A stretch of 64,000 nt of DNA, taken from assembly GCA_900074885.1 (NCBI GenBank), contig FJUW01000002.1:1349018-1413017 (forward strand). The letters are read 5' to 3'. The notes below the pieces were generated by a model. The model saw nothing but the letters and a program-made list of their open reading frames with translations, was not told the origin of the DNA and ran no database searches. The position numbers were made by a program, and so were the translations under genes. Source of the stretch: Rhynchosporium graminicola (Eukaryota > Ascomycota > Leotiomycetes > Helotiales > Ploettnerulaceae). Shown here piece by piece: positions 1 to 64,000 of the stretch. Position 1 is the stretch's first letter. Each line of letters begins with the position of its first letter.

Positions 1-1624
1 GTCTGCTTCTTGCCCTTGAAGTCGCCGAAGCCACCTCTATTGGTCGATCCGCCACGTCCACCACCACGGCCACCTCCTCGTCCGCCACGATCACCAAATC
101 CCCCACGACCACCTCCACGTCCGCCCCCACGACCTCCACGATCTCCAAAGCCACCTCGTCCTCCACGTCCACCCCCACGGCCACCACCCTCACTGCGGTC
201 TGGCTTAGGGGTAGCGTAGTCGAGTCTGACGGGACGACCAGCGATATCAGCACCGGTCATAGCCTCGAAGGCAACCTTGGCGTCATCGATGGAAGAGAAT
301 GTTACGTATCCGAATCCCTTGGGGTTACCAGTCTCCCTACGAATATATTAGTACGAGGGGCGACATGACTGAAGAGTGTACTTACATATCAGTTGGAAGT
401 CTGACGTTGATAACAGTTCCGTGCTCGCCGAAAGCCTCACCAACAGTGTTCTCATCGGCATCGAAGGACAAGTTACCCAAGAAGAGAGTGTCTGAAGGGG
501 GGTTCTGGGTGTCGCCATAGGTCTTAGCACGGTCACCTGCACGATCGCGGGGTGGTGCGTCAGAGCGAGGAGTGGAGAAGTCGACATTGGCCTCACGACC
601 ATCGATCATGCTACCCTTCTTTGCCTTGAGTGCGGCAGCGGCAGAAGCAGAGCTGGTAAACTCGACGTAACCGAAACCCTTGGAGCGACCAGTGGCCTTG
701 TCACTGATGACACGGGCGCCTGAGATCTCACCAAACTCCTCAAACTCACGGAGCAACCAGTCATCGTCAACGTTCCAGCTCAAGTTACCGACGAACAAAT
801 TCTTGGATCCGTTGTCATCGGCAACCTCCTCGGTCTTTGTCTTCTTTGCGGAAGCGGCGGGCTCATCCTCCTCGGCCTTACGCTTCTTGCTTGGGGCGGC
901 TTCCTTCTCGTCACTGTCTGAATCGCTTGAGTCGGAGCCAGAGTCGGAACCAGATGAAGCCTCGGCATCATCATCGCTCGAGTCGGAAGAGTCATCGGAC
1001 TCCTGGGATGATAGTTAGCGAATGAAATTCGTGATGCTTCATGCGTCAACTTACAGTAGCCTTTGCGACAGCCTTGGCGGCGCCGTTCACAGCAGCCTTT
1101 CCAGCAGTAGCAGCCTTCTTTGCGACATCTTTGACGACAGCAACTGGCTTGCTCTCCTCCTCGGAGTCAGAGTCAGACGCAGAGTCACCATCATCGCTAT
1201 CGGAAGCTGGAGCTGCCTTTTTTGGAAGGTCAGATTTGGAATCGGAGTCATTTTCATCGTCTGAGGAAGCAGAAGAATCGGAATCGGAATCGGAGGAATC
1301 AGAGGAATCTACCTCTTTCTTGGCAGCTCCGTTGGTCTTGCCATTGGTCTTGCCATTGGCAACAGGCTTCTTGACCTCAGCCTCAGCCTCGGACTCGGAG
1401 TCGCTGGCGGAGTCGGAGGACTCGCTGTCAGAAGGAGTAGCGGCCTTGACTGGCTTCTTGTCCTTCTTGCTGCTGACCTTGGATGCGGTCTCCTTTGCGA
1501 TGGCCTTTGATTGAGCCTTAGGAGTCTGGGAAGGTTTAGTGATTGAAGCATTTTTCACAGCTTTGGAGGGTTTGACCTCAGCTTTGGACTTGCTAGAAGT
1601 CTTGGTGTCCTTGGTCTTTGCCAT
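1..1624 (-). CDS. NSR1: Nucleolin-like nucleolar RNA-binding protein (Nsr1/Gar2 type), C-terminus cut by window edge
   Basis: Nucleolin-family protein acting in the nucleolus in pre-rRNA processing and small-subunit assembly. Inferred exons on the minus strand are 1055-1624, 386-1002 and 1-336. The first 250 or so residues are Lys-rich with long Ser/Asp/Glu runs typical of casein kinase II targets. Two RRMs follow at about residues 257-335 and 361-440, with RNP2 NLFVGNL and TLFLGNL and RNP1 KGFGYVEF and KGFGYVTF. The C-terminus is an RGG/GRGG repeat tail ending in GFGDFKGKK. The stop codon lies to the left of the window, probably only a few codons away. All joins are in frame with GT..AG ends (donor GTAAGT in both introns). 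The gene is divergent from the complex I gene. The family assignment is secure; Nsr1/Gar2 orthology rests on the acidic-RRM-RRM-RGG order. Confidence 0.92.
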
Positions 1625-2115
1625 TGTGATGGAGAAGGATGGATGGAGATTGGGGCAGGTTTAGAGAGTTGTAACTTTTGATACTCGAAGAATTCTTCAA
1701 GAATCGATGTTGTGGTGGGAGAAGAGGTTGAAAGAGGATGAAGAAGAAAAAAGGTTGGGCGAGGGAGGAAATGGCAAGCTCTTATCTGGAATTTTTTTCC
1801 CTCGCGAATCTTAGCGCGGGAGCTAGAGTGATAGCGTGGGAAAACTGGTTCCAGCGGTGGCGGGCAGGTGCGCCAGGGATTCAGATGTAAGTGCCTAAGG
1901 CATGAATCAGATCGTGAATTTGTGCAGGCTGATTGGAGCTTCGAGCCATGTGAGTGCGCTACGCTGCTCTTGCTTGAACATCTGAATACCCTCATTGCAC
2001 CCAGAGGTCCAGATCCCTTACAACTAAACAATCTCGATTTCGCCGAATACAGCCATCCACTCCCTCCCATTCATTGGCGTCACTCCTCCTCCCACTATCG
2101 CAGCCAATCTTCACA
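1625..2115. promoter_or_regulatory. Divergent intergenic region between the nucleolin-like and complex I genes
   Basis: This 491-bp interval separates two start codons pointing away from each other, so it must hold both promoters. No clear TATA box is seen. The part next to the nucleolin gene is purine-rich on the plus strand (1740-1770). No other gene is supported. Confidence 0.6.
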
Positions 2116-2528
2116 ATGGCACCGACTCCCGAATCCGCAGCGTTCCTAGCAAAGAAGCCCACCGTTCCTCCGACCTTCGACGGAGTTGACTACGACGACA
2201 CACCGCGACTGAAGCAAGCACAAGACGCCATTATTCGCGAGCAATGGGTCAAGAGCATGATGGCTAGGCTGGTGCGAGAGGAATTGGGGAGATGTTATTA
2301 CAAGGAGGGAGTTAATCATTTGGAGAAGTGTGGTTTTTTAAGAGGTAAGATTCTGGAGGAATATTGAGCCGGCGGAAGCAGTATCTGGATCAACTCTGGA
2401 GGGTATTATAGTCCAATTGAGTATTTGTACTAATCTTGTGTGCAGAACGGTACTTTGAGCTGTTGAAGGAAGCGAAGATCAAGGGTTATCTCTTCCAGCA
2501 ACAGAACTACATACCAAAGACCGAATGA
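2116..2528 (+). CDS. nuo12.3: NADH:ubiquinone oxidoreductase 12 kDa subunit (NDUFB10-like, complex I)
   Basis: Accessory subunit of mitochondrial respiratory complex I, in the membrane arm, related to animal NDUFB10/PDSW. Exons 2116-2344 and 2446-2528 join in phase 1 to give 103 residues, close to the length of the Neurospora 12.3-kDa subunit. The N-terminus carries the conserved stretch PTPESAAFLAKKPTVPPTFD, and later LVREELGRCYYKEGVNHLEK and GYLFQQQNY match the family. The Cys in GRCYY and the one in EKCGF fit the family cysteine pattern. There is no cleavable presequence, as is usual for this subunit. Reading through the intron would end the protein early at IL-EEY, which is why the splice is preferred. 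Confidence 0.95.
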
Positions 2529-3187
2529 GCTGGGCCTTTGGAAGACTTGGGGGTTTGGATGCATGGACTCATATATGGGCATGGCTGGAAGCTTGAGAAA
2601 TGTGCATGAATGCTGTTCATTGAGTTGGTGCTGGGAGGAACTGGTCAAGCTACATGCTGACTCGGATGCTCATTTGAAGAAAGGCAGATCTTCATTTCGT
2701 GCAGTTGTAAATAAAATCTGTACAACTATGCTGAAAACCATCTCAAGTTTCGATCGAGTGATTCGGAATCAAATTTCCAAGTAAGCAATTGCTAGACTGG
2801 CGTTTCAATGTTCAAATGGTAAGGTAGGCGTAGACGTAGAGTGTGCCTAGGTAGGTGGATGGTAGCATTCTGCTGCTGCTCTGAAAAAAACCAAGCTCAA
2901 GTAAATGAAGATACTTGATATTCTGTCTGTTGTTTGAGTGTAAGCCGCATATTTGCAAGACATCCAAACTGATTATACTAATATCCTCGAATCTTCTAGT
3001 ATGAATTATACAAGTAGTGGTGCGGGTTCTCTAGCTAGGTAGTTTCAGCATTCTGATATCCCCAGCGCAACCCGTCATTCCCGGCCACCGTACAAAAATA
3101 AATATCGAGCTTCACTTTACCACCACCACTTCAATACAACCAGGAACCACGCTCAACCTCGCCTTATTCACAACCGCAATATCCACC
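2529..3187. other. Intergenic, no gene seen
   Basis: Holds the 3' end of the complex I gene and the promoter of the mL54 gene. Short ORFs here have no recognisable domains. Confidence 0.6.
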
Positions 3188-4230
3188 ATGATCTGCACAC
3201 GCTGTATCCGCGCCTCTTTACGGCTTCCCTCGAAACCCTCCTCTATTCGTCTTGTCAGCCATTCCCGCGCCCTGCTTCTCGAAGCAACCCCCCCAACATC
3301 GTCACCAGCAGTCCAATCCCAACCCTCCCTCGCACAACCCTTCTCGACACCTTTAACCTCCCCATCCGACAAACCAGCACCCGTTCCAATAAGCGCGAGT
3401 AAACCAACCATAGTGTCTAGCTGTACAGCAGGGACACCTCTAAGAGGTCTGAATTACATGAAAGGAAGAGACGATCCTATTGCGTTAGCTGAGGACGAGT
3501 ATCCCGAGTGGCTTTGGAGGTGTCTTGATAAGAAGGTGGAGGAGGGGGAGGGAGGGGAGGGAACGGGTGATGAATTCTGTGAGTTGCCCTTCGAGAGGTT
3601 TCCTTGAGTTGAGTTTGAGACGGTTTTGCGTCTGGGTGGAGAGTGCTTGGTTGGAGAAGTCTCTCTGAACTCGGAGTCATGAAGGGGTTTGGTCGAGGTT
3701 GGCTGAGGAAATTCGGACTGAAGGGTTGAGGCGCGAACAGGCTGATTGGACCTTGAGCGAGGAGCTGGGGATGGGAATTCAGTTAATCTATACTCTGCTT
3801 CCGCCCAGTTCTCGAGATACGCTCAGTATCCTGCGTCCCTCGTGGCCTCTTCTCCGTTACCTCTTCTGCTCTCCCTCCTCTCGTCCCCTCTCCCAGCCTG
3901 CACTCTACCTCCAAACCTTCCCCAACAATTATTCCACGCATATCTTCATCCTGAAACTCAGCTAACATTCCCAAAGCCAAATCAGCAAAACTCCGCCGCG
4001 CAGCAGCCAAACGCGCCAGGAAACTCGAAGCAGCGCGTCTAGCCTCCGGTCAGGCCGCGCCCGAAGCACGCATCCCCTTGACTCAGCAATCGATCGATTT
4101 ACCATCGAATGCCGAGAATACCACCGAGGGTGCGTTACATGCTGAGGGCAAGAGAGAGGAATTAAGAGGTGCAATGAGAAAAGAGCGCAGGAAGGGCATC
4201 AAGGAGGCGAATTTCTTGAAGGGTATGTGA
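3188..4230 (+). CDS. MRPL37: Mitochondrial large-subunit ribosomal protein mL54 (yeast Mrpl37)
   Basis: Component of the mitochondrial 54S ribosomal subunit. Exons 3188-3578 and 3962-4230 join in phase 1 (donor GTGAGT, acceptor ACTCAG) into 219 residues. The first 70 residues are rich in Arg, Ser and Pro with no acids, as in a mitochondrial presequence. The L37 core follows: GLNYMKGRDDPIALAEDEYP and EWLWRCLD before the intron. After it comes the basic segment KAKSAKLRRAAAKRARK and the C-terminal GIKEANFLKGM. An intron of 383 nt is long for this window, and the low-complexity GGAGGG run sits just before the donor. Identity is supported by both halves of the family signature. The exact presequence cleavage point cannot be seen. 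Confidence 0.93.
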
Positions 4231-7200
4231 TGTTATTGAATCGAAAGGAAGAGAAGGTGTGAAAAGGAGGCGAGCGCAGATGTGTACGGCATTGCTTGAC
4301 AGTATAGGCAGGATCAGGGGCGAAAAATGGATGTGGAAGTTATTTGTACATTTCAGAGAAGATATACATACGGAAATAAAGAGGAAAAACACTCTGCTAG
4401 ACGGGGAAGATATAAAGGGATTTGTAACATATATCCTATCCTTCAAGAGCACCTTCGATGCGCATAAAGATGCAGACAACGCAAACACAATCACTAAACA
4501 GATTTAGAAAGCACCTGTTATCCCCTATCTCGAATCCTTCACTATCATTGATGCTCAGCATAATCATGGTAAAAACCTCCCTTACCATGCAAGTACCTCT
4601 CCTCTTCTCAAATATCGCAATATCGCTCTGTAGAAATACCTACTTAAGCAAATCTGCCTCTCCCCATCCGGGTTTAACACATACATAAAATCTCACTTTT
4701 CTTGTTTCCCTCTTCTCTTCTCTTCTCCCTTCGTCGATCGCTACCATGCCATATTTCGCGCAGCTCCTTCCCAACTTTGAGACCCCTCTCTTTTCACTCT
4801 CGCTTCGCCTGCACTTGACTTGTGAAGTACCGGAATAGTGTGATGTTTTATCGGACTCGAATGCATATGGAAAGAAAGAGAGTATGGATGGATTCTTAGG
4901 AACTGTTGGTTGGTTGGTCGGTCGGCTGGCTGGCAATTATTGGGTGTATGATTAGGAGTTTCGAAAGCTAGGTACGAGAGGTGAAGGGAACGTTTCTCAT
5001 AAGGTTTTCCGTCCTATCGATCATGTGATTTGGAGGAGTCGTTTGTGTGAAAGGCCTAGGGATTTGTTGACCTGCTGAAAGAGCTGGCGAGGGGGCTTGG
5101 TTAAGCGAAATTTTGCTTGTTTACTCGACTCCATGTCATAGAGCGCTTCCACTTTCCACTACCTGTAAATATCACTGCTCAGACAAGGACCGCCAATATA
5201 CCTTCCCAATCGCCAAAAGTATTGGCAGGATCCATAGATAAGCCAGCTCGTTATCAGCTCTATCAACGTCCTCGTCCTCAATAAAACTTATTTGAGCTTC
5301 ATTGGCAAGCGTGTGGTGAGCTCGATAAGGTATCAGGTGGGCTACCAAGACGGAACTCGAAAGCCTTCCTTCCCCGATTCAGCAAAATGATCCTGTTATC
5401 GCTGAAGATATATGCCCGTAACACTTCGCCTAGTAAGAGTCCGCGACGTCACGACATGCAGAACGACCTAGAATCTCTGACAATGAGGAGACTGATTGGT
5501 GCCCAGGAACTTTGGGAAGGGATATGTTTCCGATCATGATGAATCAAGCTCCTGAATATCAAGTGGGCTCTGGGATTCACATGCTTGATGTCACTATCAG
5601 TTACGGCCTTACGCGTCTGAAGATGTAGACTATGGGCAGACCCGGATGTTCGGTGCTCTTTATGCTGGGATGCATCGTCGCAAATCCGCCTTCACCATGA
5701 TCTTTCAATCCCCTGCGCATGCGGTATGAAATTTTGGGTCTACGGGTACTCCTCTACCAATCTCACACCACTAGCTCCTTCTTCGGTGATCTGTCTTAGC
5801 TGGCCTACACAATGTGCTTGCGCAACCTATTCTGGTGAATTCCGATATCCCGGAAATTTTGTATGCGGCTTTTGGCTTTATCTTCGTTACGGCTTCGGCG
5901 ATGATTTTAAAAGGTGCTATGTTAGAAAGAGCACGCTGGATCCGAGCCTGTCGTTTCTGCTTTGCTGGACGACGTTTGTTTATTATGTCCCTGCTGTAAG
6001 GCTTGCGCGAATCGGTTGCCCTTAGCATGGAGAGTGGCTGATGGGAAACAGTACTGGGATCGGAATCCCTCAGGAGGGTGGTGAAAGGGGAGAAAGTCGC
6101 TGTAGGTCTGATTGAGAAGACGAGAGCACTTCTAGAAACGTTAAATGGATACGAAGAATTGCGCAAACTATCATGTCTTAGCAAACCCATCTCAGCTGAG
6201 AACCTTCATTGCAACTAGGTGCTAGTAACAGGACTCTTTTGCTCCGATGACGAGGATTCCCTGCTCAATTTCACAACCGACAAGGCACTTGAAATCCTCT
6301 GGCACGAGAGATTTAATGCACAACCTGGCGACCCAGCCGAAACCAATATTTAAGGAAATCCTATAGCCTGCAAAGGTGAATAGATTGAGAGGTATAGTGG
6401 GGAATAACGGGAAAGGATTGGTGTATTATACACACCTTGGGGGAGTTGACCGAAGGGTAAAGGCAAGCCCAGAGAAGCAGACACAAGATTGCATAACGGA
6501 ATTGTAACTTTCGACTCAGGGTACCCCCAAATGCAAGGCTGGATAATTTTTGGCAATATTCATGTCAGCCGAGTTGGCCTTTACCAAAAGACAGCTCCAC
6601 ATGGTCTCTCTCTCACACGAGTAAGTTACGAACTACCGAATCGTCGCCTAGAACATCAACGCTAGTGCCTACAATGATCGAGATGCTTCTTCTACTGATC
6701 CTCAAAATTCTACTGCTTACCATGCCGGTGTGAACATATCAACCTCACATGTTTCTTGCTTACGCATCCAACGTAAACACCATCCAATCACATGCCGTCT
6801 ATCTTGCATGATGGGCGTACAGCAGCTAGCTTATTAATCCGCCTGTGTCTATCCCACTGTAGCGAATATCTGACATCTCATGATTGCCTACGTTGAAATC
6901 CGAACGAGGTGAGCGGAAATTGCATTTACTGAATGTGGCCATTTCGAAATCGAAAAGTTGAGAAGAAGCTGTGCGACTGTGGAGGGTTGATGAATGATTT
7001 TGACCGGGAGAATGAATCGCAAGGTGAGTAGCGGAAGGAGGAGGAGGGAATGAGGGGGAAATGTATATAGTTGATGTGAATGAAGTGCATAAATCGCATG
7101 AAATAGAAACTCCAAGCTCATACACCGATCTCTTTGAGACTACTGCAAATCGTTATCTCTTCATCTTTCCTGCTTCAGTAGTCTCTCACCTCCTCAATCT

Positions 7201-7262
7201 TCCTCAACCTAAGCTTTCTCTCATAGACATAAAAGCAAATCAGATCCAACAAGATCACAAAG
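4231..7262. other. 3-kb gene-poor interval
   Basis: No convincing gene. At about 5726-6025 overlapping frames contain a possible membrane segment (frame from 5814, residues ILYAAFGFIFVTASAMIL), but no start, splice pattern or family can be assigned, so it may be a relic. The remainder shows only short unsupported ORFs. The interval just before 7262 would be the promoter of the dead alcohol dehydrogenase. Confidence 0.5.
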
Positions 7263-8468
7263 ATGACTTACTCCTTCATAGTCTACACAGGCTCTCCTAC
7301 TGGCGCCATCACCGAGGCGCAGTCCCAGCGTCCAGCGCTGATGAAAGATGAGATCTACATCTAGATCAGGCATTCCGGCGTTTGTGGCACAGATGAGCAT
7401 TTCAGATAGGTCACACAAGGTCTGGGTCATGAGGGTGTTGGTATTGTCCAAACTATCGGTCCGTATGTGAAGACTTTCAAGATGTAAGTTGGTCTTGCTC
7501 TTCTAGCGATGTTTCAGCTAGTTGCACTTTCCCTGGTACTTTATCGTACAGTTCATGTTTCTTGGTCGGGTGGTTGGAAGATGGGGTTGTAGAATGTTGA
7601 AGGGTCTCATGGTGGCGATCGTGCATGCTGGGGGGATGTCAACGAAACGTGTGGTGTGTGCGAACACTGTATATCAGGAGAATGGATCTACTGGACCGGC
7701 GGACTCAAAAATTACGGAGATGGAAATACCGATCAAGGCTCGTTTGCAACTGGAGTTGTCTGGCGTGAGCAAGCAATCTTCCATATTCCAGACTCGATGG
7801 CCTCCGATGTAGCCGCCGACCTAATGTGCGCAGGCATCACCGTCTTCTCACCATTGACGAGATATGGATTGAAGAGCTCCGATATAGTTGGAGTCGTTGG
7901 TATCGGCGGTCTCGCACTGCAGTTCGCGCGTGCACTTGGCTGTGAAGTCGTTGCTCTAAGCTCTGCCAAAGAAAAGAAAGAAGAGGCGCTGAGACTTAAG
8001 CTATCCGTTTCGTTGTGAGGAAAGGAAAGAAGCAGTTGAGTGTACCGAGGAAGATCAACCATTTGATCGTCACGGCGTCTCACGTGCCAGGGAAACAATT
8101 CGATGCCATTCTCGCCCCCATGGCATCTATATACCCGCTTACTGTCACTGATTTCGAGGCGATGCTCGAGATTCCGTATGTGAGCTTTCTGTTAAGGGGA
8201 AGGAAGTTCATAGCGAGTGCAGTTCCACCCAAGGCAGTTTAAATACAGGTCGGTTACTCAAGAGTAGCCGCTTTCCTCGAACATCGGCGTGGAGCTTGGA
8301 GAGAACATTGATTTTCAGTTCACTACAGATGTTGACTTTCAAGGCCTTGCACGCTACCAGGCCCATCATTCACCGCTTCCCGCTGATCAAACAGGGGGCC
8401 GAGGACAGCTTGTAGATGTTGGGGGAGGTGAAGATGAGCCATAGAGGAGTGTTAGAGTTTCAAAGATA
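7263..8468 (+). pseudogene. Zinc-dependent alcohol dehydrogenase (cinnamyl/NADP-ADH type), decayed
   Basis: Remains of a medium-chain zinc alcohol dehydrogenase. From the ATG at 7263 the frame gives MTYSFIVYTG, then the catalytic-zinc motif GVCGTDEH, broken by TAG stops at 7362 and 7407, then GHEGVGIVQTIG. Beyond a donor-like GTAAGT at about 7483 the next coherent part starts near 7640 with NETCGVCEHC (structural-zinc region), NYGDGNTDQG and the NAD(P)-binding VVGIGGLALQFARALG, where the usual Gly-His after GGL is missing. Near 8010 the frame shifts into INHLIVTAS, then IYPLTVTDFEAMLEIP. A last fragment near 8350-8465 reads RFPLIKQGAEDSL and VKMSHRGVLEF. With two stops, lost segments and at least two frame changes it cannot make a full enzyme. 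Confidence 0.85.
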
Positions 8469-9485
8469 AATTACAGTTTGTGCAGGTAGTATCCTTTCGA
8501 TCGCGGGGCCGAGATTCTAGGTGGTTGTAATTATATTTCCTCTTACTAGGCTTCCTGATGGATATTGTAGTGCCCCCCTGCAGTCTTGATCTCGTGTAGC
8601 ACAGTACTTAGAATGACTTTTTGTGACGGGTGTTTTAGAGGTTTGTAATGGGGTGATATGACGTTAAATAGTGATCCAAAAAAGTCCAGACTTGAGGCAT
8701 TGGAAACATTCGGCCCGAGAAGACATCATGGATTGAAGTCCGTACGTTTCGGATAAAGGAACCCCATCTACTCGTGGTTGAAACGATTACACTTTTACTC
8801 GATTTTTCCAGAAGCCTGGACCTATCGAGGTTATTTACGGTGAGGAGAGGAGTTTATTACAAGGAAGAGCTTTTGCAATCTCTTTAATCGCGGTGACTTG
8901 CTCGCCCTTGGTCTTTAGTGCTTATTTCGTCCTAGCTGAATTTTTCTCTTGATATTCGAAGGACATACTCCCGGGATCGTATATCTTAGGTTCTAGGTGC
9001 CTAGGCAAGCCCAAAGTGGACTTAATACGCCGCGTAATCAAGGTAAAAACTATTATGTTATGTTTACTACATCGATAAATATGGGACTTGTGGAATTTTT
9101 GCTTGAAATGTAGTTTACTCTGGTAGCCAAAATCCCCCCTTCTAAGCGAAGGTATTAGATTCTGGAGCCTGGAAGTTCAGACATCTAGAGAAACCGAGTA
9201 CTCTCTTTCTATCAGCACATGTCTCATCAAGCCCAGTCATATGCTCTATCACCTAATCAGGGATTACCACCTGTTGAAATTATGGTTGTATGGGTGCGTG
9301 CATCAAGTTACTGCGACTAGGCGTATATTATGTACTTAGTCGGAGCCCCTCTCAACGGAGTTTTGCGTGCACCCCGCACGATCAATCAACCATACTTTAT
9401 ATGAACACGCTCTTCAAATCTGGAGGAAAGTCTAATAATTACACGCTTCAAACTCGATTGATCTTTACCACCAGACAACTACACG
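8469..9485. other. Intergenic, no gene seen
   Basis: About 1 kb of slightly AT-rich sequence between the dead dehydrogenase and the promoter of the small secreted peptide. No ORF or repeat is supported. Confidence 0.55.
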
Positions 9486-9492
9486 TATAAAT
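9486..9492 (+). promoter_or_regulatory. TATA box of the small secreted peptide gene
   Basis: TATAAAT lies about 100 nt upstream of the ATG at 9592, followed by a C/A-rich leader (CAACTACCACAAC, CAACCGACCAACC) typical of fungal 5' leaders. The position fits a core promoter; function is inferred. Confidence 0.5.
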
Positions 9493-9591
9493 ATCATCGC
9501 AACCGCTCCTATATCAACTACCACAACTTTATTCACTCCCTACACTCAAATCTATCAACCGACCAACCATTACCTCTATCAATTCTTCAAG

Positions 9592-9897
9592 ATGCAATTC
9601 TCAAACCTCCTCTGGGTCGCTTTCATGGCCGTCGGGGCTACCGCGGTCGCAATGCCGGCATCGCCTTGTCCTAAGGATTGTACCGCATGGGTGAGTTATC
9701 AGGAGCTCAGAGGAACCCACTAGCCTAATCACTAACACAAAAATGTAGTGCGTTGCCCAAGGGCACCCTAAGACAGGCACTGAATATTGCGGACCTCACG
9801 GGTAAGTTGCGAAAGATCGACTCGTATATCATCGACCTGATTCGACCATATCTAACGCTTCTATAGTTGCCTTTGTCCCAACCCTGGGAAGAATTAA
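9592..9897 (+). CDS. Small secreted cysteine-rich peptide, defensin-like (CS-alpha-beta type) cysteine spacing
   Basis: Three exons (9592-9690, 9749-9801, 9867-9897) join in frame to a 60-residue protein. Both introns have consensus donors (GTGAGT, GTAAGT), a branch-like CTAAC (ACTAAC, TCTAAC) and TAG acceptors. Residues 1-20 are a hydrophobic signal peptide (LLWVAFMAVGATAVA), leaving about 40 residues with six cysteines at 26, 30, 34, 47, 52 and 54. The spacing C-x3-C-x3-C-x12-C-x4-C-x-C contains the CxxxC and CxC pairs that define CS-alpha-beta defensin-like peptides. The loop between the first two cysteines is shorter than in classical fungal defensins, so the fold is inferred. The role could be antimicrobial or effector-like; no homologue was recognised. 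It was missed as an ORF because each exon is so short. Confidence 0.75.
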
Positions 9898-10722
9898 GGC
9901 TATCTGTGGGCACAGAACTTCGCTGGATTGTGGCTTGGGCTATTCAACTGGTTGTGTCTTGACTTTTCTTGTCATATGTCATTGTTGGATAGGCTCATTG
10001 GGAGGGATCTGCTCTTGCAAGTCAAGGCCAGATCAGGACGATCATACTTCTCTTCTCGTATCAAGATTCCAATGATACATCACATTCTTACCAAACCACA
10101 TCTTGCCATCATTTCAGTGGCTTGAACTTTTTACCACCTGTATGAAACTTGGATTTCAGCCAATCAGATCCCAGGTGGCTTACGATCTTAAGAGCATACC
10201 ACAATCTTCACATAGGACGAACATAAGTGTTGGTAAAGGCTTGGCAGCTATAAGCCCACTATTTTTCGTACCTCGTTGCTTATAGATAAGAACATCAAAA
10301 CCCCATCTGTCCAGTTCACAATCCGAAATTGTCATCGCTCCTACCCCAAAGGACTGCTCTTATTCACGTTTGAAGCTATTCTCAACCTTAACCAAACAAA
10401 CTACGTATAATCGGCTCACTTACTCAATTGTATCATGTTTTTCCCCAAGACGAAATCGACGTCGGGCGAGGCCGTCTTGAGCAACAATAATAGTCCTATG
10501 TACAGATCGATATTGTTAGTGCTCTGATCGGTGTTGGCGATATTCTGGCAAGCCGAGCCGTGATGGAAAAGTGAGAACCAGCAATGGAACATAGGGGGTG
10601 ATGTAATATGGTCCAGAATAGGGCCAATCATTTCCCATGCCTTGACTTATCTGAAATATCATTTACATGTCTTGACCGCCAAATTTACACACCGCCCGCC
10701 CGCCTAGCGTAGTGATAGAGTT
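9898..10722. other. Intergenic, no gene seen
   Basis: Follows the stop of the small secreted peptide. Short ORFs only, none with recognisable domains or a splice pattern. Confidence 0.55.
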
Positions 10723-11036
10723 GAGTTGAGCTGGCTACGGGGTCGGACTCAGCTCAACCGCACTCAACTCAACTCAATCGCACTCTGCGTTACTCTGAGT
10801 ATACTCCGAGTTGTACTTGCTAGTATCTTCTACCGGGGATCTCTCGCAGGTCTTATTGAATACCATCATAGAAATAAGGCCTCACTTTATATCATACTTT
10901 TATTCCTGAATCATACCTACTTATTTTATGGAGACTCAGATACGCCGAGTCTACACCTGAGTACGGAAAAGCGAGTACTCTACTCAACTCTGAAATTAGC
11001 GTACTCAGCTCGACTCAAGTAAACTCAGAGTACGTT
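10723..11036. repeat. GAGT/ACTC-rich region with imperfect inverted ends (possible MITE relic)
   Basis: The two flanks are built from GAGTTGAGTTGAG- and ACTCAACTCAACTC-like words and their variants GAGTACTC and CGGAGT. The 17 bases at 10723-10739 match the reverse complement of 11000-11016 at about 14 of 17 positions. The middle (about 10815-10925) is unrelated AT-rich sequence without coding potential. This could be a degenerate non-autonomous inverted-repeat element or simply low-complexity sequence. No target-site duplication was identified. Confidence 0.35.
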
Positions 11037-12984
11037 GATCCTTTTGTCATTACGCTGATATCACCGCCTGAACTAGACATGTCACACCGACTGACCAGTC
11101 CTTGAGATTGGCTATTGGCATCCATCTCCCCATGGGCCGAGATTTTCTCTCTCCGATAAGGATTTGTTGCGAGGATGATGGGTATGGGCATGGTCACGTG
11201 TGTGGTCCGTGCGGATCTCCCCAGATAATATATAATATCTGCAGTCAACTCTCCAGAGTGATTAGTACTGCAACACAACTAACAACATTCAACTATTCCA
11301 TGCCTTACTCTGAAGATCAACGTAACCTTGCGACGAGACTGATACCGAGTGAGGCACGCACTCTGACTAGCATGCTGGACATTAATCACGTAGAACAGAA
11401 TTCTCTTTTCTTATAGACGTGCCGGTCTTCCGCGCTCTATACTTTCGTGTATGAAGTATGGGTAATCGAATATGACAAGTCAAGTGGAATCTTTATCTAT
11501 ACAATCTGATTAATGTCTATTCTTCTTCTTTTTTTTCCCCCGGACAGAATCAAAAATAATGGATGCGGCTTACGAGGAGAATGAAGTTGCACGACGTTTT
11601 TGTAAGATGAGATGATAAATCGAGGAAGAAATTTCGGAAGAAAGCGGTTGAAAGCTAGGAATGAGAGATGTCACACCCTCTCAAAATTGGCAAAATTCCC
11701 ATGCATAGTTATCAATAAATGGAATCACTTATACACCGAGGCATTCCGATGTAGAGAGAAGTTGAGATCGGATAATCTCGCGCCGGGAATTTCTAGTCAT
11801 GGACTTCTCAATACCTCGACGTATCCTTTCGATCAACTCCTCAAGGAATTCATATCCCCTTCCATCACCCCTACGGTAGTACGATCTTTAACTATTATAT
11901 TATTATCCCGAGCAGTTTCACGTTCTTTCCGTTACTGTTTCTCCGCCATTTGTCAAGTATGGATATCACGTGTATCGGATTGCCTACATAGCTGGAATCT
12001 ATCTCCTCATCCGGGGCACTCGCGAGGTCGTGGCTTCAAGATGGCCATCCCCTTGACTCCAGACACGGGATCTTAGTAGCCGCTGCAGAAACGCATGCAC
12101 ATAAGTGGGAGCACCCGCGTTCTCTGGAAGCCCGGGAAGCTTTTCTCTAGGCTGAAACGACTAATAATCAAGTCTTCTAGCGAAGTCACAAAAGCTAATC
12201 GATGGGTCACCGTCGTGACGCTCGATCAGATCCGCTGCATCTACTTACTATCGATCGTTATGAGGGTACTTGTAGTAATATCAGTCCTGGATGGCAGATG
12301 CGAAAGTTGGGTGAGAGCAACATTGGTAGGGTATCAATAAATGCAAACTTGCATCTAGCCAGGCTTAGGCGCGGCACGTCGCTTGAGGACGTGACATCGG
12401 TTGATGGTCCTGGCTATTGGCGCGAACATCAGACGCTTCATCCTATTTTCGAATGATGATGCTTGACCGCGATCGAGATGTAGATGAACGGAGCCATAGA
12501 ACAAATGATGTTGTCCATGAACGCCGATGAACTGATGGTCAAAACCGTCTGAGTCATCCATGTATTGGCACTCGAAGGCGGCTGGCTGGAAGAACTGCAC
12601 GAAATGTACGTCCAAAGAACAGTAGTAAAGCTAAGCGGCCAATGTGACCGACCATCTGTCAGACCGACGACGTCTGGCAGCTCTCAAGTTCATGAATCGG
12701 GTTCTCACATAGTAGTCTGTGGATCGTCAGTCGAGGATATTACTGTATGATGGATGCTATTCGTGGCTTGACGGTCTTCAGGTCAGTCAGCCAGCGATGG
12801 AAGAGGCGCAGACTACTTGGTATGCTCGGACGGGAACTAATCAACCGAGCCACTAACTAGACTAGATCTAGCTTGATTGAACCTAGCTGGACGGGTAGTG
12901 CCACGTGGGGAGGGGATGGATCTATTTTGTGACCCCCACCCCACCCCACCCCAAACCCAATTCCATTACTTCCCTGAAGCGACA
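11037..12984. other. 2-kb gene-poor interval
   Basis: Contains ORFs of 80-154 codons on both strands (for example 11612-12076), but none has a recognisable domain, plausible splicing or coherent composition. A C-rich CCCCACC run is at 12930-12955. Confidence 0.5.
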
Positions 12985-12988
12985 AAAC

Positions 12989-13028
12989 CCAACACCAACA
13001 CCAACACCAACAACACCAACACCAACAC
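12989..13028. repeat. AACACC short tandem repeat
   Basis: Six or so copies of AACACC with one interruption (CAACAACACC). Noncoding and in the upstream region of the membrane-protein gene at 13611. Confidence 0.8.
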
Positions 13029-13196
13029 ATACTTAGTACACATACACAAACCAATCCTGGTCTACATGATCGTCGTGGTGCTACAATTTTCACTGGATAG
13101 TTCTGTACTCTAGGTGGCTGGCTGACAGCGGATGAATACATACAGATCCCAGATCAGATCAGATCTTGTACCTAAAGATAAGTCCCGTGACTATAC

Positions 13197-13228
13197 TGCA
13201 TGTGCATGTGCATGTATGTATGTACATG
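13197..13228. repeat. TGCATG/TGTATG microsatellite
   Basis: Alternating purine-pyrimidine run made of TGCATG then TGTATGTATG and ACATG words. This is Z-DNA-like simple sequence with no coding potential. Confidence 0.7.
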
Positions 13229-13461
13229 TGCTCGGAAGCATTGCATACAATCCACCTGGAAGGTTTGTAGGTAGGTAGGTGTAAATAAATGTGTGTTCGG
13301 CAGGATCGAAAGTCGTCGTGGATCTTGTTTGGATCCATCCGGCTCTCCTTCGCTCTCCTTCTCCTTCTCCTTCACCTCAATTGATCAGATCTCTCTGGTT
13401 CCGTTCACCATAAAATGCCCCGGCTGGTTTGGCCCCAGTCAGTCTTTCCTTTGGGTACCCT

Positions 13462-13493
13462 CCTGCCCTCCTGCCCTCCTGCCCTCCTGCCCT
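13462..13493. repeat. Four perfect copies of an 8-bp unit CCTGCCCT
   Basis: Four contiguous identical copies of CCTGCCCT followed by a partial fifth. It lies about 120 nt upstream of the ATG at 13611, in the pyrimidine-rich leader or promoter of that gene. Confidence 0.85.
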
Positions 13494-13610
13494 CCTACAA
13501 CACCACTCCCCTCCACTGTCGAGTTACGTCTCTCCAGATCTTCAAAGGTGAGTTGAGTTGATTGACTTGGGAATATCCTGTGTCCTCCGAGCGAGCGAGC
13601 GACGTTCAGG

Positions 13611-15618
13611 ATGATGCATATCGGTCACATCTTGAGAGCACTGCCCGATGGCACTTGCAATGCTGGCAAAGTCTTCTACAGCTGTCAGGTCAACAACTTC
13701 CGAGGCTGCTGTTCCGTAGATCCTTGCGCTTTACCTGCTTGTCCAGATACGGATGCCAGCTCGTCGTCAATGCCATTATCGAAGACGACCAGTCAATCCT
13801 CGTCGAGACAACCATCGGCGTCGAGACCAAACTCCATCTTGACGGCTTCAGCAGCGACGACTACGACGATTCAGCCAACATCAACCATTGGCATTATCAC
13901 GGTCACGACCTCTACTCCAACACCGACGCAGACTCAATCACCCGTGGAAGCACAAACCCCAAGCTCATCTCCGACCGCAAAAGCGGCTTCTACATCAGGT
14001 GTCTCCAAAACCCCGATAGTCGCCGGAACAGTGACTGGGGTCGTCGTGTTCTCAATCCTCCTCTTAATCCTGCTCTGGTTCTGCGTGCGCCGAAGAAAGC
14101 AGAAGCGAACCATCCGGAATTCAATCGCTGAATATGGCGTGCCTACCAAAGAATTTGTTCTCGACCGATCTACATCTCCAGGATATCAACGAGGTGGTGG
14201 TGATGTATTTGCGCCATTTGGAGGTAAGTAGCCGGATCTCAAATTTCAATGCACACCATCTGACATAAGTACTCGCAGGACGTTACGATTCATTGCGTCT
14301 CACATCGGCTACCCCTCCACCAAAGACTGTATCGGCCCCCATATCAGATCCCACTGCCCTTCAAGGAGTTAATCTGATCGCAGCACCTACCCTCATTGGC
14401 TCTAGCCATATCGAAGTCAACTCCAACTCCGACCCGTCAACACCAATCATAGACCGTCCTCTTCCCGACACCGAGAAATCCATTGTCCTCACGCCTCCAC
14501 CAGCTCACGAACTCCCGTTCTTCCATCCTCTCCCTGGCCAGGATGTAGAAATACCAACATATCACCCCAGTGTACTCATCGACTCGAATACAAGCAGTGG
14601 TACTTCAACTTCAACAACCCTGCAGAAATCAACACTGAGATCTCATCCTATATACCACATCTCACAGCTCTCTACTCATCCCGCCTTTCAGAAACCAGCT
14701 TCTCCACCAAGAGAACATGGAATGCCGCCGCGGACGTCGGAAGTGAGGGAATGGGGGCCTTTATGCCCTATGCAGAGTACTCCAACATCTCACGCCTCCT
14801 ACCAGCCCGGAATCCAACAACAACAACCTCAAACCCAGCAACACAATCAGCAAAGCTGTCGTCACAGCGAACAAAGCACCAGCACCACAAATGCCCTCAC
14901 ATCGCCCATTCCCGGCCGCTCAGAGTTAGAAGCTGAAGTCCCTCATACGTATCTCTCTCCTACACCAACATACGAGATGCCAACGCGCAGAGATTTCGAC
15001 TACACGAACAACGCATATACAGATCACCGCTCCCAATGGACGCCTATCTCACGCGGCAACACCGACGCCTCTAAATATTCCATTCCTATTGGCCTCGGCG
15101 TCGATCGTCACACCGCAGCGCGAGCTACATCCTCATTCTCAGCCTCTCTTTCAGCACCTAATGTCCGCCAATACAACAACGACAGCAGCCCTGAAACAAG
15201 ACACGAACTCGAATCCCCGAACCCCGCCCTCTCCTTCTTCCTAGCCATCCCCACCACTTCATCATCATCATCAACAGCGCGGCACATGTCCGGCCTCCAA
15301 GGACCAAGTCTCACATCACCCCGCGTCATAAATTGTGCTGTTTCCAACTCAGGACAAACTTCACCTGAAGCTCATCAGACTGCTCAATCAGCGAGCGATC
15401 AAATAGGAGCCGGTCCCGTTCCCGTGACCATATCCCCACTCTCCCCTCCCGAGCGATGGAGCGGTGCGACAGCTGTACAGAGTGCACACACACAAACGAG
15501 TGGTCAGGAAGCTATACACAGCGCATGTCAAAGCGCCTGGTCGGGATCAGGGGGCCCGGAGAATGAGAATGAGCATGAGACGGGACCGGGTACGTGGGGG
15601 AGTTGGAGTGGGCGATGA
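13611..15618 (+). CDS. Mucin-like single-pass membrane protein with CCSVDPC cysteine cluster
   Basis: Exons 13611-14223 and 14279-15618 (donor GTAAGT, acceptor CGCAG, phase 1) give 650 residues. The short N-terminus carries a cysteine cluster at residues 16-44 (TCNAG, FYSC, FRGCCSVDPC, PACPD), a motif seen in many fungal plasma-membrane proteins of unknown role. A Ser/Thr/Pro stalk (about 48-133), suited to O-mannosylation, leads to one transmembrane segment at about 136-159 followed by RRRKQKR. The layout resembles cell-wall stress sensors of the Mid2/Wsc class. The long cytoplasmic tail (about 490 residues) is disordered, rich in Ser, Thr, Pro and Gln, with a Gln run. The start may instead be the second Met at 13614. 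No cleavable signal peptide is visible, so the membrane span may serve as signal anchor. A sensor role is inferred from topology. Confidence 0.8.
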
Positions 15619-16963
15619 TTGTAATTTTGTGTTTTTGTTTTTGGTTCCTCTTGTTATTCGTGTGATACAAGGGAGTGTTCTACCCTATGGCGTGCATGAT
15701 TCGCTCTGCTCTACTCTACCCCTTTTCGCTCGTTTTGGATGGGTGCTTTGACTTCACGCGGACATTCATCCTAGAAGCTGGGGGGAAGCAGTGACGCAGA
15801 CTTAAGGGAGAGAGAGAGGGGATTCTCCTTGCCGTAGGGTTTGTGATGATAAATGTATAGTGTCCTTAGCATGGCGTCTGGGGATGGGAAAAGAGCATTG
15901 CGTGGCATTGCATTGCATCGCATTGCTGGCATGGCTGGCATGGCTGGCCGCCTGGCAGGAGAGCGTTGAGGTACTTGCTTGCTTACTCGTTAGTTGTTGC
16001 AGTATACAGAATCAGAGGATACAAATTCCTCCTAGTCTCAAGTCAAGCACAAATGGAAACCTTTGTGTGATACTTGCTTTACTCTCCCTTTCCTCTGCGT
16101 TTACATGATGATATCTCGGGCGATAGATGCGTTGTGCTCTGTAGGGTTTTTTGATCGTGAGGCTTGGTGATGAGAGCGTCACATGAATTTGAGGTGGGAT
16201 GGTTTGGTGACATACATACGCAGGAGCTATTAGCTTAGCTATCTGTCATCCCTTTCTCTGTGTTTGGTAGGCAGACAGGTCGGTACAAGGGAAGGGTTTT
16301 GATTCTCTCAATCTCTCTATGTACCCACACAAATCCTACCTCCCACCGCAACGCTCAAATGGGTCGCCTCGCCATCCCTATCCAAGCACGCAATCCTCTC
16401 GAATGCACTCATATCTGTCCACTGTACTCTCCGATGGATTGCCAATTTGCCCGAAGCTGTGAATGACGAAAGACACAAGACGCCTCCCTAGGAAGTGAAG
16501 AGAAACCTGCCCTGCCATGTTCTGGCCTGCCCTTCCTTTCCTTCCTTACGCCACACGCAATGCCAAAACCCATGCACTTTTTTCCTCAACGCCAAGTTTT
16601 CGCTTCGAAGGTGTTTTTGATTTTCTGCTTGCTCTGTGGATGGATTCCGATTTGCTCAATGATTGAAAGAGTGAAATGGTGGACTAGTTCTGACCTGGCA
16701 GGGAATCAGTCGGACAGGGGCGCTGCGCTGGATGAACTGTTCGTGCTCAAGAAACAGCCTGATGAAAGAGAACGAGGTTTGGCGTATGAACGCCACTCAA
16801 GTATCGTTGTCAAATTTCCATGTACATCCCCAGATCAAGCACCGTGAAGAAATCGAGAAAGCAATCCGATCTTGCCGACTCATCACAATCTCATAACCCG
16901 TTCCATGCCATCCCATGCCAATCCATCCTAAGCCATCACAAATCCCTTTACTGATCCAAGCCC
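15619..16963. other. Intergenic, simple repeats only
   Basis: Convergent space between the membrane-protein gene and RPB4. Contains TTGCATTGCATCGCATTG- and GGCATGGCTGGCATGGCT-type short repeats at about 15903-15957 and CCATGCCATCCC repeats near 16900-16930. No gene is supported. Confidence 0.55.
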
Positions 16964-17747
16964 TCAGTTCCCATACCCCATCAACTTCGTGATCTCATCC
17001 AGCAACTCCTGCAAATCATCATCGGTAATCTTATCCTGGAGACTAGGAATGAGAGTCTTGGCTTCTTCGAAGCTATCGCAGCATAGTGATCCTAGAACAA
17101 AGATCAGACCTACATCCTAGTCACCCCTCGATGATCGCCGAATCTCTTTCTTTCTTTCGTATAATTATTTCCTTTGGGAAAGAGTGCGGGATGTAGGTGA
17201 TGGTGATAACGTACCAAGTTGCGCCCTCTCAAACTTTGCAAGCTCTTTATGTGCCGATAACAGACGCTCAACGGCTTCAACGTTCTCTTTCCGCTTGAAC
17301 CGTGCGAAGTGGTCGAGGTATTCGGTAGTTTTCATTAGGAGTCTGGAAGGAGGAATGTTAGCCTTTTTCTGTATCCTATTCAACTTCCCTCCTACGCGAA
17401 ACATAAACTGCCACTTCTTTCCCCAAGTCCACCTTGTTTGCTCAAACCTGGTAGTGTATTATTCCTGAGCATAGAAGACATGCCACAGCCAGCTCAACCG
17501 CCTCCCGACTTCCCCCATTCTTCTCCCCCTTCTCCAACGAGAGAAATTCGTGCACAACTTACTCAGTCTCATTAACATTCTTCTTATCCATCCTCCTCTT
17601 CGCAACCAACGCATTAATAACCAGCGCGGCCTCACTATGAGTCAACGCATCCACATCCTGGAATTCTCCCAGCTTCAGCTCCGAGGAGGCTTCTTCGTCA
17701 CCTTGAGGTGGTTCGCGAGAGCGCGAGGTTGCTGCTGGTGCTGACAT
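16964..17747 (-). CDS. RPB4: RNA polymerase II subunit Rpb4
   Basis: Fourth-largest subunit of RNA polymerase II; with Rpb7 it forms the stalk that binds nascent RNA and aids initiation, and it also acts in mRNA decay. Minus-strand exons 17563-17747, 17215-17342 and 16964-17091 join in frame to 146 residues. Exon 1 carries LKLGEFQDVDALTHSEAALV, exon 2 EYLDHFARFKRKENVEAVER and FERAQLG, exon 3 DSFEEAKTLIPSLQDKITDD and LQELLDEI. These are the HRDC-like fold and C-terminal helix of the Rpb4 family. The length matches other fungal Rpb4 proteins. The gene is divergent from TRS23. Confidence 0.95.
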
Positions 17748-18307
17748 TTTGTTTTTCGGAGGAATATTTGTTGGGTAAAGCTGGGGGTGAGCAGACGTCA
17801 AGGGCGTGTCGAGGCAGGAGATCGAATGAGGGTGCAAGATTCGTGAGGCTCGAATTCGTGAATGGCGATATCAGATTCAAGGCTCACCCACCAAGTGTGA
17901 GGTGTGTATCCCTCGAGATGGTATCTGTGGTGCACCAAAATCTAGCAGCTTCGCATGTGATATTCTGAGGTTGTGAAGTTCGTAGTGGGACTGTCGCGTG
18001 GAAGCTCAAGAGGCCCGTCGTGAGGATTGTTGAAGTCAATGCCAAGACAAGCGCAAGGCCAGACAATCTGGGGAACTTTGCCGAGCCAGCCAGCCTTGTC
18101 AATAACAAAGCGCAAGGTCGCATTCACAGCAGCTCCATCCTTTGCGCCAACTTCACCCGCGTCATCAATCTCTTCCCAAAGACAAGTTTCCCAGCTTCAA
18201 ACTCTTCCCTGGCATCTGCTACAGCTTACACCATCCCCAGAACTCGGGATTGAGAGGTCTTGACAAGAAATACGTTAGTATCTAGCCATCCAGATACAAC
18301 AGCGACA
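17748..18307. promoter_or_regulatory. Divergent promoter region RPB4 / TRS23
   Basis: About 560 bp between two oppositely directed start codons. Short ORFs on both strands have no domain content. No TATA box is obvious. Confidence 0.55.
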
Positions 18308-18947
18308 ATGTGAGCGCATACAATCATGACTCTACAATCAGAATGTGGCATACTAATCATTTTCGAAAAAAAGGGTGGTCTTCGCTTTAATCATCATCAA
18401 TAAGGCGGGCGGACTGATCTTCCAGCGCGATTTCGCAGAAGGACTTAACAAACTCAATATAAACGATTACCTTGTCCTAGCTGGTACATTTCACGGGTAT
18501 CCCTTCCTTCCCATTCCTCCCATCTCTCCCAACCCTCGCTTTCCACCTTCCCATTCTCCTATGCTTTCCTCGTCCTTTCCCTTCTCTCTAATCTTCCCAA
18601 ACCAAATCCAACACTAACATCCATCCAGAGTCCACGCAATAACAACCCGTCTCTACCCCCTCCACCCTCCAGCCGACCCTGCCATCCGTCCACAACCACC
18701 CTCGGGCATCGAAGTTCTCGAAACCGAGAACTTCCGTCTTCAATGCTTTCAAACCCTAACCGGGATCAAGTTCCTACTGTTCACGGAGCCGCAGCAGCCG
18801 AATATCGACAAGGTTATGGGCAAGGTCTATGAATTGTATGCGGACTATGTGATGAAGAACCCGTTTTATCAGTTGGAGATGCCGATTCGTTGTGTGGAGT
18901 GGGAGAGGAGGCTGGGTGTTGTGGTTAGGGGCTTGAACTCGCGGTAG
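18308..18947 (+). CDS. TRS23: TRAPP complex subunit Trs23 (TRAPPC4, sybindin-like)
   Basis: Core subunit of the TRAPP tethering complexes, part of the exchange factor for the Rab GTPase Ypt1 at the Golgi. The protein begins [20 protein letters not shown], the expected longin-fold start of the family, yet the plus strand has no ATG in that frame. Splicing AT (18308-18309) to G (18374) across a 64-nt GTGAGC..AAG intron with a TACTAAT branch site creates the start codon. Exon 2 is 18374-18496 and exon 3 is 18629-18947; the total is 147 residues. Exon 3 holds [10 protein letters not shown], the family segment [18 protein letters not shown], then KFLLFTEP and the C-terminal helix. The length suits the family. 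An alternative start at the in-frame GTG (18375) is less likely. Confidence 0.9.
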
Positions 18948-19479
18948 AGCTGTAATTGAGGGAAGGGGGGAATGGTGGATAGCATACATTCAAGGTATGG
19001 AAAGGAAGAGGGGGGGTTTCATGGAGATGTGAATTTGGTTGGTAATCGCAGAAGAGAGGATTGCTTTGAGTTTCAACGCATGATCAAGACGGGAGGGACA
19101 AGCTACGAGATGTCTAGCTGGATGAAGGTGGCCAAGAAGAGGGAGGAAAGGCTGTGTGGCCTCTATCGGAATCTGACATGCCGGGAGAGGAGAGATCGAT
19201 TGCGATGATTTGAAGGCATGCAAGAGGCGAGTCGGGACCGAAGATTTGCATAGTCCTTGGGAGTCTAGCTGGGGGTTTAGAAGAGCCTCGAAACCAAGTG
19301 TCCTACTTGATTAGCTGCAGAGCTTCGACTCGATGAAGAAGCCGAAAAGAATATCCAGCTACAGTGCCACACACGCAGAGAGTATAGAATTGCAAGGCAG
19401 AAAAGCTTCGTTTTCAAATGCTATCTAGTGTACAATCATACAACTCCGACGCCCTCAGCAATGCATCCCCATACCTCTT
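18948..19479. other. Intergenic, convergent 3' ends of TRS23 and RPN10
   Basis: No gene is supported. It holds the terminators of two convergent genes; no distinct motif was picked out. Confidence 0.6.
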
Positions 19480-20449
19480 CTAATTCGTATCCATTTTGTC
19501 CTCATCATCCTTCTTATCCTTCTTTCCACTTCCCTCGCCCAGTAATGGCGCATCCTCGCCTTTGGCCGCCTCATCTTCCTCCTTGATCCCCTCCAACTTC
19601 GCCTTGTCCTCCTCCTCCTTCTTCTCCTTATCCTGCTTATCTACCCTCGCCTTCTCCTCTTCCATACTCATACGCAATGCTAACGCCAACTCAGGATCCA
19701 TGCTGGGATCGACGCCAAACTCGAAGCTCTCTCCACCACCAGCACCAGAACCCTCTCCCCCGCCACCTGCACTCGCACCATCGCCGTTCAATATCGGGCT
19801 CGTAACAAGTTGATCGCTCAAAAGTCCAGGTCCGGGGGGAATGATCGCAATATGTGATCCATCGCCACCTTTGACGTTCTCGTTGAAGGAAGTGAGCTTC
19901 TTGGTAGTATCGTCGTCTAGCTCGCCGAAAGCGACGAAGTCTATGCTGACATTATGTTTCTTCATCTTTTTGGCGAGCTTGGTAAGGGACTTTTCGTCGT
20001 CGGGGATAGGGGAGCAGTTGAATACTATGATGCGTTGACGTTGGGATTTGTTTTGTCGATGCTTGAGTGCGAGCTATACACAGCTATTAGTAAAGGTCAT
20101 GCATACGCCTTAGAAATACCTTGCAGAGCAGGAGAAGTAGATAATGGGAATGACGTACACCAGCGATCTGAATACCCGTAGCCAAATGACTTCCACCTCG
20201 AATCTTGCTCTTCGTACGGTGTAAGCCCTCCAAGATCTTTCCATGATCCGTGGTTAACGTAACCAAAACCTCCGGTCCCTTTCCTCCCATACTCATTAAA
20301 CCAACTGAGGATTCGGGATTGGCTTGCGTGATCGCGGAGAAGATGAGAGAGACGGCGTCAGATTGTGCTTCGTATCTTGTTGGAGTGTAATCGCCATTTC
20401 GACTGCTTTCACTGTTGTCCACCACTACCATTACTGCTTCGAGGACCAT
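19480..20449 (-). CDS. RPN10: 26S proteasome ubiquitin receptor Rpn10
   Basis: Subunit of the 19S regulatory particle that captures polyubiquitinated substrates and stabilises the lid-base contact. Exons 20159-20449 and 19480-20073 join in phase 0 to 294 residues. The N-terminal von Willebrand A domain (residues 1-190) shows MVLEAVMVVVDNSESSRNGD, the conserved SSVGLMSMGGKGPEVLVTLT, then GIQIAG, and after the intron LALKHRQNKSQRQRIIVF. One ubiquitin-interacting motif, DPELALALRMSMEEE, follows near residues 235-250, and the tail is highly acidic and Lys-rich. The intron starts GTACGT and its removal joins GIQIAG to LALKH exactly as in other fungi. The sequence INFNCSP-like step (IIVFNCSPI) replaces the more usual FVCSP. 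Confidence 0.96.
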
Positions 20450-20850
20450 TTTGCTGTGCCTCTGGAGCTAAGCTTCGACGTGCCGGTGAGCGTCGATAAG
20501 AGAGGGATACTGTCTGAAGGAGTTGTGAAGCTTGTGGTTTAGAAATTGGAATGATGGTCTCTGGGACTGATAGGTGAAGATGCTCAAGGTAGCTGCGGCT
20601 GCGCATACTGTACATTGAGGTTGCTACCCCAGTCGTTTTAGCGTCATATAGACGCTTGGCGTATGGAAGGAAGCGATGCGGCTCATGGTTTGTTTACCTT
20701 CAACTCCACTTCCCAACCAAGGAACATCCAACTTCACACTACAATTATCAAGAATTGCTCGCACGAACGCGCTCACCGTACCTTGCAGTAGCTCAAATAC
20801 ACTATTGAGAAACAAAGCGAACTTTGTGAAACACACACCGCGTCCTCAAT
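20450..20850. promoter_or_regulatory. Divergent promoter region RPN10 / Borealin
   Basis: Roughly 400 bp between start codons. I looked for the proteasome-associated control element (GGTGGCAAA) known from yeast and did not see it. Confidence 0.55.
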
Positions 20851-22124
20851 ATGGCACCGACGCGCTCCAAGAAACGCAAGTCAACGGAATCGACAAGCTC
20901 AGTAGAAATCCAGAATTTTCCAGCACCACCTCAAATGATACCCACGAAGACGCGCAGTCCAACCCATACACCAACCCATAAGTCTCCCATCAAGAAGCAG
21001 AAGATGGGAATTACTCTCGCGCAAAAACAAGCATTAATCGACAACCTCCAACTCGAGAGTAAAGACCCCAATATGAAAGCTTCATGCTTCTACTCCTGCT
21101 AATGACGTCTAAATAGTCACCGAACGCGCCCGAAAACTGCGCGCACAGTACAACCTCCAAGCCCAGGGATTACGGACGCGTATTGAGATCAGAGTTAATC
21201 GTATCCCGATGGCTTTGCGAAGGGCGAAGATGGGCGATTTGCATATGAAGTACAGCGAGGGCTCCAAATCCACGACATCAACAGTACTTTCACGGGCAGA
21301 AAGACTGAATTCCCCACATAAAAATCTTCTGCAAACCTCGCAAAGCAATTCTCGTGGTAGTCCATCTCCTCAACGCGCCCCCAAACGGCTAAGGTAAATG
21401 CCCCCTCCCTCTCATCTTCACCCGCGTCCCTATAGGTATTCGACTAACACAACCCAGCGATGAAGCATCCCTCGATAAAGAAAACGCCGACATCGAGAAC
21501 CCCAAGAAGCGCATTCGCGCCACTCAACAACCACCCATCCCACCCGCTCGCACCACATCCCGCGCCCCCCTCAATGTTCAACCTTCAACCGTTCTCTCTC
21601 CCCGCTCGGCAAATTCTCGCACTCTCCCACGCTCCCCGATTCGCGACCGTCAAAATTCACCCACGAAATCGTATCTCGCGCGCCCCATCTCGCCCATGAA
21701 ACCGGTAGCCCCGACCCCTTCAGGCGGCGCGGCGGGGATACTGACGAATATGGTTGAGAAAGCGAAATCTACACGCGCCGGAGGAGCTGTTCGGAAGGTC
21801 ACCGGTCCTACCTCACAGGATCGTCCTGCTGTTGGAGCAGGGAGGGGGAAGAGAATGGCTCCACCTCCACCTCCTGCGCCTAGAGTCGGAAGAGGGAGAG
21901 CAAGTACGATTAGCGAGAGTAGCGAATCTAGTAATACAACTACTATCGTGCGAAAACCCGTTCCTGCACCTGCACCTGCTGCGAAGAGAGCACCAGTTAC
22001 GAAGAAGACGGTTATGAGTACGTTGAAGGGGATGGGTAGTCAAAAGAGGATGGCAGCTGCTAGCAAGCCGAGTGCGGTGCCAACGACTGCGGCTGCAGGG
22101 AGAGTTTTGAGGAAGAGGAATTGA
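20851..22124 (+). CDS. Borealin-like chromosomal passenger complex subunit (Nbl1/Bor1)
   Basis: Borealin links Survivin and INCENP in the chromosomal passenger complex that targets Aurora B to centromeres and the spindle midzone. Exons 20851-21058, 21117-21393 and 21458-22124 give 383 residues. A basic head precedes the diagnostic N-terminal helical region at about residues 52-115: GITLAQKQALIDNLQLEI, then TERARKLRAQYNLQAQGLR, then the segment TRIEIRVNRIPMALRRAKMG. This is the Borealin N-terminal domain that forms the three-helix bundle. The rest is disordered, Ser/Pro/Arg-rich with SP and TP sites, fitting Cdk control, and contains a PPPPP run and an Arg/Lys-rich end RVLRKRN. Yeast Nbl1 is only the short helical part; this long form is typical of filamentous ascomycetes. 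An antisense 239-codon ORF is a shadow. Confidence 0.88.
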
Positions 22125-22723
22125 GTTGGTATTGAGGCATTCGGAAGTTACGGAGGGAGAGGCTCCAAGTGCGTGTTCGTTCATGTGGTGTCTTGGGGGA
22201 ACTTTGTTTGGTTTCGCCATATAAGCGATTGGTGCTACGGTTGTAGTGTGAGCTTTTGTAGGCAATGGAAAAGAATGAACCAATATGATGTGAACGTGGA
22301 AGCTGGGCTTGTTCATCTCGCGTATAACGACCCTTTCGAAAATCGCGAAGGGTACCTTTTCAAGTAGGTTCTTCTTGACTCTGCACAAGTGTTCCAAGAA
22401 GTCAAACTGGGAAAATATCGCAAGGATTCGCCATAATACCATAACCGGAATGTACAACACTTCCTGTGTTTCTTTCGAGCAACATGCTAAATTTGTGATC
22501 TTGTAGGTCAGAAGATTAATGTTGTTCGTCAAACATGTGTAGGACTTTCCATGAGTATGAAATTCAGTTCACGACAATATCGCTGGTGGTGATAATGTCG
22601 GGTCAGGAATCATATTAGAAAACCCTTTGTGTGTAATATCCTCATATCTTATCAGAACATTGCTCACCAGCACACCTTTCCACTTCCTCCCAACCATACA
22701 CCCCCTCTCTGTCCAGCTCCCAT
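22125..22723. other. Intergenic, convergent 3' ends of Borealin and TMA22
   Basis: No gene is supported in this 600-bp convergent space. Confidence 0.6.
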
Positions 22724-23803
22724 CTACCCAGGCGGCGCACCCGCTCCAGATTTCTTCTTTTTATCTTCAACCAACTCATAATTGTCCTCGGGTATCACCG
22801 GATACTTCTCCATCAAAAACTCCTCAATCTCATCGCTCACGTCTCCCTGTACTACTATCTCTTCTCCACCACTCGCTAGCTTCGTTACTGAGGATCCGGT
22901 GGCGAACTTCTTGCCGAATTCTTTGGCGACCTTTTTGTTGTCGAGATCGAATGCTTCGAGGCCTGTTACTGTGGTTACGAATTTGCGCTGCGGGGTGATC
23001 CGTTAGCATTTGCTTGAGGGAGCTCAAGGAACTAGGGGAACTTGGGATGGGAGGAGATAGAAAGTGCGGACGTGATGTCTTGCTTGCTCATATACGAGAG
23101 CTTCAAGCTACATTGCAAGCAGATCCAGCGATCAAAACTCGGTATAGCGAGAAAGAGAAGCAAATGTACATGCCTTCTTCCAACTCCAGAGAAGAAATGT
23201 CCAACATACCTTATTCCTCTCCACCCTCTTAATGATAACCTTGCTACTCTTAATCGTAGCCGCCTGTCTCGCTTCCGCAGCTTCAGCTTTCAGTGCTTTC
23301 TTATGCGCGTCTTTCTCGGCTCGTTTCTGCGCGTCGACTGAGAGGGAGGATGTTGCTGCGGCGAGGGCGTCTGTACAAGTATAGAGTTATGGGAGTGAAA
23401 CATAGTGATGTAGGCAGATGAATGAGGGACATACCATCAGACCATAACCTCTCATACATATCATCATCTTCATCCTTCAACCACTCCTGGCATTTCTTAA
23501 CTGTGCCGCCGAACTCGCAATACTACTTCCTCATCTCGTCAGCTCCAAATCCAGAGTATCCCATTTCACAGCTCCTATAATGTCCACCTGTTCCCAAAGC
23601 CCCCAAAAGACCGTCATGGGATAACAGGGAGAAAATATGTACCTCGGGTGGTAACGAGCAGACTGTAGAGAGAAGAACGGGTCAGTTATGCTTCTCTTGG
23701 AGGGGTTATGGAGGGGTAAACCCTCGAGCAACGGCCAAAACCTACCTCCGCAGTACAGTACTGTGCGAGATTGAAGCTCAATATCTTGATCTGCTTCTGC
23801 CAT
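22724..23803 (-). CDS. TMA22: Translation machinery-associated protein 22 (DENR homologue)
   Basis: DENR/Tma22 works with Tma20 (MCT-1) to recycle 40S subunits and remove deacylated tRNA after termination. Five exons (23746-23803, 23643-23662, 23435-23522, 23210-23370, 22724-22987) join in frame to 196 residues. The second exon is only 20 nt and encodes part of the zinc-binding region: together exons 1-3 read TVLYCGVCSLPPEYCEFGGT, then VKKCQEW, holding the family cysteines. Exon 4 has a long Ala/Lys-rich helix. Exons 4-5 give the SUI1 domain, starting at VIIKRVERNKRKFVTTVTGL, then FDLDNKKVAKEFGKKFATGS and VQGDVSDEIEEFL. Length and layout match fungal Tma22. No exon is long enough alone for simple ORF calling to find the N-terminus. 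Confidence 0.95.
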
Positions 23804-25060
23804 TGTGTTAGAAATAAAGATTTATGGGTTCAGGTGATATGTGGTTGTTGTGGTATGAGGAAGTGTATGATATTGGGAAGCGCGAGAAAAGTCGTGATGA
23901 GAGTTGGATGGCGGGGTTGATGGGGTTGGAAAATTGGTGTGGATACAGCTGTACTTAGAAGTACTGCGACTTGGCGTACACTTTATACTTAGCTACTGAA
24001 CATTTGTAAAGAGATTTTCGGACACTCTGTTCTTAATCATGCATCAATAATTCTATCAGATGGGATGGTGGTGATAGCGGCCGCTTATTCCAGCAAGTTT
24101 TGTGAAAGTGAAAGTGCTATGTCGACGATAAAATACCTGATGCGGAATCCGGGAATTTCGTCTTTAAATTCACAAACATATCTCACGAAATCACATATAG
24201 CAAGTTACAAAAGTCACACAGGCTTTTTTTTGGTCACTTCGTTTCAAGTCACTATCTTTAATGAAGAGGTCTAACGAGCCTGCCAAAAGGGTTCACCGGA
24301 GACTGGTTTTCCTTGCCTCGATTATGATCAGACAGAATATGTCTACAGTTTGTGTGAAATCAAAGAAGCAGTATCAGAGTGGTTAGCGGATTGTGCTTGC
24401 GGGTTAACTTTCGCACAATTCCGCCGGTTCGGGATCGCGAGAATCAGTTACCGTTCAGTCACCCATCCTCTCCTTCTGAAAGATACCTTGTATAAGAAGA
24501 ATCGGACACTATATAGGTGGGTATGTACGGTACGGTATATGGCACACAGTCTGAGCACTGTCTTCTTGCCATTCAAGCGGCCGCAATTTTTCCAGGTATT
24601 ATCATGGAATAAAACGCTACCATGCAGCTATTGGATACACGCTGTTTCCCAGCGAATCGAGGATTCCGCCAAAGCTGGCAAAGAAGTCCTCTTTATCCTC
24701 CTTGAACGTCTGTCTCTTTACATGTGACACGGTTTCATTGCCTGCTTTTGCACAGTTGGAATGCCTAGTGGTATAAGCACTCTCCAGGAACAAGGAGTCA
24801 TGATAAGAAGGAGTATATGGACCTATCTCAGACTCACGAAGTTGGATAGCCGTCTCATTGAACTGCGGAGATATTACTCTCTTATACTTAGCGTAAGTCA
24901 GCATTATGGTTGCTCAACTTTGCTTTCAGTATGTTTCGGGGGGTTTCACGTGTATCGAGCTGATGGAAGAGCGATCTTTTCAAAATCGGCTGCTAATTAC
25001 CATCAACCGGTATTCTCTCGCCCTTCTGCTCAAATGTGATCAAGACCAGTACAATTCACT
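23804..25060. other. Intergenic, no gene seen
   Basis: About 1.25 kb of accessory-like sequence. A 125-codon plus-strand ORF at 24350-24727 lacks recognisable features. Confidence 0.5.
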
Positions 25061-25331
25061 TCAAAGTGGACTGGTATGCCAGAGTGTATGGTGGGATTGC
25101 CGCGAGTTCCGAGAAGGTGCAGGATCTTCTTGTTCATCTTTTTCGTCTTCTTCCGACAGTCGAGCAAAGTGGCCGAGAAGACCAGCGAGGGATGCTGACT
25201 TCAACCATAAGCTCTCTGACTTCATCCTTACTATTTCTCACAGACTTATAGTACTTGGTGAATCTCGTGACTACAGCCTTAGCCAGAGTTGCAATAGCTA
25301 TGATCGATGCGGTGACGGACAAAGGATCCAT
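25061..25331 (-). pseudogene. Fragment of a fungal NLR/STAND-type N-terminal domain
   Basis: From the ATG at 25331 the frame reads MDPLSVTASIIAIATLAKAV, then YYKSVRNSKDEVRELMVEVS, the start of the N-terminal domain common on fungal STAND/NACHT-ankyrin proteins and related cytosolic proteins. At about 25195 a single extra A breaks the frame; reading past it restores SLAGLLGHFARLSEE, as the family expects. The restored frame ends at a TGA at 25061-25063, far short of a NACHT or repeat domain, and nothing downstream on the minus strand continues it. The fragment is therefore a broken remnant. The domain call is by motif memory; whether the parent was a full NLR is unknown. Confidence 0.6.
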
Positions 25332-25960
25332 TGCGAAGGAGGTCGTGGCGCGCTTGTGCGGTTGCGTCAATGAAGCATCTGACGATGATGTGGTTGAAGC
25401 TATTTCTGAGACGAAAATACTCGACATGTGAGCTGATGCAGGCGGAATAATCGGCCCATTCTGTCTTAAATTTGCGAGATGCAGTTTGGCGTGCGTGACT
25501 TTGACCTTGAATATAAGTCTATCAAGATGCACCAGATAACATCTTGTGCACAGACTCACCGCAAGGCACCGGCACCGGCTCCCCTGTTCTCCAGAAAAGC
25601 TTTATTTTGTTTTCATGCCGTCATATGTTGAAATCGCAAGTGGAAAAACCTGGAAGATCGTGAGAACTAACAATACGTCCATCTCCAAGTGTTTTGTTTT
25701 ATTTCGCTTCTGTACTTTCCTTGGCGCTTTCGGCAGTTGAGTAACGGATTATTAATCCAAAAAGCGGCAGGCATCACCGCTTTGGGGTGCCACAGCGTGC
25801 AAAAGAGCTCATAAGATTTCTCAAGACACCGTATTTCATTAGAAGTTCCCTTGTCTCCATCTATTGCATCATTACAGCCTTCTAGTTTGTATTACCTCTA
25901 TCCCAATGCCAATCCTGTACTCTTAAAACCCAGATGAACCAAACGAATTACCGGTCAAAC
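25332..25960. other. Intergenic, no gene seen
   Basis: Lies upstream of the NLR fragment and downstream of the exporter stop codon. No gene is supported. Confidence 0.55.
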
Positions 25961-27972
25961 TCACGCTGCACCACCAGCAACCATGAACAACCTCTCTCTT
26001 TTCATGAAAGCACTCAACACAATGACGACCGCACCAGCCGTGATGACTAGAATGTAAGTCTTGCTCATACTGTCAACAATAGCGTGAAGCACATCCTTCT
26101 GCAGCTCCGGGCTGAGCTTCGCGACAAACTCGCTTCCAGATCCAGCAATAGCGGCCTGGATTTCCTTGAGTGGGACCATTGGAAGGAGGGCTGAGATCTT
26201 CTCCTGCGAGCCATTGAGGAAGATCGAATTCGCGATAGCCAGGGCGATGGTGACACCAGTGATCTGCGCGCAGGTGATAAATCCCACTGCTGAAGAGATG
26301 AGTTCCGGCTCTACGATAGCTTGGGCGACAGAAAATGATGCTTGCGCATAGAGACCGTTGCCGAAGCCCATGAGGATGTTGTAGCCGTAGACAGCTGCGG
26401 TAGCAGTTTTAGTATCGACGGTATACATGAGGGCTCCACCGATGACGACGAAGATTCCTCCAAGCGTGTACCAAGGCATGTAGTAACCATAAATTGACAG
26501 AAAAACCCCATTTCCAATAACCGCAAAGATCATCAAGAAGATGAAAGGCAGAAGGCGAACTCCAGCATCGAGAGCAGAGTCTCCTCGAGTATACTGAAAA
26601 TAGATCGGCATCATATAGATAGGAATGAAGACTGCACATCCACCTGCAGCTGTCATAGCGAACAAAATGAGGATCGTTCGGGACTTGAAGAATTGGATAG
26701 GGAAGATACGACGTGAAGTGCTGGTGAATATTGTGTAGACTTGTTGAAAGCCGAGAAGGATGAAGAGGACCCCGGAGCAGACGAAGAGTCCAATGATCGT
26801 GGGACTATTCCATTCAAACGTTAGACCACCGAAAGAGATGGCCATGACTCCTGAGACGAATGCGCCGACTGTCAGGAGAGCTCCGACGTAATCCATCTCA
26901 CGGGCTCGGTTGAGGAAGGAGACTCCGGGGCGCGGATCGTACTTGGGCAGCATGAAAAGGTAGACGGGTGCGCAGAGTGCGCCGATGACGAGGTTAATGT
27001 AGAAACTCCATCGCCATCCGGCTGAAGAATCAGTAAACGCTCCGCCGATGATTGGTCCTAGAACCGTTCCGACTCCCCTACAACATATCAGAATTATAAA
27101 CTAGATGAGGGCGTTCAGACTAACCAAGTCAGACCAGTTCCTCCGACGCTGTAGAGAAACCCGGAATTAGCATTTTTATTTTTGGTTGTAGGGAGGAGTC
27201 CTAAGATTGTTTCTGGACTAAGGAGAAAACGTCCGAGAAGGACGAAATGGGCACGGTTCTCTTTGATCCCGAAACCATTTTGAGGAGCAAGACAAAACTT
27301 GGAGGAGACTCACTACATTGGACGTTCATGGATAGTAGTCGTTGCGGCAAGTAGAGTCATTACGCCAACATACCTGTTTACCAAGTCAGTTTCTAGCCTT
27401 TTGCAAAGTAGTAAGATCAGTGACGGATGTCGAAGTACTTACATTCCAGACCCTCCAACACCACAGATAGCTCGTCCAATAATCAAAGCGTTCATATTAG
27501 GAGCTGCACCACAAACCGCAGAGCCGAGTTCAAACAAGAACACGCATAGAATGTATGTCCATTTTGCTTCAAACTGGCCAAAGATTTTCCCCCAGAGTAA
27601 ATTCGTAGCGGCCGCGCCAATCAGGAAGGAAACACTGAGCCAGCTGAGCTTTGAGACCGAATCAAATTGTTTAACAATAACAGGCTGGATATCTGCGACG
27701 ATGGTATTATCGAGTGCGAACAGAAAGGTAGAACTCAAGATCGCGAGCACCACGACTACCCATCTCCAGCCAGTGATATCCCGAGGTGGTTTTTCTTCTG
27801 CTTGGGTCACGGTTCCTTGTTTTTCTTGGTCTGTAATGGAGGTGTTTCCTGAGACATCTTTGACATGTTTGTTCTCTGGCGCGAGGGAACTGCTGGGTTC
27901 GATGACTTCGATTGAAGACACTTCTTGCTCTTTTCCTGCAGAAGAGATATGAGTATTGTCGACGGCCGACAT
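25961..27972 (-). CDS. MFS drug/toxin exporter, DHA2 (14-spanner) family
   Basis: Proton-coupled exporter in the plasma membrane, of the group that includes fungal toxin efflux pumps. Minus-strand exons 27443-27972, 27314-27373, 27125-27148 (only 24 nt) and 25961-27077 give 576 residues. After a hydrophilic, acidic head of about 65 residues come ITGWRWVVVVLAILSSTFLF and the motif FALDNTIVADIQPVIV (DHA2 form of D-x-T-I-V), then LSWLSVSFLIGAAATNLLWG. Loop A residues GKIFGQFEAKW and motif C-like GLTWGVGTVLGPIIGGAFTD follow; the last block is assembled across the tiny exon. GWRWSFYINL and the remaining spans are typical. The start at 27972 gives the usual hydrophilic N-terminus; the ORF extends further upstream with no family support. 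The substrate is unknown, and no biosynthetic cluster lies beside it. Confidence 0.9.
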
Positions 27973-30900
27973 CTCGAAAGATGAATGAGATTTTCTGTCC
28001 TTAGATCCAGCAAATAGGGCTGTAACCAAAATGGAGATGGTGGCTGAAAGCTCAAGCCAATCGAGTCCAAGCGGGATGATAGAGCTGAGAATGAAGGGAA
28101 AAGAACACAACAGACACCGACCTACTCAAAGAAGTTTTTCGGAGCAAGAGGGATGGATATAAGGGTTCAAAATGAAAGACATGCCAATGCGAATGATATG
28201 CAAGGATGTAATGGGACAATTTCATCCCGATGGAATTTGCTCGGAGATAATTGGTGACCTCAGGTAAGCAGCCTCGCACGTATGAAACTTAGAAGTTTCA
28301 ATTGATTCGCCCGCAATGACCAGAGTTACGAGCGAAACATTGATAAGTCCGCTATATCCTAGAGCGATTCCCTTTGACAGCAAGACATTGTGCTGTAAGG
28401 CCTGCAGGGGTCGGACCTTTTCATGTGACAATTTCGACATTGAAGCCATTCAGAAGTCGTCTTTCAACCTATCATATCCGCGTGTAGTGTCATAATCAGC
28501 CCCCGAAAAGGAGAATACTACTCGGTCGGAACGCGATAGCGCTGACGATAGACTGTCAAAGGCTTGTTGAGCCTCTGCTGATTGGCGACGTGGCGTATTC
28601 AGTGACTCTGAGAGGCATGCTGTAGTCATCGTGATTTATCAACGAACCTCCACTCGAGATCAAGTCGGCTTGATCTTGCGCCGCTGAGAGAAATCAGTGC
28701 CATACAGAACAACGTGGGCTGGGACTTGGTTAATATAACAAGACATGGATATTTCCCACTTCTCAACTGCTACCTGTTAAAACGTGCTAGACCCGGACAG
28801 CCGTGGACTTCGCGGATGTTATGAGGCCGAGGCGCGATTTGGACCCGAAATTTGAGTCACTGATTCCGATGTAAATTGATACAGATAAAGATTGAAAGGT
28901 GCAATCCTATCCTGGCGAGGAGATTTTGTCATCATGGTGCACTGCCGCTCCCGTTCCAGTTCGCGAAGAAGCAGTTTGGCGATTTTGGATCTGAACTTCT
29001 GGTTATATCAGCGCAGTCCTATGCCGCAGAGGAACATCGAAAGTAGGACATTGCGACAGATTGAGCACCAGCTCGTCTTCGTTGCCTGTATGGAGGATAC
29101 CTAGACTGCTCGAGAGTAAGTCCAGGCCATCAGCTCGGTCTTGATGCGCAGACAATCTCGCGGTAGCTGAATGTATTGCTGCTTATGGGCAGAGTCAGAC
29201 TCGTAGTCCAGAAACAATAACGCATTCAATCCTTGAAAAGAGAAAAGGTGAAGACTGTATGATTAAACTTGGTGATATCGAGCTAGTATTTCTTCGGAGT
29301 GATGCAGGAAATCGGTTGCTTTTGTTTCACAGATAATCCCGTACCCCGCGTTGAAAACGCTGAAGATGCCTCGGAAACGAGGGGGATCACATGGGTCCCA
29401 AACCTTCAAATTCTTTACCTGAGAGGTCTCCCAGATTGGGAAAATGGACCAGTGAGTCGGTATTAGCTTAGCATGAACATTGACTCTGACCCACTATCGC
29501 ATGATGAGATTCCTACCCCGGCATCTGAGGTCAGCGTCGGCATATTGTGTACTTCTCAGCACCACTATCGTGATTGGACATCTCCAGCCCGAAACATTGT
29601 TATTTCCGGATCTCCTTTCACAAACTGCTCGAAGTCGTTCCCAAGATCTCTAAACATTGAACACCACCCAAAGAAAGCAGGGATCGACGTACAGCAAAAC
29701 GATGTGAGAGTATCGTGCTGAGAAATCCCGTTCGCACCGTGATCAATTGAGCAACCGTCGAGACACAAGTGTACACCTCTATTGGGAAGCGATTTGACCG
29801 AAGGGAACACAGATCCTGGGAGTCCTCTGGGCACTTCTGGCATATACAGCTGTAAAGCCGCCATCTCCCAATGCAATGCTGCATTCACCATGTTGTTGCT
29901 TGCGTCCAGCACGTTTCGAGTGAGCTGAAACGCCCAGGCCAGAACATATATTGGAGGTTACACAAACCTGGGCATATATACAGAAATCGTTCTTCTCCCG
30001 ATTAGCATTATCCCAGGAATGGTATTGAGGATGCAGAATTCAGGACTAAAACCCAACCATCAAAAGCTGTTCAACCCAAAAAATAGTGAAACTGTATTTT
30101 ATCATGAATATGTGAGGCCAAATGTGCGGATTTCCAGGAACATGAAACAATTAAAGAAAAATATGACCATGTGAAATTTATGAATAATGCCGAAAAATTC
30201 TATGCAGACGCTCTTCATTGATCGATAAGCAACCCGAATTCGTACGCGACTGCCCTGTATCCTATCTTGTTAAGTACTTTCATCTCATGTCATACGTATC
30301 ACTCAAGCGGATCTTCCATTCACACAGTTGAAATAAATGCCTCAAATTCTAGACTATGCCATCAGAATTTCATACTCTACATAAACAAACAAAGACTTTA
30401 ATGTTCCCACTTCGCAGTATCTCATATCGAGATATCATAGCCTACATTCCCATTTCACAAGAATGGAATGACGATCGAACACGCTAACACACCAAGAACC
30501 AATGTATGAGAATTACTCGTCATCACCGGACCAGCTGCACCAGTAAAAGTTTGCAAATACGCGGAGTAGGCAAGTTATCCACAGTAACAAAGTCTAATTT
30601 AAATATTGTGCGGAGAAATAAAGGTGATCTCAACTAGGCCAAAACTCATTTGGTCCCAGGAAAGCGATAACCCCGCCAGCGACAACATTCGTCTTTGAGA
30701 GAACAGATTGACTGGGATAGTCACAGGTTTTCTTCTGAAGATTAAGATGCTGTGCTGCTATGGATGTATTTGGACATGCACACTGGAGCAGAGTGTGCAC
30801 CGATTGGGTTTGAACAGGAAGCGAGAAATTCGTCGGATGGTGTTTGAGTACGCACCTGGGAGGAAGTAGTTTAACAGGAGTTTCTTTTGAATAAAGCAAA

Positions 30901-33598
30901 ACAGATGGAAAATTTCAGATGATATATCTCTTGCTGTTGAGTTGTTCAGATCAGACGACTTGACCCTCGACGAGACTACGTGGTGGTATGTCACATATAG
31001 AGAGATCACTTCGGACGGCACTTTGTCCGCGGTGAGCTCGTCAAGGGAGAATGTCTCCAGGTAGATACAGTTCTACAACCTGGGATAGCAAGACGCTAAT
31101 GGGTCGCAACTACTAAAGCCCACTTCAACTTCTGTACTCAACTGTGCAATTTCGACATTCCTTTCGTAGCCAATATCACAGATTTTACGAACGTAAGGCA
31201 CAAAAAGAACCCATCAACAGAACGAGACCCGCGTGTATGATCAGAACAGTCATATCTCATCCGGATGCCTCCACTCCCAAAACGAAAGTCATGGGGGTGC
31301 GAGTCATGGTCGATGGGTCTTTCACTTCGCACGCCTCAAAGTCGAGACCAAAAAGCAACACAGGATTGAAAGGAGCGGGATGCCGGCCTCAGCCTGATAG
31401 AAATTACATTAAACAGTGGGAAAGATGGGACTAGATTCTTTTACTTCGACTCAATACTGCCGGAGTTTTGGAAAATTGTTCAAACTGGCAAAAGCTTGTG
31501 TAACTTGGAATTACATCAGATGATACATAATACCACTTTTAGGATACTCAAAGACGATTCAGTAATAGTTTGCTAACTTGTAAGCGTATATCTCCGCACC
31601 GAGACAACGTGACAACGAAAGGACGATGCAGCAGCCTCTGGATGGCCCCTAATGAGGAATTGTGCCATAGAAGCGGACTTACAGCTTAAGATCGCGAAGT
31701 ACCGGTACGGGTCTATGAATTGAGTGTGCATACACTTTGAGATGCTGTCATGAGTGTGAGTTTTGACTCCAGACGTATAGGACCCAGCTCCTAGATCCAT
31801 TTGCCGTCTAGCTTATCGAGATCGAGATAAGCAGCGCATTGAGGCAGCCTGGTCCGAAATAGAACACAGAGACCAGATGATATATGCAGATGCGAGGGAC
31901 CTGCATATTCCGAGATCCCGCCATGAAAAGAAAACAGTCTATGTGGTAATCGGGAGACGAGTTTCCAACCATCCTCGCTCTCCTCTGCTGACCAAGCCGA
32001 GTGTCGTCCAATCAAGCACTAGCTCGATTTAGTGGACACGGGCCATTCCGCCCATCCCGCTTGCCGCTAACCTTATTTTGTTGATCTTGGGGCTGACAAC
32101 ACCACCTCCCTAATACATCTTCCATCCTTCAGTTGACTTCCCATGGTAACGTGGTAGAAACCCGTATGAACACGTGAATCTGTTATGGCTGACTGTACAA
32201 GAAACAGGACCTGGAGGCATTCCGCAGTCCAAGCTCTACTACGCCCCTTACTATCGTGCCGTGCCTTGCAGCCTACCTCGATTGTTACACAACATCCTCT
32301 CTATCATTCAGATTATTCTAGGCGAACTGTTGGCTTTTATTTCGGCCAGCGCCCAGTAAGAGGTGCATTCCTAGGTTAGAAGTACCCAATCAAGAGCCAG
32401 TGCCAGAACTTCTTAAGAAGTGTGCCCAACAACAACCATATCCTTTCAGATGATAGCCCCGAATGACTACCTCCAAGCACTTCGTATGCCAACTTCATTT
32501 GTCAAATTGGGCTACATCCACTACAATACGATTCATCAGTCATACATGACTTGCTGTACGCCTGTCTTAGCCAAGTATCAGCACTGCTCCCATGACTTCT
32601 ACCAAGTCTCAGACTGTAGCTCATGGGGTAGGGAGACTTCGTCTGATCTTTAGGTCTTCATGCAGGTCTTTGTGGCTCATCTCGATTTTGTACGACAAGG
32701 GTCCTACCAAGATGTTTTCACTGTCAAATGTTCATCTGGACCTGCAGTAGCACTGATAGCTCTCTTTAGGCAGTCTTTAAGCGGTGAGTAGTTCATACCG
32801 GCAGGTAGCGCAATCTATAATTTTCTCACTCACTTGATTTTCTTCTTCCCAAAGTTCTTAGGCGATTTTCTTGCGATTCTCAAGCCTTGATGCCCCCATC
32901 CGCTGCCGCCCGAGGCAAATCAACATCCCTATGAGGGCCGTGGCGTTACCAGACTTGTTCTTTACCGACGCCCATTTCCATCAGATGATGCTTGCCGAGA
33001 TCCTTGTTAGCTTTCGAGTTGCTATCCGCCGTTCTTTCCACTTGTCTTAAACCTTGCGGGTCCTTATCGGATGCCATACCCCACTTCTCTTGAAGCATAA
33101 GCACAAGTTGTCGAAGGATGCAAGCATGTCTCAACAGTTTCCGCATTTCATCTCTCTGTATCAGGAGCTCAGCTCGCTTGAATTGGCAAAGTCAATTCAG
33201 CTTTCCTTGGGCCCACTCGTGATAGAAATACGCTTATTTTCCTGGGAAGTGCTAGAAGGCGTCTCGGCATCCATCTTCACAGTCTCTCAAATTGGATTCA
33301 ACCCCTAATCTCACCCTCAAGGTCTCATTAACAAAAGCATATCATGGTGCCTGAGACGATAAATGGGCTCGCGGGATACCATCGCAGGGTGGCCTAGAAA
33401 AGTCATTCTCTGCTCTCCCAGTCTGCTCATTCTCGTATTCAGATGTAAACTCGTACCGAGAAGTTGCCTAACCAGCGTCATCATTGCATACCGTCTGCTT
33501 ATAGCGACACCCAATGAGTACTTCCAAGCGCCTGATCCTCGTTGTGCTACAATCTGTGGAAGTTTGTGGACTCCAAGTGGCGTCCCTTTCACCTGAAT
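27973..33598. other. 5.6-kb gene-poor interval
   Basis: The largest gene-empty stretch in the window, locally AT-rich (about 30060-30600). Short ORFs occur on both strands, for example 115 codons at 29565-29912 minus, with no domain, signal peptide or credible splicing. Two stretches near 32450-32500 and 33490-33540 share loosely similar words (CGAATGACTACCTCCAAGC and CAATGAGTACTTCCAAGC), perhaps old duplicate remnants. Nothing here can be called a gene. Confidence 0.5.
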
Positions 33599-33901
33599 TC
33601 AGGACACACTATTGAAAGTCGACATACGCGCTTCATCGTATGCCCTTTCAAGGCGATAGTTGCGAGAAAACCGCCAGTTTAATTTCCGCTCCTGTTCCTT
33701 CGCTTGTTGTTTGGTCACTTCCAGTGTCTGCTCCATGAAGATGTGTCTTGAGATCATGAAGAAAATCAGATCCGCTATTAGATTCAGGAAAGATACGGTT
33801 AGCGCAACGGGAGGAACATGATGGGAAACGTTTCTTTCGTGATGGAGGTGCGGACTCGAAGCCAATGGGTTTAGACCAAAGAAGAGAGCATCTATTAGCA
33901 T
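33599..33901 (-). other. Possible C-terminal fragment of an unknown membrane protein
   Basis: A minus-strand frame of 100 codons ends in a stretch that looks protein-like: a hydrophobic segment (SFLNLIADLIFFMISRHIFM) followed by a charged amphipathic tail (VTKQQAKEQERKLNWRFSRN). The upstream part has no recognisable sequence and the start would lie in the laccase promoter. It could be a relic of a truncated gene; no family was recognised. Confidence 0.25.
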
Positions 33902-33923
33902 GTTAGCAGGTGGAGGCTTAGTG

Positions 33924-33930
33924 TATATAA
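33924..33930 (+). promoter_or_regulatory. TATA box of the laccase gene
   Basis: TATATAA lies about 117 nt upstream of the laccase ATG at 34047, at a distance usual for fungal core promoters. Confidence 0.55.
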
Positions 33931-34046
33931 GATGGGATCTATCCGACCAAGGCTTAACATCTCCTCTTCAACAGTCTTTCTGGATTCTTTTTGGTTGTCA
34001 TATTCCTTCTACATCATATACTCCAAAATTGCCTCAAATCTGCTCA

Positions 34047-36360
34047 ATGTGGTCTCTTTCCACCATCAGCACCGTTCTCTCGGGCTTGCTCCTAGCAGGG
34101 CGTACCTTCGCAGCACCTACTTGCAATACTCCAGCCAACCGTGCCTGTTGGAGCAATGGCTTCAATATCAACACAGATTGGGAAGCTAGCACTCCATCTG
34201 GCCAGATTAGAAGTGTAAGTATCTGGCAAAGCACCACCTCAGCTCCTCGCTCTTCTAACTTTCGAAGTACACCTTTACGATCACTGAACACGACAACTGG
34301 GTTGGTCCTGATGGAGTTATCAAGAAGAAGGCCATGTTGATTAATGGTAAGTCGATCTACAGTCTAGATCTAGAACATTCGATTAACATTAGCTACAGGG
34401 GCTTTTCCAGGTAGGTTTTTAGAATAAGATAAACCTTCACTACTAACAGTCACATACAGGTCCTGTGATTAAAGCAGGTCAGTCTGATAAATCTCATGCT
34501 CCAGAGAAATCTGCTAACATCTTTCAAGATTGGGGTGACACTATCAATGTGAACGTCATAAATGCTATGACCACGAACGGGTAAGAAATATATTTAACTG
34601 GCGTTGACCGCTTCTAATACAAGTAGAACATCCATCCACTGGCATGGGTTCCGACAGCTGAATAATTGCCTCAACGATGGTGCCAATGGCGTCACTGAAT
34701 GTCCTATTGCTCCAGGAAGTTCCAGAACATACTCGTTCCGCGCCACCCAGTATGGATCATCTTGGTAAGTGGTTTGCCACCCCGAAACTGCGATAAAGTT
34801 AACTTTTCAGGTACCATTCTCATTTCGGATCACAATATGCAAATGGTGTCACTGGAACCATACAGATCAATGGACCCACTTCTCTGCCATATGACATCGA
34901 TCTTGGTGTTTTCCCTATTACTGATTGGTACTACGGAGCTGCAGACCAAATTCAGCTTCGCGTCAATGACCGCAACAATCCTTTCATCCCCAATGCTCCA
35001 GGTTCTCCTCCAGCAAGTGACAATGTCTTCTTCAACGGCACAAACATTAACCCATCTGGGCCAGGCGGTGCCTATTACAACGTGAGTATTACACCCACCA
35101 AACGCCATCTCCTCCGGATCATCAACCCTTCCGTCGAGAACACCTTCTCAGTCTCACTCGTCGGCCATCAGTTTACAGTTGTCGCTGCCGATTTTGTACC
35201 AGTTCAGTCCTTCACCACAAGCTCGCTTTTCCTAGCCATCGGTCAGAGATACGACGTGATGATTGATGCGAACCAGCCAGTCGGCAATTACTGGTTCAAT
35301 GTCACGATGTCCAATCCCATCTGTGGTAGATCAAATAACCCGTTCCCAGCATCCATTTTCCGCTATGCTGGTGCGCCCGCCTCTAACCCTACGATCAAAG
35401 GCACGCCTCCTGTCGACCCTAACTGCGCGGATTCAACAAATTTTCAGCCGATTGTCCAACGTCAAGCTCCTACCACTTCATTCACGCCCTCTACGAATGG
35501 TCTCCCTGTCACCTTTGATGTTACCGGAGATGCAACAACTGTCCAGTGGAAGGTCAATAATTCGGCAATCAAAGTCGACTGGTCCAGACCAACTTTGCAG
35601 TACGTCTTGGAAGGGAATACTTCCTACCCACCGGAGAAGAACATCATCCAGCTGCCAAATGCCAATGTGGTAAGTGGAAAATTGACTTTGTTTCGCTTAG
35701 GTATCTGCTAACGAGCATTTCTAGTGGAGCATGTGGCTCGTTGAGAATCTTTCTCCTGTTCCTGTAAGCAATATTATACAGTCTAACTTCCCAAGTTACC
35801 TAACTAACAACATTCTAGCATCCAATGCATCTACACGTAGGTCGCTCTGGCAATAAACCCACTGAAGAGACTTTCCACTGATCTCAATGCTAGGGCCATG
35901 ACTTCCTCATCCTTGGTCGATCTCCAGCTCTTGCAGGTCTCCCGGCTGGTACACCACGTCGCTTCAATCCAGCTGCCGACACATCAAGTCTACAAACCAG
36001 CAATCCTCTTCGGCGAGATGTGACGATGATGCCTGGCTTCGGCTGGATTGTTGTGGCCTTCAAGACTGATAATCCAGGAGCTGTAAGTCATTTCCACTTC
36101 CGTCTCAACAAAGATATGTATTTTCCTGTCAGGATATGAAATGTAAGAATTCGATTCTCTGACGCATCACTGACCGGATGCAGTGGCTATTTCACTGCCA
36201 CATTGCTTGGCACGTTTCTCAAGGACTGAGCGTCCAGTTCTTGGAGCGGGTCAACAATATTCCCACCGCTATGAATCTGGCCGGCATCACACCAACTTGT
36301 AATGCTTGGGAAGCATGGTATCCGACCGCGCCCTACAAGCAGTATGATTCTGGCCTGTAG
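34047..36360 (+). CDS. Secreted ascomycete laccase (multicopper oxidase)
   Basis: Oxidises phenols with reduction of oxygen to water; extracellular. Eleven exons join in frame: 34047-34214, 34268-34346, 34399-34410, 34460-34477, 34529-34580, 34627-34764, 34811-35669, 35725-35763, 35819-35836, 35894-36082 and 36184-36360, total 582 residues. Signal peptide at about 1-23. All copper signatures are present: HWHG at 114-117, YHSH at 157-160, HPMHLHGHDF at 456-465 and HCHIAWH at 528-534. The N-terminal block NRACWSNGFNINTDWE and the C-terminal DSGL, the plug of ascomycete laccases, place it in that group. Several N-glycosylation sites are visible. Three exons are only 12-18 nt. The substrate (melanin, lignin-like or host phenols) cannot be told from sequence. 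Confidence 0.96.
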
Positions 36361-38068
36361 AAATCATCAGAGTTTGGACATCATAGACTGCACTCCTCTC
36401 TGAGCTGCAGTCTCTGCAGAATTTCTTTAATCTTGGGATCTAATGTTCTTTTCCTTTCAGGGTTTCTAATCTATCAAGACAAATGTGTTCATCAATGCGG
36501 TTTTTGTGGGTCGTTCTGCTTTGCGCTTCCGCTTTCACCGGTGTAGCTATTTCGGGAGGACAAGTCAGACAATCGTATGAAATTGATACACCAACCCATT
36601 TCTTTCCCTAACTATCCGCCTTGGCAGTCTTTAAAGCTCATTTTGGACCCCAGCCTAGCTTTTATTCTGGTGCGTCTTCGAGATATCTGGTAGTTGAGGC
36701 GGATTGAACATCACAATATGCTTTTAGTGTAGTGTCATACGCAAGTCCAGCATCGCTGTATACAGACATCTCTGCTCCAATCTTGAGTCTCGTGGCTCTC
36801 GCTTCGATTATCACAGCGGTCACAGTCGCAAAGGTTCCCATTTCTACCGCAACTCCAGGATAATAACCCCTCATAAAGCAATCGGGTCAATTTTACTTAA
36901 AGGTTGAGCTCGAGAAATATCCTTCCCTTGGACAAGCGTACTCATGGGGAATATTCTTGGAGAGAGTGACTCCCGCCTGGAAACCATTGAGTCGTAATCT
37001 CGATGCTCAAATCAGGTGTTGCAGGGTGGGAGTTGCTGGTCGGAAATATTGTCAGAGTCCACTGATCAGATTCAGTACTGATCAGATTGCGCCGAGGCGT
37101 GGTTTAATCGAAGGAGAAAGAGGAGCGAGATGAGAATACCAGGCAGTGCTCGAACTTGTATTTATAGGGAGATATTTTGTTCAACTTCAAAATTTGTGCT
37201 TTGCGGACCGGATGGGAACTCACCAGTCTTGAGAATCTCGCTCTCTAAGAAAAATTCGATTAGCAGAATATTCCATTGATTTTGAACGCCTTTATTAGCA
37301 AGGAAGCAAGTTCATCATATCTGAAGTCCTGTATCCAAGATATTTTCAAGATATTCCTCCTTCGCTTACAAAGTAAACATTGCCTTCCAGCTGCCGCGAA
37401 CCCTCGCCTGACCCGCCAAGACCGGGTAGAATTCCCGGAAGCTTATCTCGGAGCTTAAGCTTAAACATAAAAGCTTCCGTGGTCATTGAGGGACAATTTC
37501 CGAGCTGCATTCTACGTCATCTACGAAAGAATGACATTTCGCCTCAACAACAGATTGAGATACATGCATCGAGCCATACCATCAGCTATCTTCCGATGCT
37601 AGTCGACCTTCCTATTCGAGCTATAATCGCTGCCTTTCAGCGAGTCGATACCGGCAATAGTGTCCCTCGAGCTCTCCTTCCTTACCGCCTGCTGGAATTC
37701 ACCAAGAATGGGCTTGAGCAAGAAGGTATCGCATAATTGCTTAAGATCAGCAGCCAAACCTCGCGATGATTGGTGGTCTGCGTGACTATCGATGACTAGC
37801 TTATCTCCGGTAGGCTGTTATCTCGGGATCGGCATTGACGATATCTAGTACTTTATGATGTGGTAAATGTGAGGGAGGGAAGAATCACTCTATTATCATT
37901 TGCTTTCTCTATTCTTACTGACTAGTTATCGCTGTATAGATGCCTGGCCCACATTTGTTACATGTTCATGATTCCCGCTTGTCTCAACTTCTTCATACCT
38001 CCAGGGCTTTGATCTGCTAGTATACCCCGCACGAGTACTATTACCACGTAAACAGCGCAGGAATAAAC
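36361..38068. other. Intergenic, no gene seen
   Basis: About 1.7 kb between the laccase and the Dal5-type transporter. Short ORFs only; none with domains. Confidence 0.55.
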
Positions 38069-39736
38069 ATGGAGAAAGTACATGATGCATCTTCTAACGA
38101 CCCGGAGAAGAGAATTGACGCTTTTCCCAATGCCGCATCAATCGAGGAAGGCGACACGATTGGAGTCACTTTCTTGCATGCGGATCAAACCGATGGGGAC
38201 GAGGCATTCAAAGCCTTCGAGGGACAAGACGTTATTGTCATGACGGAAGAAATGGAAAGAAAACTCCTACGGAAAATTGACTGGAACTTGATGCCTGTAC
38301 TATTCCATCTCGCTGCACACCTTGATCTGTTACTGACATTGGAAAAAGATGCTATGTGTAGTCTATGGCCTCAACTATCTCGATAAAACGACCCTTTCCT
38401 ACGCGAGCGTTATGGGAATGCAGAGCGCCATTCACTTGCATGGAACCAACTACCAATGGCTCGGAAGCATGTTTTATATTGGCTACTTGGCATGGGAATA
38501 TCCAACAAATAGACTCCTGCAACGACTTCCTCTCGCGAAATGGTCTGCCTTCAAAATCATCATGTGGGGAGGGACTCTGTGCTGCATGGCAGCGGTCAAG
38601 AATTTTGCCGGCGCAGTTGCAGTACGATTCTTTCTAGGTGTTTTTGAAGCGGCTGTTACGCCCGGCTTCGCCTTATTCACCTCGCAATGGTACACTCGGA
38701 GAGAACAAGGAACAAGAACGGGCATCTGGTTCAGCTTCAATGGCTTTGCACAAATATTCGGCGGATTAGTAGCGTACGGCATATCGACAGGTGTCAAGAA
38801 GCACGGTGCGGTGATCGACTCGTGGCAGATTGTGTTTTTGACCATTGGCTTGATTACCGTCATGGTTGGGTGCATCTTTCTGTACTTTATGCCTGACAAT
38901 CAGCTCAATGCGAAGTTTCTGACCCCACAGGAGAGATTAATGGCTCTGGAGCGAATAAGGAAGAATCAGCAGGGTGTGGGCAATAAGAATTTCAAGATGT
39001 ATCAGTTCAAGGAAGCCCTGACGGACCCAATGACATGGGCTTTCGTCTTTTTTGCATTGGTCGCAGACATACCAAATGGTAAGTTCAGACCAGATCTTCG
39101 TGTTGACGATACTAAATTTTTCTAGGTGGCATCTCGAACTTTTTCTCGCAATTAATTGTTTCCTTCGGCTACACACCCGATGAGTCTCTCTTGTACGGAA
39201 CACCTGGAGGAGCTATCGAGGTGGTTTTTCTGGTCGCCTGTGGATATCTAGGCGATAAACTTGGATTCCGAGTAATTGTCGGCATGTCGGGAATGGTCAC
39301 TGCAATCATAGGAATGCTTCTGATAGTGTGCCTCCCATTATCGAACTCATCTGGTCGACTTGCAGGATACTACCTCACCCAAGCATCCCCGACCGGTTTT
39401 GTGGCACTTCTCTCTCTGATATCAAGTAACGTCGCCGGGTACACCAAAAAAACCACGGTCGGGGCATTGTATCTCATTGCTTACTGCACAGGAAACATTA
39501 TTGGACCGCAAACATTCAGACCTGAAGATAAGCCGAGATATGTGCCTGCCGAGATCACCATTATTGCGTGTTTTACGGTGTGCATCGTTGATATGGCTTT
39601 CATCCATTGGTGTTATGTGAGGAGAAACAAGAGAAATGCGGATGTGAGGGCAAAGCCAGGATATAAGAAGTTGGATAGGCAGGAGTTCTTGGACTTGACC
39701 GATCGAGAAAATCCCGAGTTCATCTACACACTGTAG
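38069..39736 (+). CDS. MFS anion transporter, Dal5/allantoate permease (ACS) family
   Basis: Importer of small organic anions (allantoate, nicotinate, ureidosuccinate or similar), in the plasma membrane. Exons 38069-38296, 38349-39078 and 39126-39736 join to 522 residues. The hydrophilic N-terminus ends RKLLRKIDWNLMP, the usual lead into span 1; after the intron come CVVYGLNYLDKTTLSYASVM, GMQSAIHLHGTNYQWLGSMF and the Dal5 signature block WEYPTNRLLQRLPLAKW. RFFLGVFEAAVTPGF, WYTRREQGTRTGIWFSFNG and FSQLIVSFGYTPDESLLYGT continue the family pattern, and YIAYCTGNIIGPQTF-like sequence (LIAYCTGNIIGPQTF) marks the C-terminal half. About 12 spans are expected. Splice donors are GTACTA and GTAAGT. No linked catabolic enzyme is intact nearby, so the substrate is unknown. 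Confidence 0.93.
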
Positions 39737-41515
39737 TACCCTACCTCTAGTGATGTAAATGTAGACTAGTCAATGAGCTTTCATCGAATGATTGCAGTTG
39801 GTTGATCCCGAGTACGTGCGTGAGACTACGCGAGGTGTTAATTTGTAAACCCATCTAGTCGCGATGCTTCAACACAGCCACGACTTCTTCGTATGTGAAA
39901 GGCAGCATTCGAACGAATTCAGCTTGTCGGACTTACGCTCGCGTAGACTCGTTCGATACAGGAAAGGAATATCTTCGTGATTTACATGGGATTGAGATCA
40001 ACGCCTTCTCGAAAGCCAAGCTGGGGTATAATCCATGCCACGGGGAAAGAAAAAAGTAGCTCAGACACACCAGATTTGACCTGAGAACTTCACACTACTG
40101 GTAATAAACTAGGTTTTACTAAGAGGCTCCTTCATACCGATAATTTATAGCGGATGATAATGCTAATCGGTCCGTTCACAAGAAGCTACAGTTTTCCTCA
40201 GTATATCTCGACAGACCTTTCAATTTAGTCAACAAAAAATTGATACCAACCTATCTCATTGTACTTAAGTCCGATAATCGAGACGCGTCAAATATGCCAC
40301 AGCCTCACGTCTATGAAACTGCTGCGATCAGCCACGGAATTGCATTTAGCCAGTTGCAAATCTGCAACAACTGGCTTATGATGTTGAATATATCTTTCTC
40401 ATCTCGAGTTTTTTCTTCCTCAATCCTCAGCGATAGTGAGACAACGAAGGCATGATCACGGCCACGGGCCGCACACGAGAAGGCGAATCGAAAGTACGTT
40501 TCCACGTCTTATGAGTGTATCTCAAGCAGTCGACAAAGGGAGAAGACTATGTTCAAATGATAAAGCAAGCCAGATTTGCAGAATATCCACAGATCGACAA
40601 GCACGTATGGCAGTGAGGAAACGAAGTATTGAGCCAGAATGAAGATTTCTTTACGCGGCTTTCTTCGCTGTTCTCTTCTTGAGGTAATTCTGGACTCCGA
40701 GGATTGGATGCAGGGCCCTCGCCGACTCATCTCCGGATGCATCTCGCAGGCCCCATTCGAAAGAAGGAATCCATTGACCCAAGACGAGGCTCATTTATGT
40801 GCAGCTGAAAAGTCAAGCCTTCGTCCCAGACAGGTGGTCCCGCGCAAAATCTCCATGCAATGGCTCGGGAGAAGCGTTTCATACGCTGTGCAACCCCAGA
40901 TCACACACTTTTCCCCGGGCGCAAAAGCATGCCAGCGTGGCTCGAGTCCTCTTCAACCCAGGAGTAAAGGATAAGAAGATTTTCAACGCGGTAACAACTC
41001 GAGGCCTGAAAATCACATGTCTTGGAAGATCATGGAAATGTTGACGACCCAGCTCAATCCAATCATGGATCTTCATTAGCTTTACGAGCATCAATGTGGA
41101 CGGCTTGATTTCGCAGCTGGGCAAGCGGGCCCAAATATGAGACCCTTTCGTTCTCAATCACCAGGGATCATATTGTCAGGGCTTCGTCGTCGATATCTCG
41201 CGTTCGAGCCATGTGTGCGCTCAGGTCATCACGATAGAAACTGTATAAGCCAGGTTCATGTCGGCAGAAAAGGCGTTGTAAAGCATGAACGGCTGAGTTG
41301 ACGAATGTTCTAGCTCCGATTATCTTTTGTTTTTCTCCTCCATAATTAACCCTCCCCCGGGCCCATCGAGATGGGCTACACTCTTTGATTCTGTCTCGAT
41401 CATGCCTATTGTCAGTGGTACGAATTGTCAAGTGTGCATATCCTGTGAACAAGACCGTATGTAAGACATTGAAGCCACGGGAAGGTTCGGGCGTCTACAC
41501 ATTCAATATTTGAAA
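39737..41515. other. Intergenic, no gene seen
   Basis: About 1.8 kb without a supported gene. Overlapping ORFs of 60-111 codons lack domains or splice logic. Confidence 0.5.
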
Positions 41516-42658
41516 ATGTTTTTGCTAAAGGCTGCAACTGCTGGTCCGGTACTGAGGCAAGCGACCGGAATCGTCTTTCCCTCAGCGTACTGCTCGCCAC
41601 AATGTCGTAAGTACGATCGAGAAGAAATACTTCAAAGTCTATGCTAAACGTGTTGAAAGCATCGCGTAGGACCGAAGTTGCTAGATTCGACGGCGCAACA
41701 ACGTCCTGTGTTGCCAATTCCTCTTTCATCACGAATTGCGGAGCCTGCCAGCAATGTATCTTCACTTATAACATTGAGACTGGACGAACGGACACATCAA
41801 CACAACTGGAAGTTGTCATGATCAACGTCATCAACCTTTGCAGTAATACGACAGTCGCTCCACAAGTTTTGGCTCTCCAGTCACAGGCCGCGAGGATATC
41901 GAGGATGGGAGTAGTGCTTGCTTCGGCCACTTCGAGTTCGACGACTTCAATCACCCTTTCAACGAAGGGCAGCGTCAACAAGTGAGTCGGATATGTGGAG
42001 AACCATTGATTCGGACAGTCGGTCATCCCAATCTGTGTTGGCGACTGCGACTTGGGCAGCGGAGTTCTCATCTTGGAAAAGCCGCAGGTAATTATTCGAC
42101 GGGTACATTTTCCCATGTTCTGACCCGAACCAGCATCAACTTCCTCACTCAGGATTGCGAGCAGCACCAGCATTGCTCTATCTGCTGCTGAATCTACCCA
42201 GCCACTTAATTCTTCTTGGGTAGCCGGACCTGTGATTGGATCAGTGCTTGGTCTTTCCACCGTCATCGTAATTATATTCTATTCTTTACTCGAAGGCGGC
42301 ACATGCAGACCATGGCCCTGCTAAACCCACCAAAAATATCCATCTGCAAGGACTTCACCGATGCAGAATCAATGCGTATTCAAACCTCAAAGCCAAAACT
42401 GCATTCAGAATGCGTGGAAGCGAAGGAGTTGGAGAATTGCGAGGTTCTGATGCCGCGGAGTTGCCAGCGCTGGAGCCAGTGAGCATTGAATTTCTCCCGC
42501 CTATCCATGAAAGAAGAAGATCTGATGAAGATTGGCCATTGCCGATTAGTCCAATGCCGATGAGTCCGCTGCCATTGCAGTTTGCGTTCAGTGAGTGGAG
42601 GGACGAGAGGGCGGGAGTGAAGAATGGACCGAAGCATGAGACGTTTTATCATCCTTGA
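41516..42658 (+). pseudogene. Cysteine-rich single-pass membrane protein, two frameshifts
   Basis: A family of fungal surface proteins is recognisable in pieces. Putative exon 1 (41516-41606) ends PSAYCSPQC; exon 2 (41660-41981) reads TSCVANSSFITNCGACQQCI; exon 3 from 42153 gives a Ser/Thr stalk and membrane span VAGPVIGSVLGLSTVIVIIF. All three joins keep frame and have GT..AG ends. At about 42285 the frame is lost: the cytosolic RRRH and LLNPPKIS continue in the next frame, and at about 42450 a second shift is needed to reach AELPALEPV, PLPISPMPMSPLPL and the terminal GPKHETFYHP. Both shifts have the direction of single-base deletions. As read, translation would stop at 42317-42319 soon after the membrane. 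The N-terminus lacks a convincing signal peptide. Sequencing error is the alternative to real decay. Confidence 0.65.
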
Positions 42659-43468
42659 TGAACGAACGGTCAAATGGTTACCGGGATTTATTAAGTTCAG
42701 ATCTCAACCCCGAAGGACAAGTCAAGTCGTACATCAACTGCGCCATTTTATCGAACCGAAGAAGCGCCAGACGATCGATTTTCAGCTCTGCAACCATTGT
42801 CAAAGCCCGAGGGTCGGACTTGGTGACAACTCTGATCAGTTTCGGGAGTAAATACTTTCTTTCGAGGTAGATGCCCAAAAACCCTACAATGAGAGAGGAT
42901 AACGATATCATCACGCAAGATGAAGCGCACAAAGCATACTGCTATTGAACCAAAGATGTCTATGTTGCGACATGCTCTAGATATTGGGTGAATACCGCCA
43001 ATGATGCGCCTACATGAGTGGTGCATATGTTCTGTACAAACTTTGTGAGAGCAGTCTGGTGGGTGCGAACTTCAGATACCCACGGGTATTGTGTGGGGAC
43101 TCGATCTGAATAGTACTGTCATGAAGTGTAATGTTGAATCATTTCGCAGAGTAGGCCCTAAATTTCAGCTTACCACAAAATCACAGGACTTAAACGTGGT
43201 ACAGACTAAATCCACTATGGCAACATTTTTGCTACAATTAATTACGATGGGTTTGAGGTTTTCATACATTCCTGGATCAGCATCCGTGTTTTGACTCCTC
43301 CAAAATGATCACAGACGGTATTCTCATTGGGAGGCGACCCTGACGCACAAGACCAGAAGATCGAGTAAACGCCTACAACCACCACGCTCTCGCTCCTTGG
43401 CTAGCAGACACGGGCATGTTAACACCACTCTATTTCCACCGCCGTGCTCAAGAAATCCGATTTTCAAT
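42659..43468. other. Intergenic, no gene seen
   Basis: No supported gene in 810 bp. Confidence 0.5.
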
Positions 43469-43675
43469 ATGGCGCGATGGATCACGCCTCCAGCTGTTAC
43501 AAAGCACATGCTTCGTCGTCCAAAAGTGGTGCTAGAATTTACAAACGAACATCTACAAACATTTCTTCGTGCAGCTGCTATATCCGACCACGGAATACCT
43601 GAGAAAATTCATAAACTCCTGCTTGATGGGGCAGCTTCCGCTGCGCCAGCGAAACCTTGGTCTGACGTGGTCTAA
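43469..43675 (+). CDS. Short hypothetical ORF
   Basis: A 68-codon frame from an ATG, with a helical, charged middle (VVLEFTNEHLQTFLRA, IPEKIHKLLLDGAASA). No family was recognised. It is convergent with the large gene ending at 43724. It may be a small protein or the last exon of a lost gene. Confidence 0.25.
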   Translation: MARWITPPAVTKHMLRRPKVVLEFTNEHLQTFLRAAAISDHGIPEKIHKLLLDGAASAAPAKPWSDVV

Positions 43676-43723
43676 GACGAATAACCTAGATCAATCAATT
43701 GTTTCAGAGTCCAATACAGAGTC

Positions 43724-45950
43724 TTACTGAGGCTCGGAATCAGAGTAAGCAGCCTTTTCAGCTGTTCTCTTGCTATCCACATCGTCTTTCGTCGTTCCAA
43801 TCGACCCAGCACCGATCGCAGCGGTGATAATCCTCTTCCCTTTGTCTCCGGTCCAGCTACCTGGTTCGTTCCTAACACGAAACGCTTCCACGGCCCCCGC
43901 TACAATGGCAGCTTTCGCTGCGAGCGTCAATTTGGCATCGGGAACGGCTTCGCCATTGATCCTCGCCTCAGGACTCTGAGAGCGTCGTTTCTGCTTATAG
44001 TCGAAGGAGACGTTATCGCGAGCTCCTTTCTTGACATTGGACGTGTTCGCATACGCGGTGAACGACCGAGCTCTTCTATCTACGCTGCTGTACCTCTCCC
44101 TCACAGGCTCCGGATTGACTTGGCTTTTTCGTTTTGGTGGATTGCAAAACTTTTGGTCGGAAGTCAGAACCTTTCTTCACCTTTTCATACCTGACATTGC
44201 TCTGCGACTTTGATGTAGCCGGCGATAGTGGACTCGATTCGCCAGATGGCCATGAACCCCCAAGATACAGCTCTTCATTACTGATTGACATTAGTTTCCG
44301 TGATCTTGGCGAGCTGTTGGCGCGATCTCGCACTGGTCGATGCGATACTTCTGGGTCCAGCCACTCAGCCGTTTTCTCCATTTTCTCCGTCTTCCCCGTT
44401 GGAAGCTGTTTCTTCTTCCTCGACGATGTCCTAACGTTTCTGACCGTAATATCTGTACTTTCAGAGTCGATGTCATCTACCACTCGAGGTGTGAGTTTCT
44501 GGTACTGTCTCCTACCCGGGCCAGAATCTGGTCCAGCCCAGCTCATTTGCCGATCAAGTTGCTGAGGACGTTTCGACACAACATCTGGCTTCTTCAGTTC
44601 AGATGTCTTTATTCTTAGCATTAACTGATTGTTTCCTGCCTCGGACACAGCATGATAAGATTCGGCATAGGCTACAGGTCGACGTGACGTTTGACGCAAT
44701 AAAACTTCGACGTCGGAATCTGTGTCGGAAGCATATGTACCGGGACTCGAAATTTCAATTTCCAAAGGAAGATGGAGTGATGATACGTCACTTGGTTTTT
44801 CTTGGGCTGTAAATTCGTCGACTTTGATCCGAGGGATTCGCCGTCTCCTGGTCGTACGTGCTCTGTCTGGCATTTCTTGATCTAGAGATTGTCTAGTTGC
44901 TCCAGCGCTGAGATACTGAGCGCCATCGGATATTTGGTGTTTTAGTACTGGTTGTGGTAAATGCGCTTGTGCAGCGGGTGCTTGTGAACCTTGCGGATGG
45001 AGGATTTGTCCTTGTGGTGACCGTTCAGAACTGAGACACATGCCAGGTGACATCGTCTCCAGGGTTTGTTCCATACTTCCTTCCGAATCTGCCTGCTGCT
45101 CTTCAGCAGTCCCAAGGAGAGACAGATTCGTCGCCCTAAAAGAGGCATTTCCACACCAAGATAACGTAGATGATCCACTCTGCTGGACGGCCTCATCCAA
45201 AACACCACTACCATCCAGCTTCATCATATACGCTTTCAATATTTCCATGTGCCGATCCAAAGAATCGCTCCTAAATCCTAGAGATACAAGCTGCGACCTG
45301 AATTGCCTCCACACCTCTTTGTCATCATCCGCGTAAGTCGACAAGGACAACACAGACTCCATTGCCTGATGTCGCTGTGATGCACGAGCACGAGTCGCGA
45401 TAAACAGGACAGCCTTCCTCATGTCCTCGAAGCCTTCCAGACGATCCATCATTTCAGCAAATCCATCGCCCATCTGATTCTCAATCCTCCCCGCGATGTC
45501 ACCAACTCGTTCCGTAGCTTTAAGATTGATCGAATCAACCAACACAGCAAGCGTAGACGTATACGTAATAATCTTCCATCTCAACTTTCCCAAATCCTCA
45601 ATCTCTGTTCCAAATCTAAACTTCTGCCATAATTTGGATGCCTTCCCGATATCTACACCATCGGGTGCAAGACCCTTGTACTTCGAGAGAAGAACAGCAA
45701 TGCCCTCCAAGACGCCTTTACAACCATCCGCTAGTTCAATAAGGTCCCTCCTTTCCTCGGACCCGGATTTGAATATCAGGGAGTCTTCTCGTTCGACTTC
45801 ATCGCGAACAGTACGTAGAATGCTGTGTAAGCTGCGCACCTCGCGCGCTATCTCGACGTACTCGCCACCAGCCTCTTTGCAGTTGCGATAATTCTTGTGG
45901 GCAAGTTGAATCAGCAAGATGATATCGCCGACGGAGCTTCCGAATGACAT
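43724..45950 (-). CDS. Hypothetical protein with fungal N-terminal (Fungal_N-like) helical domain
   Basis: The start MSFGSSVGDIILLIQLAHKN with KNYRNCKEAGGEYVEIAREV is the helical N-terminal domain found on many fungal cytosolic proteins, some linked to NLR-type architectures. Residues 1-260 are mostly alpha-helical; the rest is disordered, Ser/Arg/Lys-rich. The main frame (45950 to 44076) ends in an unlikely tail, while the next frame encodes a well-formed end: PEPVRERYSSVDRRARSFTA, then GEAVPDAKLTLAAKAAIVAG, AVEAFRVRNEPGSWTGDKGK and ITAAIGAG. Removing a 67-nt intron (44124-44190, GTATGA..AAAAAG) restores one frame, giving exons 44191-45950 and 43724-44123 and 719 residues. A one-base frameshift in the AAAAAG run is the alternative explanation. 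Function unknown. Confidence 0.78.
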
Positions 45951-47453
45951 TTTGCGAAAAGTTTGTCAAGCTTGATAGATTGGATGAGAGGATTTAGCCT
46001 GGGTCGAGTGAGGTTATCAAGGGTTTATGTAAGGGTGCAAGTGGCTGCAGGGGCTGAAGGCGCAGCACGTCTTACTTCATCCCACTACTCACTCACCGAA
46101 TGTGACACAGCCACAAGCCGAGATGATGGGATCTGTGTAGCGATCTTTTCCCGCGGAGAGTGATAGAGCCTCAGGGAGGCTTTCTAAAGGCATTCCACAG
46201 AGTTCAAATCTACCCAAGATAAAATTTGCGACGATGTTTACATTATCGGAAGTGGCCCTCGCTAAGCATCCACGATGACCTTCTAACTAGCGTAATTCTG
46301 GCGGCCACATCCAAGGCATTTCGAGTATCAAGCAAACAGCTACTTCGCCTTTTTCCATTTCCTACCATTCAAGATTGACATCTGGAGATATGGAGGGTCG
46401 AGAGTGAAGCACCAGTACCTATCTGGACCCTCTAAGCCAGCTGCCCACTTCCAGGGAGGGCAAGGTTAATTCAGTGACAGATGCTTTGGCGGTGCCTCTG
46501 TCGTTTCATGTCTGGTGAGTTCTGGGTATCACGTTTTTGCGCAAGGTAGGCAATCGATTGGCATTTATGTCTCCTTCTCGAGGCCTCTACAAGGAGTTAG
46601 GAAGCGCAGCACAGTACTTTTAGCGACCAAAATAGCATTGCCGACACCAAAAAGTAGGTCGACTCATTCAACGGAATCTTTCCGTAGCTGATCGAGTCAA
46701 ATCGACACATTGCATTGCTGGTGCTACGGTAGGAGTGGGATTTCTAATGGCCATCGGAGGTGCATAAAGTAGCGACTAATGTGATGAATATATTCGGGGT
46801 CCTTAATTACTGTTTTGCTGACAGGTTCGATTTCTGGTCTGCTGAAAGGTATGATCCTGAACAATCCGTGGTGGTCTACAGATGCATGAAATTTAAGAAG
46901 GCTTGCTCAATGAGTGCTTGACCAGTAGCAGATATTCCAAAAGTCATCGCGCGGATGTTCATCGCTTTGTTGAGCGGTAAATTGCCTAGCTTGAATAGCC
47001 CAGCTTGAGTAGAGATAGTACAATAGGAAATTGTAGAGGAGTGTTGAATTCAAGGATGTTTCAGCAGTAGACGCGAGGGAGCTCTCTGTACCTGGCTTCA
47101 TGTCTGTCCAGCATTGGGGCGAATCGCAATACCCATGTCCTTCCGTTGTTTGGTCTGCTCGAAATTCGATCTAGCAGTGATTGACATCCGCCTGCAGTTG
47201 ACTGGAGGCAGCGTGGAGAGTAATCAACAAGGTTTCGGCCCTCAGTTCGCTGGCTGTTGACAGAGCCATCTCGTCATGACAAGGCGGAAGCTTGGTACTC
47301 GTGAATACATTTGTCGCCCTTTGTCATCTTTTACAAGATGTCCAAGGTCTCCTAAAGCACAAAGTCACCGTAGCCCCGAAGAGTCTAGATCGTTTCATAT
47401 CATGGATTGCGGCTGTTTTGAGGAAGCTTGCTGCTATTTGATTATGCGCGCTT
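45951..47453. other. Intergenic, no gene seen
   Basis: 1.5 kb with no supported gene; the first part would hold the promoter of the gene at 45950. Confidence 0.5.
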
Positions 47454-48484
47454 TTAGTAAGAAGTTGCATTTATGCACGGCGCAATTTTTTGAGCAAGTT
47501 TTGCGACATTGCTTCGTAAAATTCTCAAAAGAATGACACATATATAGCTGTCAGATGCCAATAAGATGAGTTGGTGAAAACTACGAAGCCGCGCACGACG
47601 TCTAGAAAGCTACCATGGGGGGTCAGCATGTTCATGCAAGATATGAACGAACATACCTCGATCACGGAGGCCCAACTCAGTAACACAACCAACTCCCAGT
47701 TCTCTCCAAAGTCCAAAACCTTGATCCGTAGTCTACCTCTTTTCTTCCACTTCATCAGTCCTTTCCCCACATACTCTGCCCTAAAATACTCAGTTCTAGA
47801 TCAAACTTGAATGAGCAGCACTTACAAAATCAAACCTTCGTCATCATCCTGCACAAGTACAAGATCACCTTGATCATCTAACACATTATTCCTCGTTCTT
47901 ATCCAATGAAACGTCTTGCGCACTCCACGCACTTGATGCTCAAACTCGTATTCCATATGCGTCCAGAATCCAGCATTGCCCATCCTCTCCCACACCACAT
48001 CTTGAGGCCTTGAATCGAAATCTCCAACCCCAATGCTATTTTGACCCGTTAAAGGAAGGTGTGCAGCTCCCAGACTCTTTCCAGATTTATCGATACCCTC
48101 TCGCAAAATCGCACCCGGGGTATTCGGGAGGAAAGAGCGATGTTCGACATAGTACTGTTTGCCTTGCCCGAGATGAACCGGGCAGATTCGCAGGTTCGTC
48201 ACAAATGCATTATACACAATGTACTCGTTGAACTCCTCCTCATTGAGAATCCCAAGCCCGAATTTCGCAGCTATACTGTCATAAAATGGACTTTTCTGGT
48301 CTATCGCCTCCAGGGGATTCGATCTCTCTTGTGCGGGAGTTGGCGCTGGTGCGGCATCAACTTCAGGGTCCGTCTTGTCGAAACGATGATCCATACTCTG
48401 GCGAATAGGCCCGGGTATTTCTATCTCATGAGAGTTCTGCAGGGCAGACTCTATGGCTGCGATTCGATCTCTTAGCTCCAACAT
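47454..48484 (-). CDS. Hypothetical fungal protein
   Basis: Exons 47826-48484, 47657-47780 and 47454-47609 join in frame (donors GTAAGT and GTATGT, acceptors TTTTAG and GGTAG) to 312 residues. A short coiled-coil-like N-terminus (MLELRDRIAAIESALQ) and a Pro/Ala linker lead to a globular region containing FNEYIVYNAFVTNLRICPVH and FWTHMEYEFEHQVRGVRKTF. The next exons give LMKWKKRGRLRIKVLDFGEN and WELVVLLSWASVIE, resembling the C-terminal part of a family of uncharacterised ascomycete proteins I recall only in outline. The last exon (SRRRARLRSFHQLI) is less certain. No enzyme motif or membrane span is seen; function unknown. Confidence 0.7.
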
Positions 48485-49215
48485 GATTCCACTGTCGCAG
48501 GAAAGAGAAAGAGAACATCATGAATGTCTTGTCTTGTTGCCGTCGAGGATTCGGATTACCTCACACACTCTCATCTGCAGGGTTCTGCAAAGGCCTGCAA
48601 GCCAGGATACGATCAAGATTCGGATTGGACCGCACTGGCAGGGGAGTACATCGTGAAGTCAATCTCAACCTAGATTGGCAAGCTGTCCGTCGGATTTGGA
48701 AGCACTGTGTTGCACTGCTGACGATGTGGCTGTGCTCGTGTGCCAGGCTAAATTCATGATAGACTCAGCTGATCTCAAACAATCGCATCCGAGAAAGTCT
48801 CCGAAACCATTGCTCACAGAATCGGATATCTCCGATTGAGAGCTGAAGCATCCGAGAAGGGCGACTTCTAGATGAAGCCGAGGATGGGGAGATCCCCATG
48901 ATGTACCAAGATCTTGATATCAACCTAATTTAAGCATCCCTGGTGCAGTCTTCAGCGCTAGGAGCGGCCCGAGTCATGAGAGTTAACCGGGACCGAATGT
49001 TGCATCGCCGCGGGTGCTTTGAGAATGCTGTTTGACATGTAGAAATAAACTATGAGTATTTCCACGGCGGTCGCGTGAAGTACACATCACACTAAGATCT
49101 GCGAGGAGGAACGAAAGCTCTGACTAATTATTATTACATAGCAATTAATATTATATAGCTTCCACCATGGCACCATGGCACCAGGCCATTGGTCTTCTGT
49201 ATCACACAACAACTC
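48485..49215. other. Intergenic, no gene seen
   Basis: No supported gene in 730 bp between the hypothetical gene's start and the stop of the dead transporter. Confidence 0.55.
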
Positions 49216-50836
49216 TCAATCCCACCTCGAGTAAATATGCTCCCTAAATCGCTTCCCATAGCAGAAAATCGGAAACCCAATCAAGCCTATAACCCAAGTC
49301 AAAATTCCCAATTCAAGATACGTATTCCCAATTCCCTCCGACTCAATCCAAGGCACGATCGTCGACCCGAGGACAAAGCTCATCCCATACCCGCCTGCCG
49401 CGACAATTGTGATGGCCGCCCCCGCTCACCTTGGAAAGGCTTCAGTGATCCATAGCACATTGGAAGTGGCCATCGAAATCGCACTGAAGTAGTTCAGGCC
49501 GACCAAAAGAACTATCCATGTCCAGTTCCACTCTCTTTCTGCGCCGAATCCGAAAAGCGCCAAGCTGATGGAACTGGTGATGACGGGGACTATGAATGAA
49601 GGGAGGTAATGTTCTGGTTCGTGGACTCCTTTGTTGTGTCTCGCGAGCTTCATCGCAAGGTACTCTGTAAGGATGCCAGATGCGGGATATGCGAGCAATG
49701 CTCCAAGGAAAGGACTGGCTCTGACAAGACCGATCTGGGTGAATGTGAAATTGTAGGGTGGAGACATCAGAAGCGAGATATACGTTGTGGAAGTCACGAC
49801 CATCCCGCCGAAAACGTACAAGTTAAGTATGAGTACCCAGAGTATGAGAGGATTCACTGCACAAAGGAGAATCTGACAAGGGGATCCCTTCATCGCGGGC
49901 CATCCACCAGTCGTTGATCTGTTCCAGAACAGTATTTTCTTGAAGAATGTTGAAAATCTCCACATCGCTGGTGCGTCTGGCATTGGCTTGATCCACGGTA
50001 CTTCTTCCCAAGATGATGTGTGAGCGGTGCCTTTTCCAGTGCCGGCCTGCGAAAGAATGTGCTCGTCGAATGCCATTTGAGGACGTGCGAAGTATGTTTC
50101 TGGGGACCAAAGCACGGCCAGAAGTATGGTGAGGAAGCATGGTCCGGGACGAAAACGATATCAAGTATCATGAGGATCATCTTCAAACAGTTAGTGAGGC
50201 GCGTATAGGAATTAGGAACTAGTTACCGAGCTCGGAGAAATGGCTGCCGCAATTCCTTGGAGACATCTGGCTTTGAGGTGGGTATGGAAATCTTGCGATA
50301 ATGCAGCCATCAATGTCGAGATTGTGAGAAGCAGAGTACAAATTATGAAGACTGGTCGCCGACCAACAGCCATTGAAAGAGGTACCCATATCAAAGCACC
50401 AATACCCCAAAACAGGGAAGGCAAAGATGAAAGCACGTCGAGTCGAAAAGGTGCAATTTCCTTTACAGTAAGTCAGGTCCTGTTACTCATAAGTCATGAA
50501 CAGCCATACCTCTGGCGAGTACTCGGTTGCCAATGGCACAAGTAGCAGACTTGTGCCCTGCACCAGTATCAATCCAATCGTTGTGAATATCGACATGGAA
50601 AGTAGGCACAGAAAAACTTCAGAGGACTCCATCCCAGAGGATCGTTCGGAGAACCCGAAGGGATTGGCAATCGATTCGTCTCGCCATTCGATGATATGAG
50701 GAAGACACTGCCTTGCCCACCATAATCCGTAATTGACATGCTCACAATTTTGTGATTCTTGCTCACCAGAGTTCCATCCTGGCATGTGCGATCCTGGGGT
50801 TGATTGAGGTATATACGTACGTTCATTCCTTCTCAT
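49216..50836 (-). pseudogene. MFS transporter with internal deletion and premature stop
   Basis: A major facilitator transporter relic. From the ATG at 50836 comes MRRNERTYIPQSTPGSHMPG, then WWARQCLPHIIEWRDESIAN and a first span (LCLLSMSIFTTIGLILVQGT). After an intron come LPSLFWGIGALIWVPLSMAV, GRRPVFIICTLLL and ARCLQGIAAAISPSS, and a further intron leads to MILMILDIVFV. The spans expected next are absent: roughly 45 residues are missing and the frame changes before FLTILLAVLWSPETYFARP. The second half is then intact (GMVVTSTTYISLL, FTQIGLVRASPFLGALLAYP) up to VLWITEAFPR, where TGA at 49426-49428 interrupts, and the same frame continues AGAAITIVAAGGYGMSFVLG to a proper stop at 49216. The TGA probably replaced a TGG. 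A deletion plus frame change plus nonsense codon make it non-functional. Confidence 0.85.
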
Positions 50837-52506
50837 CGGGCTGAAAGTCAACGCCTCACTTTATACTTTCAAACGCGGATGTAACGCTTTACATAGACTT
50901 GCTGCCAAAGAGATCTTCTGGCCTTAGTTTCATCGGCAATTTCTCTCCCGGCATTCTGATTAGGGTCTCGAAAAACTTTCAAAGGGTCGTGGATGTGGAT
51001 GTTCTTGCGCTATTGTCGCTGCGGTAGGACGTGGCCCAGTCTGTGCCTGTGGTCAAGGTCTGGCGTCTGAGCAGCGAATGTGTTCGTGGCAATTCATTCT
51101 ACAGCACACAATTAAAAATTTAGGCATTTCATGACCACCTCGAAAGTGATTGACGATAAATCTGGATGCTGTCACAAAGAATATTTTCTTGCGCTCCTCG
51201 CGTTACTAGGACCAATGTGTGTAGCGTCGTTGGCTAGGCGTTTCGCTGTGCGCTTCCGCATACTCGTAGCCTCTGCTCTATGAAAACAAAAGTCGGCCGA
51301 AAATGCCCAATTTTAAATTTGCGAAGCATAGCATATATGAGAGGAGGATTAGACCGAAAATTGGGAGAGCTCACAGCTGAAATTAAGCTTGTGTCAGCCA
51401 TGGGACTACCGGCTGATAATTTCTCGAGGAGGAAGTTTCTCGGCAGTCTCCATTTCTCTTCCAGAACCTTGGAAAACGGGACGATGAACCTTCAAAGAGC
51501 CTCCTCCGTCTCAGATATAAGACCGGAGTCCTAATTCTAAAGTTTTTGGTCTCGGCTGAGAACACTTACAGGAATTCCCTGTTGGGACGTGTGTATACAA
51601 GGCTCGGGGAGATCGGAAGCAATTGCTACTCGTAGATGTATCAAGACAATTCATACCAAAAGCAACAACAAAGAAAAAACAGGAACACCCACGTTGAACG
51701 ATTGTGAGACTTCACACACTGCAGTTGGTAGCTGAGCCCTGGAACGGAACGAGAGAAAATGCAGCAACGAACTACTAGCTCCAGACCGCCTCAAATCCAG
51801 CCACAGTTCGACCAACAAGTACGGAGTAATGCCAGAAGATTGACATGACGTATAAAGTAAAGAGCGTAAAAGGAAAACTGTGGCACATCCTGTCTGAAAT
51901 TAAAGGGACCGTATCCGATACATGACGACTCAAGTGCCTCCGTCCACCTCGATATAAGTACTCAAGCCCCATCCCTAGATTGTTATTATTGAAGCTCACA
52001 GCTGCTGGTTATTGCAGAAGTGGCTCAGAAACTTCCTTGGGTGATCGATGGTCAGATTATCGATCAACTTGGTCAAGAGATCAACAGCTTTGTGGCCTCA
52101 TGACGAAATAATCGATTCCCTTCAACAAGGCCGCCGGGTTTCGGGTAATAGCTCAAAATTACAACAGTTTTGCTCTCTGCATACTAACTTCGCTGATACC
52201 TGAAACGTTGCGAATGTTTTCTTCTGCTGTGGAGAAGAAATAAAAAGTTGTTATGGAGGGTCTCGGTGATGAACAATCGAGGATGATGAAGGCAAATTCG
52301 GGCCCCAGCCCCACTTGCTCAAGCGAGCAAATCGTTCTCACCCCCTTGAACGTCAAAGCTCATCCTCTAGCAAAGCCAAGTAAGTCTGTCTCTTGGCAGA
52401 ACAGCAACACAACAACACAAGCGATACAACACTACCTACCTAAGTACACAACACTACACGATACATTCCCAACAGCGACTTGGTACGGTGATTGCTACTA
52501 TGCAAG
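50837..52506. other. Intergenic, no gene seen
   Basis: About 1.7 kb without a supported gene. Confidence 0.5.
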
Positions 52507-53584
52507 ATGATGATACTTCCATCACTCAGGACCCTGACTCGATCGTTCGGCCCAATACCAACACTTCGCCGCAGGATATCAACTGATCTACGACAACGTT
52601 CAGTCGTATCATCATTCATCTGCAAATGTCCACGACCCTCCGCAGGCTTGATGTTTGCACTGTTCAAGCGCAGTGAGAATCAGTCAAATTACCCGTAAGT
52701 CGTGCCTCCACGATACCCAGGTACATACCGGGGCAACAGATTACTGCTTGCCCTCGTGCTTGCCGAAGCTCAGTAACTGAAGATCACGTGATAGTGGCAA
52801 ATGGGGAGTCTGCACAGGTTCCATTGAGGCTACAGATGCTAGTCCTCTGGCAGCAGCCAGACGCGAGATATTCGAGGAGACAAAGCTCACAGATTCGGAC
52901 CTCACTTTCTTGAGAAAAGGAAGGCCGTACCGTGTCAAAGATGACTTGCTGAAGACGGAATGGACCATTCACCCGTTTGCGTGGCAGCTGAAAGAGGGTG
53001 CGCGGGAGATCGAGCTGGATTCGGAACATACGAAATACAAATTTGCCAAGCCTGGGCATCTAGGCGCGTATGATCATGTCGACCATTTGGAGAAGGGCGT
53101 GGCTCGCATCGCGGTCAGTCCACAGATAGAGCGGGCACTGTCTAGGTTGAGGAATGAGACAGACAGTGGAGACGAGGGATTTTTTTCACAGAGTTTGAAA
53201 GTACTCTTCAACGAGGTGGACCGTCTACGCCGGCTTAGAGATCTACAAACTTCGGAGGAATTTTGGAGGGAATTTCAGTGGACAGTCTGGCACTTGGCGA
53301 AGAATGGAAGGCCTGGCATAAGCGCTTCTATCGAGACCAGATTGTTCGATGTACTGGAAAAGATCAACGGAGAGTTGTTGGTTCATTCAGATGTGCATGG
53401 AGGCCTCGCAAATACTCCTCTGAGTGAGGTCAAGTCTATTGTGAGGTATATCTTGAAGGGCTACCTCTTGTTGCAACGGAAAAAGAATGCGAAGTCTCAC
53501 ACTGCGACCGTTGAGACAAGCGATATTCAGCTTTCAGATTCCGACACGATGGAGCGAGAAGAGAGGCTGTTTGGTGACTTGTGA
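52507..53584 (+). CDS. Nudix hydrolase-like protein with a shortened eIF2B-like C-terminal part
   Basis: Exons 52507-52694 and 52795-53584 (donor GTAAGT, acceptor GATAG) give 325 residues. After a basic head ([23 protein letters not shown]) the Nudix box lies at residues 71-94: [16 protein letters not shown] followed by REIFEETKL, with Thr in place of the usual Gly and a two-residue variation before it. [20 protein letters not shown] and [12 protein letters not shown] follow. The rest ([30 protein letters not shown]) resembles the N-terminal helical part of the eIF2B-alpha/ribose-1,5-bisphosphate isomerase-like domain fused to Nudix in many ascomycetes. The Rossmann-like catalytic half of that domain is absent; the protein ends soon after an acidic tail. 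The start could be either of two adjacent Met codons. Substrate unknown. Confidence 0.75.
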
Positions 53585-53802
53585 GTGGTGTTCACCATAG
53601 TGGTAATGGCTATGTACAAATCCAAATATTTCTTCGACGGCATGGAACTAAGCTCTACAATATTTGCAAAAGTTCATCAACAATGCGTGATTCGAAGCAA
53701 CTCCTTGGAACCCCGGACGTCCCGTAAAAAGATCCAAATACAAGCAAGCTTTCCTCTGTCACCATCTCAACATAACTGTAAACCAAGCACATAGCACCAT
53801 CT

Positions 53803-54970
53803 CTAATTCCACCTCGCCGCCTCATCAATCTCATCCACGTTCAATATTCCTACTCCGACCTCCTCCAACTGCCTCCAAAACGGCCATCCTTCGATTCACA
53901 GGCCAGGACGGAACATCCCAATACCGACTGACCAGTCCCAGACGCGCAGCTTTATCATCCTGTTGCTTGACGACCATCATCTGCGCTTTCGACAATCCTG
54001 AGATGGGAATCTTGTCTTTGCCGCCGGAGACATATGCTGGCGTAGTAGGAGTTTGAAGCGTCATATATTGAAGAGAGATCGTGAAGTGGTGCGTCGAAGA
54101 AGACGTCGCGATAGGTGCAATTGGAAAGGGTGGAGTTCAGGACGCTGGTGGGCAGGGTGTAGCCAGATGAGACATGCGTGACTGGACCTGGGACAATATG
54201 CGACCCATTCCAGTGGGTGAGCCAACCTCTCTCGCGGAAAGGAGCAAGCTGCTGTTGTACGGCTTGAAGTGTGGAGGGACCTGCGGTCTTCAGGTCGGTC
54301 ATCAGAATCAGTGTTTGGGAAGGATCGACATCCCATACTCCATCAATTGCGGCGCATGACATGACTCTTTCTCCAGCATTCTGATTCTCCAGGATGGCTA
54401 GCAGTGCATCAAAGTAGAGCGATCGCAAGGTTGGTTCTTGTAGCGCGTAAAGAGGAGTTCGTATCACCTACATACAGCTCACTATCCACAAGATGGCAAT
54501 CTGCTTCTAACCCCGTGACGCCCAGCGCCAGTGCTTGAACAGTGCTATAGGACGCCAGTAATCGTTGCGAGAGTGGATCGGCTTGGGTATGATGCCTTTA
54601 CTGAAATCCGGCAGCCAGGACGGGACTGAACCAGGACTTGCCCGAGATGAAACTAATTTGTCGAGGCCAGTAGGTTGGAATGGTAGAGGAGAGAGGCGCT
54701 GACGCAGTGAGAGTAGGAGCGTGTGATAGATTCTGGGAATGATTAGAGATCGTATAGAGAGGAGAGGAAGGAAGGAAAAATCACATTGCGGTGAGCGTGG
54801 CTAGGCCAACGATCGCTGTAAGAAGGTAGAGATATCTTCGAAACAGGCAAGGCCAAGGTGATTTCTGTGATGATTCTCGAGGAACCGACCTCCTGCAGGT
54901 TAAGAAACATCTCGTGCCTCGAATGGACGATTTGCATCTTGTGGAACGCCTTCCTCCATATCCGCTGCGA
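53803..54970 (-). pseudogene. AIM6-like PLC-type phosphodiesterase, multiply frameshifted
   Basis: Broken copy of the altered-inheritance-of-mitochondria 6 family (PLC-like phosphodiesterase fold). Minus-strand pieces in order: a membrane span LYLLTAIVGLATLTA near 54800; PDFSKGIIPKPIHSRNDYWR, containing the catalytic-type H-x-x-N-D-Y, near 54600; after a frame change, VTGLEADCHLVDSELYVG near 54500; another change to LRSLYFDALL and the long piece GVWDVDPSQTLILMTDLKTA, PSTLQAVQQQLAPFRERGWL and CTYRDVFFDAPLHDLSSIYD; another change at about 54045 to GLSKAQMMVVKQQDDKAARL and RYWDVPSWPVNRRMAV; and a last change at about 53885 to FWRQLEEVGVGILNVDEIDE before the stop at 53803. At least four frameshifts separate otherwise well-conserved pieces. 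The residues needed are still recognisable, so decay or poor consensus quality is recent. Confidence 0.85.
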
Positions 54971-56274
54971 CAATGAAAATATTGGGTGTCGTCTTCTCAA
55001 TCATCGTGAATCCTTATCTCCCAAACGCCTTTCAAGCAGTATGCCTTGCCGTCATAGGGCTTGACAACTATCAATATTTACTACATTAATGCTCACCACT
55101 CGAAGGTCAACATATTTTCTTATACACGAGAGCCACCCACCCACCTTTGAGCAAGCAAGATTTCCTAATCCCCTTCCTATAGACGTCTCAATGACTTCTT
55201 CATTAGTGAGCTGTCGCTATGTCGTGGCGTTGAAAGAGGCGCGTCCTAGAAGTCAATAGCTGGATCTTCATCCTAGCGATCCAATGAACATTCCGCGAGA
55301 GGAAAACAAGCGCGAAGAACAGTGACATGTCTGAGGCATGTGTTGAGCATAAACGGATCCAGTGGTTTGATGAGACGATCAGGATGCACTGGCAAGGATC
55401 AAAACAAAAGCACTTTGTCATGAGGATGAAACAAGCTGTCATCCTTGGGGCTCCTACCTACTCAGCCTTCTATCGTCATCTATCTCGGCTTCCCTTGCGA
55501 TCACAGACACGTGTAGCCTGAAGATAAAAGCTATACATAAGTCATTATGGAGTCTATGTCAATTCGTATCAGTGGTATAAGTACTGATTGGCAAGCTAGT
55601 ATTTATACAAGTTTTGTCTTGTTTTTTGTTCTCAGCCATGCGTCTACGTAGCCTCGCCACTGGACATCGCATGCCTGGACAGAGGATGAGGCACAGCTCG
55701 GAAAGCTGGAAGATTTATCCCGAGAATGTGCCAAAGTCTCCTGCAGTGACAAGGATTCCTACCTCCATGCGGAGGACGCGTTCCCTGTGCGGCTGAAATA
55801 GGAAACTGAAAAAGCAGTCTTGACTCGTGTGTTGTTTACTTTTAGACTTTTCATGTGTTGTCTTTCGCTTACTTTGAGCCCACGGAATTGGAACATGAAA
55901 TCTTCAAGTTCTCCAAATTATTCTAGCATACTCTACCGTGTTCAATTGATTAATTGTGACTGTTTTGAATTCTTGTGTAATGGAGTAAACTTGGCAGCGG
56001 ACATTGGCATTCAGTGTCGGGGGCGCAGCTCAGGGGCTCACTCAGCTTGGTGATCGGTAAGTCCAGGGGTTCAAAACAGATCCACAACAGCACTTCCAAG
56101 GCATTCTGATTCTACATAAACACCACACCACACCAAATCATCTTTCTCTTCATTCAACTTCACCTCGCTTCACCTCACTTCAACACCAGATCTACCGTCC
56201 ATATCTACCTCAATACTCAAGATTCACAACTCCAATTTCGGTTTTCCCTCGAACATAAACAAACAACCATCATC
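54971..56274. other. Intergenic, including the GPI-protein promoter
   Basis: No gene to about 56100. From about 56120 the sequence is a C/A- and C/T-rich leader (CACCACACCACACC, TCACCTCGCTTCACCTCAC) typical of a strongly expressed fungal gene. Confidence 0.55.
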
Positions 56275-56892
56275 ATGCGTTTCTCCGCCGTCCAAATATT
56301 CGCTGTCCTGGCCGTCTCTACAAACGCACAAGATCTCGGTGATCTTCTCACCTCCAGAGCCGGCGATATTGTCAGCAGTCTCGGCACCAACATCAACGGC
56401 GCCTTCTCCTCAGCGACCGCCGTTGTCGGCAGCGGTTTCGACTCAGCAACTGGTGTTATTGGTTCAGGTCTCGCAACAGCCACAGGAGCCGTCGGTGGAG
56501 CTGTCTCGAGCGGAAAGTCTCTCGCAGGAGGAGCTTTCTCATCCGCCACATCTGCCGCAGGAGGAGCCGCTGCATCAGGAACCTCTGCCTTGGGCGCCGC
56601 CTTGAGCACTGCTAAAGCCGAAGCTTCGCAGGTGGAAGCTAGTTTGAAGTCTGTGGCCAGTACCGCTACAGGAGCCGCGAAAAGCGCCGCAGAGAGCCAG
56701 GCTAGTAGTGTCAGCGCTGCTATCGCTTCGAAGGTCAGCGAGGCTTCTTCGAAAATCTCGAGCGTTGCTACGAATACCAACTTGGGAGGCGCTACTGGTG
56801 TTCCGTCTAGCTCGTCGACTGCCGGTGCTGCGGTTATGACGGCTGCTCCTGTCTGGATGGGTGCTATTGGCGCTGCTTTGTACTTGATCTAG
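56275..56892 (+). CDS. Secreted Ala/Ser/Gly-rich protein, probably GPI-anchored
   Basis: A single exon encodes 205 residues. Residues 1-18 form a signal peptide (MRFSAVQIFAVLAVSTNA, cleavage before QDLGDLL). The mature part is built from imperfect Ala/Ser/Gly/Thr repeats such as GAFSSAT, SATGVIGSGLATATGAVGGA and SATSAAGGAAASG, followed by helix-forming Ala/Lys/Glu segments. The C-terminus has a Ser-rich site (SSSSTAG) followed by a hydrophobic tail (VWMGAIGAALYLI) and no charged residue after it, which is what a GPI signal needs. There are no cysteines. Codon use is rich in GCC/GCT and TCT, as in well-expressed genes. Likely a cell-wall or surface protein; no domain was recognised. Confidence 0.85.
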   Translation: MRFSAVQIFAVLAVSTNAQDLGDLLTSRAGDIVSSLGTNINGAFSSATAVVGSGFDSATGVIGSGLATATGAVGGAVSSGKSLAGGAFSSATSAAGGAAASGTSALGAALSTAKAEASQVEASLKSVASTATGAAKSAAESQASSVSAAIASKVSEASSKISSVATNTNLGGATGVPSSSSTAGAAVMTAAPVWMGAIGAALYLI

Positions 56893-58220
56893 GTGGAACA
56901 TGTATTGAAATTTGGACAACTTGGAGCATGGGAGCATGGGAGCATTTGATTGAGCGTTTGGGATGTGACTGAGAGCATAAAATTGTCTTGTACGAGATAC
57001 CATCGGGCCATGTGCCGAAAAGCAGAGATTATTTTTTGGTATTAATCATCGTCATCGATTCCAGCTCACGGACTTTTGCATATTCCTTTCGTGATAATAT
57101 TTTCTGGCAAGTATCAAAGGATAGTCTCTTGCCACTCAGCCTAGTTTGAACCGCTGATCTCGCGATTGTAATCTTGGCTAAGTCACAAGCCATCTTTGTG
57201 AAACTTTCAGCCATTTGCTTATTTCGTTCCCGTTCTTCCTGGGCGTATCAGAGAATTCAGAAGCATACACAGTTACTTCTGGACATCGTTGGTAGATCTC
57301 CTACTAGGGAACATAGTATGGAATACGAGCAAGGAAATCCAATCATTGTAATCTCATCTTCCTTCCGTGTGTGCGCAAGCCTAACTGTAGAATACCAATT
57401 GATCTGTATCGAAACCCACAACTCTCTCATCATCGAGATTGCGAAGATGTATACGTGTAGTAATTACCAAAAAGAATTCCTCTATCTATCTAGCTAGCCA
57501 CGATCTCGACCTCCAAAAACCAACGCTCGCTTAGTCCCCCCCCCCTCTGTTGACGTCGCCGGATGAGGATACCTTCCGAAGACACAGAAACCCTAGTAAA
57601 GGTTTAAAAGCTTTTAGAACAGCACTAATCAAGCACGTGAATTTTTTTGAAAGAATTTGTGAGTATATCGTCCCCACATAATGGTGATGTGTTGCTTGTA
57701 GACTGTGTATTGAGGCAAGGCAGGAAGGTTACCTCCGCGATCAAAGGCAGCGTTGAACTTAGATAAGACTCCAGTATCGAGCTTATATTTCTCATCCGAA
57801 CGAACCCAAGTACACCAGGGACTCGGAATATTACCTATACGACTTATCAACCAGACACCAGTCAATGAACAGTATCAGGTCACGTGAGTACGGCTCTCGC
57901 AAACCAACCGGGAAAAGGGCACTAGATGGTTTCTAAGCAGTGAGTGAATTAAAGATGTGCCAATGAAATAACCTTCGAAATCGATCGCGATATACGTGTA
58001 ACATGTATGATATACTGATTTAGGATTTTGCCAGTAACCTACCCAAGGAGGTGAAGCTGGATCTACCAGGGTAGTTCAGCGACATGGCGCGCTTATCCTG
58101 CAGCGTCAAGGGCCTTCGCGTCTCCCCCGTGCCCGTGCCCGTGCCTCCTACCAGCATCACCAACCTGCAAGAAATGCGCCGCGGTCTCCTACGCTTCACA
58201 ATCCGGATTCTCAGGTGACC
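56893..58220. other. Intergenic, poly-C tract
   Basis: No gene is supported. A run of about 11 C residues lies near 57536-57546, and a CCCGTGCCCGTGCCCGTGCC short repeat at about 58125-58145 sits in the ALG6 leader. Confidence 0.55.
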
Positions 58221-60084
58221 ATGGCTACACCTTCGCCTCACAAACCACGGCGGAAGGTCAAGAAGACAAGCAATGGCAGCGAAGCCTCTCCAGTGACGCC
58301 GACGCCCTCATTCTCACCAGCAGGAAGATCCAGCACAACTCGCCCAGCATACCCTCTTGCAGCTTTCCTCTGGCCCGCGCGGAGTTCCGTGTCACAATGG
58401 GAGATACTCCCGTTGATATTGATGGCCCTTGGGCTCTTCAGATGGGCAGCAGGTCTCTGGGGATACTCAGGTGAGTCTACGGGCAACACCCAGAGCAGAA
58501 AGGACACAAAACTAACAGGATTGTTCCTACATAGGCTTCCAGAACCCCCCTCTGCACGGCGACTACGAAGCACAAAGACATTGGATGGAGATCACGACCG
58601 GCTTACCCATCTCGCAATGGTACTTTCACGATCTCGAGTGGTGGGGACTGGACTATCCACCGTTGACTGCATACCACAGCTGGTTTCTGGGGAGGATTGG
58701 AGGATTGATCAACCCGTCCTGGTTCGCCTTACATACGTCTCGCGGACTTGAAGATCCTACGTTGAAAGTCTTCATGCGAGCCACGGTTTTGATATCTGAG
58801 TACCTCATCTATATACCCGCGGCCGTCATCTTCGTTCGCAGACTTACGAAACTCCAAGGAATTAATTCATGGAATGCTTCGATTGCTTTGACTGCCATCC
58901 TCATGCAACCCGGTACCATCCTGATCGACCATGTACACTTCCAATACAATACTGTGATGTTGGGGCTGGTGCTGGCAAGCATGTCAAGCATATTGGCAGG
59001 ACGATTCATGTGGAGCTGTGTGTTCTTCGTGCTAGCTCTGGGATTTAAGCAGATGGCTCTGTATTACGCCCCAGCTATCTTCGCATATCTGCTAGGAGTA
59101 TGCCTCTTCCCAAGGATCAACATTCCTCGATTTCTAGGCATTGCCGTCGTTACACTAGTCACATTTGCCCTTCTCGTTCTACCGTTAGTCCTGGGGGCAC
59201 TCTACGATACGCACCGAGGCATCGATGCCCGACCTGACCTCAGAGGCCATTTCGCACCTCTTCCCATCTTCAGCGAATACTCGTACTTGATCAACTACAA
59301 GGCCTGGTACTACCCAATCGTCCAGCAACTGGCACAGATAATACACCGCGTATTTCCATTTGCCCGTGGACTTTTCGAGGACAAAGTTGCCAATTTCTGG
59401 TGTGCTTTCAACGTCGTTATCAAGTTGAAGCAATATCCATCTGAACAACTCCAGCGAGCTTCACTCCTCCTCACACTCGCAGCCATCACGCCACCCTGCT
59501 TCATAATCTTCCTCAAGCCTAAGAAAGAGCTGCTTCCACTGGCCCTCGCAACAACAGCATGGGCTTTTTTTCTCTTCAGCTTCCAAGTCCACGAGAAAAG
59601 TGTTCTACTGCCATTGATGCCCATGACAGTTCTCTTAGCGGGAAAACACGGTCTCAGTAAGAACGTCCGCGCCTGGGTAGGATTTGCGAATCTGCTTGGT
59701 GTGTGGACGATGTTCCCGTTACTGCAACGTGTCGATCTGCGCATTCCATATTACGTTCTCTCGCTCCTTTGGGCATACTTTCTTGGTCTGCCTCCAACAT
59801 CGATTGCGGTTTACAAGCAGGACGGAAGCGCCACGTTCACTGGATTTGCTACAGCTTCGTTGCAAACAATTTTTTACATCGCTATGGGCGTCTGGCATGT
59901 TGCTGAGGCGTTCTTATTACCTCCTCAAGGCAAGCCAGACCTATGGGTTGTCATCAATGTTGGTGTTGGAGCTGTAGGATTTGGGATCTGTTACCTTTGG
60001 TGTCTTTTCACTCTGGTTTCAGAATGTGGATTGTTGTACTTTGCTGCCTCGAGCACAAAGAAGGTAAAGCCCAAGACACTGTAA
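58221..60084 (+). CDS. ALG6: Dolichyl-P-Glc:Man9GlcNAc2-PP-dolichol alpha-1,3-glucosyltransferase (ALG6)
   Basis: ER membrane enzyme adding the first glucose to the lipid-linked oligosaccharide for N-glycosylation. Exons 58221-58470 and 58535-60084 (donor GTGAGT, acceptor ATAG, phase 1) give 599 residues. A basic, Ser/Pro-rich cytosolic head of about 70 residues precedes span 1. The luminal catalytic loop reads PPLHGDYEAQRHWMEIT and HDLEWWGLDYPPLTAYHSW, the ALG6/ALG8 family signature with its acidic residues. DHVHFQYN, GFKQMALYYAPAIFAYLLGV and VHEKSVLLPLMPMTVLLA follow in the expected order, and around 12 membrane segments are visible. ALG6 is preferred over ALG8 from the H-D-L-E-W-W-G-L-D-Y-P-P form and the length. 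It is the last intact gene before the telomere, 3.8 kb from the repeats. Confidence 0.95.
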
Positions 60085-61144
60085 TTTGTAACGGTGTCAG
60101 ATGTTTATAGGTCGTTGCCATATACCCAAATTTCATGTTTTGCAAGAATTGCTGGTATCTCTCAGTCTAGCTTGATACGCGGTCACAAAGGATGTCGAGG
60201 CTAAATATACGTCTTGTCGACACACATGCCTCAGGACTCCAATCCACTCGACGCGCACTCCGAGCAAATAGACATAGGTCTCGCTTACGAGCTTGTATAT
60301 ATAAGTAATCCCTCAGGTGTAATTCTATATCGTGTTCGATTTCTTCTGGTTTCATGCTCATCTTGATACTTCAACCTCGCCTAGCATGCACTCGAAGCAA
60401 CGACCTGCACTGATACCGTAGTCTATTGCGTCTAGTGTGAGATCCGAAGATGGAATTGATATAGATTGAATCAAATGCTGCAATCAGATCAAAGATTTGG
60501 ATTCCTTAAAAAGAGCTGCTCAAAAGGGAGATTTCTAGCTACTTATGTAGCTATATGAGCTCTGTAGAATTATCTAAACTCTATAATAGAGAAACCTCTG
60601 AATAGATATATTTGCGTTTTAGCAAGATTTTATCCCGTGATAGTAAGGTTCGAAACAGGGTTAATAATAGATCTAGTCTGGCCTTGTATTTTAGCTTAAC
60701 ATTTGAGGACGTTTATCGAGATTAAGCGAACTCCATCGAGAGCTTCGATAGTAACTCTAATAGATAGCTATAACTCCAAGTACAAATTGAACTCGATCGA
60801 GAACTCTAATAAGATACGACAAGATATTGATTACGAATCCAACATTGAGCTCTTTCCTTCGATCATGTTTGAATAGCCCACGCTTGAATCACAGTAGCTC
60901 TGCTTAGTGGCTGCAGGACGATCAGAATATGAGGTTAGATTCTTATAAGCAGATCTATCTTCAGCTCCAACATGTTATATCATATCTGCCTACCACCGAG
61001 GACTTTTCAGAAGCCTATTATTCAATGATGAAAAGAGTGCGCTTGTTGTGGAGAGTAGATGGGCCGGGACGGTGGGACGAAAAGTGAGAGCGGGAGCATT
61101 TTGAGCCTGTCAGCTGATGAATGGTCGAATATGATAACGATCGA
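60085..61144. other. AT-rich subtelomeric sequence, no gene seen
   Basis: From about 60400 the sequence is TA-rich with words such as AACTCTAATAGATAGCTATAACTCC and ACTCGATCGAGAACTC recurring in related forms. This looks like degraded repeat sequence. No intact ORF is supported. Confidence 0.55.
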
Positions 61145-61167
61145 GGGCTTAGGGTTTAAGGGTTAGG
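61145..61167 (+). repeat. Interstitial degenerate telomere-like tract
   Basis: Three to four imperfect TTAGGG-type units (GGGCTTAGGGTTT then AAGGGTTAGG) in the same orientation as the terminal telomere 2.7 kb away. They lie at the inner border of the reverse-transcriptase element, as expected if that element sits within former telomere repeats. Confidence 0.65.
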
Positions 61168-63850
61168 TGATATTGAATCTAACTACGCTATCTTGCTACA
61201 GGTGTTTTTCTAACTATAAGGAAATTTTTTTAGCTATAAGTACAGGTGATACGCGCTATAAATACAGGTAAGAAGAGTACTAAATAAAAGAGAGATACAG
61301 GAGCCTAAGATAAGCGATATGTACTACGAGTAGTAGATAGATAGTCGAAGCCTTCGATAGGCTAAGGGTTATTATTCGAGGTACGTAGAGGCTATTAGGG
61401 CAGATAAGATGTTCTTTACAGAGGGGGGGGTGCTCTGTGGCGAGAGAGAGGGTTCCCTGTGGCGCGGGGGTGAATTCGCTCTAGGGTAAGCGAGGAGTGA
61501 TTTTTCGAGGTGATTTAGAGTTACTTATATGCTATAATTAACATTGCAGCGATACCTCGCGCCTGAGTCAAAGAGGTAGCAATAAAGCTATCGAGCCACC
61601 TCGCTCTACTAGGGCCTAGTAGGCCCTGAAGAGCCCTATAAGTCTTCGCTGTATCCTTTTCTATTAGACTACCGGCGGAAATAATTAGAGAGTGAAATAC
61701 AGGGCCTAGATCCTTATATTTCAGTTGTTTCGCGTTTGCGGCCTCTGTAAGCGTAGCGTAGGCTTCCTCGCGTGCTGAATCCTTATTAATCGCTACTATC
61801 TGAACGTCATAGTAATACCTAGAGGTGCCTATAAGTACTGAAAAATCAGGGCGTTTACTATTTTCAGGCTGTCGACTGCCTATAGTCGCTAGTATAAGCT
61901 CTGATTCGACTTTTAGATCTTCCCGGCTAGAAAGGGTAGTTATAAATGCATAGGTAACCTGGTCGTGGCGTATAATCCAGCGTCTTTGAGCTCCTCTACA
62001 GGTGTCTTCATAGCCTATTTCAAGGTAGGCGCTACAGGCCGTATAAGGAGCAATTGGAGGTTTTACAGGGAGTAGGAGCCTAGTTCGAAGGGCCTTTATA
62101 ACTGTAGAATCCGCTAAAAGGTAGTGCTTTTGCGTAGGCAGGGTTCTAAGCCAGTAGCAGCCGAGGTAGCTAGCGTTCTCTAGCTTTATCTTTAGGGCTG
62201 ATTTCGGTAGCGTAAGTAGTAGACAACTCTCTAGGCCTTGATTTACGCTTTGAAAGATCTCTCGCGCAGTTGAAATAGAGCGATTAAGCGGTTCCGGGTT
62301 TATAGGGTAGATTTTAGGGCATATAGCCTCTAGAATCGGCCTACTCGCTTCTTTCGCGGCCCTATATAGCCCTAGCGCTAATAGCGCGTGTATCGGGATC
62401 CCTAAGCCCCCTTCGCGTACTAGAAGCGCTATAAGTGCCGATCGAACTAAAGTACTCTGATCCCCTGGCTCTCTAGCGATTAGAGCCTGAATAGCGTGGT
62501 GAATTTGGCTGTCAGCCTGTTTCCATAGGACCTCTAGGCCTTCAGGGTATAGCTGGCGCTGTAGATGCTGTAGCAGTAAGTGAATACTCCCTCTGAGTAG
62601 TAGTAGAGCGTGTTGTTTCGGGAGCTGCTTTAGGGTGTCGAGTGCTATAGCGAGTGTAGTTATCTTGCCTCGTAGAAAGGTCCGGCGCGTTTCTACAGGG
62701 CCTATATAGGTCCCTAGAGCCTGAAGACCCTTCGCCTGTAGCTGTGCGATAGGGTAGTCGGCACTCTTTCGGCGATTTAGAGCTACTAGAGAGTGCTAAA
62801 AGGCCTCTGTAACTACAGGGAGTAGCGCTGTCGAATCCGGACTACAGATATAGATATCGTCCAGGTACGCTATAATAGTCGCTCTCAGTAGGGTTTTTTG
62901 AAGGTGCTCTAGCATAGGGCATATCGCTAGAGAGAAGAGTAATAGAGCGATCGGGTCTCCTTAGCGTACCCCTTCAGCGCTAGCTAGCGTTTAACCCTTA
63001 TTTATCACTAGGATCGAAGGCTGATTATAGGCCCATTTAGTAGTACGATAAAGCGTCAGAGCGTATTTAGCGACCGCGGACGCTATCGCGCAGCGCCCTA
63101 TACGATTATAGGCGTTAACAAGATCTAGCGACGCTATTTACTATGTTTTCAGGCGATTTAGGCCTGTAATCGCGTCGTCGAGCAGAAAGATTATAGGCTC
63201 TACTCCCCCTATGGAGCCTACCTCTAATTGGTTCGGTAGTAGCATCGAAGGCCTGAAGGAGGTCGCTAGAATTACTTTCAGAGCTACCTTATAGATTAGG
63301 TCCCCTATGGCGATTAGTCGTACGCCGCTATCCGGCTTCTATAGGCCTATAAGTCGAGAGGCGCACAGAAGGTCTACGCCTGGAGCGGTACCCTGTCGGA
63401 TCATATTCGCTAAGTGTGCTAGCGCTTTTACTACAGGGGACGTAGAGCTTATATTTACTGCTATATCTAGTAGCGGGCAGGTCTATCCACTGAGTCCACA
63501 GGCCTTCTCTCTATCGATCGATCGAATCGCCTTCTATATCGCTTCAGGGCTAATATTCTGCCCTAGGGCGGGATTTGCGTTGCTAAAGGGGTTCTCGTGC
63601 CCTATAGGGTGTTTAGAGAGAAGGGTTTTCAGGGTCTCTGGCGTATCGGGCGCTAGGGGTATAGGGTCTATCAGAGCCCTTAACGCACGCCTTATAAAGC
63701 CTTTTTCCAGAAGCTTAATAGCGCGCTTTGCCGCTGAGTCGTTTAATACTACCGGAGGGTCAGTAGACGTTTCAGGGAGTTCAGGGAGCGTCATAGGGTA
63801 GGCTTTTAGTGTTTTAGCGATGTCGTTCTTCTGTAATCCGACCCCTAGTA
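61168..63850 (-). mobile_element. Telomere-associated non-LTR retrotransposon with REL endonuclease, 5' truncated
   Basis: The block between the interstitial tract and the terminal TTAGGG array is one element on the minus strand, its 3' end facing the chromosome interior. It consists of a coding part (63850 to 61521) and about 350 bp of noncoding tail. A reverse transcriptase followed by a restriction-like endonuclease, with no upstream apurinic-type endonuclease or downstream RNase H seen, is the arrangement of the R2/CRE-like early-branching non-LTR groups. Known members of those groups insert at specific sites, and MoTeR of Pyricularia inserts into telomere repeats. No poly-A tail is obvious at the inner end. 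The left border is inferred from where telomere-like bases stop. Confidence 0.7.
61521..63850 (-). pseudogene. Reverse transcriptase / restriction-like endonuclease polyprotein, eight nonsense codons
   Basis: One continuous frame of about 775 codons, without any frameshift, runs from the telomere junction to a TAA at 61521-61523. Pieces in order: ISPEAI near 63540; the RT segment KPDSGVRLIAIGD near 63310; motif A LDLVNAY at about 63108-63128; GVR-stop-GDP at 62955-62972, where family members have Q; catalytic YLDD at 62856-62867; thumb-region helices; RHDQV near 61962; then RPDF at 61842-61853, YYYDVQIVAINKD near 61800 and AKQLKYKDLGPVFHSLIISA, the PD-(D/E)xK nuclease core. In-frame stops lie at 63534, 63483, 63339, 63141, 63138, 62991, 62961 and 62796; all are TAG or TAA. 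The stretch 62795-61521 is open for over 420 codons but nearly lacks Met, so start-based ORF calling misses it. The N-terminal zinc-finger region is missing. Confidence 0.8.
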
Positions 63851-64000
63851 CCCTAGGGTTAGGGTTAGGGTAGGGGTTAGGGTTAGGGTTAGGGTTAGGG
63901 TTAGGGGTTAGGGTTAGGGTTAGGGTTAGGGTTAGGGTTAGGGTTAGGGTTAGGGTTAGGGTTAGGGTTAGGGTTAGGGTTAGGGTTAGGGTTAGGGTTA
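63849..64000 (+). repeat. Terminal telomere repeat array (TTAGGG)n
   Basis: About two dozen TTAGGG units run to the end of the window, G-rich strand 5'-to-3' toward the end. The inner units are irregular (CCCTAGGG, TAGGGG, TTAGGGG), the outer ones perfect. The right edge is therefore a true chromosome end. Confidence 0.98.

Follow-up and report, generated by a model that had tools for sequence, protein, structure and literature searches.

A REL-type, MoTeR-like retrotransposon copy at a chromosome end of Rhynchosporium graminicola, probably inserted at telomere repeats

The window analyzed here is the distal 64 kb of the 1,413,017-base contig C52, from the 55.3 Mb, 121-contig assembly of Rhynchosporium graminicola. 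It ends where the contig ends and carries there a 5'-truncated, interrupted copy of a REL non-LTR retrotransposon. We consider it likely, with a probability of about 0.7, that this is a MoTeR-type copy, interrupted by stop codons, that arose at the base of a telomere at a chromosome end when the 3' end of the TTAGGG strand primed reverse transcription at the target.

Read outward on the plus strand, host DNA is followed by TT, a 17-base tail, a 3' untranslated region, the minus-strand RT-REL frame and the telomere (Table 1). The most distal host gene that we recognized encodes an ALG6/ALG8-type glucosyltransferase (58585-60084) and lies ~1.1 kb from the element; among the matches listed, its best-scoring named relatives are from Cadophora gregata (89%) and Diplocarpon coronariae (85%), both of which we take to be Helotiales; none of the 120 relatives listed is a Rhynchosporium protein. 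Over its full length, the host flank between 60100 and 61140 matches nothing in the genome but itself, its other matches being short and scattered. The terminal array (63853-64000) contained 20 matches to a 12-mer (at most one mismatch) where 0.12 were expected by chance, bearing out the TTAGGG repeats that an earlier note on this DNA had placed at the end. The telomere-like bases reported in the same note are also present, at 61149-61167. Its interpretation of them as an interstitial telomere tract did not hold, since they are mostly the element's own 3' tail; a long interstitial tract is ruled out on the same grounds. Beyond the position of the TAGGG at the truncation junction, the copies on C89 and C19 continue as CCCTAGGGAGTAG.

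Table 1. Features of the window copy and of related repeats (positions without a contig name refer to the window)
Feature	Position	Strand	Remarks
Proximal TT	61149-61150	+	Forms TTAGGG together with the four bases that follow; marks the outer limit of host-side DNA
Element-borne telomere-like 3' tail, 17 bases	61151-61167	-	Plus strand AGGGTTTAAGGGTTAGG; sense CCTAACCCTTAAACCCT
3' untranslated region	61168-61520	-	Contains variable GAGAGGGTGCCCTGTGGCG-like repeats
Truncated, interrupted RT-REL frame, including stop codon	61521-63857	-	Residues 467-1244 of R. graminicola P0001
Stop-free 424-codon piece	61524-62795	-	Post-RT helical region and REL nuclease
CCHC knuckle and REL nuclease	61596-62045	-	RHD 61962-61970; RPD 61845-61853; next Asp 61806-61808
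Reverse transcriptase domain (RVT_1 region)	62799-63341	-	Approximate; residue numbering from P0001 639-819
YLDD	62856-62867	-	Window-copy RT
Stop within GVR*GDP	62961-62963	-	Window-copy RT
TAGGG common to element and telomere	63854-63858	+	5' truncation junction
Terminal TTAGGG array	63854-64000	+	147 bases; contig end
Short forms, module plus element 3' part	C24:13754-14855, C24:44800-45709, C17:25900-27486, C82:649229-650700, C88:605658-606790, C91:50549-51694		
M1 places	L058-L065, C17:887, C17:18176, C19:933680, C24:60998, C40:292345, C47:647, C85:279486, C88:606777, C88:611470		

The anatomy of the window copy and its sequence relationships can be read directly. The minus-strand frame for a reverse transcriptase and nuclease that had been noticed earlier is real, as judged from the RVT_1 match, the GVR*GDP and YLDD motifs and an R2-like fold, yet it is truncated at its 5' end and broken by eight in-frame stops (five TAG and three TAA), which rule out an intact copy. 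Its closest relative is P0001, a 1244-aa R. graminicola protein to which it is 93% identical. When stops were read as X, the sister copy on C89 matched RVT_1 with an E value of 1.2e-11, and the C-terminal fold of the element protein matched R2 proteins, with the fold of a PD-(D/E)xK nuclease. The 424-aa piece from the window, searched alone, had no match in Pfam or PDB sequences. The full REL motif set (CCHC knuckle, RHD/N, E, R/KPD, D/E) is present in P0001 with the spacing CX2C-X7-H-X3-C-X9-RHD, then X20-E-X15-RPD-X12-D (the second part counted by hand); in the knuckle of the window copy, Y replaces both the first C and the H. Of the 46 relatives exceeding 700 aa, 35 have the motif pattern; some of the other 11 are partial or differently annotated sequences. 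Judging from this comparison of profile, fold and motifs, we assign the element to the REL-type non-LTR retrotransposons, the class predicted in the earlier note, and not to the APE type. An APE-type LINE (L1, Tad, I, Jockey), which would combine an APE nuclease with a closest RT match among L1-like RTs, was rejected.

The protein of the C89 sister copy is 95%, 91% and 87% identical to three R. graminicola proteins. Used as the query, it was related over its length (46% identity, 97% of the query covered) to I1VC87, annotated as "Reverse transcriptase, Pyricularia oryzae", which we take to be the MoTeR1 protein. I1VC87 has RAD where the element has RPD, and the spacer before the motif is shorter in our element. 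In a quickly built tree, with the Pyricularia row on a long branch, the nearest neighbors of the element protein are from R. graminicola, Cadophora and Oculimacula, and the Pyricularia protein belongs to the larger clade around them. Two R2 pieces fall outside, and the Fusarium oxysporum protein P0037, presumably FoTeR-like, lies in a separate subclade. No sequence named as CRE, SLACS, CZAR, NeSL or HERO was among the matches listed for the element protein. Since related proteins occur in Cladobotryum and Aureobasidium as well as in Cadophora and Oculimacula, our data suggest an old, widespread fungal telomere parasite. Another RT-REL protein of the same fungal family, P0027, carries the name of a Methanophagales archaeon MAG in its record, the source being likely a misplaced fungal contig; its locus had no match in a scan of the genome-contig collection. 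No related loci of other species, sought for reading their 3' ends, were found in the genome-contig and viral-contig collections.

The element differs in dinucleotide composition from the rest of the window, with TpA/ApT at 1.79-1.88 vs. 0.62-0.83 and (CA+TG)/(AC+GT) at 0.54-0.70 vs. 1.26-1.31. Where long copies differ, transitions predominate (172 of 207 differences between C52 and C89a, 86 of 95 between C89a and C89b). In these two pairs the commonest change is G to A after T. Other pairs depart from this: between C52 and C19a, the leading change is G to A after A, and there are no transitions between C19a and C19b. This is the pattern that repeat-induced point mutation (RIP) together with ordinary decay would leave, and RIP-like mutation likely broke the frame of the window copy.

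We searched the genome for the 17-base tail plus the next seven element bases, allowing up to three mismatches. There were 37 matches (30 exact, five with one mismatch and two with two) and none for a reversed-pattern control; therefore, the tail belongs to the element. A more degraded tail occurs in at least one additional copy, at C40:291083. The 37 tails are spread over 20 contigs, and every one lies no more than 61,169 bases from a contig end and has its 3' end inward and its 5' end outward, although contig ends stand in here for chromosome ends and are proven as such only where TTAGGG arrays were seen. A blastn search with 61168-63850 returned 40 matching pieces, again every one with its 3' end inward, of which 37 start at query base 1-3 and the end points are many and different. 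A common 3' end, varied 5' ends and a single orientation are direct observations; the inward-pointing 3' end described in the earlier note holds for all 37 tails and all 40 pieces, and the genome-wide search that it had proposed did not find scattered interior copies.

Comparing the 3' ends of the copies with flanking TTAGGG, as also proposed there, we observed at least two telomere-phase bases before the tail, in one register, at 32 of the 37 tails (~2.3 expected by chance for TT) and fewer at five. Eleven tails have five such bases, eight have two, seven have eight, three have three, two have nine, two have one, two have none (C89:3557 and C89:6319) and one has six; one of the 37 differs at its own first base. 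Wherever they were read, the proximal telomere tracts are short, from 0 to about three repeats, so the insertion target is read from few bases. Copies form head-to-tail runs in places, e.g., on C89, C72 and C19. The assembly lacks a full-length copy, as residues 1-189 of P0001 had no match in the R. graminicola genome (searched without a positive control). At the starts of C22, C47, C89 and C117 and at the end of C40, the contig breaks off within an element copy, and full-length chromosome-end copies may for this reason be missing from the assembly. PF12013, used here as a candidate marker for telomere-linked helicases, had one match in the genome (C66:410326), not on the contigs with element tails.

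At eight tails, 687-913 bases out, the rest of the RT gene is replaced by a telomere-like module built of GACCCGAAGCCT-type repeats, each 12 bases long. One of these eight short forms, at C22, is a weak case in which a single repeat unit is present; C17:28945 and C82:663288 were left out, as the module is reached there only beyond a neighboring tail. The module at one C24 locus starts with CCCTAACCCTAACCCGAACCCGG, for which no link to a full-length 5' end was found. A different subtelomeric repeat, M1, ends in ...CTAACCCTAACCCGTTTTTCTACCTAAGA with small variations, and with differing DNA beyond, at 17 places (leaving out the one-mismatch matches C62:1020042 and C82:164913, whose surroundings were unread). 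Its terminus points inward at all 17 and is adjoined by CTAACCCTAACCC. M1 carries a 93-94-base tandem repeat (VNTR), and no ORF of at least 130 aa was found in the two 10-kb loci examined. About 2.8 kb is common to the C24 and C17 copies of M1, the match of the C47 copy is confined to its last 51 bases, and four copies of M1 directly adjoin a truncated RT element. Neither the common 3' tail nor M1 is something that a specialist would necessarily expect.

We propose that the telomere-like tail (...CCCTTAAACCC) would form the end of the element RNA and that its CCC would pair with a GGG on the G-rich strand. The sense tail, ...CCTAACCCTTAAACCC, has a sequence complementary to the G-rich strand, and this pairing would fix the register. 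A nick on the G-rich strand would be made or cleaned by the REL domain, after which outward copying of the RNA by the RT would begin. Since the antisense (first) strand runs on unbroken from the proximal TTAGGG strand, priming would be by the G-rich strand. Later, a break likely occurred within the RT gene of the window copy, and telomerase likely capped the broken end at the TAGGG seed. Either a REL nick on duplex telomere or the natural overhang may provide the primer. In the latter case, the nick would be unneeded and the nuclease dispensable for telomeric insertion, the RNA tail annealing to a natural 3' G-overhang. The complementarity of the tail and the single register are in keeping with such end priming, as is a tail on C89 that is joined to a truncated neighbor without a complete telomere repeat. 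The retention of the REL motif pattern in most of the longer relatives argues that the nuclease is used, and we think this version quite unlikely.

Alternatively, recombination or break-induced replication in telomere tracts may have spread one or a few old insertions among the ends, so that most copies would not be separate retrotranspositions. C19a and C19b are 99.9% identical with a common proximal flank, the same flank precedes two C17 tails, C117 has a flank in common with C17, and there are 32 distinct proximal 22-mers for 37 tails; for MoTeR as well, copying from other ends was left open in the parts of Rahnama 2020 (PMC7367193) available to us. Recombination between ends would leave register and orientation the same. 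Nevertheless, the many 5' truncation points and the 88.2-96.0% identities between the other long copies need further events, and the long annotated RT-REL frames in R. graminicola argue for mobility; we regard wholesale copying as an improbable explanation. Even an element of other or loose specificity could appear telomeric if it survived only at chromosome ends, where insertions are tolerated; in favor of this, the subtelomeric CNL1 inserted in a reporter gene in Cryptococcus (excerpt of PMC12810828). Survival by tolerance leaves the single orientation of all tails and the in-register bases unexplained, and we give it very little credence. A broader proposal, also rather unlikely in our estimation, is that the 3' tail is a built-in docking strand whose register of pairing is always the same, whether the G-rich 3' end belongs to a telomere or to a break that has just been capped. 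The element would then be a second telomerase-like route to extend and heal ends, with the nuclease optional, and M1 would use the same route in trans. Under the favored reading, insertion by target-primed reverse transcription, the common 3' tail and constant register amount to a concrete, testable model of telomere finding.

By titles and abstract beginnings among the matches listed, no such element has been described for Rhynchosporium or Leotiomycetes, and "telomer" is absent from the available main text of the 2016 Rhynchosporium genome paper (PMC5118889). The element likely adds a Leotiomycete lineage to the MoTeR/FoTeR/CNL1 group, thereby extending a known group. The earlier suggestion of telomere targeting outside Pyricularia is supported by placement and orientation; it would not be the first such case, given the published portions that we consulted on FoTeR (PMC12857005) and CNL1 (PMC12810828). 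Instability of the kind reported in Pyricularia may affect chromosome ends that such elements have shaped.

Among known systems, the element resembles R2 in that RT and REL could be aligned by profile and fold; R2 itself targets 28S rDNA. TRAS and SART of Bombyx and HeT-A and TART of Drosophila occupy the telomeric niche and belong to other, non-REL lineages. TRAS and SART are named in the excerpted text of PMC7367193. The same excerpts describe MoTeRs as having a putative REL domain and an orientation that puts the 5' end closest to the chromosome terminus, and they report truncated copies at which short seeds allowed healing by added telomere repeats, as well as short interstitial tracts in stable ends. 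The R. graminicola element is like MoTeR1/MoTeR2 of Pyricularia oryzae in each of these respects and in its Fingers-RT-REL architecture. A possible difference is that the telomere-like run of MoTeR is described at the 5' end (Rahnama 2020, PMC7367193; PMC8381367, both in part) and the 17-base tail of our element is at the 3' end; the C24 module start resembles the MoTeR run as given in the excerpt of PMC8381367. With their shared ends and altered middle, the short forms resemble MoTeR2 as partially viewed in PMC7367193, but they keep ~0.6-0.9 kb of the 3' side, where MoTeR2 shares 77 bp. FoTeR of Fusarium oxysporum, described in November 2025 (PMC12857005, seen in part), is likewise telomeric, with its 5' end outward, RT and REL, more truncated than full-length copies, and RIP decay; FoTeR 3' ends have ~3-7 TAACCC repeats, compared to 0 to ~3 repeats plus an element-borne variant tail in our element. 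CNL1, a MoTeR-like element of the basidiomycete Cryptococcus neoformans, is similar by description (PMC12810828, in excerpt), sharing subtelomeric arrays and an R2-superfamily RT closest to MoTeR.
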